In this document: positions 1 through 64,000 of the stretch, in pieces
Layout of the letters: every line of letters starts with the position of its first letter
How positions within the stretch are numbered: position 1 is the stretch's first letter
Assembly (NCBI RefSeq): GCF_000816145.1
Contig: NZ_CP007141.1
Coordinates: 2,046,001-2,110,000, forward strand
Direction of reading: 5' to 3'
Length of the DNA stretch: 64,000 nucleotides
DNA from: Pseudothermotoga hypogea DSM 11164 = NBRC 106472
Lineage (GTDB): Bacteria; Thermotogota; Thermotogae; Thermotogales; DSM-5069
The notes under the pieces: model-generated
Seen by the model: only the letters and a program-made list of their open reading frames with translations
Databases searched by the model: none
What the model was told of the DNA's origin: nothing
Translations under genes and position numbers: made by a program

Positions 1-233
1 TCATGAAATCTGGTGTGAGTGACGCACTGGCGATAGTCCATCTGGCACAGTCGGCTGGCGTTCAGCTCATGATAGGCTGCATGGGTGAAAGTAGTCTTGG
101 AATAAATCAGAGCATTCACTTTGCGGCCGGCACTGGTGCTTTTGCTTACCACGATCTCGATGCGCACCTGTCTCTGGACGAGAAGACCTTCAGGGGTGAT
201 TTCAGACAAGAAGGGCCACACATCTATCTGTGA
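1..233 (+). CDS. Dipeptide epimerase, enolase superfamily (3' end only)
   Basis: Only the last 76 or so codons lie in the window; the frame is open from the left edge to the TGA at 231-233. The residues KSGVSDALAIVHLA, MIGCMGESSLGINQS and the closing TGAFAYHDLDAH match the C-terminal barrel strands of L-Ala-D/L-Glu epimerases of the enolase superfamily, where the lysine of KSG and the glutamate of GCMGE belong to the active site. Family enzymes racemise dipeptides derived from murein or peptides. The ATG at 3 is an internal methionine, not the start. A 74-base gap separates it from sufC. The exact dipeptide substrate cannot be judged from this fragment. Confidence 0.85.
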   Translation, partial: MKSGVSDALAIVHLAQSAGVQLMIGCMGESSLGINQSIHFAAGTGAFAYHDLDAHLSLDEKTFRGDFRQEGPHIYL

Positions 234-307
234 AGGCAACATTTCCGACTTAAAAGGTCCAATATGCTGTAAAGCCAGGTGATTAAAATCTTAATGGGGT
301 GTGAACG

Positions 308-1030
308 GTGCTGAGGTTGCAGAACGTCAGTCTCGTCAGAGATTCCAAGTTCATACTGAAGAATATCAATCTGACGTTCAACGAGAAAGAAGTACACGTC
401 ATCATGGGGCCGAACGGGGCTGGCAAGTCCTCGTTAGCCTATGTGATCATGGGATTGGAAGGCTACAAACCAACCGAAGGAAGGATCTTTCTCGACGATG
501 TAGACATCACCGACCTCAGAGTCGATGAGAGGGCGAAACTCGGGATACATCTCATGTGGCAGGAACCAGTCAGGTTCAGAGGTCTGACGGTGAGACAGTA
601 CCTCACACTGGGTGGAAAAATGAAGGTTTCACAGAGTGATCTCGAGGAAGTCCTGCACCTGGTCGGCCTGTCTCCGGGTCTCTATCTTAACAGGATGGTC
701 GATGAATTGTTGAGTGGTGGTGAGAGAAAACGAGTCGAGCTGGCGTCCATCTTGTTGCTTAGACCGAGATACGCGATCATGGACGAACCTGATTCTGGCA
801 TAGATATTCTCTCACTCGACATGATAAAGGCTGTGGCTCAGAGAATCGTCGAACATCGTGGCTCACTCGTAATGATCACACACCGCGAGGAGATGGTTTC
901 GATCGCAAACGTTGCCCACGTTCTGTGTGATGGTAGGATCATTCAAACTGGTCCACCGGACAAGATCATGAGGTATTACAAAAGCTTCTGTGACGTGTGC
1001 GATCACACGAACGTGCCGGCCAAGGAGTGA
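308..1030 (+). CDS. sufC: Fe-S cluster assembly ATPase SufC
   Basis: 240 residues, the usual SufC length. It is a soluble ABC-type ATPase that drives Fe-S cluster assembly together with a SufB/D scaffold. Visible motifs: Walker A GPNGAGKSS near residues 34-42, Q-loop Q85, signature LSGGERKRVE near 135-144, Walker B AIMDEPDSG near 156-164 and switch histidine H192. The DEPDSGID form after Walker B is typical of SufC rather than transporter ATPases. The start is GTG at 308 behind GGGGTG. The next gene begins at the stop (TGATG), so the two are translationally coupled. With only one SufB/D-type partner downstream this looks like a reduced SUF (SufBC, also called SMS) system; that reading is inference. 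Confidence 0.95.
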   Translation: MLRLQNVSLVRDSKFILKNINLTFNEKEVHVIMGPNGAGKSSLAYVIMGLEGYKPTEGRIFLDDVDITDLRVDERAKLGIHLMWQEPVRFRGLTVRQYLTLGGKMKVSQSDLEEVLHLVGLSPGLYLNRMVDELLSGGERKRVELASILLLRPRYAIMDEPDSGIDILSLDMIKAVAQRIVEHRGSLVMITHREEMVSIANVAHVLCDGRIIQTGPPDKIMRYYKSFCDVCDHTNVPAKE

Positions 1031-1035
1031 TGGGT

Positions 1036-1995
1036 ATGCAAGTTGATGTAGACAGAAGAACTGAATTCGAAGCCCTCGTTAAGGCGTACGAGAAGGCCGG
1101 CGGGGACGTATCGAAGTTTCTGGACAGAAGGATCGCTTCGATCATCATAAGCGGCGATAAAGTGGTCGGCCTGAACAACGTTCCGGGCGTGGAGCTCGTG
1201 CCGCAGACGATAGAACACGGCGTTCACGCGAAGATGATCATAAAGAAGGGAACCAAGCTCTCGTTCCCAATCCACGTGTGTACAGGATATCTACAACGCG
1301 ACGGCTATCAAAAGGTGATCTTCGACATCGTCGTGGAGGAAGATGCCGAAGCCCACTTTGTCGCACACTGTGTGTTTCCATGGACGGAACAATTCACCCA
1401 CGATGCACTCATGAACGTCGTGGTCAAGAAGAACGCGAAGATGTCCTACTCAGACGAGCATTACCATTCGGAAGCGGGCACGGTCAATCTGATCACTGTT
1501 TCACGCGTGGTCGTGGAGGAGAACGGGCTCTATGTGAACAGATTCGCGCTCACGAAGACCCGTGTCGGCAAGATGAGGTTGGACTTTTCTGTGGAGTTAA
1601 AAGATCGTGCGGTGGCTGACATGCTGGCGCGCGTGAGGGCGAGTGGGAACGATGAGGTGGACATCCACGAGAAGGTGGACCTGGTTGGTGTCGAATCTCG
1701 AGGCGTGCTGAGTACCATCGTCGTTGCACTGGATAGAGCCAGAGCGCGTGTCGTCAACGAGGCATACGGAAGAGGAGAGTACTCGAAAGGTCACGTGAAG
1801 TGCGAGGAAATCACCAAAGGTTCAGATGTGCAGGTGAGCACGGTTCCAATATTGAAGGTCTTCAACGACAGAGCGGAACTCACCCATGAAGCGTCCATAG
1901 GTAGGGTGAACGCGAAGCAACTTGAAACACTCATGAGTAAAGGTTTGAGTGAAGATGAAGCCACCGAGCTCATCATAAAGGGACTCTTAAGTTGA
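1036..1995 (+). CDS. SufB/SufD-family Fe-S scaffold protein (single paralogue)
   Basis: About 320 residues of the SufB/SufD beta-helix family, shorter than E. coli SufB (about 495) or SufD (about 420). The recognisable part is the SufBD core with a repetitive beta pattern, HVCTGYLQRDG, FVAHCVFPW, MSYSDEHYH and the C-terminal GRVNAKQLETLMSKGLSEDEA, which is conserved in the family. I prefer the ATG at 1036 because AAGGAG at 1022-1027 lies 8 bases upstream; ATG 1030, overlapping the sufC stop, is an alternative. Cysteines are present (HVC, AHC, VKCEE), but which one binds iron cannot be told from sequence alone. No second SufB/D gene follows, so the scaffold is probably a homodimer with SufC, as in the minimal SUF systems. 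Confidence 0.85.
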   Translation: MQVDVDRRTEFEALVKAYEKAGGDVSKFLDRRIASIIISGDKVVGLNNVPGVELVPQTIEHGVHAKMIIKKGTKLSFPIHVCTGYLQRDGYQKVIFDIVVEEDAEAHFVAHCVFPWTEQFTHDALMNVVVKKNAKMSYSDEHYHSEAGTVNLITVSRVVVEENGLYVNRFALTKTRVGKMRLDFSVELKDRAVADMLARVRASGNDEVDIHEKVDLVGVESRGVLSTIVVALDRARARVVNEAYGRGEYSKGHVKCEEITKGSDVQVSTVPILKVFNDRAELTHEASIGRVNAKQLETLMSKGLSEDEATELIIKGLLS

Positions 1996-2009
1996 TGGGG
2001 GTGTAGAGG

Positions 2010-2828
2010 ATGGATTACGTGGAGAGGGTAAAGAAGGCTGTGGAGTTTTTGAAAGAAAGAATCGAGGTATCGCCGACCATTGGAATCGTGCTCGGTTCTG
2101 GACTTGGAAGGATCGCGGAGGTCATCGAATCACCCAAAACTATAAGGTATGCAGAAATCCCAGGTTTTCCAGTGGCAACGGCGCCAGGTCACAAAGGTGA
2201 ACTGATCTTTGGAAAACTCTCTGGCAAAGACGTCGTGCTCATGAACGGAAGGTTCCACTACTACGAGGGACATTCGATGCAGGATGTGACGTTCCCCATA
2301 AGGGTCATGCAACTTTTGGGTGTGAAGTATCTCTTTTTGACCAACGCGGCTGGCGGTTTGAACCCATTGTTCGAAGTTGGAAGACCGATGATCATAACCG
2401 ATCACATAAACTTCATGTGGGACAACCCGCTCAGAGGAAAGAACGTGGACGAATGGGGACCGAGGTTCCCGGACATGAGCGAGCCTTACGATAGAAAACT
2501 CATAAGTCTGGCAAAAGAGGTGGCTGAGGAGGAAAAGATAGAAGTTTACGAAGGTGTGTATGTGGCGGTGGCAGGACCCAACTTTGAGACGGCAGCAGAA
2601 CTTCGCATGTTCAGAAATCTCGGTGCGGATGCCGTGGGTATGTCCACAGTGCCGGAGGTCATAGTCGCCAGACACGCTGGAATAAAAGTGCTGGGAATAT
2701 CTGCCATCACGGACCGTGCTGTACCCGAGGATCTCAAACCGCTCACTGCCGAAGAAGTTCTGAGAATAGCTGAAGAAACCGGTAAAAAGATCGCCCGGAT
2801 CATCCTCGGGGTGGTGCGGAAACTCTGA
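2010..2828 (+). CDS. Purine-nucleoside phosphorylase (trimeric class)
   Basis: 272 residues, normal for trimeric PNP, which splits purine nucleosides with phosphate into base and ribose-1-phosphate in salvage. Motifs: IGIVLGSGLGRI near the N-terminus, GRFHYYEGHSMQDVTFPIRV with the phosphate-site histidines, LTNAAGGLNP, GPNFETAAELRMF and the purine-site stretch GMSTVPEVIVARH. The start is ATG 2010 behind GGGGGTG. It sits inside the Fe-S assembly train, 14 bases after the SufB-like gene and 12 bases before a desulfurase, with no promoter visible between them. A metabolic link to Fe-S assembly is not obvious; co-transcription is inferred. Confidence 0.93.
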   Translation: MDYVERVKKAVEFLKERIEVSPTIGIVLGSGLGRIAEVIESPKTIRYAEIPGFPVATAPGHKGELIFGKLSGKDVVLMNGRFHYYEGHSMQDVTFPIRVMQLLGVKYLFLTNAAGGLNPLFEVGRPMIITDHINFMWDNPLRGKNVDEWGPRFPDMSEPYDRKLISLAKEVAEEEKIEVYEGVYVAVAGPNFETAAELRMFRNLGADAVGMSTVPEVIVARHAGIKVLGISAITDRAVPEDLKPLTAEEVLRIAEETGKKIARIILGVVRKL

Positions 2829-2840
2829 AGGAGGTGGATC

Positions 2841-4013
2841 ATGAAGGTTTTCTTGGATAACTGCAGAACTACCAGGGTTCTTCCGGAAGTAATCGGAGAA
2901 GTTGAAAAATACATGCTTGAAAAGTTTGCAAGGCCCGACGGTTTGTACGAGTCTGCACAGGAGATCTACGATGAGCTTACCGAGGCACGAAAATTCTTTG
3001 CCAAAACGATCAACGCCAATTCAGACGAAGAGATCATCTTCACGTCTGGCGCCACCGAGGCGAACAACCTTGCTCTGATAGGTGTGGCGAGGGCAAACAA
3101 GAAGAGAGGCAATCACATCGTCGTATCTGCTCTCGAGCACGGCTCAGTGATGAGTATCGTAGACGCTCTGAAGAAAGAAGGTTTTGAAGTGACTGTTGTA
3201 CCAGTGGACCACGAGGGAATGTTGAGGCTCGAAGAATTCGAAAAAGCCTTGAGACCCACAACGATCCTGGTCAGTGTCATCGCGGTCGGTCACTTCGTGG
3301 GTTCGATCATGCCCCTGAAGCAGATCGGAGAGATTCTTTCAAGGCAGGACCACAAGATATACTTTCACACCGACGCGGCCGAGATGTACGCAAAGATGCC
3401 TTTGGACGTTCAAGATTTGAAGCTGGATCTTGTGAGCGTCAGTGGACACAAGTTTCACGGACCAAAAGGCGTCGGTTTTCTGTACGTCAGAAAAGGAACG
3501 AAGATCGAACCCATCATGTACGGTGCAGAATCGTTTGACAAGCGAAGACCTGGTGGAGAAAACGTTCCTGCAATCATGGGTATGAGGAAGGCTGCGGAAC
3601 TCGCCTTCGAGCAGATGGAAGAATCTTACAGAAGGTTGAGAGAGCTTCAGGATTACTTCATAGGAAGGATCGAGAGCGAGATCGAGCATGTCGTACTGAA
3701 TGGACCAAGGGGTGAGAAGAGAACACCTTACAACGTGAACTTCAGCTTTTCGTTCATCGAGGGAGAAGCGATCAGCTTGGGTTTGAGTCTTGAAGGAGTA
3801 GAAGTTGCGACAGGCTCGGCTTGTGCTTCGGAATCTCTCGAACCCAACTACGCGATATTGGCCATAGGTGGTGATCACGAACGTGCTCACGGCTCGATCC
3901 GTTTCACGTTCAGTCGATTCACAACAAAGGAAGAACTCGATTACACGGTCGAGAAACTGAAGAAGGTCGTCCAGTGGTTACGCAACATAAGCCCGCTCAA
4001 GGCTGAGAGGTGA
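2841..4013 (+). CDS. Cysteine desulfurase, NifS/IscS family (paralogue 1)
   Basis: 390 residues, fold type I PLP enzyme expected to take sulfur from L-cysteine as a persulfide. The PLP lysine is in VSGHKFHGPKG, the catalytic cysteine in GSACASESLEP, and the substrate arginine in HGSIRFTFSRF. Unlike its neighbour at 4406 (LDHAATTRV) the N-terminal phosphate-side motif reads LDNCRTTRV, which places an extra cysteine close to the cofactor. GAGGTG-type ribosome site GGAGGTGGATC precedes ATG 2841. The stop overlaps the region where the IscU gene begins. It could supply sulfur specifically to one of the two IscU-like proteins; that pairing is inferred from order alone. Confidence 0.9.
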   Translation: MKVFLDNCRTTRVLPEVIGEVEKYMLEKFARPDGLYESAQEIYDELTEARKFFAKTINANSDEEIIFTSGATEANNLALIGVARANKKRGNHIVVSALEHGSVMSIVDALKKEGFEVTVVPVDHEGMLRLEEFEKALRPTTILVSVIAVGHFVGSIMPLKQIGEILSRQDHKIYFHTDAAEMYAKMPLDVQDLKLDLVSVSGHKFHGPKGVGFLYVRKGTKIEPIMYGAESFDKRRPGGENVPAIMGMRKAAELAFEQMEESYRRLRELQDYFIGRIESEIEHVVLNGPRGEKRTPYNVNFSFSFIEGEAISLGLSLEGVEVATGSACASESLEPNYAILAIGGDHERAHGSIRFTFSRFTTKEELDYTVEKLKKVVQWLRNISPLKAER

Positions 4014-4018
4014 TGCGC

Positions 4019-4399
4019 ATGTTGAAATACACAGAACTGGTTCTGGATCATTTCAAAAACCCCAGAAATCTTGGACGCATAGAAAACCCGGACGCTGAAG
4101 CCACGGAAGGAAGTATCGCTTGTGGAGACATGATGACAGTGTATTTGAAGATCGAGGACAACAAGATCGTGGACATAAAGTTCGAATCGTACGGGTGTGC
4201 TGCGAACATCGCCACGGCCTCCATGATGACGGAAGTTGTCAAAGGCCTCACGCTGGAGGAAGCCAAGAAGATCACGTGGAAGGACATAGTTGAGAGGCTC
4301 GGAGGCCTGCCTCCTGTGAAATATCACTGCAGCAATCTCGCGATAGACACACTCAGAAAGGCGATCAGCGCGTATGAAGAATCGCTCGTTGGGAAGTGA
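4019..4399 (+). CDS. IscU/NifU-type Fe-S scaffold protein
   Basis: 127 residues, typical IscU size. All three cluster-binding cysteine sites are present: SIACGDMM, ESYGCAANIATAS and VKYHCSNLA. The family receives sulfur from a desulfurase, builds a [2Fe-2S] cluster and hands it to targets. I chose ATG 4019 because GAGAGGTG lies about 7 bases before it; GTG 4010 and ATG 4013 are in the same frame but too close to that site. It lies between two cysteine desulfurase genes (2841-4013 and 4406-5536), so it is well placed to work with either. It lacks the extra zinc-site insertion of SufU. Confidence 0.9.
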   Translation: MLKYTELVLDHFKNPRNLGRIENPDAEATEGSIACGDMMTVYLKIEDNKIVDIKFESYGCAANIATASMMTEVVKGLTLEEAKKITWKDIVERLGGLPPVKYHCSNLAIDTLRKAISAYEESLVGK

Positions 4400-4405
4400 T
4401 CGTTC

Positions 4406-5536
4406 ATGAGGGTGTATCTGGATCACGCCGCAACGACGCGCGTTTTCGATGAAGTTGCACAAGAGATGGTCAAGCTCTTCACACAGTTCTACGGCAACGC
4501 CTCCAGTCTGCACTCACACGGGTACGAAGCCAAAAGACTTTACGAGGAGGCCAGAAGCAAGATCGCGAAGCATTTGAACGTTGAGCCTGAAGAAATCTAC
4601 TTCACTTCGGGTGGGACTGAGTCCGACAACATCGCAATACGAGGCTTTTTGAAAGCGAACTTCCCAAACGGTGGGCACATCATAACCACCCAGATCGAAC
4701 ATCCTGCAGTGCTCGAAGTCGCCAAACAGTTGGAAAGAGAAGGATACAGTGTGACTTACTTGAAACCAACGAGCGACGGGTACGTCACGCCCGATGACTT
4801 TAGAAGGGCGATACGAAAAGATACGGTACTCGCATCGATCATGTGGGTCAACAACGAAACTGGAGTGATCCAACCGATAGAAGAGATATCCAAAATAGCT
4901 CGAGAACATGGAATAGTTCTCCACAGCGACGCGGTCCAAGCCGTAGGGAAAATCAAAATCGACGCCAGACTCGTCGACATGCTGTCTGCGTCCGGTCACA
5001 AGTTCTACGCGCCAAAGGGATGTGGTTTTCTGTACGTGTCGAAGCGAGTGAAGGTTGAGCCCATCATGTACGGTGGAGGGCACGAGAGGGGTTTGAGAAG
5101 CGGTACTGAGAACGTGCCCGGTGCGTACGCTATGGCGCTGGCGCTCGAGATCATTGAGAAGAATTACGAGGTTTGGTCTGGGAAGGTGAAAAGATTCAAA
5201 GAGAAGATCCTGAGTGCCATTGAGAACATCCCGGCCCACCACGTAAACGGTTCGAACACGATCTTTTCTCACATCAACGTTTCGTTCAAGAACGTTCTTG
5301 GTGAAACACTCGCAACGGCGCTGGACATGAACGGAATATCAGTTTCGACAGCTTCCGCATGCTCTTCTCACCACGGTACGGCAAGGTCGCACGTGCTTGA
5401 AGCGATGCAGCTTGAGGACTGGATGATCGATGGAGCGATCAGGATAAGCCTGGGTTACGACAACAGCGAAAATGAGATAGAGTATTTCGTGGAAGTCCTT
5501 TCCAAAGAAGTCGACAGACTAAGGAAGATGTCCTGA
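4406..5536 (+). CDS. Cysteine desulfurase IscS-like (paralogue 2)
   Basis: 376 residues. Classic IscS features: N-terminal YLDHAATTRV, FTSGGTESDN, HPAVLEVAK, HSDAVQAVGK with the cofactor aspartate, PLP lysine in ASGHKFYAPKG, and catalytic cysteine in STASACSSHHG followed by the SHVLEAM stretch. The start ATG 4406 has GGGAAGTGAT upstream and the gene begins 6 bases after the IscU stop. This is the second desulfurase in the train and the more canonical one. It probably serves Fe-S assembly and perhaps tRNA thiolation too (family knowledge; no direct evidence here). Confidence 0.92.
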   Translation: MRVYLDHAATTRVFDEVAQEMVKLFTQFYGNASSLHSHGYEAKRLYEEARSKIAKHLNVEPEEIYFTSGGTESDNIAIRGFLKANFPNGGHIITTQIEHPAVLEVAKQLEREGYSVTYLKPTSDGYVTPDDFRRAIRKDTVLASIMWVNNETGVIQPIEEISKIAREHGIVLHSDAVQAVGKIKIDARLVDMLSASGHKFYAPKGCGFLYVSKRVKVEPIMYGGGHERGLRSGTENVPGAYAMALALEIIEKNYEVWSGKVKRFKEKILSAIENIPAHHVNGSNTIFSHINVSFKNVLGETLATALDMNGISVSTASACSSHHGTARSHVLEAMQLEDWMIDGAIRISLGYDNSENEIEYFVEVLSKEVDRLRKMS

Positions 5537-5549
5537 GGGGGAAAACTTC

Positions 5550-5900
5550 ATGTATTCAGACAAATTCAAGCAGCTCTTCATGTACCCAAAATACTGCAAA
5601 GACATAGAGTACACACACACCGCGGAAGTCGTCTATCCCGAACACGGTGACAAGGTTCGGATCTTTTTGAGAATCGAGAACTACGTCGTGAAAGACGTTG
5701 CGTTCAAAGCAGTGGGTTGTCCGCGCGTGATCGCTGCATCCGAAGCAGTCTGCAGACTGATCGATGGAAAACACATTGACGATGTGAAATACCTGAACGA
5801 AGAGCATGTCCGAGACGAGATGGACTTCCACGACAAGAACTTCACCTGCATAAATGCACCAATCGAGGCTGTGAAGAAGGCCATAGCGAAGGTACTATGA
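5550..5900 (+). CDS. IscU-like protein with altered first cysteine site
   Basis: 116 residues that align by pattern with IscU. The second and third cysteine sites are kept (VGCPRVIAASEAVC and NFTCINAPIEAVKKAI), but where IscU has ACGD this protein has PEHGDKV, so the first ligand cysteine is replaced by histidine. Extra cysteines occur at YCKD and AVCR. Family members with this look are listed as iron-sulfur assembly scaffold proteins. It may carry a different cluster, act as a carrier, or regulate the desulfurase. The start ATG 5550 follows GAGGGGG. The stop TGA overlaps the ATG of the ZIP gene (ATGA at 5897-5900). Confidence 0.75.
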   Translation: MYSDKFKQLFMYPKYCKDIEYTHTAEVVYPEHGDKVRIFLRIENYVVKDVAFKAVGCPRVIAASEAVCRLIDGKHIDDVKYLNEEHVRDEMDFHDKNFTCINAPIEAVKKAIAKVL

Positions 5901-6637
5901 CGGGCTTCTGGCGTGGCTTGATCTACAGCAGTGTCGCTGGCACCAGCACGGTGCTCGGTGCGATACCTTTTCTGTTGTTCAACAAGGTTGCTTCACAAAA
6001 ATTGATAGACGCCTTCCTTGGCTTTGCCGCAGGCGTGATGCTCGCTGCAAGCGCATTCAGCTTAGCCCTACCGTCGATCGAGCTGGGTGGGATTTTGCGC
6101 TTCGCCGTTGGTTTTGCACTGGGAGGTATTCTCGTCGACGTTATGGACAAGCTTCTGCCTCACGAACATTTCACGAAGGGCCACGAGGGAATAGATGCAA
6201 AGCGTCTCAAAACCATCTGGCTGTTCATCATCGCGATCACCATTCACAATCTTCCTGAGGGCATGGCAGTTGGTGTTGGAGGCTTCACACCACAGGCTTT
6301 AACAATCGCTATAGCTATAGGTTTGCAGAACATTCCCGAAGGTGCAGCCGTGGCGGCGTCCTTGATGAGTGCCAAGTACAAAAAGTCGTCCATCTTCTTC
6401 ATCACCCTCTTCACAGGAGTTGTGGAAGCGCTTGGTGGGCTGCTGGGTGCGACACTGATAAGTTTTGCGAAAGGGTTGTTGCCATACCTGCTCGCGTTGG
6501 CCGCGGGCGCGATGATTTTCGTGATAAGCGATGAGGTGATTCCTGAAACGCACTTGAAGGGCCAAGAGCGAATCACGACTTACTGGATCTTGATCGGCTT
6601 CATCGTCATGACCGCGCTTGATGTTCTTCTTGGATAG
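5897..6637 (+). CDS. ZIP-family divalent metal transporter
   Basis: 246 residues with about eight hydrophobic helices, the normal ZIP fold. The metal-path motifs are HNLPEGMAVGVGG in helix 4 and LQNIPEGAAVAASL in helix 5. A short histidine-containing loop (LLPHEHFTKGHEG) lies between helices 3 and 4. The family moves Zn2+, Fe2+ or related ions into the cytoplasm; which metal cannot be read from sequence. Translational coupling to the Fe-S scaffold gene by ATGA overlap suggests iron supply as one possibility (inference). Confidence 0.9.
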   Translation: MTGFWRGLIYSSVAGTSTVLGAIPFLLFNKVASQKLIDAFLGFAAGVMLAASAFSLALPSIELGGILRFAVGFALGGILVDVMDKLLPHEHFTKGHEGIDAKRLKTIWLFIIAITIHNLPEGMAVGVGGFTPQALTIAIAIGLQNIPEGAAVAASLMSAKYKKSSIFFITLFTGVVEALGGLLGATLISFAKGLLPYLLALAAGAMIFVISDEVIPETHLKGQERITTYWILIGFIVMTALDVLLG

Positions 6638-6668
6638 CTGGTATCATCTTATTTGGAGGTGCAAAGAG

Positions 6669-8063
6669 GTGAACGAAAAGATAGACAAGATAGTGCTCTC
6701 TCTCAAGGAAGAAATGTTCAAAGAAGCTTCAAATTTAGTGAAAATCAAATCTGTCCAATCCGATCCAGCACCTGGAAAGCCGTTCGGCGAGGGTGTGGCA
6801 CAGGCGTTGGATTACGCTTTGAAACTCGGTGAGAGGCTCGGTTTTCGTGTCAAGAATGTGGATGGCTATGCGGGACACATAGAGTACGGAGAAACTGGAA
6901 AACTTTTCGCGGTGCTGGGTCATTTGGACATCGTTCCGGAAGGAGAAGGTTGGAGCGTTGATCCTTATGGTGGGATCATCAAGGATGGCTATCTTTGGGG
7001 TCGTGGCGCTGCAGACAACAAAGGTCCCACCGTGGCTGTGATCTACGCCCTCAAAGCGGTCAAAGAAGCTGGCGTACCGATCAAGAATAGGGCGAGAATC
7101 ATTCTGGGAACGGACGAGGAATCAGGTTGGGAGTGTGTGAAGCACTACTTCGAAAAGGAAGAAAAACCGGTGTACGCAGTAACGCCGGACGCGGCTTTTC
7201 CAATCATATACGCGGAGAAAGGAATAATAACCTACAGGATCAGGATGAAAAGAGATCTATCTTCGAGCGGAAAGATCAAAGTGCTGAGATTCGAAGGTGG
7301 AGACGCTTCGAACGTGGTACCACAGAGTGCGGTTGTGGAGCTTTCCCCAGTCGACGATGAAACGATGCAGAAATTGAAAACTTTCCGAGCGAGGAACAAC
7401 GCACGCATAGATTGGTCGACAGAAAACGACAGGCTCGTGGTTCGAGCCCAGGGTAAATCCGCACATGGTTCCACGCCGGAGAAGGGGATCAACGCCATCG
7501 CTGCGCTCTTGGATTTTTTGAGAGATCTCGATCTGAGCGAAGATGTGAAGACATTCGTTCGTGTGCTCGCGAGCAAGATTGGTTACGAAACGGACGGATC
7601 GTCTTTGAGGATCGCCGGCAGAGACTGCGTGGTTGGAGATCTGACTGTGAATCTCGGAACCGTACGTATGAACGATGAGACGCTCGAGGCTACGATCAAC
7701 ATAAGATATCCCATCTACTATTCCGAAGAGATGATGGCCAGACAGATCAAGGAAGCTTTGAAGCCTCTGGACGTAGAGGGAGAGCACCATCTACCTCCAT
7801 TGTTCGTTTCCCCAGACAGCGAGTTGATCAAGATTCTGAGCGAAGTTTACACCGAGATGACCAACCAGCCTGCCACGCTCTTAACGATGGGTGGTGGCAC
7901 TTACGCACGCGCAGTGCCGTGTGGTGTGGCGTTCGGCCCGCTGCTTCCAGGAAGGGAAGGAACGGAGCATCAACCAGACGAGAGGATCGCACTGGATGAT
8001 TTGGTGACGGTCGCAAGGATCTACGCACAACTTTTCTACAGGATGCTCACACTCTGGGAATAG
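6669..8063 (+). CDS. M20-family dipeptidase, PepV-like
   Basis: 464 residues from GTG 6669. Zinc-site motifs of the M20 family are clear: VLGHLDIVPEG with the first histidine, WGRGAADNKGP with the bridging aspartate, GTDEESGWE with the catalytic glutamate pair, and AHGSTPEKG and MGGGTYARA later. The inserted lid domain of PepV/Sapep dipeptidases fits the length. An upstream in-frame ATG at 6618 lies inside the ZIP gene; GGAGGTG at 6655-6661 with a 7-base spacer favours GTG 6669. The enzyme should release free amino acids from dipeptides in the cytoplasm. It is the last gene of the plus-strand train and faces ligA with a 25-base gap. Confidence 0.9.
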   Translation: MNEKIDKIVLSLKEEMFKEASNLVKIKSVQSDPAPGKPFGEGVAQALDYALKLGERLGFRVKNVDGYAGHIEYGETGKLFAVLGHLDIVPEGEGWSVDPYGGIIKDGYLWGRGAADNKGPTVAVIYALKAVKEAGVPIKNRARIILGTDEESGWECVKHYFEKEEKPVYAVTPDAAFPIIYAEKGIITYRIRMKRDLSSSGKIKVLRFEGGDASNVVPQSAVVELSPVDDETMQKLKTFRARNNARIDWSTENDRLVVRAQGKSAHGSTPEKGINAIAALLDFLRDLDLSEDVKTFVRVLASKIGYETDGSSLRIAGRDCVVGDLTVNLGTVRMNDETLEATINIRYPIYYSEEMMARQIKEALKPLDVEGEHHLPPLFVSPDSELIKILSEVYTEMTNQPATLLTMGGGTYARAVPCGVAFGPLLPGREGTEHQPDERIALDDLVTVARIYAQLFYRMLTLWE

Positions 8064-8082
8064 CGAAACTTGCCAAACTTGT

Positions 8083-10786
<2,704 letters not shown>

Positions 10787-10803
10787 GAAATCACCCAAGG
10801 AAA

Positions 10804-12330
10804 TTATAAACCAGCAGAGTACACACGCAGATATCTTTCGAGCACCTTGACGAACGCCTGATACAATCTTGGATCGAACTTGGTCCCAACCATCTCTTTC
10901 TCGATCAATCTCAGGGCCTCTTCCAAACTCATGGCACGCCTGTAAGGCCTTTCCTCGATCAGAGCGCAGAACACATCCACCAGACTCACGATCTGCGCCC
11001 TCAGAGTGATCTGGTCTCCTTTCAAACCATCGGGATAACCTGAGCCGTCGTAGTTCTCATGATGGTGTCTGATGATATCCGCAACAAGGTCCCAACCGGA
11101 GATCTTCTTTATGATCTTCTCACCATATATTGGATGCATCTTCATGATCTCGTACTCTTCCTGAGTCAGTCTACCCGGTTTGTTGAGAATGTGTTCGGGT
11201 ATTCCTATCTTTCCTATGTCGTGCAACAACGCACCGAACTTGATCGCCTCCAGATCAGCGGGATCTCTCAAGCCTACTTCCTTCGCAAGTTCCAAAGCTA
11301 ATGTCACGACACGGTCCGAATGACCGAAGGTGTTGGCATCCTTGACTTCAATGGCTTCAGCTAACGTTGCGATGATTTGTTCGTTCCTCTCCTCCAGAAT
11401 CTTCTGAGTTTCTTCGAGCTCGTTCACCGTGTCCTGCAGGTTCTGTGTCATCGCGTGCAGCTCATGCCAGGAGGCTTTCTGTGCCTCAACGAGTCTGTGG
11501 ATCCCATCCTGCAATTGGTTAAGTTCCGAGATTTTCGTTTCCAAAGGAACAAAAACCACCTCATCTGTCTTCTCGAGCTTGGCCAGACTCTGGTTCACGT
11601 TGTCTAACACAGCGTTCACCGCGGTGATGAGCCGATTTTCAAAGCTGTAGGCGAAGTTCAGCCAGAAGACTGCGCCGCACAGCGCAGCCAGAGCAACAAT
11701 TATGTATGGAAGCAAAACGATCAGGTATGTGCCGAACGGGATAAAGGAACCAACAAAGGCGTCGAATCCCTCCAGAGGCTCTGAATGAACAAAACCTACC
11801 AGACCGTTGATCCTCAGAAAGCCTTTGTTTGTGTTGAGCTTCGAACCGAGAAGATCCAGACGGTTACACACCACCACGATTCCCTCTGAGCTGGTCAGAA
11901 AAACGTACGCCATGTCAGCTGAAATGGTTCTTTCGAACAGGGAAACGGGAACCTCGACCAAGAGAATCTCTGATTCGCGTTCAAGCAGAAATTTCACGCT
12001 GTTACCGTGCACGAAGATTCCCCTCAAATCTGAGGAAACCCAAGGTAGCTTCTCATAACGCAAAAGGTTCGATAGATCTATATTGCTGACACTGTCGACG
12101 TGTCTGTTCAATCGCCTCACGACTGCATTGAACGGTGATTGGCTCTGGCTGGACGCTTGGTCGAGCAGCTCGTTCAGGAAACCTTTGAGCAAGCTCACGT
12201 AACTCGTTGAGTAATACGAATTTATCCTCCGGGCCAAGGGAAAAAGACCCATCACGAACGTGGCAACGAGTATCAAGACCAGCAGCATGCCGTACCTCTT
12301 GAAGCGCAGCACCATTTCTCTGAGGCTCAT
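10804..12330 (-). CDS. Membrane-bound HD-GYP domain phosphodiesterase
   Basis: 508 residues. Layout: N-terminal membrane helix (MLLVLILVATFVMGLF), an extracytoplasmic sensor part of about 170 residues, a second membrane helix (IIVALAALCGAVFWLNFAY), a coiled-coil linker (LEETQKILEERNEQI), then a complete HD-GYP domain with HSDRV, LLHDIGKIGIPE, HHHENYDGSGYPDGL and RAQIVSLVDVF. HD-GYP proteins hydrolyse cyclic di-GMP, some also hybrid cGAMP. ATG 12330 is supported by GAGAGGTG 6 bases upstream. It follows a lone periplasmic-type binding protein with a gap of only 4 bases, so the two may form a sensing pair. Confidence 0.9.
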   Translation of the reverse strand: MSLREMVLRFKRYGMLLVLILVATFVMGLFPLARRINSYYSTSYVSLLKGFLNELLDQASSQSQSPFNAVVRRLNRHVDSVSNIDLSNLLRYEKLPWVSSDLRGIFVHGNSVKFLLERESEILLVEVPVSLFERTISADMAYVFLTSSEGIVVVCNRLDLLGSKLNTNKGFLRINGLVGFVHSEPLEGFDAFVGSFIPFGTYLIVLLPYIIVALAALCGAVFWLNFAYSFENRLITAVNAVLDNVNQSLAKLEKTDEVVFVPLETKISELNQLQDGIHRLVEAQKASWHELHAMTQNLQDTVNELEETQKILEERNEQIIATLAEAIEVKDANTFGHSDRVVTLALELAKEVGLRDPADLEAIKFGALLHDIGKIGIPEHILNKPGRLTQEEYEIMKMHPIYGEKIIKKISGWDLVADIIRHHHENYDGSGYPDGLKGDQITLRAQIVSLVDVFCALIEERPYRRAMSLEEALRLIEKEMVGTKFDPRLYQAFVKVLERYLRVYSAGL

Positions 12331-12334
12331 TCGT

Positions 12335-13321
12335 TCACCTCTCGATCTCAAAGCTCCCGTTTCTTACCTCAACGAAAGTCAGTTCACGTTTCGATGAAAG
12401 ATCACTGCCGATAACGAACTCACCCGTGACCCCGACGAACTTGCGGCCTCGCAGATATTCTGCGGCGTTCTGAGGCGATATCTTGTTTTGCAACAGCTCG
12501 ACGATCAACATCGTCGCATCGTACGCACCTGCAACATCTATATCATCAAAACCTTTCTCAATCAGGATGGGATAGTTGAACAGACAGCACACAAGCATGC
12601 CTTCGACTGCGTCTTTTCCGCTCGGAATCAGATCTCTGTCGAAAGCATAGTCACTTCCGACGAGTGTTCCCGAGAAGCCCCTGGTTTTGGCCAACTGGGC
12701 AATCATTCCGGCCAGCCTTCCATCAACAGCCAAGACCATCACATCGTAATGTGCAAAGTCTTCGTCAACGAGTTCATCGACACTCGAAATGTGAACTGAT
12801 TTGAAGGTCTCGACAGATAAAAATTTACGCAGACTCTCTTCCAGAGACTGGCTGTACACTGGATTGAACTTGTCACAAACCAGAAGAACCCTGTCGTGCC
12901 CGAAACGTTTTAACAGTTCCGCGATTTGTTTACCTTGTTCCTCATCCGTGACCGACAAACTCATTAAATAGCTACTCTTACCCACCACGAGGTAGGATGT
13001 GACCTGCGGTGCGATTGCAAAGATCTTGTACTTTTCGAGAAAAGGAAGCAAATCGCGAGCCTGGGAACTAATACGAGGACCGACGGCATAGCTGTTTTGA
13101 TATTTCTTGAGGCTGGCTTCGAGTTTAGGCTTTTCGGCATCGATTCTCACCCTGACAGCCTCATAACGAAGTCGGTGCTCTTTCAGAAACGCTTCCACGC
13201 CTTGAAAGAAGTTCGCCTCACCATCTTCCAGAACTACGATGACGATTTTGTTCAACCTGACCTGACTCAGTACGATGATCAATGCAAGAGCCACGACAAA
13301 CAACAGGGCTGCAAACTTCAT
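12335..13321 (-). CDS. Periplasmic binding-protein-like sensor protein (type I fold)
   Basis: 328 residues with an N-terminal signal or anchor helix (FAALLFVVALALIIVLS) and a body resembling the type I periplasmic binding proteins of the Leu/Ile/Val group: VGPRISSQARDLLPF, FAIAPQVTSYL, DRVLLVCDKFNP, FSGTLVGSDYAFDRDL and FDDIDVAGAYDATMLIVELL. No lipobox cysteine is seen. No permease or ATPase accompanies it; instead it is locked between degV (ATGA overlap) and an HD-GYP gene 4 bases downstream. A role as extracytoplasmic ligand sensor for the HD-GYP protein is inferred from this context; the ligand is unknown. Confidence 0.7.
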   Translation of the reverse strand: MKFAALLFVVALALIIVLSQVRLNKIVIVVLEDGEANFFQGVEAFLKEHRLRYEAVRVRIDAEKPKLEASLKKYQNSYAVGPRISSQARDLLPFLEKYKIFAIAPQVTSYLVVGKSSYLMSLSVTDEEQGKQIAELLKRFGHDRVLLVCDKFNPVYSQSLEESLRKFLSVETFKSVHISSVDELVDEDFAHYDVMVLAVDGRLAGMIAQLAKTRGFSGTLVGSDYAFDRDLIPSGKDAVEGMLVCCLFNYPILIEKGFDDIDVAGAYDATMLIVELLQNKISPQNAAEYLRGRKFVGVTGEFVIGSDLSSKRELTFVEVRNGSFEIER

Positions 13322-14181
13322 TCAACGACCTCCATGCCGAAGCCGGCAGTACCTGGGCCAACGTGTGTTGTGATTACCTTGCCCATCTCAGTGAACTCGG
13401 CATCGAGAACGTCGTAATGTTGCTTAAGCATTTCAAGCAACACCTTGGTGCTCTCGCGTTCGTTGGCGTCCACCATGAGCAACCTGACTTTTTTACCTTC
13501 TGGCACCATGCTCAGGGCTTTCTTGATCAGCATTTCCTGTGCGCGTTTTTGACCCCTCGCTTTTTCGAACGGGATCAGTTTGCCTTCTTCGTTTATGAAG
13601 AGGCCGACGTGCAGGTTGAGTAAAGTACCCAAAAAACCCTGTAGTCGTGTGACCCTTCCACCTTTGACGAGAAAATCGAAGTTTGAAACGTAGAAGATTG
13701 CCTTGTATCGGCCTCTCTTCAGCTCGTCTTCGATGATTTTGACGATCTCACTCACACTCTTGCCCTCTTTTTCCAACTCACGGGCCCTTCTGGCCGGCAG
13801 AGGCATCGCCGCTGAAGCAAGCTTCGTGTCAATGACATGAACTGGCAGATCGAATTGCCTTGCGGCTTGCACTGCAGAATCGTACGTTCCAGAGAGTGCG
13901 GAGGAAATCGTCATGACGACGATCTCCTCGTAGCCTTGCTTCTTGATTTTCTCGTAGAGGTTCAGGAACTCTCCCACAGACGGTTGGGAGCTCTTGGGAA
14001 GTTCCTTCGCTTTGGAAATGCGATCGTAAAAGCTCTGGATCTCTTTCAAATCTCTTGTGTCGTCCTCTTGACTGCCGTCGGGCCAAGTCACATGCAAGGG
14101 AATTATCTCCAGGTCGAACTTTTCTATCCATCCCATGGGAACGTCAGAAGTGCTGTCGAGGACGATTTTGAACCTACCCAT
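13318..14181 (-). CDS. DegV-family fatty-acid-binding protein
   Basis: 287 residues, the usual DegV length. Conserved blocks: IVLDSTSDVP at the N-terminus, KSSQPSVGEFLNLYEK, ISSALSGTYDSA, VIDTKLASAAM, VSNFDFLVKGGRV and the C-terminal TTHVGPGTAGFG. Family members bind a fatty acid in a deep pocket, and FakB proteins work with a FakA kinase; no kinase gene is present in this window. ATG 14181 follows GGGGTGAT, making it better than GTG 14190. The gene lies between a chemoreceptor and the binding-protein/HD-GYP pair. Confidence 0.92.
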   Translation of the reverse strand: MGRFKIVLDSTSDVPMGWIEKFDLEIIPLHVTWPDGSQEDDTRDLKEIQSFYDRISKAKELPKSSQPSVGEFLNLYEKIKKQGYEEIVVMTISSALSGTYDSAVQAARQFDLPVHVIDTKLASAAMPLPARRARELEKEGKSVSEIVKIIEDELKRGRYKAIFYVSNFDFLVKGGRVTRLQGFLGTLLNLHVGLFINEEGKLIPFEKARGQKRAQEMLIKKALSMVPEGKKVRLLMVDANERESTKVLLEMLKQHYDVLDAEFTEMGKVITTHVGPGTAGFGMEVVE

Positions 14182-14186
14182 TTTTA

Positions 14187-16133
14187 TCACCCCGTTTTGA
14201 AAATTTCCAAACGTTCTTGCAAACGAGAAACAGAACTGGACAAATCTCCGATTGAACTGATCAAAGATGCGATCAACTGATGTTGTTCGGTGAGAAGCTT
14301 CGATAGATTCGATGTCTCATCTGAAGTTTCCGAAACGTTCCTGGAAACTTCGCTGAGAGCTTGAGAAACTTCCTGAATGGATTCGGCCTGCTGCTGTACG
14401 GCGGAAGTGATAGATTCAAACGTCTGCATAGTCTGATTCAAACCTGATATGGTGTCCTGCAGAAGTTTGGTCAAACTGCTCTGTTCGTTGTAAACCTGTT
14501 CGACCACGTTGCCCACCTTCGTCGTCAGTTCAACCACTCTTTGCACCCTTTCCTCGATTTCAGTCAGTATAGATTCTATCTGTGAAACGGAGGATTTTGT
14601 TTGGTTTGCCAGTTTTCTTATTTCTTCCGCAACGACTGCAAATCCTCTTCCATTCTCTCCAGCCCTCGCTGCTTCTATGGCCGCGTTCAGAGCGAGCAAG
14701 TTGGTCTGCTCGGAGATGTTCTGTATCGTCGAGGCAATCTGCTTTATCTTGTTTGAAGATTGAACGAGTTCTTCTATGTTCTTTCTTGATTGTATCGACC
14801 ATTTGAGACCCTCTTCCATGCTCTGAGAGATCTTACTGATCGAACTTGTGCCATCTTTGAGTTGATCTTTCATCTTGCTCGAATTTTCAAGCAAACGAGT
14901 GGACTCACGTGCGAGGTTCTGGATGAAAGAGCTTATTTCTTCCAATGAGGCGTTAACCTCTTCAGAAGCCGCAGCAACACGTTTCATTCTATCATCGATC
15001 GATTTGAAGGAATCTTGAAACTCCCGTGAGACGGTCTTCTCTTTGTCAATGAAACCCTGCACGGAATTCGACACGTCAAAGACCAACTTTGCCGAAGCTT
15101 TGGTCTCGCTCACAAGGTTCTTCAACTCGCCAACAACCTCTGTCATCAGATTGCAGATCTGTCCTATCTCGTCACGTGATCTGTCGAAAATCGAAGCTGT
15201 CAGATCTCCGGACCTGACAGCCTCGAAGATGGGTATCAGTTTCTTGATCCTGTTTCCAAACCATCGAGCCACCAAAAAGATCGCAACAACGGAGACAACG
15301 GAGACTATGGATATCAACACGATCGTGTAGATTCTCAGGGAAGTCATGGGCGCTTCGATTGATTCAGCCGGCGAGGAGATGTGGACTGACCAGTTGGTTT
15401 TTGGAATGAAACTGCTGATGAGATAAACACTCCTCGAACCGATTTTCGACTTCTTGAGAGACGAAGAAAACTCATACCCAAGCTCTTTTAAATGCCTGCT
15501 TCGTTCAACGTTCCCACTGTGTGAAACAATCTTCATCTCTTCATCGCTCAAGATGACTTCCAGAGAGTCTCCCGATAATTCTTTCATAAGTTTATCGAAA
15601 ACGGAGAGGTCGAAGACGACACCCGCACCAGCGATCAGCTTATCTTCGGCACGCACTGGAACGATTACCACCAGCGAATGATCCTCCGAGAGCTCCTTGA
15701 CGACGTCCATTCCTATTCTTGTCTCACTCAATAGCATTTCCTTCAACTTCTCGGAAACGAAGATCTCCTCACTGCCGTTGATGACAAACCGACCGTCCGG
15801 AACGATCACGAAACAGCCACGGACATAATCTGGCATCTTCTCACGCTCAGTCGAAAGGAAGTTCGCAAGAGTCAGGGCCGCGTTTTCAAACGCGAGATTA
15901 AGGATTGGCTTGAGCATGGGCGTATTCGCCAGCGATTCGGCCACATTCACACAGCTCTGCAAGCTCGATGAGACGATCAGAGCGTACGAATGGACCAACC
16001 TCTCCAAGTTCTGCGAGGTCAACTTTCCCACCGTTCGTGATACCCTCAGATAGCTCAGCGAGTTTCCGACCACCAGAAGTACAACTATCAACGGCACGAT
16101 GAAGAGAATCAAACGTGCTGCAATGTTTCTCAT
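14187..16133 (-). CDS. Methyl-accepting chemotaxis protein
   Basis: 648 residues. Order: first membrane helix near residues 4-27 ([16 protein letters not shown]), extracytoplasmic Cache-like sensor to about residue 270, second membrane helix ([20 protein letters not shown]), HAMP segment ([17 protein letters not shown]), and the cytoplasmic coiled-coil signalling domain with the conserved tip [20 protein letters not shown] and [19 protein letters not shown]. No C-terminal CheR-docking pentapeptide is seen. ATG 16133 has AAGGGGTGAAGGG in front. It begins 4 bases after the livF stop, so it may respond to amino acids captured by that transporter (inference). Confidence 0.95.
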
Positions 16134-16137
16134 CCCT

Positions 16138-16860
16138 TCACCCCTTCGCCCCAAGATAAGCCTTTCTGACATCGTCGTTCGCCAGAAGCTCGTTTCCAGG
16201 TCCTTGCAGCACTATTCTACCTGTTTCCAAAACGTAAGCATAATCGGCTATCTTCAGAGCACCGTACGCGTTTTGCTCCACAAGCAATATTGTAACAGCT
16301 TCGTCTCTTATCTTCTGAATCACTTCGAAGACTTCCTTCACCAAAAGCGGGGCTAATCCGAGCGATGGCTCATCGAGCATGAGCAACTTTGGACGGGTCA
16401 TCAATCCTCTGGCAACGGCTAACATTTGTTGTTCTCCACCAGAAAGAGTTCCTCCGGGTTGTTTTAAACGCTCCTTCAACCGTGGAAAGAGTGAAAAGAT
16501 CCACTCAAGATCCTTCTCAATTCCGTCTGGATCTTTTCTGTTGTAAGCCCCCATCATGAGGTTTTCGTACACGGTGAGATTTGGAAAGATCCTCCTGCCT
16601 TCTGGAACCATTGCGATCCCGAGCTGGACGATCGAGTGCGTCGGTTTATCTGTTATGTTAACCCCATTAAAGTGAACTTTGCCGGAGCTCTTTTTCACCA
16701 GGTTCATGATCGCCTTCAGGGTGGTGCTTTTGCCCGCACCGTTGGCGCCTATCAGTGTGATGATCTGGCCCTTTTTGACTTCTATAGAAATGCCCTTCAC
16801 GGCATGAATGCTCCCATAGTGAACGTGTAAATTTTCGATCTTCAGGACGACGTCGCTCAC
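16138..16860 (-). CDS. livF: Branched-chain amino acid ABC transporter ATPase LivF
   Basis: 240 residues. Walker [11 protein letters not shown], signature [15 protein letters not shown], Walker [14 protein letters not shown] and the [14 protein letters not shown] stretch that marks LivF. The start is GTG 16860 inside the livG stop (GTGA overlap) with AGGAGGTG upstream; the longer open frame to 16974 lies inside livG. Together with LivG it powers uptake of branched-chain or related amino acids through LivHM. Confidence 0.95.
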
Positions 16861-17639
16861 AGCAGCACCTCCTCGCCGAGGTAGGCTTTGATGACCAAAG
16901 GATTCGACTGGATCTGGCTTGGCGTTCCCTCTGCAATCAGCTTTCCATAATCCATAACGTAAATCCTCTCGCATATGCCCATGATGACCTTCATATCGTG
17001 CTCGATCACGATGATGCTCAGGCCAAACTCGTCTCTGATCGCCTTTATGAACTCCATGAGCTCAGAGGTTTCCTGCGGGTTCATGCCCGCTGCGGGTTCG
17101 TCGAGCAAAAGAAGCTTCGGTTCGGTGGCAAGCGCTCGGGCTATCTCGAGCTTTCGCTGTAAACCGTAAGGAAGCGCACTGGCCTTTTCGTTTGCAAAGT
17201 TTAACAACCCAACTTTTGCCAGAAGTTTTTCCGAATGCTCTCTGACACTCTTTTCAAACTTCAAAGCAGATGGGGTCTTGAAAACGAAACTGAATAGGGA
17301 GAACATGCTGCGAAGCTTGCAGTGTCGTGCGACCATGACGTTCTCGAGCACACTCATGTCGGAGAACAACCTTATGTTCTGAAAAGTTCTCGCTATACCG
17401 AGCCGTGTCACCTCGTGTGGCTTCAGACCGTTCAATCTATTACCGAGGAAAACCATCTCTCCTTCATCCAGCTCGTACATACCTGTGATCAGGTTGAACA
17501 GCGTGGTCTTTCCGGCCCCGTTAGGACCTATGAGACCGACCAGCTCACCCTTCTTGACGTGTCCACTGAATTTGTCAACCGCGGTCAAACCACCGAAACG
17601 TTTCGTGACGTTTTTGAGCTCAAGGACGACCTCGTTCAT
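16857..17639 (-). CDS. livG: Branched-chain amino acid ABC transporter ATPase LivG
   Basis: 260 residues. N-terminal KNVTKRFGGLTAVD, Walker A GPNGAGKTTLFN, the LivG-specific GIARTFQNIRLF, PYGLQRKLEIARAL in place of the usual signature, Walker B LLLLDEPAAGMNPQE, and IVIEHDMKVIMGICERI. It is the partner ATPase of LivF. The ATG 17639 overlaps the livM stop by ATGA, so the subunits are translationally coupled. Confidence 0.95.
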   Translation of the reverse strand: MNEVVLELKNVTKRFGGLTAVDKFSGHVKKGELVGLIGPNGAGKTTLFNLITGMYELDEGEMVFLGNRLNGLKPHEVTRLGIARTFQNIRLFSDMSVLENVMVARHCKLRSMFSLFSFVFKTPSALKFEKSVREHSEKLLAKVGLLNFANEKASALPYGLQRKLEIARALATEPKLLLLDEPAAGMNPQETSELMEFIKAIRDEFGLSIIVIEHDMKVIMGICERIYVMDYGKLIAEGTPSQIQSNPLVIKAYLGEEVLL

Positions 17640-18697
17640 CTTTTACCACCTCGTTTGAGCTTGGCAAAGATCGAGACGATTGAATCCCAGCTCAACTCGT
17701 TCCTGCCCATGATGCCTCTCTGCCAGAAAAGCATCAAAACTATCAAAAGCACGGACAACACAACCATCCTCATGCCCGGAACACCTGGATAGTTGATGAA
17801 CCAGATCTTGAACGGACTCTCCAACACCCTGAGGAACTCCAGCCCCACGGTGTAGATCGCCGCACCTATGATCGAACCAGTGATGCTTCCAAGCCCTCCG
17901 AGGACAACCATGATCAATATTTCGAAAGTTCTGACGAAAGCGAAGGACTTCGGGTCTATGGTTGTTATCAGATGCGCCCATAAAGCACCTCCGACACCTG
18001 CGAAAAACGAACCAATGACGAAACTCATCACCTGGTGTGAAAAAACGTTTATGCCCATTGCCTTTGCAGCGATTGGATCTTCCCTGATAGCTTTCAGAGC
18101 CCTACCGTAGCTACTGCTCACTAAGCTCGCTATGGCGACAACTGTTATCAAGGCCCATCCCCAGGACCAGTAAAGGTTCGTGTAAGATGGGATCCCTTTC
18201 AATCCCAGAGCGCCGTTGGTGATGGACCAAGCGTTGTTCGCAATCACCCTTATGGTTTCACCCAGACCCAACGTCGCGATGGCCAAATAATCACCTATCA
18301 GCCTGAGAGACGGCGCGGCGACCAGATATCCAAAACCTGCCGAGACGAGCCCGGCTATCAAGATCGCCGGTAAGAAAGGCAGTTCTATTCTGTTGAAGGG
18401 AGAGATGAGCGGTTTTATCAGATAAGTGATCTCTTTCTGTTCAATCGGAAGCGTTAACAGCACCGAAGTGTAGGCGCCTATGGCTATGAAACCTGCATGT
18501 CCAAGAGAGAAGATCCCGGTCATCCCGTTTATCAAATTGAGCGAAACCGCAAAGATTATGTTGATGGCTATCAGGTTCAGAATGAGCACAACGTAATCGC
18601 TCGCCTTCTTGTCGGCAACAGTTATCAAGAGCGCCATCAGAATGACAAAGAGAATTGTCAAAATGGTTTTGGTCTTGACGGACAGTCTTTTCGACAT
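17636..18697 (-). CDS. livM: Branched-chain amino acid ABC transporter permease LivM
   Basis: About 353 residues with roughly nine to ten membrane helices. LivM-specific stretches: NLINGMTGIFSLGHAGFIAIGAY, LRLIGDYLAIATLGLGE, GRALKAIREDPIAAKAMGIN and MVVLGGLGSITGSIIGAA. ATG 18697 has AAGGTG 8 bases upstream; GTG 18706 and ATG 18703 are in frame but overlap the livH stop. The C-terminus is basic and cytoplasmic (AKLKRGGKR). Confidence 0.93.
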   Translation of the reverse strand: MSKRLSVKTKTILTILFVILMALLITVADKKASDYVVLILNLIAINIIFAVSLNLINGMTGIFSLGHAGFIAIGAYTSVLLTLPIEQKEITYLIKPLISPFNRIELPFLPAILIAGLVSAGFGYLVAAPSLRLIGDYLAIATLGLGETIRVIANNAWSITNGALGLKGIPSYTNLYWSWGWALITVVAIASLVSSSYGRALKAIREDPIAAKAMGINVFSHQVMSFVIGSFFAGVGGALWAHLITTIDPKSFAFVRTFEILIMVVLGGLGSITGSIIGAAIYTVGLEFLRVLESPFKIWFINYPGVPGMRMVVLSVLLIVLMLFWQRGIMGRNELSWDSIVSIFAKLKRGGKR

Positions 18698-18702
18698 GCG
18701 CA

Positions 18703-19611
18703 TCACACCTTTTCGGAAACTTCAACGCCGAGTATTCCTGTCGGTCTCACAAGAAGCACGAAAATCAGTATCACGTAGGCTATAGCGTCCCTGTAACCTG
18801 CTATAGATGGGAACAAAGCCACGATCATGATTTCACTGACACCAAGGATGAATCCCCCCAGCATTGCGCCCGGTATGCTGCCTATTCCACCGACAACTGC
18901 AGATATGAACGCCTTCAAACCGGGTACCATGCCGGTGTAGGGGTAAACCTGAGGGTAGGTCATGGCCCAGAGTATGCCACCGATCGCTGCGAGAGAAGAG
19001 CCGATCATGAAGGTGTAGCTTATGATCCTGTCGGCGTTCACGCCCATGAGCCGCGTTGTGGGAATGTCTTTCGAGATGGCCCGCATCGCCATACCCACCT
19101 TGGATTTGTAGACGATCCATACCAGAACCAACAGCGAAACGGCGACAATCGAGAGCGTTATCAGCGTGACCAATCTGATCCTGACATCACCCAACTTCAG
19201 AATTTTCAAGAAGTACACTGGATACATCCCGGTTTGAGGGTTGAAAGATTTGGCCCGGCCACCGAAAACCACCGTGGCGAAGTTCTGCAGGAAAAAAGAA
19301 ACTCCTATGGCAGTTATGAGTGCAGATATCCTTGGCGCATTTCTCAGTGGTCTATAAGCGATTCTTTCAATCAATGCTCCGAGAAAGGCGGTGAAAAAGA
19401 TCGCGGTGATGAAGGATAACCACCAGGGAAACATGAAGAGCGTTACCCCGTAGAAAGCGAAATAGATACCATAAGTGAAGATGTCACCGTGCGCGAAGTT
19501 TATGAGTCTCAGGATCCCATAGACCATCGTGTAGCCGATAGCTATCAATGCGTAGATCCCACCGAGAGAGAACGCGTTGATCAAATGCTGTACAAAATCA
19601 GAGAGCCTCAA
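18703..19611 (-). CDS. livH: Branched-chain amino acid ABC transporter permease LivH
   Basis: 302 residues, membrane protein with typical LivH blocks ALIAIGYTMVYGILRLINFAH, ALITAIGVSFFLQNFA, AISKDIPTTRLMGVN and AFISAVVGGIGSIPGAMLGG. The only suitable start is TTG 19611, with AGGGGGAG about 6 bases upstream. It lies 50 bases downstream of the binding-protein gene with a hairpin in between, so it should be made at lower level than the binding protein. Confidence 0.93.
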   Translation of the reverse strand: MRLSDFVQHLINAFSLGGIYALIAIGYTMVYGILRLINFAHGDIFTYGIYFAFYGVTLFMFPWWLSFITAIFFTAFLGALIERIAYRPLRNAPRISALITAIGVSFFLQNFATVVFGGRAKSFNPQTGMYPVYFLKILKLGDVRIRLVTLITLSIVAVSLLVLVWIVYKSKVGMAMRAISKDIPTTRLMGVNADRIISYTFMIGSSLAAIGGILWAMTYPQVYPYTGMVPGLKAFISAVVGGIGSIPGAMLGGFILGVSEIMIVALFPSIAGYRDAIAYVILIFVLLVRPTGILGVEVSEKV

Positions 19612-19636
19612 ATCTCACTCCCCCTTTGACACAGAA

Positions 19637-19656
19637 GAGCCCCCGTGAGGGGGCTC
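19637..19656 (-). terminator. Intercistronic hairpin between the binding-protein gene and livH
   Basis: GAGCCCCC at 19637-19644 and GGGGGCTC at 19649-19656 form a perfect 8-bp GC-rich stem with a 4-base loop, starting just past the binding-protein stop. In the minus direction it is followed by TTCTGTGTC, a poor U-tract. It is better read as an attenuator or mRNA-stabilising stem than a full terminator, since livHMGF have no other visible promoter. Confidence 0.65.
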
Positions 19657-19661
19657 ATTCC

Positions 19662-20786
19662 TCACGGTCTTACAACCGTTTTCAATTCTGGTTTTCCACC
19701 TTTGATTTCAATTATCACCGCAGGCTTGACAGGATCACCCGAATCGGGTGGAAAGCTTATCATACCTGCGACACCGGCGAAGTCTTTCGTCGCAGCTAAG
19801 GCGTCCCTTATTGCGACCGGATCGAGAGACTGTGCTCGTTCGATCGCGTCCAGAACCAGATTGTAAGCGTCGAACGCAAGGGCACCGAACGCGTCGGGTC
19901 TTCTGTTGTACTCTTTCACGTAAGCCTCGACGAACGGTTTTGTCTTCGGTGAAAGATCCGCATCTTGGTGGAAGTAAGTCGTGTAACAGAGACCCTCTAC
20001 GAATTTCCCACCAATCTGGATCAGCTCTGGCGCATCCGCACCATCACCGGCAAGGAAGTTACCCGTGAAACCCAGTTCCCTTGCTTGTTTACAAATGAGC
20101 GCTATCTCAGCATAATAACCAGGCAGGAAGATCGTGTCGGGGTTTTGGGCCAGAGCATAGGTCAACTGCGCGGAGAAATCCTGATCTCCAGTGTTGTAGT
20201 AGACTTCAAAGAATTTTCCACCAAACTTGGCGAAAGCGCGCTTAAAGTAATTCGCAAGCCCAACGACGTAGTCCTGTGCAACGTCGACGAAGATCGCAAC
20301 CTTCCTGGACTTGAACTCTTCCCATGCGAACTTCGCGAGCAGTTCACCCTGCAACGTGTCGACAAAGCAGGCCCTGAAGATGAACCTTCTGTTCTGGGTG
20401 ACGAGTGGATTCGTCGCGGTGTTCGTCACCAGGGGCACTTGCTTTTGTTCTGCGATCGCACCTGCTGCCAAGGCGCATGAGCTCGTGCAGGGACCAAGAA
20501 TCGCAACGACCTTTTCCATGTCGATCAACCTTCTTGCGACGTTTGCAGCCTCGGCCTTGTCACCCTTATTGTCGAGCAGGATCACCTTGACGGGTACGTC
20601 TTTTCCTCCAATGTTGACCGTGGGTCTGAGCTTCATGGCCAACTTCACACCGTCCCAGGACATTTGTCCAAATCCTGCGATGGGCCCAGTCATCTCCCAA
20701 CCTGCACCGATCCTAACTTCGGTGACCTCGGCAGCAAACATGAGCGCGGCGGAAACCATCAACACTACCAGGAAGAACCTACGCAC
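19662..20786 (-). CDS. Branched-chain amino acid ABC transporter substrate-binding protein
   Basis: 374 residues. The N-terminus RRFFLVVLMVSAALMFAAEV is a signal peptide without a lipobox cysteine, so the protein is probably soluble in the periplasm or bound by a helix. The mature part has IGAGWEMTGPIAGFGQMSWDG, AILGPCTSSCALAAGAIAEQ, PLVTNTATNPLVT and FGALAFDAYNLVLDAI, typical of LivJ-type type I binding proteins. The start is GTG 20786 with GGAGGTG 5 bases upstream; the open frame to 20951 is upstream noncoding sequence containing the promoter. First gene of the liv operon. Confidence 0.93.
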   Translation of the reverse strand: MRRFFLVVLMVSAALMFAAEVTEVRIGAGWEMTGPIAGFGQMSWDGVKLAMKLRPTVNIGGKDVPVKVILLDNKGDKAEAANVARRLIDMEKVVAILGPCTSSCALAAGAIAEQKQVPLVTNTATNPLVTQNRRFIFRACFVDTLQGELLAKFAWEEFKSRKVAIFVDVAQDYVVGLANYFKRAFAKFGGKFFEVYYNTGDQDFSAQLTYALAQNPDTIFLPGYYAEIALICKQARELGFTGNFLAGDGADAPELIQIGGKFVEGLCYTTYFHQDADLSPKTKPFVEAYVKEYNRRPDAFGALAFDAYNLVLDAIERAQSLDPVAIRDALAATKDFAGVAGMISFPPDSGDPVKPAVIIEIKGGKPELKTVVRP

Positions 20787-20829
20787 AACACCACCTCCAT
20801 TGAACAGTTTGCGGGCTATGTTTGCCGTT

Positions 20830-20861
20830 ATTATATCATAAACGTAGACAAACCTTGTCAA
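20830..20861 (-). promoter_or_regulatory. Promoter for the liv operon
   Basis: On the minus strand TTGACA (20856-20861) is followed by TATAAT (20830-20835). The spacer is 20 bases, longer than the usual 17; an overlapping TATGAT gives 15. It lies about 45 bases before the GTG start of the binding-protein gene. The -35 box overlaps the one proposed for the divergent gene at 20909. Confidence 0.6.
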
Positions 20862-20885
20862 GTCGATTCTGGCAGATTGTATGAT
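20855..20885 (+). promoter_or_regulatory. Promoter for the gene at 20909
   Basis: TTGTCA at 20855-20860 and TATGAT at 20880-20885 with a 19-base spacer, 23 bases before the ATG. The -35 box is shared with the opposite-strand TTGACA, so the two promoters probably compete. Confidence 0.45.
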
Positions 20886-20908
20886 AAAATGCAGAGTGTG
20901 GGGGGACG

Positions 20909-21508
20909 ATGGTGTCGATCGATCCAAAAAAATTGGAAAGCATAATAACACAGATCTCCGGGATAATAGCTGCGCGAGTGGTTTCGGACACGGATGGTCT
21001 GAAAGAGATCCACGTGGTCGCCGATTCTGCGAAGAATCCCAAGCAGATCGTTCGAGACGTCGAGACCGCCATACTCGCCTCGACGGGTTTGAGGATCGAC
21101 AGAAAGATCGTCAGTGTTGCCCAGCTGAACCAGGACTACCAGCCAATGGAGGATTACACGATCGAGTCCGTGAAGGCGGAAGAGGTCGGAAAGAATTTGA
21201 GGGTGACCGTCATAATCAGGCACGATGACGAAGCCTACGAAGGCATCGCCGAGGGGCCCAGGACAAGCCTGCAGAGGCTCAGAATAGCAGCTTCAGCGGT
21301 TCTGAAGGCCGTAGAAGAGCTCTCCAGCAACGTGTACTCAGTGGACGACGTGAGAGTCGTCAATTTGGCCGGCAAGGACTTTGTCGTTTGCCACGTAACA
21401 AGGCTCGCCAACGATAAAGAAAAGAGCATTATAGGCAGCGCGGAAATAGGACGGGACGTCTTGTTCGCCGCCGCGAACGCAGCGTTAGACGCCTGGAAAA
21501 GGGCTTAG
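20909..21508 (+). CDS. Conserved protein of unknown function
   Basis: 199 residues, soluble, no signal peptide. The N-terminal half has a well-formed alpha-beta pattern: ITQISGIIAARVVSDTDG, KEIHVVADSAKNPKQIVRDV and STGLRIDRKIVSVAQL. The C-terminal half has GPRTSLQRLRIAASAVLKAV and SAEIGRDVLFAAANAALDAW. I recall similar sequences annotated only as hypothetical in several phyla and cannot assign a function. The start ATG 20909 follows GGGGGGA; GTG 20912 is possible. It stands alone on the plus strand between two minus-strand trains and its stop overlaps the jag stop by 4 bases. Confidence 0.8.
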   Translation: MVSIDPKKLESIITQISGIIAARVVSDTDGLKEIHVVADSAKNPKQIVRDVETAILASTGLRIDRKIVSVAQLNQDYQPMEDYTIESVKAEEVGKNLRVTVIIRHDDEAYEGIAEGPRTSLQRLRIAASAVLKAVEELSSNVYSVDDVRVVNLAGKDFVVCHVTRLANDKEKSIIGSAEIGRDVLFAAANAALDAWKRA

Positions 21509-22149
21509 TTGTCTTCTTCTTCGTTTTTTCCGTTTGCGCTGTACTCAATTACGACCTTCCTGTAAGGCTCGACACCCACTGAGTAACTCTTTACATTTTT
21601 GTGCCGTTTCACTATCTCGTGGACCATTCTGCGCTCGAAAGCGAACATGGGATCGAGCATCACTTTGCCTTTCGTGAGTTTTGCACGTTGAATCGCTTGC
21701 TTGACGATCGCTTCCAGGTTTTTCTTTCTCCGTTTCTTGTACTGGCCCGCATCCACCGATACAGAAAGTTTCGTGTCGCTCATTCTGTTGAGGTATATCA
21801 TTGCAACGTGCTGGAGCGCGGCGAGCGTTTTACCGTGCTTTCCGATGAGCCTTCCAAGATCTGATCCGTCGAGTTCCACCAAGAATCTCCTGCCGGAGCA
21901 AGATACTTTCACTACCACGTCACCGCCGGCGCTCAAAGCGTTCAAAAGGAATTCTTCTAATTTTCGCGTGAAGTAGTTACTGTTGAAGTTGATCTCAATT
22001 TCAGCATCCTTGGAGAACAGACCGAAGATCCCCTTCGACCCTTTGTCTATGATCGTATATTCATATTCACCTTCACGCAGATCAAAACGCTCCTTCGCTT
22101 TTTGTAAGGCTTCTTCAACTGTTGGCGCGCTGATCCTGACCTTCTTCAC
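21505..22149 (-). CDS. jag: RNA-binding protein Jag/KhpB
   Basis: 214 residues. Three domains: Jag-N (VEEALQKAKERFDL to DKGSKGIFGLFSKDAEIEI), a KH domain with the GXXG loop in LIGKHGKTLAALQ, and a C-terminal R3H domain (RRMVHEIVKRHKNVKSYSVG) with the R-x3-H pattern. KhpB proteins bind RNA and influence cell division and envelope growth in Gram-positive bacteria. GTG 22149 with GGGGTGA upstream, 6 bases after the yidC stop, is the likely start. It is the last gene of the rpmH-rnpA-yidD-yidC-jag group. Confidence 0.93.
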   Translation of the reverse strand: MKKVRISAPTVEEALQKAKERFDLREGEYEYTIIDKGSKGIFGLFSKDAEIEINFNSNYFTRKLEEFLLNALSAGGDVVVKVSCSGRRFLVELDGSDLGRLIGKHGKTLAALQHVAMIYLNRMSDTKLSVSVDAGQYKKRRKKNLEAIVKQAIQRAKLTKGKVMLDPMFAFERRMVHEIVKRHKNVKSYSVGVEPYRKVVIEYSANGKNEEEDN

Positions 22150-22155
22150 CTCGAC

Positions 22156-23487
22156 TCACCCCTTGGGTCTCAAACCCAGAAGTTCACGTGTGGTGATCCC
22201 TCTGATCTTGTAACGTTTGTAAATGTAGTAAGTGACGAGCAATTGAATGACTGTGTTGGTTGTGAAGTACAAAAACAGACCACTCGGCAATCCCACGAAC
22301 AGGAAAGTGAACGCAACGGACATGAGGATCCCCTGCCAGGCAGATCTGGCATCCTGGCTCGTGATGAGCGTGTTGTAGTAGCTCGCCAGGATCGTGATCA
22401 GAACGAACACCGCGTTGGCTGAGAACCCTCCCTTCGACAGGTCAGACCATATCAAGAACCTACCGTTGAACGCGAACTCCTCTTGGAAGTAACGTATCAC
22501 AGCGTACAACAGAAAGAAAACGGGAAGTTGCACAACGAGCATGAGACAACCGCTCGCCGGATTCACACCTTCTTCTTTGTAAGCTTTCAAGAGTTCTTCT
22601 TGCTGCCTCGTTGGGTCTTTGTACTTCTTTCGTATCATCTCGATCTTCGGTTGTAGCTTGCGCATCTTTATCATCGACTTCGTTTGAGCGTGGTAAAGAG
22701 GATACAGCGCGAACCTCACAACGATCGTGAACAGAATGATCGCCCAGCCGAAATTCTTGGTGAGCTTGAACAACCACCAGAAAAACCATACGAGGGGATA
22801 GAAGACCGGATCGTACCACGCGGAGGAACCGGGAATGGTTTTCAGCGTTGAGACGAGCTCTTCATAGTCCCCCGGGAAAAGTTTTTTCAGAAATACTCTC
22901 TTGTAGGGTCCCAGATGAAAGATCAAGGTGGCACTGGAATCAATGGTAACGTTGTTCGACACGATTCTCTGCGAACTGGTCTTAACCAGACTCAGTGTTC
23001 TCGTTTTGGGTGCGAAGGACAAAAAGTAATCCTTGATCACTCTGTCGTTGTCGGCAAACCACACACGCGGCAGGCTCACCGTCACCGGGAACTTCGTCTC
23101 CAATCGAACCTCGATGAGATACTCCGGAACGTTGCGAAAAACGTAAGTCTTTTTCACATCTCCATAGTCATAGATGAGCGTCAGATCACCTCTGTAACTG
23201 TTGGTAGCAACCTGTTCGCCGAAGAGTTGTGCCTCAGCCACGACGTTCAAGGACGTTCCGTCCTCGGTCAAGACATCAAAGCCGTCGTTGTCTCTCTCAA
23301 AAACGTGAACTCTTCTTTCAGCCGTCAGGTAGACATTAACAAGATTACCGTTCTGATCGAACTCGTATTCCGCAAAACGCGTTTGGATCTTGATCCCACT
23401 GGCAAGGTACGTCACTTTGATCTCGTTCTGTGCCACGCTCAAGCACACTGCAACGATCAGAATCGAGATGATGAGCAACCTCTTCAA
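22156..23487 (-). CDS. yidC: Membrane protein insertase YidC
   Basis: 443 residues: N-terminal membrane helix (LLIISILIVAVCLSVAQ), a periplasmic domain of about 200 residues rich in beta strands as in Gram-negative YidC, then the Oxa1 core with five helices, including FAIILFTIVVRFALYPLYH-like sequence, the cytoplasmic loop KMRKLQPKIEMIRKKYKD and ASGCLMLVVQLPVFFLLYAV. The conserved arginine of the hydrophilic groove is in VRFALYPL. It inserts membrane proteins alone or with SecYEG. ATG 23487 overlaps the yidD stop (ATGA). Confidence 0.95.
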   Translation of the reverse strand: MKRLLIISILIVAVCLSVAQNEIKVTYLASGIKIQTRFAEYEFDQNGNLVNVYLTAERRVHVFERDNDGFDVLTEDGTSLNVVAEAQLFGEQVATNSYRGDLTLIYDYGDVKKTYVFRNVPEYLIEVRLETKFPVTVSLPRVWFADNDRVIKDYFLSFAPKTRTLSLVKTSSQRIVSNNVTIDSSATLIFHLGPYKRVFLKKLFPGDYEELVSTLKTIPGSSAWYDPVFYPLVWFFWWLFKLTKNFGWAIILFTIVVRFALYPLYHAQTKSMIKMRKLQPKIEMIRKKYKDPTRQQEELLKAYKEEGVNPASGCLMLVVQLPVFFLLYAVIRYFQEEFAFNGRFLIWSDLSKGGFSANAVFVLITILASYYNTLITSQDARSAWQGILMSVAFTFLFVGLPSGLFLYFTTNTVIQLLVTYYIYKRYKIRGITTRELLGLRPKG

Positions 23488-23723
23488 GTCGATCTCCTCC
23501 TCAGTGTGAATTTTTCTGGTACGGGATCCTCACCACCCGGGTTCAACGGGTTGCACCTGAGGACACGCCAGATGGCGAGCAATAGACCTTTGAACACTCC
23601 AAACCTTTCAACGGCTTGTAAAGCGTAAGTCGAGCAGGTCGGGGTGAACCTGCATGTCGGAGGTTTCATCGGGGAAATGTACTTTTGGTAAAACCTTATA
23701 CAGTTCATGACGAACCTTCTCAT
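23484..23723 (-). CDS. yidD: Membrane protein insertion efficiency factor YidD
   Basis: 79 residues. All hallmarks are visible: FYQKYISPMKPPTCRFTPTC with the paired cysteines, STYALQAVERFGVFKG and RVLRCNPLNPGGEDPVP. It is a small membrane-associated helper of YidC. ATG 23723 overlaps the rnpA stop (ATGA); the upstream extension lies inside rnpA and is not needed. Confidence 0.95.
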   Translation of the reverse strand: MRRFVMNCIRFYQKYISPMKPPTCRFTPTCSTYALQAVERFGVFKGLLLAIWRVLRCNPLNPGGEDPVPEKFTLRRRST

Positions 23724-24091
23724 GTACCTATCCTCTTCAACAACGCTTCCAATCCATCTCTGATCGTCCAATAGTCAATGGTATCAAGGATTTCGGACAG
23801 GGCCTTCCGTGGAATCACAACGATATCGTAGCCTTTGGCGATCTCTAACTTCATGGTTCTGTAGCTCTCCCTGACCCATCGCTTTATCTTGTTCCTGTCG
23901 TGGGCTTTACCCAGTTTCTTTCGAACCACGATCGCAATCCTGTTGAAATCGAGACCATTCTTGGCGTATACGACGGTGAAAAGCTCATTCTGCAGAGACA
24001 CTCCCTCACGGAAAACCCTGTCGAAATCTCGTTTTAACCTCAGCCGTTCCTGGCGGGGAAACGAATGGAGATTCAAACTGCCAATCTCCAT
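23720..24091 (-). CDS. rnpA: Ribonuclease P protein component RnpA
   Basis: 123 residues, basic. Family hallmarks: [13 protein letters not shown], a hydrophobic strand FTVVYAKNG, and the RNR-type motif [12 protein letters not shown] followed by YRTMK. It assists the RNase P RNA in maturing tRNA 5' ends. The ATG at 24091 lies inside the L34 gene in another frame, so the two coding regions overlap by 19 bases. An internal start is possible, but the N-terminal residues ([17 protein letters not shown]) look plausible. Confidence 0.93.
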
Positions 24092-24207
24092 CTACCTTTC
24101 GCCCTTCTGCGGGCGAGCACTTTCCTTCCCGAGGCCGTACGGGACCTGACGAGAAAACCGTGTGTCTTTTGTCTCTTTCTTCGGTTCGGCTGATAAGTTC
24201 TCTTCAT
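24073..24207 (-). CDS. rpmH: Ribosomal protein L34 (bL34)
   Basis: 44 residues read directly on the minus strand: begins [20 protein letters not shown] and ends [12 protein letters not shown]. These are the universally conserved L34 residues and length. ATG 24207 is preceded by AAGGAGGAAGACGAG, a strong ribosome site, and lies 18 bases after the disA stop. The 3' end overlaps the rnpA start by 19 bases, so translation of the two is probably linked. Very short genes like this one are easily missed. Confidence 0.96.
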
Positions 24208-24225
24208 CTCGTCTTCCTCCTTCTC

Positions 24226-25299
24226 CTATTCCGGTTTCTTTCCAATCTGAGTCTTTTCCCTTCTCTTTATCATACCAAGATTGGACACAATTGCCAACGC
24301 CCTTTTTTCTCCAATTCCATCCACGGATTTCAGTTCCTCCACATCCGCTTCACCGAGATTCTTCAAGTTCTTGAAAGTCTTCACGAGGTTCTGAGAAACG
24401 TTCAGGGGAATCTTCACCGTCTCTTTCAAGAACCTGTAACCCTTTGGATAGACCACAGTTTCACCGGCCTGTGCGACCGTTTGAACGTCGAGGCCCAACT
24501 CCCTGATGATCTTCATCTCTGTCAAGTTTCTCTCCTGTTTGAGCCTCTCAATCATTTCTGCGGCCTTATCTGGATCAACATCCGCCGTACTGTAATCCAT
24601 GATCAAAAGCATCGTGGTCTCCTCGACGTCCGAAAGAACCTCCTCCAGCTGCGCCCAGATCAGACTGGCTTCCTCGCCGAGTTCCACAATGAACGGATAG
24701 ATTTCTTCGTATATTCTCATCATCCTTATCGCTTTCTCTATAGTCCTTGCCACATCGTAGATGGACACACCCGCGTCAAAGACAGAATCGATGTGAGACA
24801 ACAGTTTGTCGAGGTTGAGGCGATACTTCTCCATCGCGTTCAGAGCTTGAGACACCCTTGCCATCAACAGTCTGGTGTCACTGAGCACGTACTTGTGGGG
24901 TCCGTAATAAACGGTTACGACATTCCTGCGTTTCGAGATCGCAACGACCATGCAGTTCGTCTGACGCGCCACCCTTTCTGCGGTCCTGTGACGCGTACCC
25001 GTTTCTCCTGTCGGAATATTTGGATCAGGAACCAGGTGTGCGTTCGCTATCAAGATTTTGGAAACGTCTTGCGAGACAATTATTGCTCCATCCATTTTCG
25101 ACAGCTCGTACAACCTTTCAGGAGTGAACGTGCAGTTCACTTCAAAACCGCCCTGAATGATGTTTTTGTGCTTTGAGAGATCGTCAACAAAGAGTATCAG
25201 GGCTCCAAGATTCGCCGCCATTATGTCATCCAGAGCCTTTCTGAGTTTTGTACCCGGAGACAACAGGGCTATCTTGTTGAGCAATTCACTCGCGATCAA
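24226..25299 (-). CDS. disA: DNA integrity scanning diadenylate cyclase DisA
   Basis: 357 residues. The N-terminal DAC domain shows the DGA motif (residues 70-72) and the RHR motif in GTRHRTAERVA (about 103-105), both needed to make cyclic di-AMP from ATP. A helical spine and a C-terminal helix-hairpin-helix DNA-binding region (EELKSVDGIGEKRALAIV) follow. DisA senses branched DNA structures. TTG 25299 is the start, preceded by GAGGAAAG, overlapping the radA end by 14 bases. In Thermotoga the octamer structure is known (family knowledge). Confidence 0.96.
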   Translation of the reverse strand: MIASELLNKIALLSPGTKLRKALDDIMAANLGALILFVDDLSKHKNIIQGGFEVNCTFTPERLYELSKMDGAIIVSQDVSKILIANAHLVPDPNIPTGETGTRHRTAERVARQTNCMVVAISKRRNVVTVYYGPHKYVLSDTRLLMARVSQALNAMEKYRLNLDKLLSHIDSVFDAGVSIYDVARTIEKAIRMMRIYEEIYPFIVELGEEASLIWAQLEEVLSDVEETTMLLIMDYSTADVDPDKAAEMIERLKQERNLTEMKIIRELGLDVQTVAQAGETVVYPKGYRFLKETVKIPLNVSQNLVKTFKNLKNLGEADVEELKSVDGIGEKRALAIVSNLGMIKRREKTQIGKKPE

Positions 25300-26617
25300 C
25301 TTTCCTCACTCCCAGAACGTCCAGCAGGGATCTCACGTCTTTCAGCGCACGGCAATTGTTGGCAAGATCTGAACTTGCGGGCAACAGTATTTTTTCCAAC
25401 TCGATCCTGCTCAGCGCGTCGAGACGATTCTTGATCCTGTGAACAGGCCTGATCCTTCCATCCAAACTGATCTCACCGAGGGCCGCAGTTCTACCCAGTG
25501 GAACCTCGGTCAAAGAAGAAACGATGGCGCAGGCGACGGCCAAATCTGCGGCCGTGTCGGTAATTCTCAAACCACCCATCACGTTCACATAAACGTCTCG
25601 ACTCTCCAGAGAAAGACGTGCCTGACGCTCCAGAATGGCTATAAGCATCAAGAGTCTGGTCAAATCGTAGCCGTTGCTCACGCGTCTTGGCGAAACGGAT
25701 CTTGTCTTCGACACGAGGGCCTGCAGTTGCACAACGAGTGGTTTCGAACCTTCGATCACGCAGCTGAGACAGTTGCCCGCTGGTGGTTCTTCCACATCTA
25801 TCAGGAAAGATTCGTCGATCTGTTTCAGACCCAGCTCGGTCATCTCAAAGATGCACATCTCACCAGAAGGGCCGAATCTGTTCTTGACAACCCTGAGGAC
25901 CCTGTAATCTGTGTTCGCCTCTCCCTCGAAATAGATCACTGTGTCAACCAGATGCTCAACCATCTTTGGACCCGCGATCTCACCACTCTTTGTTATATGC
26001 GCTATGAGCAATGCGGGAATCGAAAGCTGTTTACAACGTTCCGTGATCAGTGAAGCAGCTGTACGAACCTGAGCGATGCTTCCAGGATAAGCACCGACTT
26101 GCTCTGAATACATGGCTTGGAGTGAGTCCAGGACCAAAAACTCATAAGAGCTGTCCAAGACGTTCAGCACACCTTGCGGATCGTTCTCGCTCAGGACAAC
26201 GACGTTGTCTTTGAAGCGACAGTCAAACCTCGCCGCCCTGTAGCCAACTTGTTCCGCCGACTCCTCGGCACTGACGTACAACACTTTGAACGTGCTCGCA
26301 AGGTGACAAGAAATCTGGAGAGCCAGGCTACTCTTACCGACGCCTGGCTCCCCACCGAGCAGAATTACCTGTCCTGGTAACAAACCACCACTCAACGCCT
26401 CGTCGAGTTCAAAAAAACCGGTTCGAATCCTCTTCAACCTCGGTTCTGTTGTGAGAGCCGTCAGACTGACTGGTTCAACCAAGTTCTTTCGCCGTTCACC
26501 TTCAACGTTTGTGACCTGCCTGGCCGTGTTCCACGCACCGCAACTTGGACACTTTCCAAACCATTTTGGCGATTCGTAGCCACAGTTTTCACAAACAAAA
26601 TGGCTGGTCTTCTTCAT
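25286..26617 (-). CDS. radA: DNA repair protein RadA
   Basis: 443 residues. N-terminal zinc ribbon CENCGYESPKWFGKCPSC, RecA-like core with Walker A GGEPGVGKSSLAL, the RadA-specific KNRFGPSGE motif, and a C-terminal Lon-protease-like domain (VYVNVMGGLRITDTAADLAVA). It promotes branch migration in recombinational repair. The ATG 26617 overlaps the clpC stop and the gene end overlaps disA, so clpC, radA and disA form a tight set also seen in Firmicutes. Confidence 0.95.
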   Translation of the reverse strand: MKKTSHFVCENCGYESPKWFGKCPSCGAWNTARQVTNVEGERRKNLVEPVSLTALTTEPRLKRIRTGFFELDEALSGGLLPGQVILLGGEPGVGKSSLALQISCHLASTFKVLYVSAEESAEQVGYRAARFDCRFKDNVVVLSENDPQGVLNVLDSSYEFLVLDSLQAMYSEQVGAYPGSIAQVRTAASLITERCKQLSIPALLIAHITKSGEIAGPKMVEHLVDTVIYFEGEANTDYRVLRVVKNRFGPSGEMCIFEMTELGLKQIDESFLIDVEEPPAGNCLSCVIEGSKPLVVQLQALVSKTRSVSPRRVSNGYDLTRLLMLIAILERQARLSLESRDVYVNVMGGLRITDTAADLAVACAIVSSLTEVPLGRTAALGEISLDGRIRPVHRIKNRLDALSRIELEKILLPASSDLANNCRALKDVRSLLDVLGVRKVDRE

Positions 26618-29067
26618 CCCTGCAGAACTCCTGCCTTTGTCCTGCGTCTCTTAGTGAATTTCAGACCGTCTTTGCCGCGAGAACAAACGATTACGTCACC
26701 CGGATTGAACTTGCCTCTGAGTATCTCTTCGGCGAGCGGATCTTCCAGATACTGTTGGATGGCTCGCTTCAAAGGTCTTGCACCGTACACGGGATCGAAA
26801 CCTTTCTCTATCAAAAACTCTTTAGCAGATTTTGCCAAGACCACGTCGAGTCCCTTGCTCTTCAACCTGTCTTTCAAGTCCGAGATGAGTATGTCGATGA
26901 TCTTCGAGACGTCCTCCTTTGACAGCGGGTGGAAGACCACTATTTCGTCTATTCGGTTCAGAAACTCCGGTCTGAAAGTCTTCTTGACTTCTTCGAGAAC
27001 GAGCGTCTTCATCTCATCGTAATCGCGTTGTGCATCTTCCTGAGAGACGAAACCGAGCGTTCTCTTGGACTTGTTTATCAACGTACCTCCAATGTTGCTG
27101 GTCATGACGATGATCGTGTTCTTGAAGTCCACCTCTCTACCCTGAGAATCGGTCAGACGACCATCGTCCATGATCTGAAGCAGGATGTTAAAGACGTCCG
27201 GATGTGCCTTCTCGATCTCATCGAACAGAATGACTGAGAAGGGTCTGCGTCTGACCTTTTCGGTCAGCGTTCCACCCTCCTCGTAACCAACGTAGCCTGG
27301 AGGTGCCCCGATCAACCTCGAAACAGAGAACCTCTCCATGTACTCGCTCATGTCGAACCTAACCAGCGCCTTCTCGTCACCAAAGAGGTGTGCGGCGAGC
27401 ACCTTCGTCAGCTCCGTTTTACCTACACCCGTGGGTCCAAGGAACAGAAACACACCGATGGGGCGCCTCGGATCTTTCAAACCGCTGCGGGCGCGTCTTA
27501 TGGCCCTCGCGATGGCCTTTATGGCTTCGTCTTGACCCACGATGCGCTGATGCAATGCCTTCTCGAGGTTCAACAGCTTCTCACTTTCGCTTTCTTCTAT
27601 CTTCATCAAAGGTATGCCTGTCCAGCTCGACACGACCTCCGCAACCTGATCAACGTCAACGGTTATTATTGAAGATTCGACAGCTTTTCTCCACGCTTGG
27701 TACTTTTCGTTCAGCTGTGCGGAAAGTGTTCTTTCCTCTTCTTTCAGTTCCGCAGCCTTCTCGTAATCCTGGTTCAACACAGCGAGCTCCTTATCGTTCT
27801 TGATCTGTTCCAAACGCGCCTTCAAAACCTGTATCTCCGGTGGAAGAACAAAGCTCTTCAAACGCGCCCTCGCACCGGCTTCGTCCACCACATCGATGGC
27901 TTTGTCCGGCAAGAAGTGGTCCGTGATGTAACGTTTCGACAGATAGACCGCCGCTTCCAGTGCGGAGTCGGTGTACTTGACCCTGTGGTGTGCTTCGTAC
28001 TTGTGTCTCAAACCTTTGAGGATGTTGAGCGTCTCCTCGGCGCTCGGCTCTCTGACGTAGATCTTCTGGAAACGCCTCTCGAGTGCCGCATCCTTCTCAA
28101 TGTATTTCCTGTACTCGTCGGGAGTCGTCGCACCTATACACTTGATCTCACCTCTGGCAAGCGCAGGCTTCAAAATGTTCGCGGCGTCCACGGCGCCTTC
28201 GGCCGAACCGGCTCCAACAATCGTGTGTATTTCGTCAATGAAGAGTATGATGTTCGGATCTCGACTGACGACCTGCAACAACTTCTTCATCCTCTTCTCG
28301 AATTCTCCCCTGTATTTGGTCCCAGCCACGAGCGCGGCAACGTCAAGAGAAAAGATCGTCTTGTGTTTGAGAGGTTCTGGAACTTCGCCTGCGACGATCC
28401 GCTGCGCCAGACCCTCAACGATGGCAGTCTTACCGATGCCTGGCTCACCTATGAGTACCGGGTTGTTCTTCTTCCTTCTCACCAGAATCTGCATCACACG
28501 CTCTATTTCCTCTTCCCTGCCTATAACTGGATCCAGCTGATTTTTCATCGCAAGAGCCGTGAGGTCTATGCCAAAACCTTCCAGGTGCCTGACGGACGGA
28601 TTGTCTGACGTTCTCTCAACATCGTAATCCGACTCTCGTTGCTGGGAGCTTTCGACCACTATCCTTCTGAGCGTTCCAAGGTCTACGCCCATTTTCCTGA
28701 GCACGTGGACGGCTATTCCCTCGCCTTCTCTTATGATCCCCAAGAGAATGTGCTCGGGTTGTATTTTCTCGCTCCCCAGGTACTTTGCTTCCTCGTATGC
28801 AAGTTCGATGACACGCTTGGCCCTGGGCGTCATCTGAGGTGAGCTTGAATAGCCCCTCATGCCCATGCCGACCATTGATATGATCTCGTTTTTCGCACGC
28901 GCGTAGGTGACTCCCATCTCACCAAGCGACTCGCTCAGCGGAGAATCCTGCTTCAGTATCGCAAGCAGAATGTGTTCAGTTCCAACATAGGAATGGCCCA
29001 TTTCGATGGCTTCTTTCTGAGCTTCCACGATCAACCTTGCTGAGCTTTCTGAAAATTTATCGAACAT
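26614..29067 (-). CDS. clpC: ATP-dependent Clp protease ATPase ClpC
   Basis: About 817 residues, ClpC class. N-terminal repeats ([16 protein letters not shown] and [17 protein letters not shown]), first AAA+ module with [15 protein letters not shown] and [13 protein letters not shown], a middle domain with the UVR-like [15 protein letters not shown], and a second AAA+ module with [15 protein letters not shown] and [13 protein letters not shown]. It unfolds proteins for ClpP or acts as a chaperone; no mcsA/mcsB/ctsR genes are nearby, unlike in Bacillus. ATG 29067 with AAAGGAG 8 bases upstream is favoured over ATG 29073 and GTG 29076. Confidence 0.95.
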
Positions 29068-29088
29068 TCGCATCACTCCTTTCTCTCT

Positions 29089-29652
29089 TTATAAAGACAC
29101 AGCCAGTGCCACCACATTATTTAGACAGTGCACTATGATACAAGGTACAAGAGAACCGTGAACCTCCTTTATCGTTCCAAGTAGCAACGATGTTACGAAT
29201 ATCTGGGGAAAGACAGAAAATGGATGAAAGAACGAGAACAACAACGATGTCACGATTATCGCACCGTTTGTGCCCAAACGCCTTTTGGCGATCGCTTGCG
29301 TGTAGCCACGGAAGGCCACTTCTTCTGCCAAAGGCGCAAGGATTACGAGCAGAACGATCATGGCTGGATCCAAACTCAGTTTTTGAACTGCGCTCGATTC
29401 TTGCGGAAAGACCAAACTCGTTACGGCGAGCAAACCGTAAAGCAGAAGTAAGTACAGCAAGCTCCTCAATACGATCCCCTTTCTGTAGACGAACAACGGA
29501 CCGAGACGTTCCAGTTTCATGATGGTCAGGGTCACGGTCAAAAGCGAAGCATACCACGCCACTGCGGTCCATACAGAACCGCTCGAACCAACTATCAGTG
29601 GTCCTGAAAACAGCACCAGCAAGAACAGCAGGAACAGAGTTCGGCTCCTCAT
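29089..29652 (-). CDS. CPBP-family intramembrane metalloprotease
   Basis: 187 residues with about five to six hydrophobic helices. The CPBP (Abi) motifs are present: EEVAFRGYTQAI, FSFFHPFSVFP and IVHCLNNVVA, which carry the catalytic glutamates and histidines. Family members include CAAX prenyl proteases and bacteriocin self-immunity proteins; the substrate is unknown here. ATG 29652 has GGAGAAGTG upstream. It begins the minus-strand train leading to clpC, just downstream of the S20 terminator. Confidence 0.88.
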   Translation of the reverse strand: MRSRTLFLLFLLVLFSGPLIVGSSGSVWTAVAWYASLLTVTLTIMKLERLGPLFVYRKGIVLRSLLYLLLLYGLLAVTSLVFPQESSAVQKLSLDPAMIVLLVILAPLAEEVAFRGYTQAIAKRRLGTNGAIIVTSLLFSFFHPFSVFPQIFVTSLLLGTIKEVHGSLVPCIIVHCLNNVVALAVSL

Positions 29653-29691
29653 GTTTCACTTCTCCATTAAAATTTTACCATCAAAGCAAAA

Positions 29692-29717
29692 CCAGCACCT
29701 GAAATTCCAGGTGCTGG
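29692..29717 (-). terminator. Rho-independent terminator after rpsT
   Basis: A perfect 10-bp stem CCAGCACCTG (29692-29701) / CAGGTGCTGG (29708-29717) with a 6-base loop. In the minus direction it is followed by TTTTGCTTT. It ends the long train that finishes with rpsT. It would also form a stem on the plus strand, where A-rich sequence follows. Confidence 0.88.
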
Positions 29718-29755
29718 AACAGACAAGAAAAAACACCTTAAGTTTTGTCGATTTT

Positions 29756-30043
29756 TCAGTTTTGAACCGCCTGCAGGCTCTTGTTCACGAAGTTCATGAG
29801 GCGGGACTTCCTGCGTGCGGCCTGATTCTTATGAATGGCACCCTTGGATGCAGCCTTGTCTATCGCCGAGATCGCTTCTCTGACCAGTTGCATGATCCTA
29901 TCCTTTTCTTCGTTGGCTTTGACGGCTTCCACAACCCGCTTGATGGCGTTCTTCATCCTCGTCTTGTAGGATCTATTCCTCTCTCTTCTTTCACTGGACT
30001 GCCTCACACGTTTCAGAGCCGACTTGTTGACCTTCTTCGCCAC
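29756..30043 (-). CDS. rpsT: Ribosomal protein S20 (bS20)
   Basis: 95 residues, basic helical protein with AKKVNKSALKRVRQSS at the start, YKTRMKNAIKRV, and the conserved GAIHKNQAARRKSRLM near the C-terminus. It binds 16S rRNA early in 30S assembly. GTG 30043 is preceded by GGGGAGGGAAG. It follows metK by 14 bases and is the last gene before the terminator. Confidence 0.96.
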   Translation of the reverse strand: MAKKVNKSALKRVRQSSERRERNRSYKTRMKNAIKRVVEAVKANEEKDRIMQLVREAISAIDKAASKGAIHKNQAARRKSRLMNFVNKSLQAVQN

Positions 30044-30057
30044 AATTCTTCCCTCCC

Positions 30058-31248
30058 CTACATGTTGAAGTATCTCTTGAGCTCGTCAACGGCATCGAGC
30101 TTCTCCCAAGTGAAGTCGGGATCGTTCCTGCCGAAGTGGCCATAAGCCGCAGTTTTTCTGTAGATAGGCCTGCGCAGATCCAGCTTCTCAATGATCGCCA
30201 AAGGACGGAAATCGAACACTTCAAGGATGATCTTCTTCAACTTTTCTTCTTCCACTTTTGCCGTTCCGAAGGTGTCTATCATGAGGGACACTGGCCTGGC
30301 TTTACCTATCGCGTAAGCTACTTGTATCAAGAAACGATCCGCAAGGCCTGCGGCAACGACGTTCTTCGCAACGTAGCGGGCCATGTAGTGGGCGGATCTG
30401 TCGACCTTCGTAGGATCCTTCCCACTGAACGCCCCGCCACCGTGTGGCACCCATCCACCGTAGGTGTCCACTATGATCTTTCGGCCCGTTAAACCCGTGT
30501 CCGCCGACGGACCTCCGAGCACGAACCTACCGGTTGGGTTCACCAGGATCTTTATTTCATCGGACCAATACTGTTGAGGTATCGTTGGTCTTATGACATG
30601 CTCGATTAGAGCTTCTCTGAGCTCGTTGATCGTCACGTCGGGCTCATGCTGTGCAGATATGAGGACGGTGTCAACCCTCACGGGCTTCCAGTTCTCATCG
30701 TACTCGATCGTGACCTGCGTCTTGCCGTCGGGTCTGAGGAACGGTACAATCTTTTTCTTTCTGACCTCAGCGAGTTTCATCGCAAGTTTGTGGGCAAGAA
30801 CTATCGGAAGGGGCATGTATTCGGGTGTTTCGTTCGTCGCATAACCGAACATCATGCCCTGATCGCCCGCACCAATCTTGTCGTATTCGTCCTCAAGGTG
30901 GTTTTTCTCCCGCGCCTCGAGTGCTTTGTTTACTCCTATAGCTATGTCGGGAGATTGATTGTGGATCGAAGTCAGAACTCCACACGTTTCACCGTCGAAG
31001 CCGTACTTTGCCCTCGTGTAACCGACGTCGAGAATAGTGCGTCTCACGATGTCCTGTATGTCCACGTATGCCTCGGTTGTGACCTCTCCTGCCACGACGG
31101 CCAAACCCGTTGTAACGAGAGTCTCAACCGCAACCCTTGCGTTGGGATCCTGCTGCAAGATTGCGTCCAAGATCGCATCCGATATCTGATCTGCCAGCTT
31201 GTCCGGGTGACCTTCTGTGACACTCTCGCTTGTGAACAACCTCTTCAT
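30058..31248 (-). CDS. metK: S-adenosylmethionine synthetase MetK
   Basis: 396 residues, full length. Motifs: [32 protein letters not shown] with the ATP-binding loop, [39 protein letters not shown] (P-loop-like) and the C-terminal ARNDP-like [11 protein letters not shown]. It makes SAM from methionine and ATP. The ATG overlaps the stop of the upstream cysteine-containing small gene (ATGA). SAM users MiaA-modifying enzymes and methyltransferases lie in the same train. Confidence 0.97.
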
Positions 31249-31577
31249 TTCTCCGCCTCCTTTGTGTTTTGCTCATATTCTTCTTTGCTCACGAACTCTC
31301 CACCTTCCAGGCTGAAGGTCCTGACCTTGTAGCTCGAACTGAAGGCTGCGGTGAGGTGCAACTTGTTCGGACACTTCGAACCAACGTAGATTTTATCAAT
31401 CCTGTACGGAGTGGACGGATTGTCGTAATCGTTTATGAAGTCGTAACCCATGCGCAAATGACTGCGGAAGTACTCTCCGCATCGCGAACATTTGAAGTAC
31501 ACCACCAGGTTGTTCCCTTGTCTGTAGAACGGATCAACTGACAGGTTCTTCACTCTCTTTCGCCTGAAGAACCACAT
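31245..31577 (-). CDS. Small conserved protein, possible metal site
   Basis: 110 residues from ATG 31577. Function not recognised. The sequence begins [15 protein letters not shown] and contains [14 protein letters not shown], a CxxC pair like half a zinc ribbon, plus a later cysteine in [11 protein letters not shown], then a beta-rich tail ([19 protein letters not shown]). The two parts could together bind zinc. It sits 5 bases after the M23 peptidase gene and overlaps the metK start, so it is surely translated in this operon. I recall comparable uncharacterised Thermotogales proteins but no function. Confidence 0.7.
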
Positions 31578-31582
31578 GCTCT

Positions 31583-32557
31583 CTACCTTCTTTCCAGAAC
31601 GAATTTCACTTCGTGCTCGTTTTTCCACACGTCTTCACAGACTATAGTCACGTTCGTTCTCGAGGGAATCTGACCCAGTTCGGGGAATCTGTTCAGCTTC
31701 ACAACATTGCTGCTCTTGTCCGGATACAGTTTGTAGTAAGCGGTGTATCTGTATCCATCTGCCACAGAATTTTCGGTATACACCGCCCAAACGTTGTTGA
31801 ACTCTTCGAGACGTATTTCACTGAAGTCGATGTGGTAAACCAGATCGTTGTTGAAATAAAGTCTTAGGGATCTGAGACCAATGACGTTCCTGCCCACGCT
31901 CGCGACCGCATCGATCGCGATCTTTGGCCAACTACCACGGAATCTGTACACTTCGTTCTCGGTATAGTTCAACCTTTCTCCGTCTATCATTAAACCTCTG
32001 ACGGTGAAGTTCGCGTCCGCAGGTTTGGGAATGTTCAACATATCAGAAGGATTGTAGCAAACGGTCTCGTCGATGTTTCTGATCTCGAAATGACAGTGAG
32101 GCTGGGCCGCCTCGCCCGTCTGTCCAGAATAGCCTATCACTTCTTGAGCTTTGAACCAAATGTTCCTCTCTGGAAATTCCACCACGATCCTTCTCCTCCC
32201 AAATTCAGCGACAACGCTGTCGATGATGCTCTTGATCTTCTCTGAAAAACCGCTCAAATGTGCGTACAGGGTTCGAAAACCATTCTCGTGCTGTAATACA
32301 ACAACGTTTCCGTAGATATCGTCTTCGTCGATCTCGACCCTAACGAGCCAGCCATCAGCCGCTGCAAGTATCGGAACTCCTGAACGCATCTGCGTGGAAA
32401 AGTCGGCCCCCATGTGAAAGTGTGGGCCCCTGTTTCCCGTTCCGCGGAACTCTCCGAAACTCGAAGTGATCAGAAGTTGTCCGCCAACGGGTGGCATGAA
32501 CATCGCCATAGAGATGATCGATACGACTATCAGCACGAGTGAGATCAGCTTTCGCAC
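31583..32557 (-). CDS. M23-family (LytM) metallopeptidase, secreted
   Basis: 324 residues. N-terminal signal or anchor helix LISLVLIVVSIISMAMF. The M23 core has the zinc ligands in GPHFHMGADFS (H-x3-D) and in the later HCHFEIR (HxH), with GNVVVLQHENGFRTLYAHL between. This family cuts peptide cross-links in peptidoglycan; a C-terminal region of about 150 beta-rich residues may bind the wall or the toga. The start is GTG 32557 with GGAGGG 8 bases upstream, overlapping the hflX end by 13 bases. Confidence 0.9.
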   Translation of the reverse strand: MRKLISLVLIVVSIISMAMFMPPVGGQLLITSSFGEFRGTGNRGPHFHMGADFSTQMRSGVPILAAADGWLVRVEIDEDDIYGNVVVLQHENGFRTLYAHLSGFSEKIKSIIDSVVAEFGRRRIVVEFPERNIWFKAQEVIGYSGQTGEAAQPHCHFEIRNIDETVCYNPSDMLNIPKPADANFTVRGLMIDGERLNYTENEVYRFRGSWPKIAIDAVASVGRNVIGLRSLRLYFNNDLVYHIDFSEIRLEEFNNVWAVYTENSVADGYRYTAYYKLYPDKSSNVVKLNRFPELGQIPSRTNVTIVCEDVWKNEHEVKFVLERR

Positions 32558-33816
32558 GCTTCCATCCCTCCATCGAGTAGCGTGGCAAGTTTTTTCAACA
32601 TACCCTCGCGAGCTCTTATTCTAACAACAACGCCCTCATCGGTGAAGATACTTCTTTTAATCGTTATCTTTTCGCGGTACTTCTCTAACAGATGCAAGCG
32701 CTTTGCATCGATAAAGAATTCCCTCTCGGTCTCGCTTTTTCCCAGCAATCGGGAGACCTCTTCGAGGAGCAGATCGATACCTTCTCCCTTCAGGGCGCTT
32801 ATGAATATTGCTGACGGATAGGCATCGGACAAACGCTCGAGGCTTTCCTTAGAAAGCAAATCTATCTTGTTGAAAACCAGCAGTCGCGGAATCTTCTCAG
32901 CTTGAAGCTCGCTCAGAACATCCTCGGCAACCTCGATTTTCTGAACAACTTCTGGATCCGAAACATCGGCAAGCAAGATTATGAGGTCCGAATACGAAAT
33001 CTCCTCCAAGGTGGACTTGAAAGCCTCTATGATCGAGTGTGGCACTTTTCTTATGAAACCGACGGTATCCTTGAACAGAACGACTCTTCCGTCTGGCAGT
33101 TTAACACGCCTCACAACGGGTGCGAGAGTGCTGAACAATTTTCCACTCACCAGTATGGATCGGTCTGAGGAAAGCGTGGCGAGCAGACAGGATTTCCCGG
33201 CGTTCGTGTAGCCCACTATCGATACCGTGGCAAGCCCACTGTCCAAACGCAGTTTTCGCTGTTGCTCTCTGTTCTTTCTGAGCTCCTGCAGTTCCTTTCT
33301 CAACTCAGCGATCCTCTCGTGTATTCGTCTTCGCCTTTCTTCGAGCCTTGGTTCACCAGGTCCCCTGGTTCCCACGCCTCCCCCGAGTCTCGAAAGACTT
33401 TTTCCTTCACCAACAAGCCTCGGTAGCTCGTACTGAAGTCGTGCGAGCTCAACCTGAATTTTTCCTTCCCTCGTTGTCGCATGCTTCGCAAACACGTCCA
33501 AGATGACCTGGGTCCTGTCCCTGACCGGCACTTTGAGGATCTTCTCGAGATTCTTCGCCTGAACTGGTGTGAGTTCACTGTCGACCACGACGTAGTCGAT
33601 ACCTAAATGGGCGATCTTCTCCGCTATGGACTCAATTCTTCCACGTCCAAGATAAAAGCGCGAGTCGGGAAACTCGCGCTTCTGTTTGATCAGTTCAACG
33701 ACTTCTGCACCAATGTTTGCCAAGAGACTCACCAGTTCCTCACAGGACGTCTCACTGTTTTCTATTGTCAGCATCAGAACCTTTTTTAAACCGACAGCTT
33801 CATTCGTCCGAACCAT
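32545..33816 (-). CDS. hflX: GTPase HflX
   Basis: 423 residues. The HflX N-terminal domain includes KREFPDSRFYLGRGRIESI, DSELTPVQAKNLE and DRTQVILDVFAKHATTREGK, then the glycine-rich RLGGGVGTRGPGEPRLE, and a GTPase domain with GYTNAGKSCLLATL (G1), DTVGFIRKVPH (G3) and NKID (G4). HflX binds and splits stalled ribosomes. The annotated ATG 33816 overlaps the hfq end by 17 bases and has a poor ribosome site; a later start near 33774 is possible. Confidence 0.94.
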   Translation of the reverse strand: MVRTNEAVGLKKVLMLTIENSETSCEELVSLLANIGAEVVELIKQKREFPDSRFYLGRGRIESIAEKIAHLGIDYVVVDSELTPVQAKNLEKILKVPVRDRTQVILDVFAKHATTREGKIQVELARLQYELPRLVGEGKSLSRLGGGVGTRGPGEPRLEERRRRIHERIAELRKELQELRKNREQQRKLRLDSGLATVSIVGYTNAGKSCLLATLSSDRSILVSGKLFSTLAPVVRRVKLPDGRVVLFKDTVGFIRKVPHSIIEAFKSTLEEISYSDLIILLADVSDPEVVQKIEVAEDVLSELQAEKIPRLLVFNKIDLLSKESLERLSDAYPSAIFISALKGEGIDLLLEEVSRLLGKSETEREFFIDAKRLHLLEKYREKITIKRSIFTDEGVVVRIRAREGMLKKLATLLDGGMEACES

Positions 33817-34078
33817 CTGGTTGAGCCTGTGATGCTTCCTCCTTTTCCTTCTGTTCGGTTTTCACAAGCCTGACGAACGATGTTGGCATTATCGTGCTTA
33901 TCGCGTGCTTGTAGATGAGACTCTGCTGGTTCTCGTTCTCCAGCAAGATCGTGTAACTGTCGAAAGAACGAATGATCCCTTTGGTTTGAAAACCGTTCAC
34001 CAGGTAAACTTTGACTTCGATCTTGCTGGTGCGTAGAGTGTTGAGAAACCTGTCCTGAAGATTGAACTTCTCTGCCAT
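33800..34078 (-). CDS. hfq: RNA chaperone Hfq
   Basis: 92 residues. Sm1 region NLQDRFLNTLRTSKIEVKVY and VNGFQTKGIIRSFDSYTILL, Sm2 region SLIYKHAISTIMP with the conserved YKHA. A charged tail of about 20 residues follows (KTEQKEKEEASQ). It forms hexamers that pair small RNAs with mRNAs. It lies between miaA and hflX, the order well known from gamma-proteobacteria. Confidence 0.96.
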   Translation of the reverse strand: MAEKFNLQDRFLNTLRTSKIEVKVYLVNGFQTKGIIRSFDSYTILLENENQQSLIYKHAISTIMPTSFVRLVKTEQKEKEEASQAQPDGSDE

Positions 34079-34099
34079 CCTCCAGACCCCCCAACCAAA

Positions 34100-35008
34100 T
34101 CACGAATTTTTCTGTGCATCTTCACTCACCATCTCCATGAGTTTCTCAAGAACCTTCTCATCACTCGCATTCAGCCAGGTCGCATCGCAATATCTTCTGA
34201 ACCAGATGATCTGTCTTCTGGCAAAATGCCTCGTGTTGCGTTTAATCTTTTCCACAGTCCTTTCGAAACTTTCCTTCCCTTCAAGATAGTCGATGACTTC
34301 CTGATAGCCTATGGTTTTGAGAGCGTTCAGATCCTTCGAGTATCCCATTTTCAAGAGAGATTTTACCTCTTCGACGAGGCCCTCTTCGATCATCCTTTCT
34401 ACTCTCTCGTTAATTCTATCATAAAGTTCTCTGCGATCTCTTGTCAAAACGACTATCGTGAAGTTTCCAGAAGGTTTGGAGGCCCTCTGAAGCTGCGATA
34501 TGGTGCATCCTGTTTGAAACCAAACCTCGAGTGCTCTGATCGTGCGTTTCAGATCGTTCACGTGGATCCTGCTTGCTGCCTCAGGATCGATTCCCTCAAG
34601 CATTTTCCTCAACCGACCAGGTTCTCTGGATTCTTTCTCCAAAAGCTCTTGCCTGAGTTGCTCGTTGCGAGGTGCGCCTTCGAAGATACCTCTCGTCAGT
34701 GCATCGATGTAGAGACCAGTTCCCCCAACTAACAAGGGTATCTTTCCTCTTGCTCTTATCTGTGAGATCGTTTTCAAAGCATCGTTCCTGAAGTTGTAAA
34801 CACTGTAGTATTCGTCCGGAGAAACAATGTCGATCAGGTGATGAGGTACGAGTCGTCTCTGCTCCAATGTTGGCTTGGCTGTTCCTATGTCCATGAACCT
34901 ATAGATTTGTCTCGAGTCAACCGAGACTATCTCTGCGTTCAAGCGCAATGCCAGTTCGATCGCAATGTTTGTCTTACCGACACCGGTTGGACCGGTGACT
35001 ACGATCAT
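34100..35008 (-). CDS. miaA: tRNA dimethylallyltransferase MiaA
   Basis: 302 residues. P-loop [35 protein letters not shown], the LVGGTGLYIDALTRG block, NDLKRTIRALEVW and FARRQIIWFRR near the C-terminus. It adds the isopentenyl group to A37 of tRNAs reading UNN codons. The ATG 35008 overlaps the stop of the methyltransferase gene (ATGA). The hfq gene starts 21 bases downstream. Confidence 0.96.
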   Translation of the reverse strand: MIVVTGPTGVGKTNIAIELALRLNAEIVSVDSRQIYRFMDIGTAKPTLEQRRLVPHHLIDIVSPDEYYSVYNFRNDALKTISQIRARGKIPLLVGGTGLYIDALTRGIFEGAPRNEQLRQELLEKESREPGRLRKMLEGIDPEAASRIHVNDLKRTIRALEVWFQTGCTISQLQRASKPSGNFTIVVLTRDRRELYDRINERVERMIEEGLVEEVKSLLKMGYSKDLNALKTIGYQEVIDYLEGKESFERTVEKIKRNTRHFARRQIIWFRRYCDATWLNASDEKVLEKLMEMVSEDAQKNS

Positions 35009-35775
35009 TTCTTTTCGATCACTCCATACAGGACCTGGCTTTTCCTGCTGCCAGTTATTCGATCGACTCTTATCCTGTCGAACAACGAATCGAAGGCGTG
35101 TGCTTTCAGAACCACTCTTTTACGTGCGACACGCAACATCTCTTCGATATCTTCATCTGTCACAGTATCATAGACGGCGAAAGGTCTCAACGGGTTCATT
35201 GAGGAAGATTCGTAAACGGGATTCTCGAACATTGGATCGCAGTAAACGATGTCGAAAGAATCGTCCGAGCAATTGGCAAAATACTTTCTGTAGTCGATGT
35301 TCAAAATTTCTATTCTTCTCATCGCGTCGTTCACCCAGTCTTCCTTGTCTCTGTAATTCTTCAGGCCCTCCCTCACGACGATGTATATGGGCGTAGAAGC
35401 TTCCAAGCCAACGACTTTGCCGTCTTTCAGGAAACCGGCCATGAGTATGGCTTCGGCGCCGAGACCAAAAGTTGTGTCCAGAATCCACTCGTTTCCTTTA
35501 AGTTGCAGACACTCAATCAGGTGATCTTTGAGTCCCTTCCTGACGTTCCTCATTCTCACTTTGGCAGTGGATGGGTGAAAGAACAGCGATCCTTCTCGGT
35601 ACTTAACAACGATCCTGTCCGATTCGACAACGTAGCAGTAATCGTTCCCAACAACCTCCAATAGATCGCGAAAGCTTCTTCGCGGTATGTACGGTAAGTT
35701 CAATTCCTGTGCGAGTTGCTTGGCTTTCAGCGCCTGCTCTTTCGTCGGCTTATGAGAAGTCGTAACGAAGATCAT
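35005..35775 (-). CDS. SAM-dependent methyltransferase, RsmJ-like
   Basis: 256 residues. The N-terminal part (THKPTKEQALKAKQLAQEL) precedes a Rossmann methyltransferase core: WILDTTFGLGAEAILMAG (motif I), VVGLEASTP, and FDIVYCDPMFENP, a DPMF motif like that of RsmJ 16S rRNA guanine-N2 methyltransferases. An RNA substrate is likely, but the precise base is unknown. The start overlaps the preceding small gene and the end overlaps miaA, both through ATGA. Confidence 0.78.
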   Translation of the reverse strand: MIFVTTSHKPTKEQALKAKQLAQELNLPYIPRRSFRDLLEVVGNDYCYVVESDRIVVKYREGSLFFHPSTAKVRMRNVRKGLKDHLIECLQLKGNEWILDTTFGLGAEAILMAGFLKDGKVVGLEASTPIYIVVREGLKNYRDKEDWVNDAMRRIEILNIDYRKYFANCSDDSFDIVYCDPMFENPVYESSSMNPLRPFAVYDTVTDEDIEEMLRVARKRVVLKAHAFDSLFDRIRVDRITGSRKSQVLYGVIEKK

Positions 35776-35987
35776 TGCGCTTTGCTCCCCTTTATCCTGT
35801 TTATCTGCTCTGTCAGTTCCTCGATCTGTTGAGAAAGCTCTCTGTCTTTGATCTTGAACTCAACGTTTCGTCTCGACTCGACAACGAAGTGAAGGTAAGT
35901 TGCGAGCCAGAGAAAAGCGATCACGAGGAATGAAACGACTACCACATGACGCAGGAAGCCTTTTTCTCGCCCCTTGGTCGGTCTCAC
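35772..35987 (-). CDS. Small membrane protein with coiled coil (FtsL/DivIC-like layout)
   Basis: 71 residues from GTG 35987 (GTG 35996 is the other choice; GAGGTG lies 6 bases before 35987). A basic N-terminus (RPTKGREKGFLRH) is followed by one membrane helix (VVVVSFLVIAFLWLATYLHFVV) and a charged heptad-like stretch (RELSQQIEELTEQINRIK). This layout is that of FtsL or DivIC septum proteins, but the sequence is too short to claim it. It is tightly packed between a permease and a methyltransferase gene; RsmH-FtsL neighbourhoods elsewhere have a similar order. Confidence 0.6.
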   Translation of the reverse strand: MRPTKGREKGFLRHVVVVSFLVIAFLWLATYLHFVVESRRNVEFKIKDRELSQQIEELTEQINRIKGSKAQ

Positions 35988-35997
35988 CAGAAACACC

Positions 35998-38232
35998 TCA
36001 CTTCAAACCCGTCCTTGCGATACCCTGAACGAAGTACCGCTGCGTGAAAAGAAACAGCACGATTATCGGCAGGATCGAGAAGGTGGCAGCGGCCATGAGC
36101 ATGTTGTACACCGTGCCGACGTCCGTGCTGAAGGTTTGAAGGCCAACAGGCAGCGTTCTGAACTTGTCCTTGTTGGTCACGATGAGCACCCACAAGAACG
36201 CGTTCCAGCTTCCAACGAACTTCAAGAGTGCGGATGTCACGATCGCGGGTTTCGACAAAGGAACGACCACTGTCCAGAGGAACCTCCAGTGGGAACAGCC
36301 GTCTATCTTGGCAGCGTCCTGCAGTTCTCTGGGAAGCGTCAGAAAATGCTGTCTGAGCAAAAAGATCGCAAAGACACTCACGATCCACGGTATTATGAGC
36401 GCATAGTAGGTATCAATCCAACCGAGCCTCGAAATCGTTATGAAGTTTGGAACAAGCAGAACTTCTCCAGGTATCATCATCGTACTCAAAAACAAGCTGA
36501 AGATCAATCCTTTACCCGGAAAACTCATCAAAGCGAACGCATACGCTGCCATGGCACAGAGGATAATCTCAACGACTGTGGTCACGGTCGAGACGAACAC
36601 GGTGTTGATGTAGTAGATACCAAACGGTGCGCTCCGCCAAGCGGCAACGTAATTGTGAAAGACATTGCCAAGGATTTCTCCGAACGTGTAATCCACCCGC
36701 ACATCGTAACGCTCATCCTCGAGATAAACCGGATCAACGTCTCGCAGCACGAGTTCTATCGTCTGGTTCTGTTTCAATCTCGCCTCGTTGACGAAATCGG
36801 GAGCCTGGACGATCTTCATCAGGCTTTGAACCCTTGATTGGAGCGATCTGAGCTTGCCTATCGTGTCTATCTCACTGCACACTTTCTTCAAAGCTTCGAA
36901 GAATTCGTTTTCTTCCACATTCTGAGTCAACTGCTCCATCCTACCCAGCACTAAAGCTGCAGCCATGCTGTCTTGTGATCGCAACCACTGTTTCAAGCTT
37001 TCAGCATCCTCGAAAGCTTGAAGACTCAAAGATTTCGAATTCAAAAGGTTCAACAGCTGTGAACCCAACTGTTTCATTTGCTGAACGTAGACTCTAATGC
37101 TCTCAATTCCGAAAGTGAGAAACTCGGAGTACAGTTTTTCGTCGATTCTCTTTTCCACTCTTTCTGCAAGCCCATCCAGAGATCTGTTCAGCTCCTGCTC
37201 AACGATCGCTTTCAGTTCTTCTGGCACATCGATCTGGTTTAGAGACAACAAAAATTCGTCTTTCTTTTCTCGTTCATCCATGAATCTGAACTTCACAACG
37301 ACTGAGCCAACACGTTCTTTCTGAACCGACTGGAAGAAATCATGCACGAACAGATAAGTCTCGAGTCGATCCAGCACGGTTCGAACCGTTTCCAAGACTC
37401 TCTGTTCGTAGAGCCGGATCACGGGATTGTTCCTTAATGGTTCACTCAGGTTGACGGTGTCGAGCTTCTCCATCCAAACGTTCAGTTCACGACGGATACT
37501 ATCCATTTCCGTTAGATCCAGAATCGCTGTCTTTCCCTTCTTGAAGATCGTCACAGATCCAACGACGTCTGCGCAGGCTTTCTTAACCGATTCCATGAAC
37601 TTAGAAAATTCGCTCCTGTTATCTTCGGGTATCCTCGACACATAGCGTGATAGAATCTCGATCTGTTCGATGGAAGAATTCGCTGTTTTTTCGACCAGCT
37701 CGACGTAGTTTCTCCGATCGAGATACGCATCTTTTCCGTGCAAATACAGAGCGAAGAATCTGCTGAAGAAAGTTTCTGCGTCGGAGCTCTCGTCGAGAAT
37801 TTGCAACACTTCTTTCTGTTTTGTGTTTTTCACCAGAGCGCTGGAAAACTCTTCGAACACGCTACTCTCCAGTTTGCCACGAAGGAACCCCGCATCTGTT
37901 GGGAAAGAAATCGTCATCGTACCCCTGTACACGGGATCATCGTCTATCTGAATTCGTAAGACATTCTTTTCCGTCTCACTCTGAACGAGCACGAGCGCTT
38001 CTCTCAGCGTCAAACCCTTCCAATCCAGACCACCGATGGAACCTCGTGACACGTTGGTTTTCAAATGCCACGTTCTGGAAAAATTCTTGCTCGTCCAGAT
38101 CGGAGGCCAGCGTTCCACCTCGCTCCGCGTTTTGAAAGACGTGGAGACCATCCACGCAAACGGCATGAGCATCACCACAGCACCTATCGAGAGCAAGGTG
38201 TAAATCAGAAAACTACTCAACGGACGTCTCAT
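35998..38232 (-). CDS. MalG-type sugar ABC transporter permease with a large extracytoplasmic insertion
   Basis: 744 residues; MalG-type permeases are usually near 280. Residues 1-40 hold the first membrane helix (SFLIYTLLSIGAVVMLMPFA) and the conserved MVSTSFK. Residues about 50-520 are a soluble, mostly helical insertion rich in E, K, L and S. From about 527 the normal core resumes: NYVAAWRSAPFGIYYINTVF, membrane helices, the EAA loop ELQDAAKIDGCSHWRFL and WNAFLWVLIVTN. The insertion sits where the short periplasmic loop between helices 1 and 2 should be, so it is outside the cell membrane. ATG 38232 has GAGGTGGAG upstream. No binding protein or ATPase gene is adjacent. Confidence 0.88.
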   Translation of the reverse strand: MRRPLSSFLIYTLLSIGAVVMLMPFAWMVSTSFKTRSEVERWPPIWTSKNFSRTWHLKTNVSRGSIGGLDWKGLTLREALVLVQSETEKNVLRIQIDDDPVYRGTMTISFPTDAGFLRGKLESSVFEEFSSALVKNTKQKEVLQILDESSDAETFFSRFFALYLHGKDAYLDRRNYVELVEKTANSSIEQIEILSRYVSRIPEDNRSEFSKFMESVKKACADVVGSVTIFKKGKTAILDLTEMDSIRRELNVWMEKLDTVNLSEPLRNNPVIRLYEQRVLETVRTVLDRLETYLFVHDFFQSVQKERVGSVVVKFRFMDEREKKDEFLLSLNQIDVPEELKAIVEQELNRSLDGLAERVEKRIDEKLYSEFLTFGIESIRVYVQQMKQLGSQLLNLLNSKSLSLQAFEDAESLKQWLRSQDSMAAALVLGRMEQLTQNVEENEFFEALKKVCSEIDTIGKLRSLQSRVQSLMKIVQAPDFVNEARLKQNQTIELVLRDVDPVYLEDERYDVRVDYTFGEILGNVFHNYVAAWRSAPFGIYYINTVFVSTVTTVVEIILCAMAAYAFALMSFPGKGLIFSLFLSTMMIPGEVLLVPNFITISRLGWIDTYYALIIPWIVSVFAIFLLRQHFLTLPRELQDAAKIDGCSHWRFLWTVVVPLSKPAIVTSALLKFVGSWNAFLWVLIVTNKDKFRTLPVGLQTFSTDVGTVYNMLMAAATFSILPIIVLFLFTQRYFVQGIARTGLK

Positions 38233-38242
38233 TTTCTCCACC

Positions 38243-39490
38243 TCATGACACGTACTCCACAACGCTCCTGCCGACCTTGAACTGGATCAGTGTGAAAAGA
38301 AGAATTATTGCGAACAATACGTATGCAGCCGCGCACGCTATGCCCATTCGCTGCTGAACGTAAAATCTGTCGAAGACGTAATAGACCATGGTCAGGCCAC
38401 TGTTGTTGTATGGCCCGGGTAAGCCACTGTACAACACATAGATTTCTGTGAAGACTTTGAACGCGTTTATCAGAGACACAATCAGCAAGAAAAAGGTGGT
38501 GGGACTGAGCAGAGGCCAAGTTATGTAGAGAAACTTCTGGCCAACGCTGGCTCCATCAACTTCCGCAGCCTCGTAGTAAGAACGATCGATGCTCTGAAGA
38601 CCTGCAAGAAAGATCACCGCATTGTAGCCAACGGTTCTCCAGATGGACACGATGGCGATGGTGGGAATCGTCCACCGTTCGTCCTTCAACCACGCGATCT
38701 TCTGAACGTTGAAGAACGAAAGAAAGTAGTTCAGCAAACCGTACGCGTCGTCGAAGATCCATCTCCACACGAGCGATATGGCCACAACGGAGGTCACGAA
38801 GGGTACGAAATATGCGGTTCTAAAGAAAGCTCTGAGTTTGATGTTCGAGTTCAGCATCAACGCGATCCCGAGCGCCAGGCCAATCGTGATAGGAACGGTG
38901 AGCACTACGTAGTAAAACGTGTTGAACATTGCCTTCACGAAGAGATTTCTGTCCCTACCCTCTAACAAGAAATCGATGACGGTGTAAAAACGTGTGTCGA
39001 ACGCGAGCATGAGCGTTACCGAACCCATGACACCCGCAATCAAACCCGGAATGTGCCTGGAAAGATATTGTTTGGTCCTCAAAACTGTAAAGATGAAAAG
39101 CAACAGGCAAAGACCAAGGACGAAGGTTCGAAAGATCGACTCATTGAAAACGTAGAGAAGAATCGATACGACCAGAAGAAACCACGCCACTTTACTTTTT
39201 CTGACGGCGCCATACAACGCAACGACGATAAACATCGAAACGAAGATCAAAAAGCACGTCCAAAGAAGAGCCTCCGCGAAGCTGTGGTCCATCGGTGGAA
39301 AGAACCTGAATATTTCCCTGTAATTCTCGAATCCTGCAAAAACAGGATTTCTCATGTTCCTGAAATCCCATCTGAAGAAGCTGAGAACGAACGAAAAGGC
39401 AACGGGCCAGAACACGAACGTGCCCAAAATCAAGAACGATGGCACCAAGAACAGATAGGCCAGCAACGCCTCGCGGACCCTTCTCTTCAC
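38243..39490 (-). CDS. MalF-type sugar ABC transporter permease with extra helices
   Basis: 415 residues versus about 290-300 for most MalF-like permeases. After the first helix (LLAYLFLVPSFLILGTFVFWP) and the WDFRNMRNPVFAGFENYREI loop there are several extra hydrophobic segments (ALLWTCFLIFVSMFIVVALY, WFLLVVSILLYVF, TFVLGLCLLLFIFTVL) before the standard core with AMFNTFYYVVLTVPITIGLA, FRTAYFVPFVTSVVAISLVW and the EAA loop YYEAAEVDGASVGQKF. It is the partner of the following MalG-like gene. Start GTG 39490, 10 bases after hslU. Confidence 0.88.
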   Translation of the reverse strand: MKRRVREALLAYLFLVPSFLILGTFVFWPVAFSFVLSFFRWDFRNMRNPVFAGFENYREIFRFFPPMDHSFAEALLWTCFLIFVSMFIVVALYGAVRKSKVAWFLLVVSILLYVFNESIFRTFVLGLCLLLFIFTVLRTKQYLSRHIPGLIAGVMGSVTLMLAFDTRFYTVIDFLLEGRDRNLFVKAMFNTFYYVVLTVPITIGLALGIALMLNSNIKLRAFFRTAYFVPFVTSVVAISLVWRWIFDDAYGLLNYFLSFFNVQKIAWLKDERWTIPTIAIVSIWRTVGYNAVIFLAGLQSIDRSYYEAAEVDGASVGQKFLYITWPLLSPTTFFLLIVSLINAFKVFTEIYVLYSGLPGPYNNSGLTMVYYVFDRFYVQQRMGIACAAAYVLFAIILLFTLIQFKVGRSVVEYVS

Positions 39491-39500
39491 AGAGATCGCC

Positions 39501-40889
39501 TCACAAGATGTAAGAGCTCAGGTCCTCGTCCGCAGCTATGGCCCCGATCTTTTCCTTCACGTATTTCGCGTCGACGACGATGCTCTTTTCAGAAACATCG
39601 GGAGCCTCGAAGGCGATGTCTTCGAGCACTTTCTCCACGACTGTGTACAGCCTTCGCGCTCCGATGTTCTCGAGTCTCTGGTTGAGGTCATACGCAATCC
39701 TGGCTATCTCTTCTACCCCGTCCTGTGTGAAAATCAGTTCGATACCCTCAACTGCCAGCAGGGCCTGGTACTGTTTGGTAATTGCGTTCTCTGGTTCGGT
39801 GAGTATCCTCACAAAATCTTTCTGGCTCAGTGGTGAAAGTTCAACTCGAATGGGGAATCGACCTTGAAGCTCCGGCATCAAATCCGATGGCCTGCTCATG
39901 TGGAACGCACCGGAACCTATGAAGAGTATGTAATCCGTCCTAACGGGCCCGTACTTCGTCATGATCGTTGTACCCTCGACGATGGGCAGAAGGTCTCTCT
40001 GAACACCCTGTCTTGAAACGTCCGGTCCACTGCCTGAAGATTTGACCGCTATCTTGTCGAGTTCGTCTATAAAGATTATACCTCTGTTCTGAGCCCTATC
40101 GAGCGCCTCTTGAACGACCTTGTCCAGGTCTAAAAGCTTCTCAGCTTCGATGGGCAAAAGAACTTTACGCGCTTCGGCAACGGTGAGCCTTTTTTTCTGC
40201 TTCGTCTTCGGCAGCAGACTACCGAGCATGTTGCTCAGATCGATACCGAGATCTTCCAGCTCTCCGGATCCAACGATTCCCATGAAAGGTGTGGCTTCTT
40301 TCTCGATCTCGATCTCGATCATTTCGTTTTCCAGTTCCCCACTTCTCAGTTTCTGCCTCATTTCTTCCCGTTTCTGTCTGATCAACCTTCTTTCCTCGAC
40401 ACTCTGCTGTGGTTGCTGCTGCATGCCAAAAAGTCCCATCAATCCGAGAGGCTGAGGTTTCCTGCTTTCTGGCACCAGAGCATCTAAGATTCTCTCTTCC
40501 ACCATCGCTTCAGCCTTCTCTCTGACTTGTTCCATCATTTCCTTCTTGACCATGTTCACACTTATTTCGACCAGATCTCTTATCATCGATTCAACGTTCT
40601 TTCCCACGTATCCTATCTCCGTGAACCTGGTTGCTTCCACTTTGAGAAAGGGAGAACCAGAGAGTTGCGCGAGTCTTCTTGCAATCTCCGTTTTTCCAAC
40701 GCCCGTGGGACCTATCATGAGGATGTTCTTGGGAAGCACTTCTTTTTGCCACTTCTCTGGTAACTTCTGCCGTCTTATGCGGTTTCTTATGGCTATCGCA
40801 ACGGCACGTTTTGCTTGATGCTGGCCAACTATGTACTTGTCGAGCTCCGCCACTATTTGTTTCGGGGTCAGTTCATCGAAGTTCGTCAT
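39501..40889 (-). CDS. hslU: ATP-dependent protease ATPase subunit HslU
   Basis: 462 residues. N-terminal [21 protein letters not shown], Walker [36 protein letters not shown] with the pore GYVG, the intermediate domain, Walker [32 protein letters not shown], and the C-terminal DEDLSSYIL that docks into HslV. It unfolds substrates for HslV. ATG 40889 follows AGGAGTGAGG, 14 bases after hslV. Confidence 0.97.
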
Positions 40890-40903
40890 CTCGCCTCACT
40901 CCT

Positions 40904-41434
40904 TTAAAGTTCCTCGATCGTGATGTTGCTGTTTGTGTATATGCATATCTCACTCGCGATCTGCAAAGATTTCTCCGCTATCGCTCTTGCGTCGAGGTCG
41001 GTGTTTCGCATTAGAGCCCTCGCAGCGGCCAGCGCATACGGCGCACCAGAGCCGATGGCCGCCACGTTGTCGTCGGGCTGAACGACTTCTCCCGTACCAG
41101 ATATTATGAGCACGTTGTTCCTGTCTGCAACGAGTAAGAGAGCTTCCAACCTTCTCAAGATCCTGTCCGTCCTCCAATCCTTCGCCAGTTCCACCGCGGC
41201 TTTCAACAGATTGTTTCCCCACTCTCTGAGTTTCGCCTCGAAACGATCGAACAGGGCCATGGCATCTGCGACCGAACCTGCGAAACCCGCTAAGACTTGA
41301 CCATCAGCGATTTTCCTGATCTTCCTGGCGCCATGTTTGAGTACCGTGTTGCCATAGGTTACCTGACCATCTCCCGCCATGACGGTTTTACCGTTTCTCG
41401 AAACAACGAGTATAGTTGTAGATCTCCAACTCAT
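40904..41434 (-). CDS. hslV: ATP-dependent protease peptidase subunit HslV
   Basis: 176 residues. After a five-residue propeptide (MSWRS) comes [20 protein letters not shown], so the first Thr is the catalytic N-terminal nucleophile after processing, as in other HslV with short leaders. [20 protein letters not shown] and [16 protein letters not shown] are further family marks. ATG 41434 is preceded by AGGAGGTGAGCCA and overlaps the stop of the upstream giant membrane gene (ATGA). Confidence 0.97.
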
Positions 41435-44400
41435 TGGCTCACCTCCTCGAGAACGTTGTAAAATGCTACGAATCTGGAATACCTTTCCCAAAGTTTCAGT
41501 GCCATGGGCACGTTGTTCACCACAACCTTTATCTCCTGAACTGCCTGGTTGAGCTTGTTCTGATCTTTGATCACGTTTGATAGCAATCTCTGCACTTCGT
41601 TGATCATCGCGCTCGTAAGACTCGACACCAGGCTGTGAGCCTTGTTCACATCACCGCCTTGAATCGCCGTCAGTTCATTGTTTATCGCCATTTTCCAGTC
41701 TGCGGATTTGAACTGCGACTCGATTTGATCTGAAAGTCCCTCGACGATCGATTGCACGCTCTTTATCCTCACGCTCGGTACGTTCTCCTTCGATAGTATC
41801 CGTTCGATCGCCTTCGACACGTTCTGGAGGTACTCGTCTATGGTTTTCTTGAGATCCAATCTCTGTAGTTCGCTCGCTATTCGCTCGAAACTCGGTTTGT
41901 AATCTTCACGCATTGTTTGTAGAAGTTCATTTGCACGAACAGGATCGTGTGCTCTCAAAAACTGGACTGCGACGAGATAGATCAATGCAGCGCCATCTGG
42001 AACGCCCCAGACCCCCTTAGAAGCAACGGCTTCGCACGCCCAAATCTCTTTACGAGCCAGGTACTGCAGAAATTCTATGGCTTTATCGTTCGTCAAAGAT
42101 TCGAAGCTCGCCAACTGTACTGCCAACACCCTGTAGATGTCTTCACCCTGAATCGCCCTCAGCGTATCGGGATTTTTCCATTCGGGATATCTGTTCCAAG
42201 AGTCTGGCAAACGATACACTGTGCCCTTCGCCCAGTATATGAACTCGTCTCGATACTTTTCGTAGAGCCCTTCGAGCTTCTGCAGTACCGCTTTACCAGT
42301 TTCATTTTCTTGGAGATAGTCCAACTGGCGTCTCAACTGTTTGATAGCACCCGCGAGCGTTGCGTACCTCGCGGCGAGAGCCTTGTAGGTGTTTCGCTCG
42401 TTGAAACTCAGCAACGATGTTTTGAACAGCGCGCAGGAATCGATCATCGCCTGAAGATACGCTATGGTGCTCTCATCGATCGAATTGGGATTGGACCTCC
42501 TCAAATCCATCAAGAAGAGCAGATCTGAGGTCTTGAACTGAGGTGCGATGACACTTTGGTAATCATCGTAGTTCTGAGTCAGAACCGACGTTTTTCCATC
42601 CTTCAGAGCATTCGTAAGCCCACTGATCCTTTCCCCCCTCAGCGCCAGAGAAGCAAGATAGAAATGTGATTTTCCGTACGTGTGGTTCAGCTTGACGGAT
42701 TTCAAGAGGTTCTCCATGGCCAGTTTCGAATGCTGTTGCTGCAGTCGCTGTATCTCCTTCAAGCCGTTTCTCACCTTTTCAAGGTCGTTCGTGATGCTGG
42801 TTCTCATCGAAACGATTTGATTTATTCTCCTCTTTTCTACCTCTACAGGATCGAGGTTCTCGATCTTGAAGTTCTCAGGCCTCAAGTTGACGAACGGGCC
42901 AGACAGGTTCTCGAGCTCCTCCAACCTCGTCAAGAGCGTTTTTTCAAGTTGCTCCAATCTGTTCTTCTCACCTTCCAGATTGGCGAGGAAGCTGTACGAG
43001 CTGTTCCCACTCTTGAAGTAGACTTCAGAAACGAAGTAGTTCCACTTAAGATAGGTCGTCGACAACACTGTGAACAAAGCTAAGACCAACGCCACGGCGA
43101 GCTTGAAACCACGCAGGTTGATTCTCCATGACAGAAACCCGTTTTCAATGGGATTGAAATGAACTCCTGTCGCAACCGCAGCGTAGAAGATCGCAAGCAA
43201 CGAGTTCGGCAAAAGATGGCCTGGAAAGCTGAAAAAGCTTTGAACCATGAACCCTACAAAGCCCACACTCATGGCCAAGAACAAGAGAAAGTCCTCAAAG
43301 CTCTTCAACTTCTTGAAACGGTTCAGGGCGTACACACCGAGCAAGACGGCCAAAACCAACAACGTGACAAAACCGAGTACACCCATTTCACCCAGCACCT
43401 GGAAATAATCGTTGTGCGTGCGTTTGAAGTTGTTCCATACGTAAAGGAATCGAGGATGTTTCTCCATCACTTTCGCCAGCTCTTCGATGGCGAGAATTTG
43501 GTAGGTACCTATACCTGTACCTATCCACTTGCTTTTTTTCCACTGTTCAACGGCAGAAAGCCACGCTAAGAGCCTTTCTTCCGCGTTCGAAGCGAAAACT
43601 TGGGGGGCGAACCTTCCAAGGAGTGAAACTGTTCCATACCTCGTCAGCGGATTGTCCGTGTTGTAAACGACAAGCACCGCTATCGACAGGATCACAAGGA
43701 GAACAAAGATGATTCTGTTGAAGCGTTTTAACTGTTCTCCGAACGGCGCCTCTTCTCTCTCTTTGTTCCTACGATAGATGAGATAAAAGAAAACGAAGAG
43801 AAAGATCATGATCGCGAGCGCTATGTATTCTGACCTGGTTTGGCCTATGGCGATCACGATCAACGCCAAAAGGAAGTAAACCAGAGAAAAGATCTTGACC
43901 ATCACATACTCTTTCTTCTTCGCGTTCTTCCAACCGTAATTGTTCGAAATGATGAAATAGAGGCTGACGGGTAACAGCATTCCAAGATAATTCGTCACGA
44001 AGATGACGTTCCCAACGCTCGATCTTATCGTGACCCTGTCGAAAGGTGCACCGACGTTTCCGAAGAAAATACTGGTTCCGGTGTAGAAATTGAGCAAACT
44101 ATCTATCGCCACAACCATGCCAGATGCGAGGAATGTCAGTAAAAGTCTCGTTATGACGTCCCTCGAGCGTGTTCTGTTCGAAAAATAAAGCGCCATGAAT
44201 GCCGTGAGGAGAGTGTAGAGGGCTATGTCGATGGAGTATCTGAAGTAAAAACGGTTGTTCTGAAACACATACAGCGTGGAGAGCAGAGCGCACGCAGCGA
44301 AGATGAACCAAAGCAGGTTCGCAAAGGATAGATGCAAGCTCAGTTCGAACTTGTTTCTCTTGGACCATTCTATCAAGAGCAATATCACTATCAACAGTGC

Positions 44401-44517
44401 GAAAAGAGTGATGAACGCGTATTTGGGCACGCTGAACTCGTAAGTGATTTTCCTGTTCGCCAAAAGTGCGATCACGATTATGCTGACATGCAGCATCGCT
44501 TCTTCCAATTTCTTCAT
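41431..44517 (-). CDS. O-antigen-ligase-like membrane protein with long C-terminal helical domain
   Basis: 1028 residues from ATG 44517 (GAGGAGG upstream). The N-terminal part of about 470 residues has about eleven to twelve membrane helices and the Wzy/WaaL-type signature: a long periplasmic loop with [35 protein letters not shown] and [18 protein letters not shown], where the H of the THNDYF motif is typical. The remaining 550 residues are soluble and largely helical (coiled-coil near [19 protein letters not shown], and [20 protein letters not shown] resembling a TPR). Family members join glycan chains to an acceptor; the substrate is unknown. It is first in line before hslVU. Confidence 0.8.
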
Positions 44518-44528
44518 GCGCTTCCTCC

Positions 44529-45215
44529 TCACCCTTTGAAAATCAGCACTAAGTAATCTATTATGGGGGACAAAACCAAAGCGGGTAGCAAGTTACCCAC
44601 CTTGATGTCCCTGACCTCGAGCAACCTCAATCCGATCGCAAGAACGATGAGACCCCCGGCGCCCGTGAAGTTTGCGAGGTAAGTCTGCTGCGTCAGGAAC
44701 GAAAGTTGCGATGCCAACAATACCATACCACCCTGAACGAGCAGAACGACGACACTCGTGAGAAGCACGCCGACGCCGTAGAGTGAGGCCAGAACGATCG
44801 AGGAAATGAAATCCAGTACAGATTTCACATAGATCAATGTACCATCGTTCAGCAGGCCAGCTCTCACAGAACCAACGATCGTCATGGGACCGACGAGGAA
44901 CAGCGTGGTCGCTGCCACGAAACCCTTCGCGAACCTGGTCGAATCCTTCGAGAACTTACCAACCCTCGACAGTTTCTCTTCTATGTCGAGTGTTTCACCA
45001 AGGATTGCACCGAGTGCGAGAGCGAGCAGAACGATTATGAAGTTCGAAGTGTCGAGAGTCATCTTGATCCCAACACCAACCGTGGTCAAACCCACTGCCT
45101 GGAAGAGGACCTTCTTGAACCTTTCGGAAATCGCTTTGCCAAGAGCCATGCCCAGCAAAGAACCAGCGAGCACGCACGCGGAATTGATCAAGACCGAAGG
45201 ATGTATTTGAAGCAC
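44529..45215 (-). CDS. DUF554-family membrane protein
   Basis: 228 residues, about seven hydrophobic helices. It has the marks of the DUF554 (YdfK/YqgA-like) family: VLAGSLLGMALGKAI, KKVLFQAVGLTTVGVGIKMTL, ALALGAILGETLDIEEKL, VGPMTIVGSVRAGLLNDGT and ATGAGG-like FTGAGGLIVLAIGLRLLEVRDIKVGNLLPAL. Function is unknown; a transporter role is often guessed. The GTG at 45215 touches the AGGAG site directly, so the true start may be slightly downstream. It opens the minus-strand train and is divergent from coaX. Confidence 0.85.
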   Translation of the reverse strand: MLQIHPSVLINSACVLAGSLLGMALGKAISERFKKVLFQAVGLTTVGVGIKMTLDTSNFIIVLLALALGAILGETLDIEEKLSRVGKFSKDSTRFAKGFVAATTLFLVGPMTIVGSVRAGLLNDGTLIYVKSVLDFISSIVLASLYGVGVLLTSVVVLLVQGGMVLLASQLSFLTQQTYLANFTGAGGLIVLAIGLRLLEVRDIKVGNLLPALVLSPIIDYLVLIFKG

Positions 45216-45235
45216 CTCCTCTCGAGGTTTATTAT
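45207..45235 (+). promoter_or_regulatory. Promoter for coaX
   Basis: TTGAAG at 45207-45212, 17-base spacer, TATTAT at 45230-45235. Transcription would start near 45242, right at the GGAGGTGG ribosome site (45242-45249), so the leader is about a dozen bases. The same A/T block read on the minus strand gives TATAAT (45231-45236), usable for the DUF554 gene. Confidence 0.5.
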
Positions 45236-45253
45236 ACCTTTGGAGGTGGAGCG

Positions 45254-46018
45254 ATGGTCATCCTGTTCGACATTGGAAACACGCAAACTGTGCTGGGCGT
45301 TACCGACGACGGTGTGACATTCCACAAGTGGAGGTTCTCCACGCAACGATCGGGAACGGAGGACGAGATATTCGCCGTCGCATCCATTTTACTCGAAAAA
45401 CTGTTTGGAACGATACCACACTTCGAAGGTGCCGTGATCGCTTCGGTCGTACCGTCTCTGAACTACGTTTTTCAGAGACTGGTTGAGAAGTACTTCAGCA
45501 TCGAGTGCACGTGGGTGGAAGCAGTGAACTCGTCGATGGTGAAATGGAACGTGAAGAATCCTTCTGAGATAGGTGCGGACAGGGTGGCGAACGTCTTCGC
45601 CGTTGTGTTCGACCATCCCGACGCATTGGTGATAGATGCTGGAACTGCCATCACGATAGATGTTTTGAAGGATGGAAACTACGAAGGTGGAGTGATAATG
45701 CCAGGACTGATGACCGCGGCCTACAGCCTGTTCGAAAAGACTGCGAAGCTTCCTCAAGTCGATCTCCACGTGCCGACAAACTGCGTGGGCAAAGATACTT
45801 CCGAGAACATCAGGATAGGCATCGTGAAAGGTACCGCTTACGCACTGAACGGTCTGATCAAGGAAATGAAGACCATTTACGATACACCTCCAATGGTGTT
45901 CCTCACGGGTGGTCAGAGCAAGGTTTTGGAGAAGCTCGTGGAGCATGATCATCTCGATCCTGATCTGACGTTGAGGGGGATGTTCAAATTCTGGCAAGTA
46001 AAAAGAAGATCGTTCTGA
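45254..46018 (+). CDS. coaX: Type III pantothenate kinase CoaX
   Basis: 254 residues. ASKHA-fold motifs: LFDIGNTQTVLGV (phosphate 1), ASVVPSLNYVFQRL, VNSSMVKWNVKNPSEIGADRVA-like block with GADR, VIDAGTAITIDVLKDG and VFLTGGQSKVLEKL. It makes 4'-phosphopantothenate, the first step to CoA. ATG 45254 follows GGAGGTGGAGCG. The 3' end overlaps the probable start of the next gene by 31 bases. Confidence 0.96.
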   Translation: MVILFDIGNTQTVLGVTDDGVTFHKWRFSTQRSGTEDEIFAVASILLEKLFGTIPHFEGAVIASVVPSLNYVFQRLVEKYFSIECTWVEAVNSSMVKWNVKNPSEIGADRVANVFAVVFDHPDALVIDAGTAITIDVLKDGNYEGGVIMPGLMTAAYSLFEKTAKLPQVDLHVPTNCVGKDTSENIRIGIVKGTAYALNGLIKEMKTIYDTPPMVFLTGGQSKVLEKLVEHDHLDPDLTLRGMFKFWQVKRRSF

Positions 46019-47349
46019 TAAATCCCTGGATATGTGACTTTGCGGCGTACGATTTCTGGTTGAAGCCCGTTGGACTGCTGTACGTCGGATCCGTGCTTTT
46101 ACACTACGGATTCGACGTGACCTTAATCGATCTTCTCAACAGGCACGATCCGAAGATCGCTTCCTTTGTTAAGCCCAAACCTGACAAGCAGTACGGCACG
46201 GGGAAATTTCACACCGTTGAAATCTCCAAACCACCGCAACTGTCGTTCGTTCCGAGGAAGTACAAACGTTACGGCGCGCCCGAGGAGTTCTTCATTCATG
46301 AGTTGAAAGGAATCGAAAAGCCCGACGCCTTCTTCGTCACGTCTTCCATGACCTACTGGTGGCCGGGGGTTCGCCAGACGATAGAAGTGATTAAGCGGGT
46401 GTTTCCGAATGCACTTGTGGTTCTCGGTGGCGTGTACGCACGAATCTATCCGGATCATGCGAGACTCCACAGTGGAGCGAACATCGTCTACAGCGCGGAT
46501 CTGTCGCAGCTGAACACTCTGCTTTCTGATCTTTTTGGAGAGAGCTTTGATGATGATCTCAGCGACTGGTTCGAAAGGTTCGATCCTGCCTACGAGCTGT
46601 ACGACAGGCTGGGTTATTTGGTTTTCTTCACGTCGCTTGGGTGTGTGTACAACTGCAGTTACTGTCTGACGCCCAAGCTGTACGGAAAGTGGGTATACCG
46701 GGATCATGAGCGAATATTGAGAATGATTCGAAAATACGTTCACATCTTCAACGTGAAAGACGTCGTGTTCTTCGACGATGCCGCCCTGATAGACAAGGAA
46801 AACCACTTCAAACCTCTATTGAGAAAGCTTATCCGTGCAAATCTCGGTGTCAGGTATCATCTTCCCAACGGCATTCACGCAAGATTGATAGACGAAGAGC
46901 TTGCCTGGTTGCTCAAGCAGGCGAACTTCGTTACGATCAAACTCGGTTACGAAACCTCCGGTCCTCTTCAGAACAAAACGGGTGGCAAGGTCCAAGACGA
47001 AGACATCCTCAGGGCAGCCCAAATGCTCAGGTCCGTCGGTTTCACATCCAGCGAAATCCAGGCGTACATCATGGTGAACATGCCGGGACAAACCGAGCAG
47101 GATGTGATGAACGCCATCGAAACCTGTAGAAAAGCGGGCATATCGATCTCTCTGAACGAGTACACACCGATTCCAAACACGACAGACTGGCTCGAATTGA
47201 CGAGCGCCGGCATGCTGCCAGCCGACGTCGATCCTTTTCTGTTGAACAACACCGTTTTACCTTACTGGTGGAAAGCCGGTATGGATGTTGCGACCGTACA
47301 ACGGCTCAAGGACCTGGCTCACGGAAGAACTTCTACTCTTCGCTCGTGA
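45988..47349 (+). CDS. B12-binding-type radical SAM protein (probable ATT start)
   Basis: 453 residues if begun at ATT 45988. The [4Fe-4S] motif CVYNCSYC is canonical CxxxCxxC, preceded by YLVFFTSLG. The N-terminal region has the cobalamin-domain-like fold (LLYVGSVLLHYGFDVTLIDL; DAFFVTSSMTYWWPGV; ALVVLGGVYARIYPD). The first ATG/GTG/TTG in frame is TTG 46060, but the preceding 24 codons encode KKIVLINPWICDFAAYDFW, the expected first strand of this family. A ribosome site GAGGGGGA sits 7 bases before ATT 45988. The enzyme's substrate is unknown. It is co-transcribed with coaX and converges with a SIS-domain gene. Confidence 0.82.
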   Translation: MLASKKKIVLINPWICDFAAYDFWLKPVGLLYVGSVLLHYGFDVTLIDLLNRHDPKIASFVKPKPDKQYGTGKFHTVEISKPPQLSFVPRKYKRYGAPEEFFIHELKGIEKPDAFFVTSSMTYWWPGVRQTIEVIKRVFPNALVVLGGVYARIYPDHARLHSGANIVYSADLSQLNTLLSDLFGESFDDDLSDWFERFDPAYELYDRLGYLVFFTSLGCVYNCSYCLTPKLYGKWVYRDHERILRMIRKYVHIFNVKDVVFFDDAALIDKENHFKPLLRKLIRANLGVRYHLPNGIHARLIDEELAWLLKQANFVTIKLGYETSGPLQNKTGGKVQDEDILRAAQMLRSVGFTSSEIQAYIMVNMPGQTEQDVMNAIETCRKAGISISLNEYTPIPNTTDWLELTSAGMLPADVDPFLLNNTVLPYWWKAGMDVATVQRLKDLAHGRTSTLRS

Positions 47350-48337
47350 CCTTCGTCGCGATCATACCAACCCCACTCGGGTAACCCCTCTTTTGAGCGA
47401 GCTGGTCCGCGAGCTTCTGGAAAACGACGATGATTGGTATTGCGGCGAGTTCTTCAGGAAGGCCAGACTTCAACTGGATCGTTCTTTTTGAGTCCTCTCG
47501 AACGTTGGTGATCGCCCACACTCTTTCGAGATCCGAAAGATCTTTCAGCATCTTGCCAACAACGCGTTCAGTTCTTCCCTCAAGATGAACAAGCGTCGCA
47601 GTTGCACCACCGATCAACAGCTCCATGGCACCATGACGAAAGCCTCCACCACTGTACCAGGAACTGTTGAGTCTGGCAACTTCTGCAAGCGTGAGCTGTG
47701 CCATGCGCAGGATCGGCACTGAAAAACCTCGTCCGACCAGAACAAGCTGTCCGTTTGCAGCCACACTCTCCACATAGTCTCGGATCTCCAGTTCAAGCGC
47801 ATACTCCAAATGCTCGTCCAAACCTTCGAAGCTCAGAGAACGTCCCGCCCATCGTGATGTGATGAGGAGCAAGGTCAAAATGCTGTTGACGAAAGTCTTG
47901 GTTGAGCCCATGGCGCGTTCCTGCCCGGCGTGTATCAGAAAGACTCTGTCCTGACTCAAGGCTTTCGCAACGGAGCTGGATTGGTTGTTCGTGACGAGGA
48001 TGGATTTTTTCCTGATCTTTGGATACTTTTCGATGAGCTTTCTCAGCTCCACTGTCTCACCAGACTGAGAAACCAACGCGATGGTATCGTACAAATCAAA
48101 ATTCTTTTCATCCCAGTACCACAGCACTTCCGAAAGTTCCTCACACCTACAGTTGAAGCCAGATTCGTTGGCGTACACCGTGGCGTACAATCCTGCGTAG
48201 TACGAAGCTCCCATTCCCAAGATCAAAAGACTGACCGGTTTGAAAAGATCCGCTTTTCTCTTCGTCTCCTCTGCGTGTACGATCAGCTCACGAACGGCCC
48301 TTGGTTGTTCCGAGCAATCCTGTGCAAAAATTGACAT
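47333..48337 (-). CDS. SIS-domain sugar-phosphate isomerase/deaminase-like protein
   Basis: 334 residues with two SIS domains. First: [20 protein letters not shown] and [19 protein letters not shown], with [12 protein letters not shown] and [13 protein letters not shown]. Second: [20 protein letters not shown] and [13 protein letters not shown]. The layout is that of the isomerase half of GlmS or AgaS-type aminosugar-phosphate deaminases, without a glutaminase domain. Likely substrate is an amino-sugar phosphate (inference). Start ATG 48337 with GGGAGG upstream; its 3' end overlaps the convergent radical SAM gene by 17 bases. Confidence 0.85.
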
Positions 48338-48457
48338 CTACATCGAACCTCCCTTGTTACTATGTCCTACCAATTTATAACACATCACTTCAAAATCAGT
48401 TCAGCAAAAAGGCATACAAGTTGTGTAAAATATATGCGGTTCGAAGGGGTGATGTGT

Positions 48458-50479
48458 ATGCCGAGATTGAGAGTGTACGAACTTGCGAAAAAACTGAACA
48501 TGCCCACAAAAGATCTTCTGCAGGAGCTCGAGGAGCTTGGACTCGATATCAAGAATCATATGAGTTACATAGACGAAGAGACCGTCAAACTCTTGCTCGA
48601 ACTCTTTGAGGAAGAGGAGGACGTAGAAAAGTCCAAACCCGCCGCCAAACCCAAGAAAGAGGAAGAGATTGAAGATGAAGTAAGGGAAGAGGTCCTTGTC
48701 GCGCCGGACGAACTCCAGGTCAACACACTCGCTCTGAAGATAGGAGTTCCATTGAACAAAGTCATTCAGGACATGTTCATGAAAGGCATTGTGCTCAAGC
48801 CAAATCAAAAACTGGACGAGAGAACAGCCAGAGAGATCGCGAAGATGTACGGATACAAGCTGAGGCTGCAACAGGAAACGAAGACGGAGCATGTAGAAGA
48901 GCAGATGAGCAAGCTTCAACAGATCGAGAAATATTTTGAGGAACTCTACACCAAGCATGCGGGCGAGCTGGTGTCAAGGCCTCCGGTCGTTACCGTGATG
49001 GGACACGTGGACCATGGAAAAACGACGTTGCTGGACAAAATACGGAAGACTCGGGTGGCAGAACAAGAAGCTGGTGGCATAACCCAGTCGATAGGCGCAT
49101 ATCAGATCAGCTACAACGGCAAGAAGATCACCTTCATAGACACGCCCGGCCACGAACTGTTCACGGAGATGAGGGCCAGGGGTGCTCAGGCAACAGACAT
49201 CGTAGTACTGGTCGTGGCCGCAGACGATGGTGTGATGCCCCAAACCATTGAGGCGTACAACCATGCGAAGGCTGCGAACGTGCCGGTCATTGTTGCCATA
49301 AACAAGATAGACAAACCCAATGCGAACATCGAAGCGACGAAGCAACAACTGGTGTCGAAGTTGAACCTCATCCCCGAGGATTGGGGTGGTGATACGATCG
49401 TCGTACCCATATCCGCAAGGACGGGGCAGGGTATAGACGAGCTTCTCGAGATGATACTTTTGGTCGCGGAGATGAAAGAGATAAAGTGTTATCCCAAAGG
49501 TCCTGCCAGGTGTGTCGTTATAGAATCGAAGATCGAACGGGGTCTCGGGCCGGTCGCGAACGTGATCGTGAAGGATGGAATCCTGAAAGTCGGCGATTAC
49601 GTTGTCGCAGGACCCATCTACGCAAAAGTCCGGACGTTGATCGACGACAAGGGCAAGCACATAAAATATGCTGAACCATCGCAACCTGTGATGATCGTTG
49701 GTTTCGAAGAATTACCGAATTTGCGATACGCGATCTATGCTGTTGAGGACCTCGAAACTGCCCGAGAGGTGAGCGAGGAGATAAAGGCTCGTATCGAGAA
49801 AGAAAGGCGCTCAAAACGGAGAATGACGCTTGAAGAGCTTTTGAAGATGATGGAAGAGAAGGAGAAGAAAGAACTGAACCTCATTCTGAAGGCTGACACG
49901 TTAGGCTCACTGAGTGCGGCTCAGAGTGCGGTTGAATCTCTGAAATCGGATGAAATAAAAGTTAACGTCGTGCACGCCGGGGTGGGACCCGTGACAGAGA
50001 GTGACATCATGCTCGCTTCCACCTGTGATGGCATTGTGATTGGCTTCAGGGTGAAGGTCGAACCACAGGCGAGAAAAGTGGCCGAAACAGAAGCCATCCA
50101 GGTGAAAACTTACGAGATCATATACGATCTGATCGACAGCCTGAAGCTCTCCTTGGAAGGTATGCTCAAACCACAGATCGTGGAGGAACTCATAGGCCGT
50201 GGCGAGATCAAGAAGGTCTTCGACATAAAGAAAGTTGGCAAAGTCGCAGGAGTACAGTTACTGGAAGGTAAAGCGACCCGCGACAGCAAAGTCAAAGTGT
50301 ACAGAAACGGTATGCTGTTGTTCACAGACGAAATAGAGACCCTCAAACACTTCAAAGAGGACGTCAGCCAAGTAGAAGCACCGCAAGAGTGCGGTATAAA
50401 GTTCAAAAGCAGAGCAGATTTCCAACAGGGCGATGAACTGGAATTCTACCAGCTCAAGGAGATCAAGAGGGTGCTTTGA
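48458..50479 (+). CDS. infB: Translation initiation factor IF-2
   Basis: 673 residues, a compact IF-2. IF2_N segment [20 protein letters not shown], an acidic/basic linker, a second N-domain ([20 protein letters not shown]), then the GTPase domain: [26 protein letters not shown] (switch), [15 protein letters not shown] and NKIDKPN. Domains II to IV follow, with [18 protein letters not shown] and [13 protein letters not shown]. It brings initiator tRNA to the 30S subunit. ATG 48458 has AAGGGG 8 bases upstream; the open frame to 48362 is leader. It is not next to nusA/rbfA as in many genomes. Confidence 0.97.
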
Positions 50480-50888
50480 TATCTGTCGCTGAGTCTTTTC
50501 CAGCGCACTTTTCGCAGACTCCATAGACAACGAGTTCCGTTCGCTTCACCTGTCCCAGAATTTGGAACGAGACTTCGTAACTTATGTCGTAGACGCTCCC
50601 ACACACTTCGCAGACGAAGTGCCCGTGGTCAGAGGTGTCGATATCGTAAATGGCGCCAGTCTCAATGATGGGAATCTTTCTGACCTGTCCCATCTGTTCG
50701 AGCACACGAACGGTGTTGTATATCGTTGTGAAAGAGACGCTCCCGACCTTGCGCAACACATGTTCGTATATCTGCTGTGCGGTGGGATGAGTTCTGTGTG
50801 TCTGAAGAAACCTTATGATCTCAACCCTCTGCGGCGTGACCTTTAGACCTTTGGATCTGAGCATATCAGCAATTTGACTTGTTGTCAT
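50463..50888 (-). CDS. Fur-family transcriptional regulator
   Basis: 141 residues. Winged-helix half with [27 protein letters not shown] and [19 protein letters not shown]; metal/dimer half with [11 protein letters not shown] and YGVCEKCAG, two CxxC pairs for structural zinc. Whether it is Fur, PerR or Zur cannot be decided; the regulatory site includes DTSDHGHF. Start ATG 50888 has GGAGGTTGACGG upstream. Its 3' end overlaps infB by 17 bases in convergent orientation and it diverges from the Ogg2-type gene. Confidence 0.93.
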
Positions 50889-50906
50889 CCGTCAACCTCC
50901 TACAAA

Positions 50907-50912
50907 ATTATA
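50907..50912 (-). promoter_or_regulatory. -10 element for the Fur-family gene
   Basis: The minus strand reads TGTTATAAT, a perfect extended -10 (TGnTATAAT) with TATAAT at 50907-50912, 19 bases before the start codon. No good -35 is seen, as expected for an extended -10. Confidence 0.6.
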
Positions 50913-50936
50913 ACACTTTCACCAACTTTTTGCATG

Positions 50937-50942
50937 TATAAT
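50937..50942 (+). promoter_or_regulatory. -10 element for the Ogg2-gltX-cysS-glyA train
   Basis: TATAAT at 50937-50942, 18 bases upstream of GTG 50960, with GGAGGTG in between. The -35 is weak. It faces the Fur-gene promoter with only about 25 bases between the two -10 boxes, so a regulator bound here could affect both. Confidence 0.55.
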
Positions 50943-50959
50943 CTAACCGGAGGTGCTCT

Positions 50960-51586
50960 GTGATTAGGTTGGCCCAGGCCGTTGAAAGTATCAGGCAAGA
51001 GGCGGCACCGCTCGTTGAAGAACGCTTCAGGCAGTTCAAAGAGCTCGGCGAGAATGGAACCAATGAAGAACTGTACAGCGAGCTGTGCTTCTGCATACTC
51101 ACGGCGAACTGGAGCGCCAGAGGTGGCATGGAGGCGCAACAGTTGATCGGCGTCGATGGCTTCATGAAGATGAGTGAGGAAGAACTGACCGAGTCGTTGG
51201 TGCGTTTGCACCATCGTTACCCGAAGGCCCGTGCTTCGTACATAGTCAAAAACAGATGGGTTGTGTATCGTTTGAAAACTCTGCTCTCGTTACCTCCAAC
51301 CGACGCGCGAGAATGGTTGGTGAAGAACGTGCTCGGCATCGGTTACAAGGAGGCAAGTCATTTTTTGAGGAACGTCGGTGTTGAGGATCTTGCGATACTG
51401 GACAGACACGTACTCTCTCTGATGAGAAACTATGGTTTAATCGATTCGATACCGCAATCACTCACGAAACAGAGATATCTGAGTCTGGAAGCCTTGCTGA
51501 AAGAAGAAGCTCGATACTTCGGAGAACCACCGGGAAAGTTCGATCTGTACCTTTGGTACTTCGTCAAGAAGACCGTTGAAAAATAG
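50960..51586 (+). CDS. N-glycosylase/DNA lyase, Ogg2 type
   Basis: 208 residues. The helix-hairpin-helix-Gly/Pro-Asp region is clear: LVKNVLGIGYKEASHFLRNV with the catalytic lysine and LAILDRHVLSLMRNYG with the catalytic aspartate. The N-terminal helix block (YSELCFCILTANWSARGG) matches the 8-oxoguanine DNA glycosylases known from archaea and Thermotoga. It removes oxidised guanine and nicks the strand. GTG 50960 follows GGAGGTG. It starts the train with gltX, cysS and glyA. Confidence 0.9.
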   Translation: MIRLAQAVESIRQEAAPLVEERFRQFKELGENGTNEELYSELCFCILTANWSARGGMEAQQLIGVDGFMKMSEEELTESLVRLHHRYPKARASYIVKNRWVVYRLKTLLSLPPTDAREWLVKNVLGIGYKEASHFLRNVGVEDLAILDRHVLSLMRNYGLIDSIPQSLTKQRYLSLEALLKEEARYFGEPPGKFDLYLWYFVKKTVEK

Positions 51587-51598
51587 GAGGAAAGATCG

Positions 51599-53017
51599 AT
51601 GGTGAGAGTCAGATTCGCACCGAGTCCCACAGGCTTTCTGCACGTTGGAGGGGCAAGAACGGCCCTGTTCAACCATCTGTTTGCAAGGCATTTCAACGGC
51701 ACCTTCGTTCTGAGGATCGAGGACACGGACATAGCGCGCTCAGAACGAATCTTCGAGGAAAAATTGATGGACTCGCTTCGCTGGTTGAAAATTCAGTGGG
51801 ACGAAGGACCAGACATTGGAGGACCTTTCGGTCCTTACAGACAGAGCGAAAGGCTCCACATATACAGAGAGTACGCCGAAAAACTGGTGAAAGAGAACAA
51901 AGCGTACAGGGTCTATGCGTACCCCGAAGAGATCGAACAGCTCAGGAAAGAGTTGCTGAGCAAAAACTTGCCACCACACTACACTCGCGAGATGTTCGAT
52001 CGGTTTGCCACAAGAGAGAGGATCAGAGAATACGAAGAAAAAGGTTTGGAACCGGCCATCTATTTCTCGATGCCGAGGAAAACGATCGTTCACAACGATT
52101 TGATAAAGGGTCAAGTCGTGTTCACCGAAGGCTCCGTCGGAGATTTTGCTCTCCTAAGAAGCAATGGCATGCCAACGTACAATTTCGCATGCGTAGTCGA
52201 TGATATGCTCATGAAGATCACACACGTGATAAGAGGGGACGATCATTTACCAAACACGGTCAAACAGCTCGCGATTTACGAGGCCTTCGGTGTTGAGCCT
52301 CCACAGATAGGTCACGTGTCGATGATCCTCGGCCCAGACGGTAAGAAGCTCAGCAAACGTCACGGTGCCACATCTGTAGAAGAGTTCAGGGCCAGAGGAT
52401 ATTTACCGGAAGCGGTGGTGAATTATCTGGCTCTGCTCGGCTGGTCGCCACCTGACGCTCAGGAGATCATGTCGATGGAGGAGATGATCGAGAAGTTCTC
52501 CATAGACCGTGTGAGCAAGAATCCTGCCATATTCGATCCCGGAAAGCTCAGATGGATGAACGGATACTACATAAGGAAGGCGGACGCCAGAAGGATCGTG
52601 GAATTACTCATCCCATACATAGAATTGAGGGGATGGTCCTGCACGAGCAAAGAATGGCTCGAGAACGTATTTTTGTGTGTCAGGGATCGCATGCACACAC
52701 TCGAAGAATTCACGGACCTTGCGGACTTTTTCTTCGTCAGACCTGAGGTTACGTTACAGGCCGATGAAGCGATCCGAGGAGGCTTGCTTGAGTGTGCAAC
52801 GAGGCTCGAACAGGCGGTTGAACTGACCAAAGAAGGATTGGTCAACGTGTTCCGTGAAGTGATTAAAGGTTTGAAACTGAATGCAAAAGAGTTTTATATG
52901 AGCTTGAGGAAAGCCTTGACGGGAAAGAGCGAGGGGCCTGAATTGATAGATATCGTGACGCTGCTTGGGCCAACCGAAACGGTGGCGAGGATCAAAAAGG
53001 CACTGGGGGTAGGATGA
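51599..53017 (+). CDS. gltX: Glutamyl-tRNA synthetase
   Basis: 472 residues, class I synthetase. HIGH-type motif in [18 protein letters not shown], the VLRIEDTD block, and the KMSKS-type motif [16 protein letters not shown]. The C-terminal anticodon-binding region is helical. Many Thermotogales have two GltX; whether this one charges tRNA-Gln as well cannot be read here. ATG or GTG near 51599 follows GGAGGAAAG. The stop overlaps the cysS start region (ATGATG). Confidence 0.95.
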
Positions 53018-54411
53018 TGTTTCTGAAAAACACACTTACGGGGCGGCTCGAGAAGTTCGAACCTCTCGAACCCAACGTCGTGCGAATGTACGTGTGTGGT
53101 CCGACGGTGTACGGACTCATACATGTGGGCAACGCGAGGCCCATGATCGTCTTCGATGCCCTCAGGAGGTATTTCGAGTACAGGAACTATCGCGTGATAA
53201 TGGTTCAGAACTTCACGGACATCGATGACAAGATCATAAACCGTGCCAACGAATGGGGAGTCGACTTTGAGGAAGTTGCAGAGACCTTCATTCAAGAGTA
53301 CTGGAGGGACGCGAGCGCGCTTGGCATCAGAGCGGCGAATTTCACTCCAAAGACGTCGGACTTCGTGCCTGAGATCATCGACGCCATAGAGCAGTTGATA
53401 AGAAAAGGACACGCGTACGTCGTGGATGGCGATGTGTACTTCGATGTGAAGAGCTTTCCAAAGTACGGAGAGCTTTCACACAGGAGTTTGGATGAGATGA
53501 TCGCTGGTGCGAGGGTCGAAGTGAGTGAAAAGAAGAGATTCGCACTGGATTTCGCGTTGTGGAAGGCGGCCAAACCCAAGGAACCTGCCTGGAACAGTCC
53601 ATGGGGAAAGGGAAGACCGGGTTGGCACATCGAGTGTACCATCATGTCCACGAAACTTCTCGGTTCCACACTCGATATCCACGCTGGAGGAGAGGATCTC
53701 ATCTTTCCTCATCATGAAAACGAGAAAGCACAGAGTGAAGCATTGACAGGAAAACCATTCGTGAGATACTGGCTCCACAACGCTCTGGTGCGTATTTCAG
53801 GTGACAAGATGAGCAAATCCTTAGGCAACATATTCGTGCTCAGAGAAGCCTTGAAGAAGTTCGGCGCCGATGGCTTGAAGCTTTATTTTTTGTCCAAGCA
53901 TTACAGGAGTCCCATCGATTTCTCCATAGAGTCGCTCGAGGCGAACGCGAAGGCGGCCAGGAGGGTTCTCGAAACTTTCAAGCGCTTCGAATCGAAATTC
54001 TCCTTAATCCCCGTACCAAAGAACGAGCCCTGGATGAACGAGCAAAGACAGAAATTCATCGAAGCGTTGGACAACGATTTCAACACGCCTGAAGCGATCG
54101 CACAGATCTTCGAACTCGTAGGATTTCTGAACAGATTCATGGACGAAAGCAACGAAGAAGGTGCGCTGAGGGCATACCACTTGCTCCGAAGAGAGTTTTG
54201 TCCGGTACTGGGACTGTTCGAAGCAGGAACACGGTCCGAAGAGACAGATGTCGATCCGCTGTTGCGTCTGATCCTTGACGTGCGAAAAGAGTTGAGGGAA
54301 AGAAAATTGTACGATCTCGCCGACTCGATCAGAAACAGGTTGAAGTCACTCGGAATCGAGGTGCGCGATACACGCGAAGGCTCCACGTATTCTTTCCACG
54401 GGGAGGTATGA
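53014..54411 (+). CDS. cysS: Cysteinyl-tRNA synthetase
   Basis: 465 residues. Zinc and HIGH region [70 protein letters not shown] and the KMSKS motif [11 protein letters not shown]. All catalytic and zinc ligands are present. Start ATG 53014 overlaps the gltX stop; ATG 53017 is an equal choice. Confidence 0.96.
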
Positions 54412-54414
54412 GTG

Positions 54415-55689
54415 ATGTGGGAACACGTGAAGCTCGTGGATCCAGAAGTGTACGAAGTGATCGTGAACGAACTGAAGAGACAGGAATACGGGCTCGAGCT
54501 GATCGCCTCGGAGAACTTCGTTTCTCCTGCGGTCATGGAGGCCATGGGCAGCGTTCTGACCAACAAGTACGCAGAAGGTTATCCAGGCAAACGTTACTAC
54601 GGCGGTTGCGAATGGGTCGATAAGGCAGAGGAACTTGCCAGAGAAAGGGTCAAACAACTCTTCAAGGTGAAGTACGCCAACGTTCAGCCGCATTCCGGCT
54701 CGCAGGCGAACATGGCTGCATATCTGGCCGTCGCCGAACCGGGGGATGTGCTCATGGGCATGAGCCTCTCCCACGGTGGACACTTAACCCACGGGGCAAA
54801 CGTCAATTTTTCAGGAAAACTTTTCAAAGTGGTCCAGTACGGCGTGGATCCAGAGACCGAGATAATAGACTACGACGCAGTGAGAAAGCTGGCTCTCGAA
54901 CACAAACCCAAGATCATCGTGGCCGGAGGAAGTGCTTATTCACGGATAATAGACTTCAAAAAGTTCCGAGAGATCGCCGACGAGGTCGGCGCGTATCTGA
55001 TCGTGGACATGGCGCACTTCGCAGGTTTGGTCGCCGCGGGCCTGTACCCGAATCCTGCGGACTACGCACACATAGTGACCTCGACAACACACAAGACGCT
55101 CAGAGGACCCAGAGGGGGCCTCATACTGACGAACGATCCAGAGCTGTACAAACAGATAAACAAGTGGGTCTTCCCCGGCACTCAGGGTGGTCCGCTCATG
55201 CATGTGATTGCGGCGAAGGCCGTGTGCTTCAAAGAAGCGCTGAGCCCGGGGTTCGTGGAGTATCAGAAGCAGATCGTGGCGAACGCGAAGGCGCTCGCTG
55301 AAGAATTGTCCAGAATGGGTCTGAGAATCGTGTCGGGTGGAACGGACACGCATCTGATGTTGGTCGACTTGACCCCACTGAACGTGACCGGAAAGGCGGC
55401 AGAAAAAGCGCTCGAAAAATGCGGAATTACTGTGAACAAGAACACGATTCCAAACGAGACGCGTTCTCCTTTTGTGGCCAGCGGCATACGTGTTGGCACA
55501 CCGGCAGTCACGACAAGAGGTATGACCGAAGCGGAGATGAAGCAAATAGCACGACTCATATACAGAGTTCTGGCGAGCATCACGGACGAAGAAGGTACAA
55601 TACCAGATCATGTGCAGAGCGAAGTTCAGATGGAGGTCAAACAGTTGTGTGAGAGATTTCCCCTGTATGTGAACAAGATAAACTTTTAA
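54415..55689 (+). CDS. glyA: Serine hydroxymethyltransferase GlyA
   Basis: 424 residues. [54 protein letters not shown], the PLP lysine in [13 protein letters not shown] and [16 protein letters not shown]. It converts serine and tetrahydrofolate to glycine and methylene-tetrahydrofolate. ATG 54415 has GGGAGG 8 bases upstream and follows cysS by 3 bases. It is the last gene before a terminator. Confidence 0.97.
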
Positions 55690-55703
55690 GCAACCTTCGA
55701 AAA

Positions 55704-55725
55704 GAGGCCCCATTCCTGGGGCCTC
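55704..55725. terminator. Bidirectional terminator between glyA and hisS
   Basis: GAGGCCCC (55704-55711) and GGGGCCTC (55718-55725) form a perfect 8-bp stem with a 6-base loop. On the minus strand TTTTCG follows, a fair U-tract for hisS; on the plus strand GCATTCTT follows, weaker for glyA. The remaining intergenic bases to 55777 show nothing else. Confidence 0.8.
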
Positions 55726-55777
55726 GCATTCTTATCCAGCTTTATCGCCGTGTTCAATTCTGTCTGCGAGATTTCTC

Positions 55778-57043
55778 TCACGAACGAGAGCTGAAGAGTT
55801 CCAGAACGTAATCCACCACCACGTCGAGACTGACCTCTACTTGTGTGAAGCTTTCGAGTAACTTGACGTGAGCGACCGAGCGCGAAAGCTCTTCATCGCC
55901 GAGGATAATGACCACCTTCGCTCCGATTTTGTTTGCATGCTTCAACTGCGCCGTGAGTTTTCTGTCGTTCACCTCGTTGATGACGGGTACTCCTTTCTTC
56001 CTCAACTCCTCAGCTATCTTGAAAGCCTCGATCGACGCTTTGAGCCCAAGGCTGGCAACGTACGCGAAACACCTTTCCCTACGTGGAACATTTGTTCCCT
56101 GACTCTTGAGTGTCAAGACGAGCCTTTCTATTCCACTGGCGAAACCGAGCGCCGGTATAGCCTGACCTCCGAGCTCTGAGAACAGACCGTCGTACCTGCC
56201 GCCCGCGAGGATCGTGTTCTGCGCTCCCAGTTCCCTGTGTCTTATCTCGAACACGGTTCTCGTGTAGTAATCCAACCCCCTCACGAGTGTGCCGTCTTCG
56301 ACAAAATCGAAATGCAGTTCCGTGAGCTTCTGTTTCAGCTCCTCGTAATGCGATCGACACTCGTCGCAGAGGAACTCGAAAGACTTGGGGGCCTTTTCAG
56401 CGAGATGTGCGTCGATTTTACAGTCTAAGAGTCTGAGAACGTTCGTGTTCAAGCGCCTCTCGCAATCATCACACAGTAGATCCACGTGCGATTCGTAGTA
56501 CTCCTTCAACTTCTGTTTGTAGATCGGCCTGCACTTTGGACAGCCTATGGAGTTGAGATGCACCATGTAATCACGAACACCTATCCTGTCGAGAAAGTGC
56601 TTGGCTATCAACAGTACCTCGACGTCCGCCGATGCGTGTGCGGAACCTATGAGTTCGACGCCAAACTGATGGAACTGTCTGAGGCGTCCTGCCTGAGGTC
56701 TTTCGTATCGGAACATGGGTCCTATGTAGAAGAACCTCTGAGGTAAACCTTCGTTGATCATGGAATTCTCTATGAACGCGCGCACCGTAGGTGCTGTACC
56801 CTCGGGTCTAAGCGTGATGCTCCGACCTCCTTTGTCCGTGAAGGTGTACATTTCTTTCTGCACAATGTCCGTCTCCTCACCCACACTCCTCACGAACAGC
56901 TCCGTGGGTTCTATGATCGGTGTTCTGATCTCTTCGTAACCGTAAAGATTCGCAACAGTGCGCGCGTTTTCTTCAATGAAGTACCAATAATTCACTTCAT
57001 CGCCATAGATATCCTGCGTTCCCTTGATCCGTTCGTACTTCAA
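55778..57043 (-). CDS. hisS: Histidyl-tRNA synthetase
   Basis: 421 residues, class II synthetase. N-terminal KYERIKGTQDIYGDE, motif 2 region RYERPQAGRLRQFHQFGVE, the histidine-A motif LDYYTRTVFEI and the C-terminal anticodon domain with NKIGAKVVIILGDEEL. A CPKC ... CDDC cysteine set lies in the insertion domain and may bind zinc. The start TTG 57043 follows GGAGGGAG; no ATG/GTG fits the conserved N-terminus. Confidence 0.95.
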   Translation of the reverse strand: MKYERIKGTQDIYGDEVNYWYFIEENARTVANLYGYEEIRTPIIEPTELFVRSVGEETDIVQKEMYTFTDKGGRSITLRPEGTAPTVRAFIENSMINEGLPQRFFYIGPMFRYERPQAGRLRQFHQFGVELIGSAHASADVEVLLIAKHFLDRIGVRDYMVHLNSIGCPKCRPIYKQKLKEYYESHVDLLCDDCERRLNTNVLRLLDCKIDAHLAEKAPKSFEFLCDECRSHYEELKQKLTELHFDFVEDGTLVRGLDYYTRTVFEIRHRELGAQNTILAGGRYDGLFSELGGQAIPALGFASGIERLVLTLKSQGTNVPRRERCFAYVASLGLKASIEAFKIAEELRKKGVPVINEVNDRKLTAQLKHANKIGAKVVIILGDEELSRSVAHVKLLESFTQVEVSLDVVVDYVLELFSSRS

Positions 57044-57065
57044 ACCCTGCTCCCTCCTCCGTTCA

Positions 57066-58715
57066 TCATAACACGACGACAATTCTACGAAGCATTTCAA
57101 AAACTTCGTTGTCTTCGAGGATACTTTTCAAACGCTCCAGGTTTTCGATTGGTCGAGATAGAATTATCCTGCTCGCCCTCTTTTCACCAATTCCCGGTAG
57201 ATGGATCAGTTCCTCGTAACTTGCCTTGTTCAGATTCACAGGATATTTCAACGCGGTGAGGGACCGTGGTCCGTGATCGACGATGACTACATCGATGGGA
57301 TTCTCGAACTTTCCAACTACTCCAACGAGAAACGGATAGGTTCCAAGCTGGCGGGCAAAAGTGATCTTGCCCTCGCGAAACTCTGGATAGACCTTCCTCA
57401 ACACACTGCCAACGGGAACCACGCGCTTGAACATGGGTATATCTATCTCTCGCCGAATGATCTCTTTGTAGGTCCTGTAAAGCCTCTGATCTGGTCCCTT
57501 CAGTTTTCTGAGCTGTGCGTATCTCCAGAGTGGCGTACCCGGCTCCACGATGACCTGTCTGATGTTTATCCTTCTGACGAGCAAATCCCGTTCGAGGATC
57601 ATCCTGAGCCACTTTAAGTTCTCTTCGTAAGTCTGTTTCGTCTCACCAATCAGGCCGTAAAGCAAATTCAAACCCGGAAGCAACTTCGGAACTCCATCCA
57701 CTCTGACCTTTCCTATCTGGTTGACGATCTCTATCGCCCTCAAGACCTTTTCTGGTTCCACCGCGATGTTGTTCTTTCTCAGAACGTTCACGTCGAAGCT
57801 CTCCACACCGAAAGAGAGTACGTCTGCCGGTGTGTTCCACTTGACTATCGTTTCCAGTATCTTCACGCACTCTCTTTCGTGTTGAACGATGTACATCGGG
57901 TTCGCGTTGTCGTGATGGAGAACTTCCAATTCTGGACACGCGTTCCGCACACCTTCGTACAGTTCTTCAAAAACTTGTGGGATTGGCTTTCCATCGTTCT
58001 TGTCCGAGCAGTAGGCCAGAACGTTGGCAGAACGGCCGAACCTGAAAGCCCTGCAACCCTGCCTGTGCAGCTCTCTGACTTCCTCAACGACGTGGTCTAC
58101 AGGCCTCGAAGTGAAATGGGGATAAAAGACCGGCTCTATGCAAAAAAAGCAGTGCGTGCGCCTTTCACAACCTCTGGATAGCTCAATCTCACAGATGATG
58201 TTTGGATAGCGAGGGTGCTGCTTGATAACGGAAGCGCCAAAGAGGCTCGCCTGTTTCACCAATTCCCAATCGTTTCGAGGCCTTTCAGCATTGAAGAGAA
58301 GATTGTAGAGTTCGACGGTCAAATCGGGCCCGAGGCGGACGTCCGCATTCAGAGTCCTTAGCTTCGCGAACGTTCCGCCCTGAACCGCTTGAAAGCGAGC
58401 GAAAGGACCGGCGAGGATGCGCAAACATGATGAAGAACAGCTCGCGAAGATCTTCTCCACTTCGTCAGGTCTGATTGGCTCGCCTCCGACGTATTTTCCA
58501 GGCACTGCGACTCCACCCACAACGAGGATCAAATCGTAATCCTTCAAGCTGCTGAGGTCAGGAAGCCTTCGCAGCTGATCTATCGTGAGATAGTCAACGA
58601 AGTAGTTTTTCATCATCAGCACGCCTGCAGCGTATCGAACGTAATGACTGACGTAGGGAGGAACGCCGAGCGCGGCTGGCTCATCGACGTATCCGTCAAC
58701 TATCAACGCCCGCAT
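57066..58715 (-). CDS. Radical SAM protein with C-terminal helix-hairpin-helix
   Basis: 549 residues. N-terminal Rossmann-like part (LILVVGGVAVPGKYVGG), then a radical SAM core with IELSRGCERRTHCFFCIEPV. The cluster cysteines are spaced C-x5-C-x2-C rather than C-x3-C-x2-C. The core continues with SFGVESFDVNVLRKNN and LPGLNLLYGLIGETKQTYEEN. Residues from about 490 form a helix-hairpin-helix (VNLNKASYEELIHLPGIGEKRASRII), a nucleic-acid binding element. It resembles the uncharacterised group of radical SAM enzymes with a C-terminal HhH found in archaea and Thermotogae. A nucleic-acid substrate is a reasonable guess. 22 bases upstream of hisS. Confidence 0.82.
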   Translation of the reverse strand: MRALIVDGYVDEPAALGVPPYVSHYVRYAAGVLMMKNYFVDYLTIDQLRRLPDLSSLKDYDLILVVGGVAVPGKYVGGEPIRPDEVEKIFASCSSSCLRILAGPFARFQAVQGGTFAKLRTLNADVRLGPDLTVELYNLLFNAERPRNDWELVKQASLFGASVIKQHPRYPNIICEIELSRGCERRTHCFFCIEPVFYPHFTSRPVDHVVEEVRELHRQGCRAFRFGRSANVLAYCSDKNDGKPIPQVFEELYEGVRNACPELEVLHHDNANPMYIVQHERECVKILETIVKWNTPADVLSFGVESFDVNVLRKNNIAVEPEKVLRAIEIVNQIGKVRVDGVPKLLPGLNLLYGLIGETKQTYEENLKWLRMILERDLLVRRINIRQVIVEPGTPLWRYAQLRKLKGPDQRLYRTYKEIIRREIDIPMFKRVVPVGSVLRKVYPEFREGKITFARQLGTYPFLVGVVGKFENPIDVVIVDHGPRSLTALKYPVNLNKASYEELIHLPGIGEKRASRIILSRPIENLERLKSILEDNEVFEMLRRIVVVL

Positions 58716-58725
58716 CCTCTTTGTT

Positions 58726-59544
58726 TCATCTCTCCTTGGTGAGAAGGGACTTCACCTGTTCGAGGACAGATTGGTCCTGAGCTATGATGTACAGATAGTA
58801 ATCCTTTCCTTTGATCCTGAGGAGTTGTTCGTTCTGTTCAATGTTCACCGTCACATCTTTCGATGAGCACACCATCTTTATCACCGATCCAGATTTGTGG
58901 TTTGCGATGATCATGACGACTTGTTCGCCACCGATCTGCAACCGCGAAACCGTGTACCAGTTGACAGTGCTCAGGATCAACTTTATTTCGTTTGGAAGGT
59001 TAACCGTCTCCTCTGCGGATTTGATTCCGTAACGTTGCGCGACCTCTTCGAAACTCTCCTTGAGGACTTCCACGTGCTCGTAAACCAGTTCTGTCGTGAC
59101 GTTGTTGAAGACTCTGACAATTTTCTCTGGAAGACCCTCTTGGGTGATGAACGCGGTGAACAAACCTGAAGGAGAATCCACGGTGATCTTATACTTCTTG
59201 TCGACTTTCTCCAGCTTCGTGATGCCTTGCTCTCTCAGTTGTTTGATGAACAGATCCTCAAGGTCGAGTATCTCCAGAGGCGAGTTACGATAGTTGTTGG
59301 GTTGTCCCATGACGAAGAGGCCAGATCGCCTTGCCCAAACCAAGAAGACCGGGTCAAGAACGTGTACGATCTTGTCGTTTGGCCACCTGTAAACCATCTC
59401 GACTCGTGTCTTGTTCGTTGGGCCTTTCTCAACGACGATCCTTCTACCGAAGTAGGACGAGTTCAAATAGAGTTCAATGAACGATTGTGCGAGAACTAAG
59501 CTCGTTACCAAAACTATTGCTGCGAGGAACAAAGTTCTTCTCAT
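58726..59544 (-). CDS. Secreted protein linked to an ECF sigma factor, RseB-like
   Basis: 272 residues. N-terminal signal peptide RTLFLAAIVLVTSLVLAQ. The body is beta-rich with repeated strands (RRIVVEKGPTNKTRVEMVYR; IVHVLDPVFLVWARRSGLFV; YKITVDSPSGLFTAFITQEG), a pattern like the LolA/RseB lipoprotein-localisation fold. I do not recognise it by strong motif. It follows an ECF sigma gene and a single-helix membrane protein, so an envelope-sensing role akin to RseB is a context-based guess. Confidence 0.65.
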   Translation of the reverse strand: MRRTLFLAAIVLVTSLVLAQSFIELYLNSSYFGRRIVVEKGPTNKTRVEMVYRWPNDKIVHVLDPVFLVWARRSGLFVMGQPNNYRNSPLEILDLEDLFIKQLREQGITKLEKVDKKYKITVDSPSGLFTAFITQEGLPEKIVRVFNNVTTELVYEHVEVLKESFEEVAQRYGIKSAEETVNLPNEIKLILSTVNWYTVSRLQIGGEQVVMIIANHKSGSVIKMVCSSKDVTVNIEQNEQLLRIKGKDYYLYIIAQDQSVLEQVKSLLTKER

Positions 59545-59566
59545 CTACACGTACTCTCCTGGACCT

Positions 59567-59920
59567 TCAAAATCCGTCTCCCACCAGTTTGACCAGGCTC
59601 AGATAGTCAAAAACTTCCGATACAACCTTACTCTCTTGCACCATGGGTTCGACGTTCCGTCTTGGGACAAGGTTGAAAGTGATGTAAAACGCGGCTGCAA
59701 CCACGGCGACACCCATTGCGACTTCCCAGAGGATTCTTCGAGGTTTCATGAATCTGTGGATGATCTTTTCTTCGAGCTTTGCACTCGGTCTGTAGTCGTA
59801 CCTCATTCGAAAGACCTTCAAAGCTTCAGAGTAGAGTTTGATATCGTTCTTCGTTTTCTCGTCCAGGACTTCATCGTCAAACTCACCGTCGAGGAAACCG
59901 TTGAACCTGTCCTCGCTCAT
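59567..59920 (-). CDS. Putative anti-sigma factor (single membrane helix)
   Basis: 117 residues. A charged cytoplasmic N-terminal part of about 72 residues (LDEKTKNDIKLYSEALKVF, KLEEKIIHRF) precedes one membrane helix (ILWEVAMGVAVVAAAFYITF) and a short outside tail. The zinc anti-sigma motif (H-x3-C-x2-C) is absent. The start overlaps the sigma stop (ATGA), the classic arrangement for a membrane anti-sigma partner. The call rests on position and topology. Confidence 0.65.
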   Translation of the reverse strand: MSEDRFNGFLDGEFDDEVLDEKTKNDIKLYSEALKVFRMRYDYRPSAKLEEKIIHRFMKPRRILWEVAMGVAVVAAAFYITFNLVPRRNVEPMVQESKVVSEVFDYLSLVKLVGDGF

Positions 59921-60471
59921 TCGCGAGCCTCCTCCAGCAATCTCTTCAACCTCTTTCTCGCATAATGCAAACTGCTCTTGACACTTCCGATAGGTTTAGA
60001 CACGATTTTGCTTATCTCTTCGTAGCTCAAACCATCGACGTCGCGCAACTTTATCAACAGCCTGTCTTCGGGTGACAACTTTTCCAGCGCATCCATGATC
60101 CTCTCGTATTCCAGCTCTCCCGTGACGGTCTCCTCCGTATCGATCTCTGAAACAGGATGCTGACTCGGATGTTCCTCATCTTCGGTGAAATCCGTCAAAA
60201 TTTCGCTCCTTCTTTTGTACTTCGCCAGATAATCCTTGCACACGTTCACAGCGATTCTGTATATCCACGTCGACAGCTTGGAATCCCCTTTGAATTTCCT
60301 TATACTCTTGAAGATTCTCAACATCACATCTTGTACCACGTCGTCGACATCGTCTGAGCCAAGGTACGACCTCGCTATGGAACCGATCTTGCCGGCATAT
60401 TCTCTATAGAGAATTCTGAATGCTCTCTCATCCCCGTGTCTCAGTCCCTCGACGAGTTCTTCGTCACGCAT
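59917..60471 (-). CDS. ECF-type RNA polymerase sigma factor
   Basis: 184 residues. Region 2: ERAFRILYREYAGKIGSIAR, VDDVVQDVMLRIFKSIRKFK and STWIYRIAVNVCKDYLAK. Region 4: LSPEDRLLIKLRDVDGLSYE, EISKIVSKPIGSVKSSLHYARKRLKRL split by the recognition helix. An acidic linker lies between them (TDFTEDEEHPSQHP). It should redirect RNA polymerase to an envelope-stress or other regulon. No own target promoter could be identified near it. Confidence 0.93.
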   Translation of the reverse strand: MRDEELVEGLRHGDERAFRILYREYAGKIGSIARSYLGSDDVDDVVQDVMLRIFKSIRKFKGDSKLSTWIYRIAVNVCKDYLAKYKRRSEILTDFTEDEEHPSQHPVSEIDTEETVTGELEYERIMDALEKLSPEDRLLIKLRDVDGLSYEEISKIVSKPIGSVKSSLHYARKRLKRLLEEARE

Positions 60472-60498
60472 CCTCTTCCTCCTATTTTGACCAGTGCG

Positions 60499-61014
60499 CT
60501 ATGCACGAAGTTCACGACAAAGGATCCTGTCGCCCTCACAGAATGGCCGATCGATCATCTGAAGGACCATCTCTCCGACAGGGTTCTTCACACCCGCGAG
60601 ACGATCGGCCACGTGAAGGTGCAAACACTTAACAGTTCTCAGGTTACGTATACCACCGGTGCCGAGTCGAGACAGGATCTGCCGCGCACCTTCGTTACGT
60701 ACAACCTTGTCCCTGAGCTCTCGTACTTGTAGGTGTGCGTCGATGTACGCCCTTTCAAAGTCCGGATCTTCGTTGATGATCTTTTCAAACCTGCTGATCC
60801 ATCCGAGTTGCTCGAGCCGGGATATCTCTCTACAGAGTTTTGGACAAACCAGCCAGAAGAGCGTTGGGAAAGGCTTTCCATCGATTTCACATTCGTTCTC
60901 TATGACCACGGGAAAATTGTGCTCGCACCTGAGCACGACTCTCCTCACGCCGAGAGGTTTTCTGCCGATCTGTCTTTCGATGATCAATACGTCTTCAAAC
61001 AGAACGCCTTCCAA
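60499..61014 (-). CDS. DUF501-family protein
   Basis: 171 residues. Family marks: FPTLFWLVCPKLCREISRLE, YIDAHLQVRELRD, GIRNLRTVKCLHLHVADRLA and NPVGEMV near the C-terminus. Conserved cysteines and histidines (VCPKLC, KCLHLH) hint at metal binding. Function unknown; in other genomes it often sits with Ppx/GppA or septum genes. The TTG 61014 start overlaps prmA by 31 bases and has a weak ribosome site, so a later start is possible. Confidence 0.8.
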   Translation of the reverse strand: MEGVLFEDVLIIERQIGRKPLGVRRVVLRCEHNFPVVIENECEIDGKPFPTLFWLVCPKLCREISRLEQLGWISRFEKIINEDPDFERAYIDAHLQVRELRDKVVRNEGARQILSRLGTGGIRNLRTVKCLHLHVADRLAGVKNPVGEMVLQMIDRPFCEGDRILCRELRA

Positions 61015-61790
61015 TCTTCCAACTCAGCCTCCTCAACAATTTGAAGGCTTTTCTCTCTAACGGCCATCTTAACTTTTTCGTCATCCACACGAGGAATACC
61101 AGACACGATGATCCTGGAACCGGCTTTCGTAACCCTGTCAATCTGTTTCAACAAGGATATTACCAGATTCGTCGTCAGATTCGCAACGACCAGATCGAAC
61201 GTGCCAGAAACGTTCTCCAAAAGGTCCGACAGTTTGATGTCTATTTGGACTCGGTTCCTGCGCGCAAATTCTTTGGCTATCTCCACAGCCACAGGATCGT
61301 TGTCAACCGCAACGACTTTTCTAACACCGAGTTTTTTGGCAATGATGGCAAGTACTCCTGTGCCGCATCCCACATCCAGCACACGATCTTTACTTTTCAA
61401 ATGATTATACATCAGCCGTGCCGCCAGTTTCGTTGTGGGATGATCTCCTGTGCCGAACGCAGCGCTCGGTTTCATCTTGATCACTATCGCATTCTTTCTG
61501 AACCTGTGCGTCGGATCTATCCAGACATTCGGGACGATCTCGAAAGGCTTCAAGCGAAGGTACAAAAACCAGTCGCGCTCCTGAGTCAGCTTCTTATCGA
61601 TCAGTTCGCACCCAAACTGGAGTCGAAGCCGCTCGAGCAGACCCTCATCGTTCGTGTAGACGCGAACGAAGTTTCCATTTTCAGTGGCCTCGAGCGCGAA
61701 GTTGAAAAAATTAAGACCCAGAAGGAATTCCTCGACTCCTTCTGGGTCGGGACAGGTCAGCAACCATTCGATCGTCTTTCTTCCACTCAC
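60984..61790 (-). CDS. prmA: Ribosomal protein L11 methyltransferase PrmA-like
   Basis: 268 residues from GTG 61790. N-terminal substrate domain, then WIDPTHRFRKNAIVIKMKP and PSAAFGTGDHPTTKLAARLM, which is the PrmA hallmark, motif I RVLDVGCGTGVLAIIAKKLG, and FDLVVANLTTNLVISLL. It trimethylates lysines of L11. GTG 61790 overlaps the speE stop (GTGA) with AGAGGAAA upstream; the longer frame to 61838 lies in speE. Confidence 0.9.
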   Translation of the reverse strand: MSGRKTIEWLLTCPDPEGVEEFLLGLNFFNFALEATENGNFVRVYTNDEGLLERLRLQFGCELIDKKLTQERDWFLYLRLKPFEIVPNVWIDPTHRFRKNAIVIKMKPSAAFGTGDHPTTKLAARLMYNHLKSKDRVLDVGCGTGVLAIIAKKLGVRKVVAVDNDPVAVEIAKEFARRNRVQIDIKLSDLLENVSGTFDLVVANLTTNLVISLLKQIDRVTKAGSRIIVSGIPRVDDEKVKMAVREKSLQIVEEAELEDWKAFCLKTY

Positions 61791-62659
61791 AGGCTTTCCT
61801 CTAAGGTTCTCTTGACAAAGTTCGGCAAAACGAAACACGCCTTGTGCAACTCTTCGTTGTAGTACTTCAACTGCTGCGACATCGCTCTCGCAGCTTCAAA
61901 CCTGTAGTCTTTGATCGGATCCAGTCCCTTCGAAGCAAGTATGTAAAGCCAAAAGCCTGATGGGTACGTCGTCATGAAACCAACGTAGGCCTTGACAACG
62001 GGAAAGATACTCTTTATCCTTCTGTAAGCTATCTTCGTCCAGTTGAAATCGTACAGCGCGTTCTCTGCCTCGGCACACATAACACCACCATCTTTCAGAG
62101 CGTCAAAGCACGCCCTGTAGAAATCCTGTGTGAACAAGTGTCCTCCTTCACCGGCCGTTGGGTCTGTCGAATCGATTATGATCACGTCGAATTGATTCTT
62201 GATTTTCTTGACATACTCGGCACCGTTTTCGAAGACGAGCTCTACCTTGTCGCTGTTGAAGGCCTCTCCCGTCTTGAGGTACTGTTTTGAAACTTCAACC
62301 ACACGCCTGTCGATTTCACAGAGAACCACACTCTCAACCTCAGGATGTCTCAGTACCTCTCTGAGCGTTCCTCCGTCCCCTCCACCTATGATGAGCACAT
62401 TCTTCGGGTTCGGGTGAGTGAACATGGGCACGTGTGCGAGCATCTCGTGGTACATGAACTCGTCTTTGTCTGTGGTCATAGTGATGCCATCTAAGGCGAA
62501 CACCCTACCCAAAGTTGGGTTGTCGAAGATGTCTATCCTCTGGATCGGAGTTTGCTCAGAATGAACCATACGGGCGATCTTCATGAACAGTCCGACGTCA
62601 CCGCCGGTGTAGTACTCGAAGTACCACAGGTGCTTACCCGCGAGCAACTTCTCATTCAT
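61787..62659 (-). CDS. speE: Spermidine synthase-type aminopropyltransferase SpeE
   Basis: 290 residues. [20 protein letters not shown] (SAM-fold motif I), [38 protein letters not shown] with the catalytic aspartates, and [18 protein letters not shown]. It transfers aminopropyl from decarboxylated SAM to a diamine; thermophiles often make longer polyamines. The start overlaps speD by 8 bases. Confidence 0.95.
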
Positions 62660-63065
62660 GTTTCACTCCTCCTTTGACAGCCTTGTGCGAGGCTTCGAAC
62701 GGTATGCCTATGGTTCTGTAATCTCCTCTGAGATGCTCGAACACCTGCGTTCTCTTCGCCTTGAAGACCTGCTTCAGGTATTCGAACGCCTTCCACGGGT
62801 CAGTGTCCTCACCACACGTGAACAGGTCGATCGCCGCATAACGATATTCGGGCCACGTGTGGATAGTGAGATGGGATTCGCTGATCACAACCACACCGCT
62901 CACTCCGTAGGGGAGGAACCGGTGGAACGAACTACCAACGATCGTCGCACCAGCGATTATCGCTGCGTTTTTCATTTTTTCCTCGACGAATTCCACATCG
63001 TCGATAGCCTGAGGATCGCAGTCGTAAAACTCCGCAATCAAGTGCCTACCCAAGCTTTTCTCCAT
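62652..63065 (-). CDS. speD: S-adenosylmethionine decarboxylase proenzyme SpeD
   Basis: 137 residues, prokaryotic class. The self-cleavage site is in [20 protein letters not shown]: the serine after glutamate becomes the pyruvoyl cofactor; H and C (DLFTCGE) of the active site are present. It provides decarboxylated SAM for SpeE. ATG 63065 follows AGGGGAGGGATTC. Confidence 0.96.
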
Positions 63066-63081
63066 TTTGAATCCCTCCCCT

Positions 63082-63615
63082 TCAGTCTATTTCGATCCAG
63101 AGGACCACAGCCTCCCTTTTCTTACTCGGGTTCTTGAGCATGTGTTTCTTGTCCGCTCTGTAGTAAAAACAATCTCCCTGCGAGAGCCTGTATCGGACAT
63201 CGTCCAACCAGAGATCGACCTTGCCCTGAAGTACGTATCCAAACTCGTCTCCTTCGTGGTAACTCTCTTCCTCTGTTTGAGCTCCGGGTGCAAGCACAAC
63301 GAGTGTAGGATCTATCTTCTTCGTCTCCACATCGCTCATCAACAGGAACGAAGACACACCATCTGGTTGATCGTAGAGCGGAATTCTATCTTCCTTCTTG
63401 AATACGATCTTTTCCTCTTCCTGATCCGAGAAAAACGCTTTCAAATCAGTTCCCAGCGCCCTGAGTATCTTTTCGAGCGTGTCGAGTGACAGAGACGTCT
63501 TGTTGCTCTCCAGCTGCGATATGAAACTTCTTGAAAGATCTGTTCGCATCGCAAGCTCCTCTTGTGTCAAACCCCTGGACATCCTCAATCTTCTGATCTT
63601 GTCGCCCACGTTCAT
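63082..63615 (-). CDS. Xre-family regulator with C-terminal cupin domain
   Basis: 177 residues from ATG 63615 (GGGGTG upstream). The N-terminal helix-turn-helix covers residues 1-60 ([20 protein letters not shown] and [20 protein letters not shown]). The C-terminal cupin has [20 protein letters not shown] and [19 protein letters not shown]. This architecture matches PuuR-like regulators of polyamine or amino acid genes. Being first in the train and just before speD it probably controls polyamine synthesis, and itself. Confidence 0.92.
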
Positions 63616-63633
63616 AACAACACCCCAATTCCT

Positions 63634-63702
63634 TTGACCTGTCAACTTCTCTGTGCTGTTAAGTATTATAATCACACTTGGTCAACTTACGTAGTCATTA
63701 TA
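63634..63702 (-). promoter_or_regulatory. Control region of the Xre-cupin/speDE train
   Basis: A perfect palindrome TTGACCTGTCAA-type element (TTGAC-2-GTCAA) lies at 63634-63645, and a second half-site GGTCAA at 63680-63685. Two minus-strand TATAAT boxes lie at 63665-63670 and 63697-63702. Neither has a clear -35. The palindrome sits about 20 bases downstream of the start expected from the nearer box, a place where a repressor would block transcription. Confidence 0.5.
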
Positions 63703-63919
63703 AGACCGGGTAGCCCCAATGGGTATGAGAACCTCTTTAAGAAATCTTTACAAAATCTCCGCTGGTTCAGACTCGGCGCGCAGTACTTCGTTGACTGTTT
63801 TGAATATTTGACCGATTGTGACACTTATCATGAGCATCATTGTTTTGTTCACTCACTGAGCGGAGAAAACGACTCATAGTTACTTTTGCAGGGGTTGAAG
63901 GTGTATCATTGTATTTGGT
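63676..63919. other. Region without a recognised gene
   Basis: About 240 bases between the Xre-cupin promoter and the last partial gene. A plus-strand frame is open here to TAG at 63877-63879 and reads somewhat protein-like (GYENLFKKSLQNLRW, AQYFVDCFEYLTDC) but has no good start codon or ribosome site after the Xre gene. It may be a gene remnant or chance. No RNA gene or repeat was seen. Confidence 0.4.
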
Positions 63920-64000
63920 ATGAAACCAGATCTCACGGACCGGCTGAAAGAGTATCTCAAGAATCTGAATCTTCTGAAGACTGCGGACAACAGAGTACCG
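63920..64000 (+). CDS. Unknown protein, 5' end only
   Basis: Twenty-seven codons run off the right edge, beginning MKPDLTDRLKEYLKNLNLL. The stretch looks like an amphipathic helix. The nearest purine-rich site (GAAGGTG) is 17 bases upstream, rather far, so the start could be different. Function cannot be assigned from this fragment. Confidence 0.45.
   Translation, partial: MKPDLTDRLKEYLKNLNLLKTADNRVP

What the first reader, a model, noticed from the sequence alone, without database searches (positions are those of the whole stretch)
35998..38232. ABC permease with an outside insertion of about 440 residues
The MalG-like core is split after its first membrane helix by a long helical soluble region. 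The insertion could replace the missing binding protein, gate the channel or contact the outer toga. No SBP or ATPase gene is near.
Basis: seen in the sequence. Interest (0 to 1): 0.6.

Follow-up and report, generated by a model that had tools for sequence, protein, structure and literature searches.

The report
Sugar importer subunit with giant loop
This is an ordinary-core sugar-type import channel of heat-loving Thermotogota bacteria in which one membrane subunit carries an extra, roughly 470-residue outside domain of no recognised fold, kept across the whole phylum and probably helping to dock a binding protein that is encoded elsewhere in the genome.

Summary
The gene at 38232-35998 (-) is one intact open frame: a MalG/UgpE-type permease with about 470 residues inserted between helices 1 and 2, on the outer side. 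It is not an artefact. Full-length orthologues occur in 98 of 103 Thermotogota genomes, and the insertion is under purifying selection.

A UgpB-like binding protein (G000:C1:1011720-1012970, about 1 Mb away) is the genome's only SBP_bac_1 protein without a nearby permease. Its orthologue lies beside this permease pair in Thermotoga, and both genes are absent together in four genomes (Fisher p = 8e-5). A lone UgpC/MalK-type ATPase at 353738 is the likely motor. A shortened paralogue of the permease sits in an operon with relatives of the same binding protein.

AlphaFold gives a confident insertion model: a small conserved alpha/beta base plus variable helical bundles. It is not a binding-protein fold and has no clear PDB relative. 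The insertion sits where MalF carries its P2 domain, so the best reading is a P2-like docking cap.

A comparable loop of unrelated sequence was reported for Thermotogales MalG1/MalG2 in 2008. Verdict: a new variant of a known kind, of moderate interest.

The parts
35998..38232 (-). MalG/UgpE-type permease gene with long TM1-TM2 insertion (744 aa from ATG 38232; frame open from TTG 38262)
   Evidence: ATG preceded by AGGTGGAG
38137..38214 (-). TM1 (residues 17-42 in 754-aa numbering), conserved, N-terminus inside
36673..38085 (-). Extracytoplasmic insertion, residues about 60-530: conserved base at both ends, variable helical middle
37906..38085 (-). Conserved N-terminal half of the base (residues 60-119; GLSLxEAL ... 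DDPxYRGT; R113 and G114 invariant)
36673..36822 (-). Conserved C-terminal half of the base (residues 481-530; APxFVKxVR ... VxPVYLxD; P488 invariant)
36001..36660 (-). Permease core TM2-TM6 with EAA coupling loop (residues 535-754; EAA at about 646-660)
   Evidence: BPD_transp_1 1.3e-20; structural match to MalG
38243..39490 (-). Partner MalF/UgpA-type permease (415 aa); a neighbour of the MalG-type gene in nearly all relatives examined
38966..39283 (-). Extra hydrophobic block (residues 70-175, about 4 predicted membrane helices) in the MalF-type partner between its first helix and the core, the least conserved part of the protein
   Evidence: hydropathy only

Best explanation
A CUT1-type (Ugp/Mal-like) ABC importer in which the MalG-type subunit carries, in its first extracytoplasmic loop, a domain that does the job the MalF P2 domain does in E. 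coli: it stands over the channel mouth and helps hold or orient the substrate-binding protein. The binding protein is the UgpB-like SBP encoded about 1 Mb away (G000:C1:1011720-1012970), and the motor is most likely the lone UgpC/MalK-type ATPase (G000:C1:353738-354835). The conserved base of the insertion would be the working surface and the variable helical bundle an outward arm. Shown: intact gene, phylum-wide conservation, outside topology by parity and structural alignment, genetic link to the SBP, non-SBP predicted fold, position equivalent to MalF P2. Inferred: physical docking, identity of the ATPase, sugar or glycerol-phosphate type substrate.
For: (1) Core and partner are best matched by UgpE/UgpA, the orphan SBP by UgpB, the lone ATPase by UgpC. 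(2) In Thermotoga-group genomes the SBP gene lies directly beside the MalF gene, divergent. (3) Co-occurrence over 103 genomes: both 94, permease only 4, SBP only 1, neither 4; Fisher p = 8e-5, or 3e-6 in genomes at least 90% complete. (4) In the window's genome 24 of 25 SBP_bac_1 proteins pair with a nearby permease; the one left over is this SBP. (5) A shortened 566-aa paralogue keeps both ends of the insertion and lacks most of the middle; its operon holds three SBPs about 33-36% identical to the same SBP, and the five genomes with a second long-permease-like hit of this kind are the ones with extra SBP hits at E < 1e-60. (6) The model aligns with MalG on both sides of the insertion and also with MalF chains from just before P2; P2 is MalF residues 91-271 and contacts MalE (PMC3150292). 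(7) The same genome's MalG1 has a similar loop and does have its own MalE beside it. (8) The EAA loop is conserved, so an ATPase is expected; only one CUT1-type ATPase has no permease of its own.
Against: No complex was modelled and no contact between insertion and SBP is shown. One complete genome (G042) keeps the permease without this SBP. A second compact permease pair in the genome (1722055) also lacks a neighbouring SBP, so elimination alone does not assign the SBP. Gene linkage shows that SBP and permease belong together, not what the insertion does.
Confidence: 0.55

Rival explanations
1. The insertion replaces the binding protein and itself captures substrate.
For: No SBP gene in the neighbourhood; fused SBP-permeases exist in other ABC importers (general knowledge; NCBIfam holds one such model).
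Against: A co-inherited SBP exists and is adjacent in Thermotoga; the insertion model is not a binding-protein fold; MalG1 has a similar loop plus its own MalE; the shortened paralogue sits with SBPs.
Confidence: 0.05
2. The insertion is a regulatory or sensory module: a helical bundle that senses a periplasmic signal and gates the channel.
For: The residue 186-309 bundle resembles the McpS chemoreceptor ligand-binding domain (Z 10.5, rmsd 3.6-4.1, 111-114 residues).
Against: Z 10.5 is below the level the tool calls meaningful for helical bundles (about 13), and unrelated bundles score the same. This part is variable, and the shortened paralogue lacks much of the body.
Confidence: 0.12
3. The insertion is a structural spacer or anchor: it stabilises the complex or contacts the cell wall or outer toga.
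For: Restricted to Thermotogota as far as the scan reached; variable distal bundle.
Against: The most conserved part is the base next to the membrane, not the distal end. No peptidoglycan or outer-membrane binding domain was found.
Confidence: 0.15
4. Lineage-specific expansion that is tolerated and has little function.
For: The insertion evolves faster than the core (dN/dS 0.12 against 0.04) and varies in length across the phylum.
Against: Kept in 98 of 103 genomes, purifying selection, invariant residues R113, G114, P488, confidently folded model.
Confidence: 0.1

Closest known systems
Thermotogales MalG1/MalG2 (Noll et al. 2008, PMC2246101)
   Same: Same phylum, same subunit type, about 500 hydrophilic residues between TM1 and TM2, function unknown. 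The window's genome has its own MalG1 (821 aa; L065:6297-8762).
   Different: The insertion sequences are not detectably related (hhalign probability 7%; HMM search negative). MalG1 keeps MalE in its operon and goes with MalF/MalE, not Ugp-like partners.
E. coli MalF P2 domain (MalFGK2-MalE)
   Same: Large extracytoplasmic domain at the pseudo-symmetric position, between the first and second core helices; P2 contacts MalE (PMC3150292).
   Different: Here it is in the MalG-type subunit, about 2.5 times larger, mostly helical; no sequence or fold match to P2 was found.
UgpA/UgpE/UgpB/UgpC glycerol-3-phosphate importer
   Same: Best curated matches of all four parts.
   Different: Both permeases and the SBP score well below the equivalog cut-offs; the UgpE model has no room for such an insertion (281 positions); genes scattered over three loci; substrate unknown.
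Periplasmic sugar-binding protein 7c14 and relatives (from memory: Thermus alpha-glycoside-binding protein)
   Same: Closest solved relative of the SBP (E 5e-46).
   Different: Different organism; its permease partner was not examined here.
Shared ATPases MsiK / MsmK
   Same: One lone CUT1-type ATPase serving several ATPase-less permeases (papers listed).
   Different: Sharing in Thermotogota is inferred here, not shown.

Membership tests
CUT1 (MalFG/UgpAE-type) ABC importer permease | BPD_transp_1 domain with EAA coupling loop | tested here: met
   PF00528 1.3e-20 and 2.8e-17; EAA...G motif aligned in both subunits
CUT1 (MalFG/UgpAE-type) ABC importer permease | MalG-like six-helix core fold | tested here: met
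   AF2 model aligns with MalG chains, Z 11.8, rmsd 4.0, 223 residues, model 15-752 to 3rlf_G 11-290
CUT1 (MalFG/UgpAE-type) ABC importer permease | MalF-type partner gene adjacent | tested here: met
   38243-39490, next to it in nearly all relatives examined
CUT1 (MalFG/UgpAE-type) ABC importer permease | Separate substrate-binding protein | tested here: met
   Unlinked orthologue in own genome, adjacent in Thermotoga, co-inherited
CUT1 (MalFG/UgpAE-type) ABC importer permease | MalK/UgpC-type ATPase | tested here: inconclusive
   Lone UgpC-type ATPase present, 524 bits; pairing not shown
UgpABCE glycerol-3-phosphate importer | Passes the NCBIfam equivalog cut-offs for UgpE, UgpA, UgpB | tested here: not met
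   142 against 297, 88 against 335, 112 against 411 bits
Thermotogales MalG1/MalG2 | Insertion homologous to the MalG1 insertion | tested here: not met
   (sequence profiles only)
MalF P2 domain | Position between first and second core helices | tested here: met
   P2 is residues 91-271 of MalF
MalF P2 domain | Contacts the binding protein | not testable with these tools
   no complex prediction available
SBP-permease fusion | Binding-protein fold fused to the permease | tested here: inconclusive
   Mostly helical model with short strands; no SBP family in sequence searches, none listed in fold searches

The most novel reading that the evidence does not exclude
A phylum-core importer of Thermotogota in which MalG, not MalF, carries a new-fold docking cap that recruits a binding protein encoded far away, a separate solution to the job of the MalF P2 domain that evolved at least twice in this phylum (here and in MalG1).
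Probability: 0.35. Interest if true: 0.55.

Novelty: new variant of a known kind. Interest (0 to 1): 0.4.

Why it matters
It adds a second, sequence-unrelated large extracytoplasmic domain on a MalG-type subunit to the one reported in 2008, and it gives that domain a near phylum-wide distribution, a confident model and a matched but scattered binding protein. It makes a clear question testable: can a MalG-side cap do what MalF P2 does? It also warns that an operon without an SBP does not mean an importer without an SBP. This transporter is retained in 98 of 103 Thermotogota genomes with no known substrate.

Tried and rejected
Frameshift or assembly artefact: rejected by conservation. Built-in SBP: rejected as the main reading (see rivals). 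Homology with the MalG1 insertion: not found. Known fold for the insertion: no PDB sequence relative (only weak helical matches), no Foldseek hit at E <= 0.001 in PDB or viral models; VIA-align gives helical bundles at Z up to 10.6, below its guide for bundles, so no fold is assigned and a known fold is not excluded. Deinococcus plasmid hit H2 looked like a longer match but is an ordinary-size permease gene of 837 bp. Apparent long permeases at 1342076, 1722055 and 1969683 in the own genome look like upstream in-frame extension, not insertions (read through directly only for 1722055); the one at 1035627 has a real extra stretch of about 120 residues beside an SBP. Papers naming the T. maritima orthologues (gene numbers recalled from memory) were not found. 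Outside Thermotogota: the genome scan returned only Thermotogota, but it used one short pattern.

Full report
What is there. The gene 38232-35998 (-) is intact. Its frame is open from a TTG at 38262, but the start is very likely the ATG at 38232 after AGGTGGAG. Residue numbers below count from the TTG. The C-terminal 220 residues are a BPD_transp_1 core, nearest to UgpE. TM1 is at about 17-42 and TM2 at about 547-578, so about 470 residues (60-530) are inserted between them. The upstream gene 38243-39490 is the MalF/UgpA-type partner. In the window's genus the pair sits between an hslU-type AAA gene and a methyltransferase gene followed by a miaA-like gene (the miaA name is from the sequence, not tested). 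The permease-partner adjacency recurs in nearly all relatives examined, and parts of the flanking order recur in several families.

Is it real? Relatives of the whole protein are in 98 of 103 Thermotogota genomes, nearly all in an open frame long enough for the insertion. Identity inside the insertion falls from 82% in the genus to about 15-25% across the phylum, with R113, G114 and P488 invariant. dN/dS against the nearest relative is 0.12 in the insertion and 0.04 in the core. A genome-collection scan with the insertion returned 25 loci, all Thermotogota by title, Pseudothermotoga among the nearest. A join of two genes by error is excluded.

Which side? The EAA coupling loop (about 646-660) is cytoplasmic in all such importers (established knowledge) and lies between TM4 and TM5 of the model. 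With TM1 entering from inside, parity puts the TM1-TM2 loop outside. VIA-align places the model on E. coli MalG from residue 15 to 752 (Z 11.8, 223 residues, rmsd 4.0), and on MalF chains from residues 56-57 onward, i.e. from just before the P2 domain (residues 91-271, PMC3150292). So the insertion sits in MalG at the place where MalF holds P2.

What is the insertion? The model of the whole protein has pLDDT about 80-92 over most of the insertion, and the insertion folded alone has a mean of 86. It has a small alpha/beta base made from its two conserved ends (strands near 64-71, 101-119 and 481-524) and a variable, mostly helical body. It has no sequence relative in the PDB beyond weak helical matches, and no Foldseek match at E <= 0.001. 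Helical-bundle matches (McpS ligand-binding domain, copper storage proteins) reach Z 10.6, which the tool's own guide does not treat as meaningful for bundles. A shortened paralogue (L062:3216-4916, 566 aa) keeps the two ends (hmmsearch domains at profile 2-144 and 438-503) and lacks most of the middle. This points to the base as the essential part.

Where is the binding protein? In Thermotoga-group genomes an SBP gene lies next to the MalF gene, divergent (L078:11915-13174). Its orthologue in the window's genome (62% identical) is at G000:C1:1011720-1012970, inside a cluster whose neighbours recur in other families. Across 103 genomes, 94 have both genes, 4 only the permease (two of them 71% complete), 1 only the SBP (79% complete) and 4 neither; Fisher p = 8e-5, or 3e-6 for genomes at least 90% complete. 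These tests ignore relatedness, but the four double absences fall in three separate genera from three families (g9, g17, g32). In the own genome, 24 of 25 SBP_bac_1 proteins pair with a permease within 4.5 kb; the one left over is this SBP. Two permease pairs lack a neighbour SBP, this one and 1722055, so elimination alone is not proof. Five genomes have a second long-permease-like hit of the shortened kind, and these are the ones with additional SBP hits at E < 1e-60, often on the same contig and close by.

Where is the ATPase? Six CUT1-type ATPases score above 325 bits; five sit within 1.1 kb of their own permease, and one (353738-354835, UgpC, 524 bits) is 139 kb from any MalG-type gene. 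Most permease pairs of this genome have no such ATPase beside them, so a shared one is likely, as known for MsmK and MsiK (papers listed). This is inference.

Prior art. Noll et al. 2008 reported about 500 hydrophilic residues between TM1 and TM2 of Thermotogales MalG1 and MalG2, function unknown. The window's genome has its own MalG1 beside MalF1 and MalE. The two insertions are not related by profile comparison (hhalign probability 7%; hmmsearch negative). So the architecture has a precedent in the phylum; this family and its insertion do not appear in the papers found.

Mechanism. Most likely a conventional importer: the SBP brings its ligand (UgpB-like, nearest solved relative a sugar-binding protein), docks on the MalF/MalG-type pair, and the insertion caps or orients it as P2 does in MalFGK2-MalE. 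The pieces are shown; the docking is inferred.

The partner subunit. The MalF-type partner has about four extra hydrophobic segments between its first helix and its core (residues 70-175), hydrophobic on average across relatives but poorly conserved. Both subunits are thus elaborated at the same loop. This rests on hydropathy only.

Noticed in passing
window 38243-39490 (-), residues 70-175: The MalF-type partner carries about four extra predicted membrane helices between its first helix and the core, poorly conserved but hydrophobic across the phylum.
   Followed up: partly
L062:1950-8752 (-): A shortened 566-aa paralogue of the permease in an operon with a MalF-type partner and three SBP genes; five genomes of one family appear to carry such a paralogue.
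   Followed up: partly
window 41431-44532 (-): 1033-aa O-antigen-ligase-type protein (Wzy_C at 219-391) with a soluble region of about 550 residues after the membrane part.
   Followed up: no
L190:4050-5761 (-) (G000:C1 about 1722055): A compact MalF/MalG-type pair without any SBP_bac_1 gene nearby, among the closest paralogues of the window's permease core (about 45% identical).
   Followed up: partly
L077:8578-10728, L069:8786 onward, L121:8416-9204 and 7940-8425: The permease (G016, G006) or SBP (G041) frame is broken in single genomes; decay or sequencing error not resolved.
   Followed up: no
L078:6789-8429 (-): In Thermotoga-group genomes a CehA/McbA-type metallohydrolase gene follows the permease closely, a possible hint to a phosphoester or related substrate.
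   Followed up: no
L191:5082-6296 (+): Another MalG-type permease of the own genome has a smaller extra stretch (about 120 residues) between TM1 and TM2, next to its own SBP.
   Followed up: no
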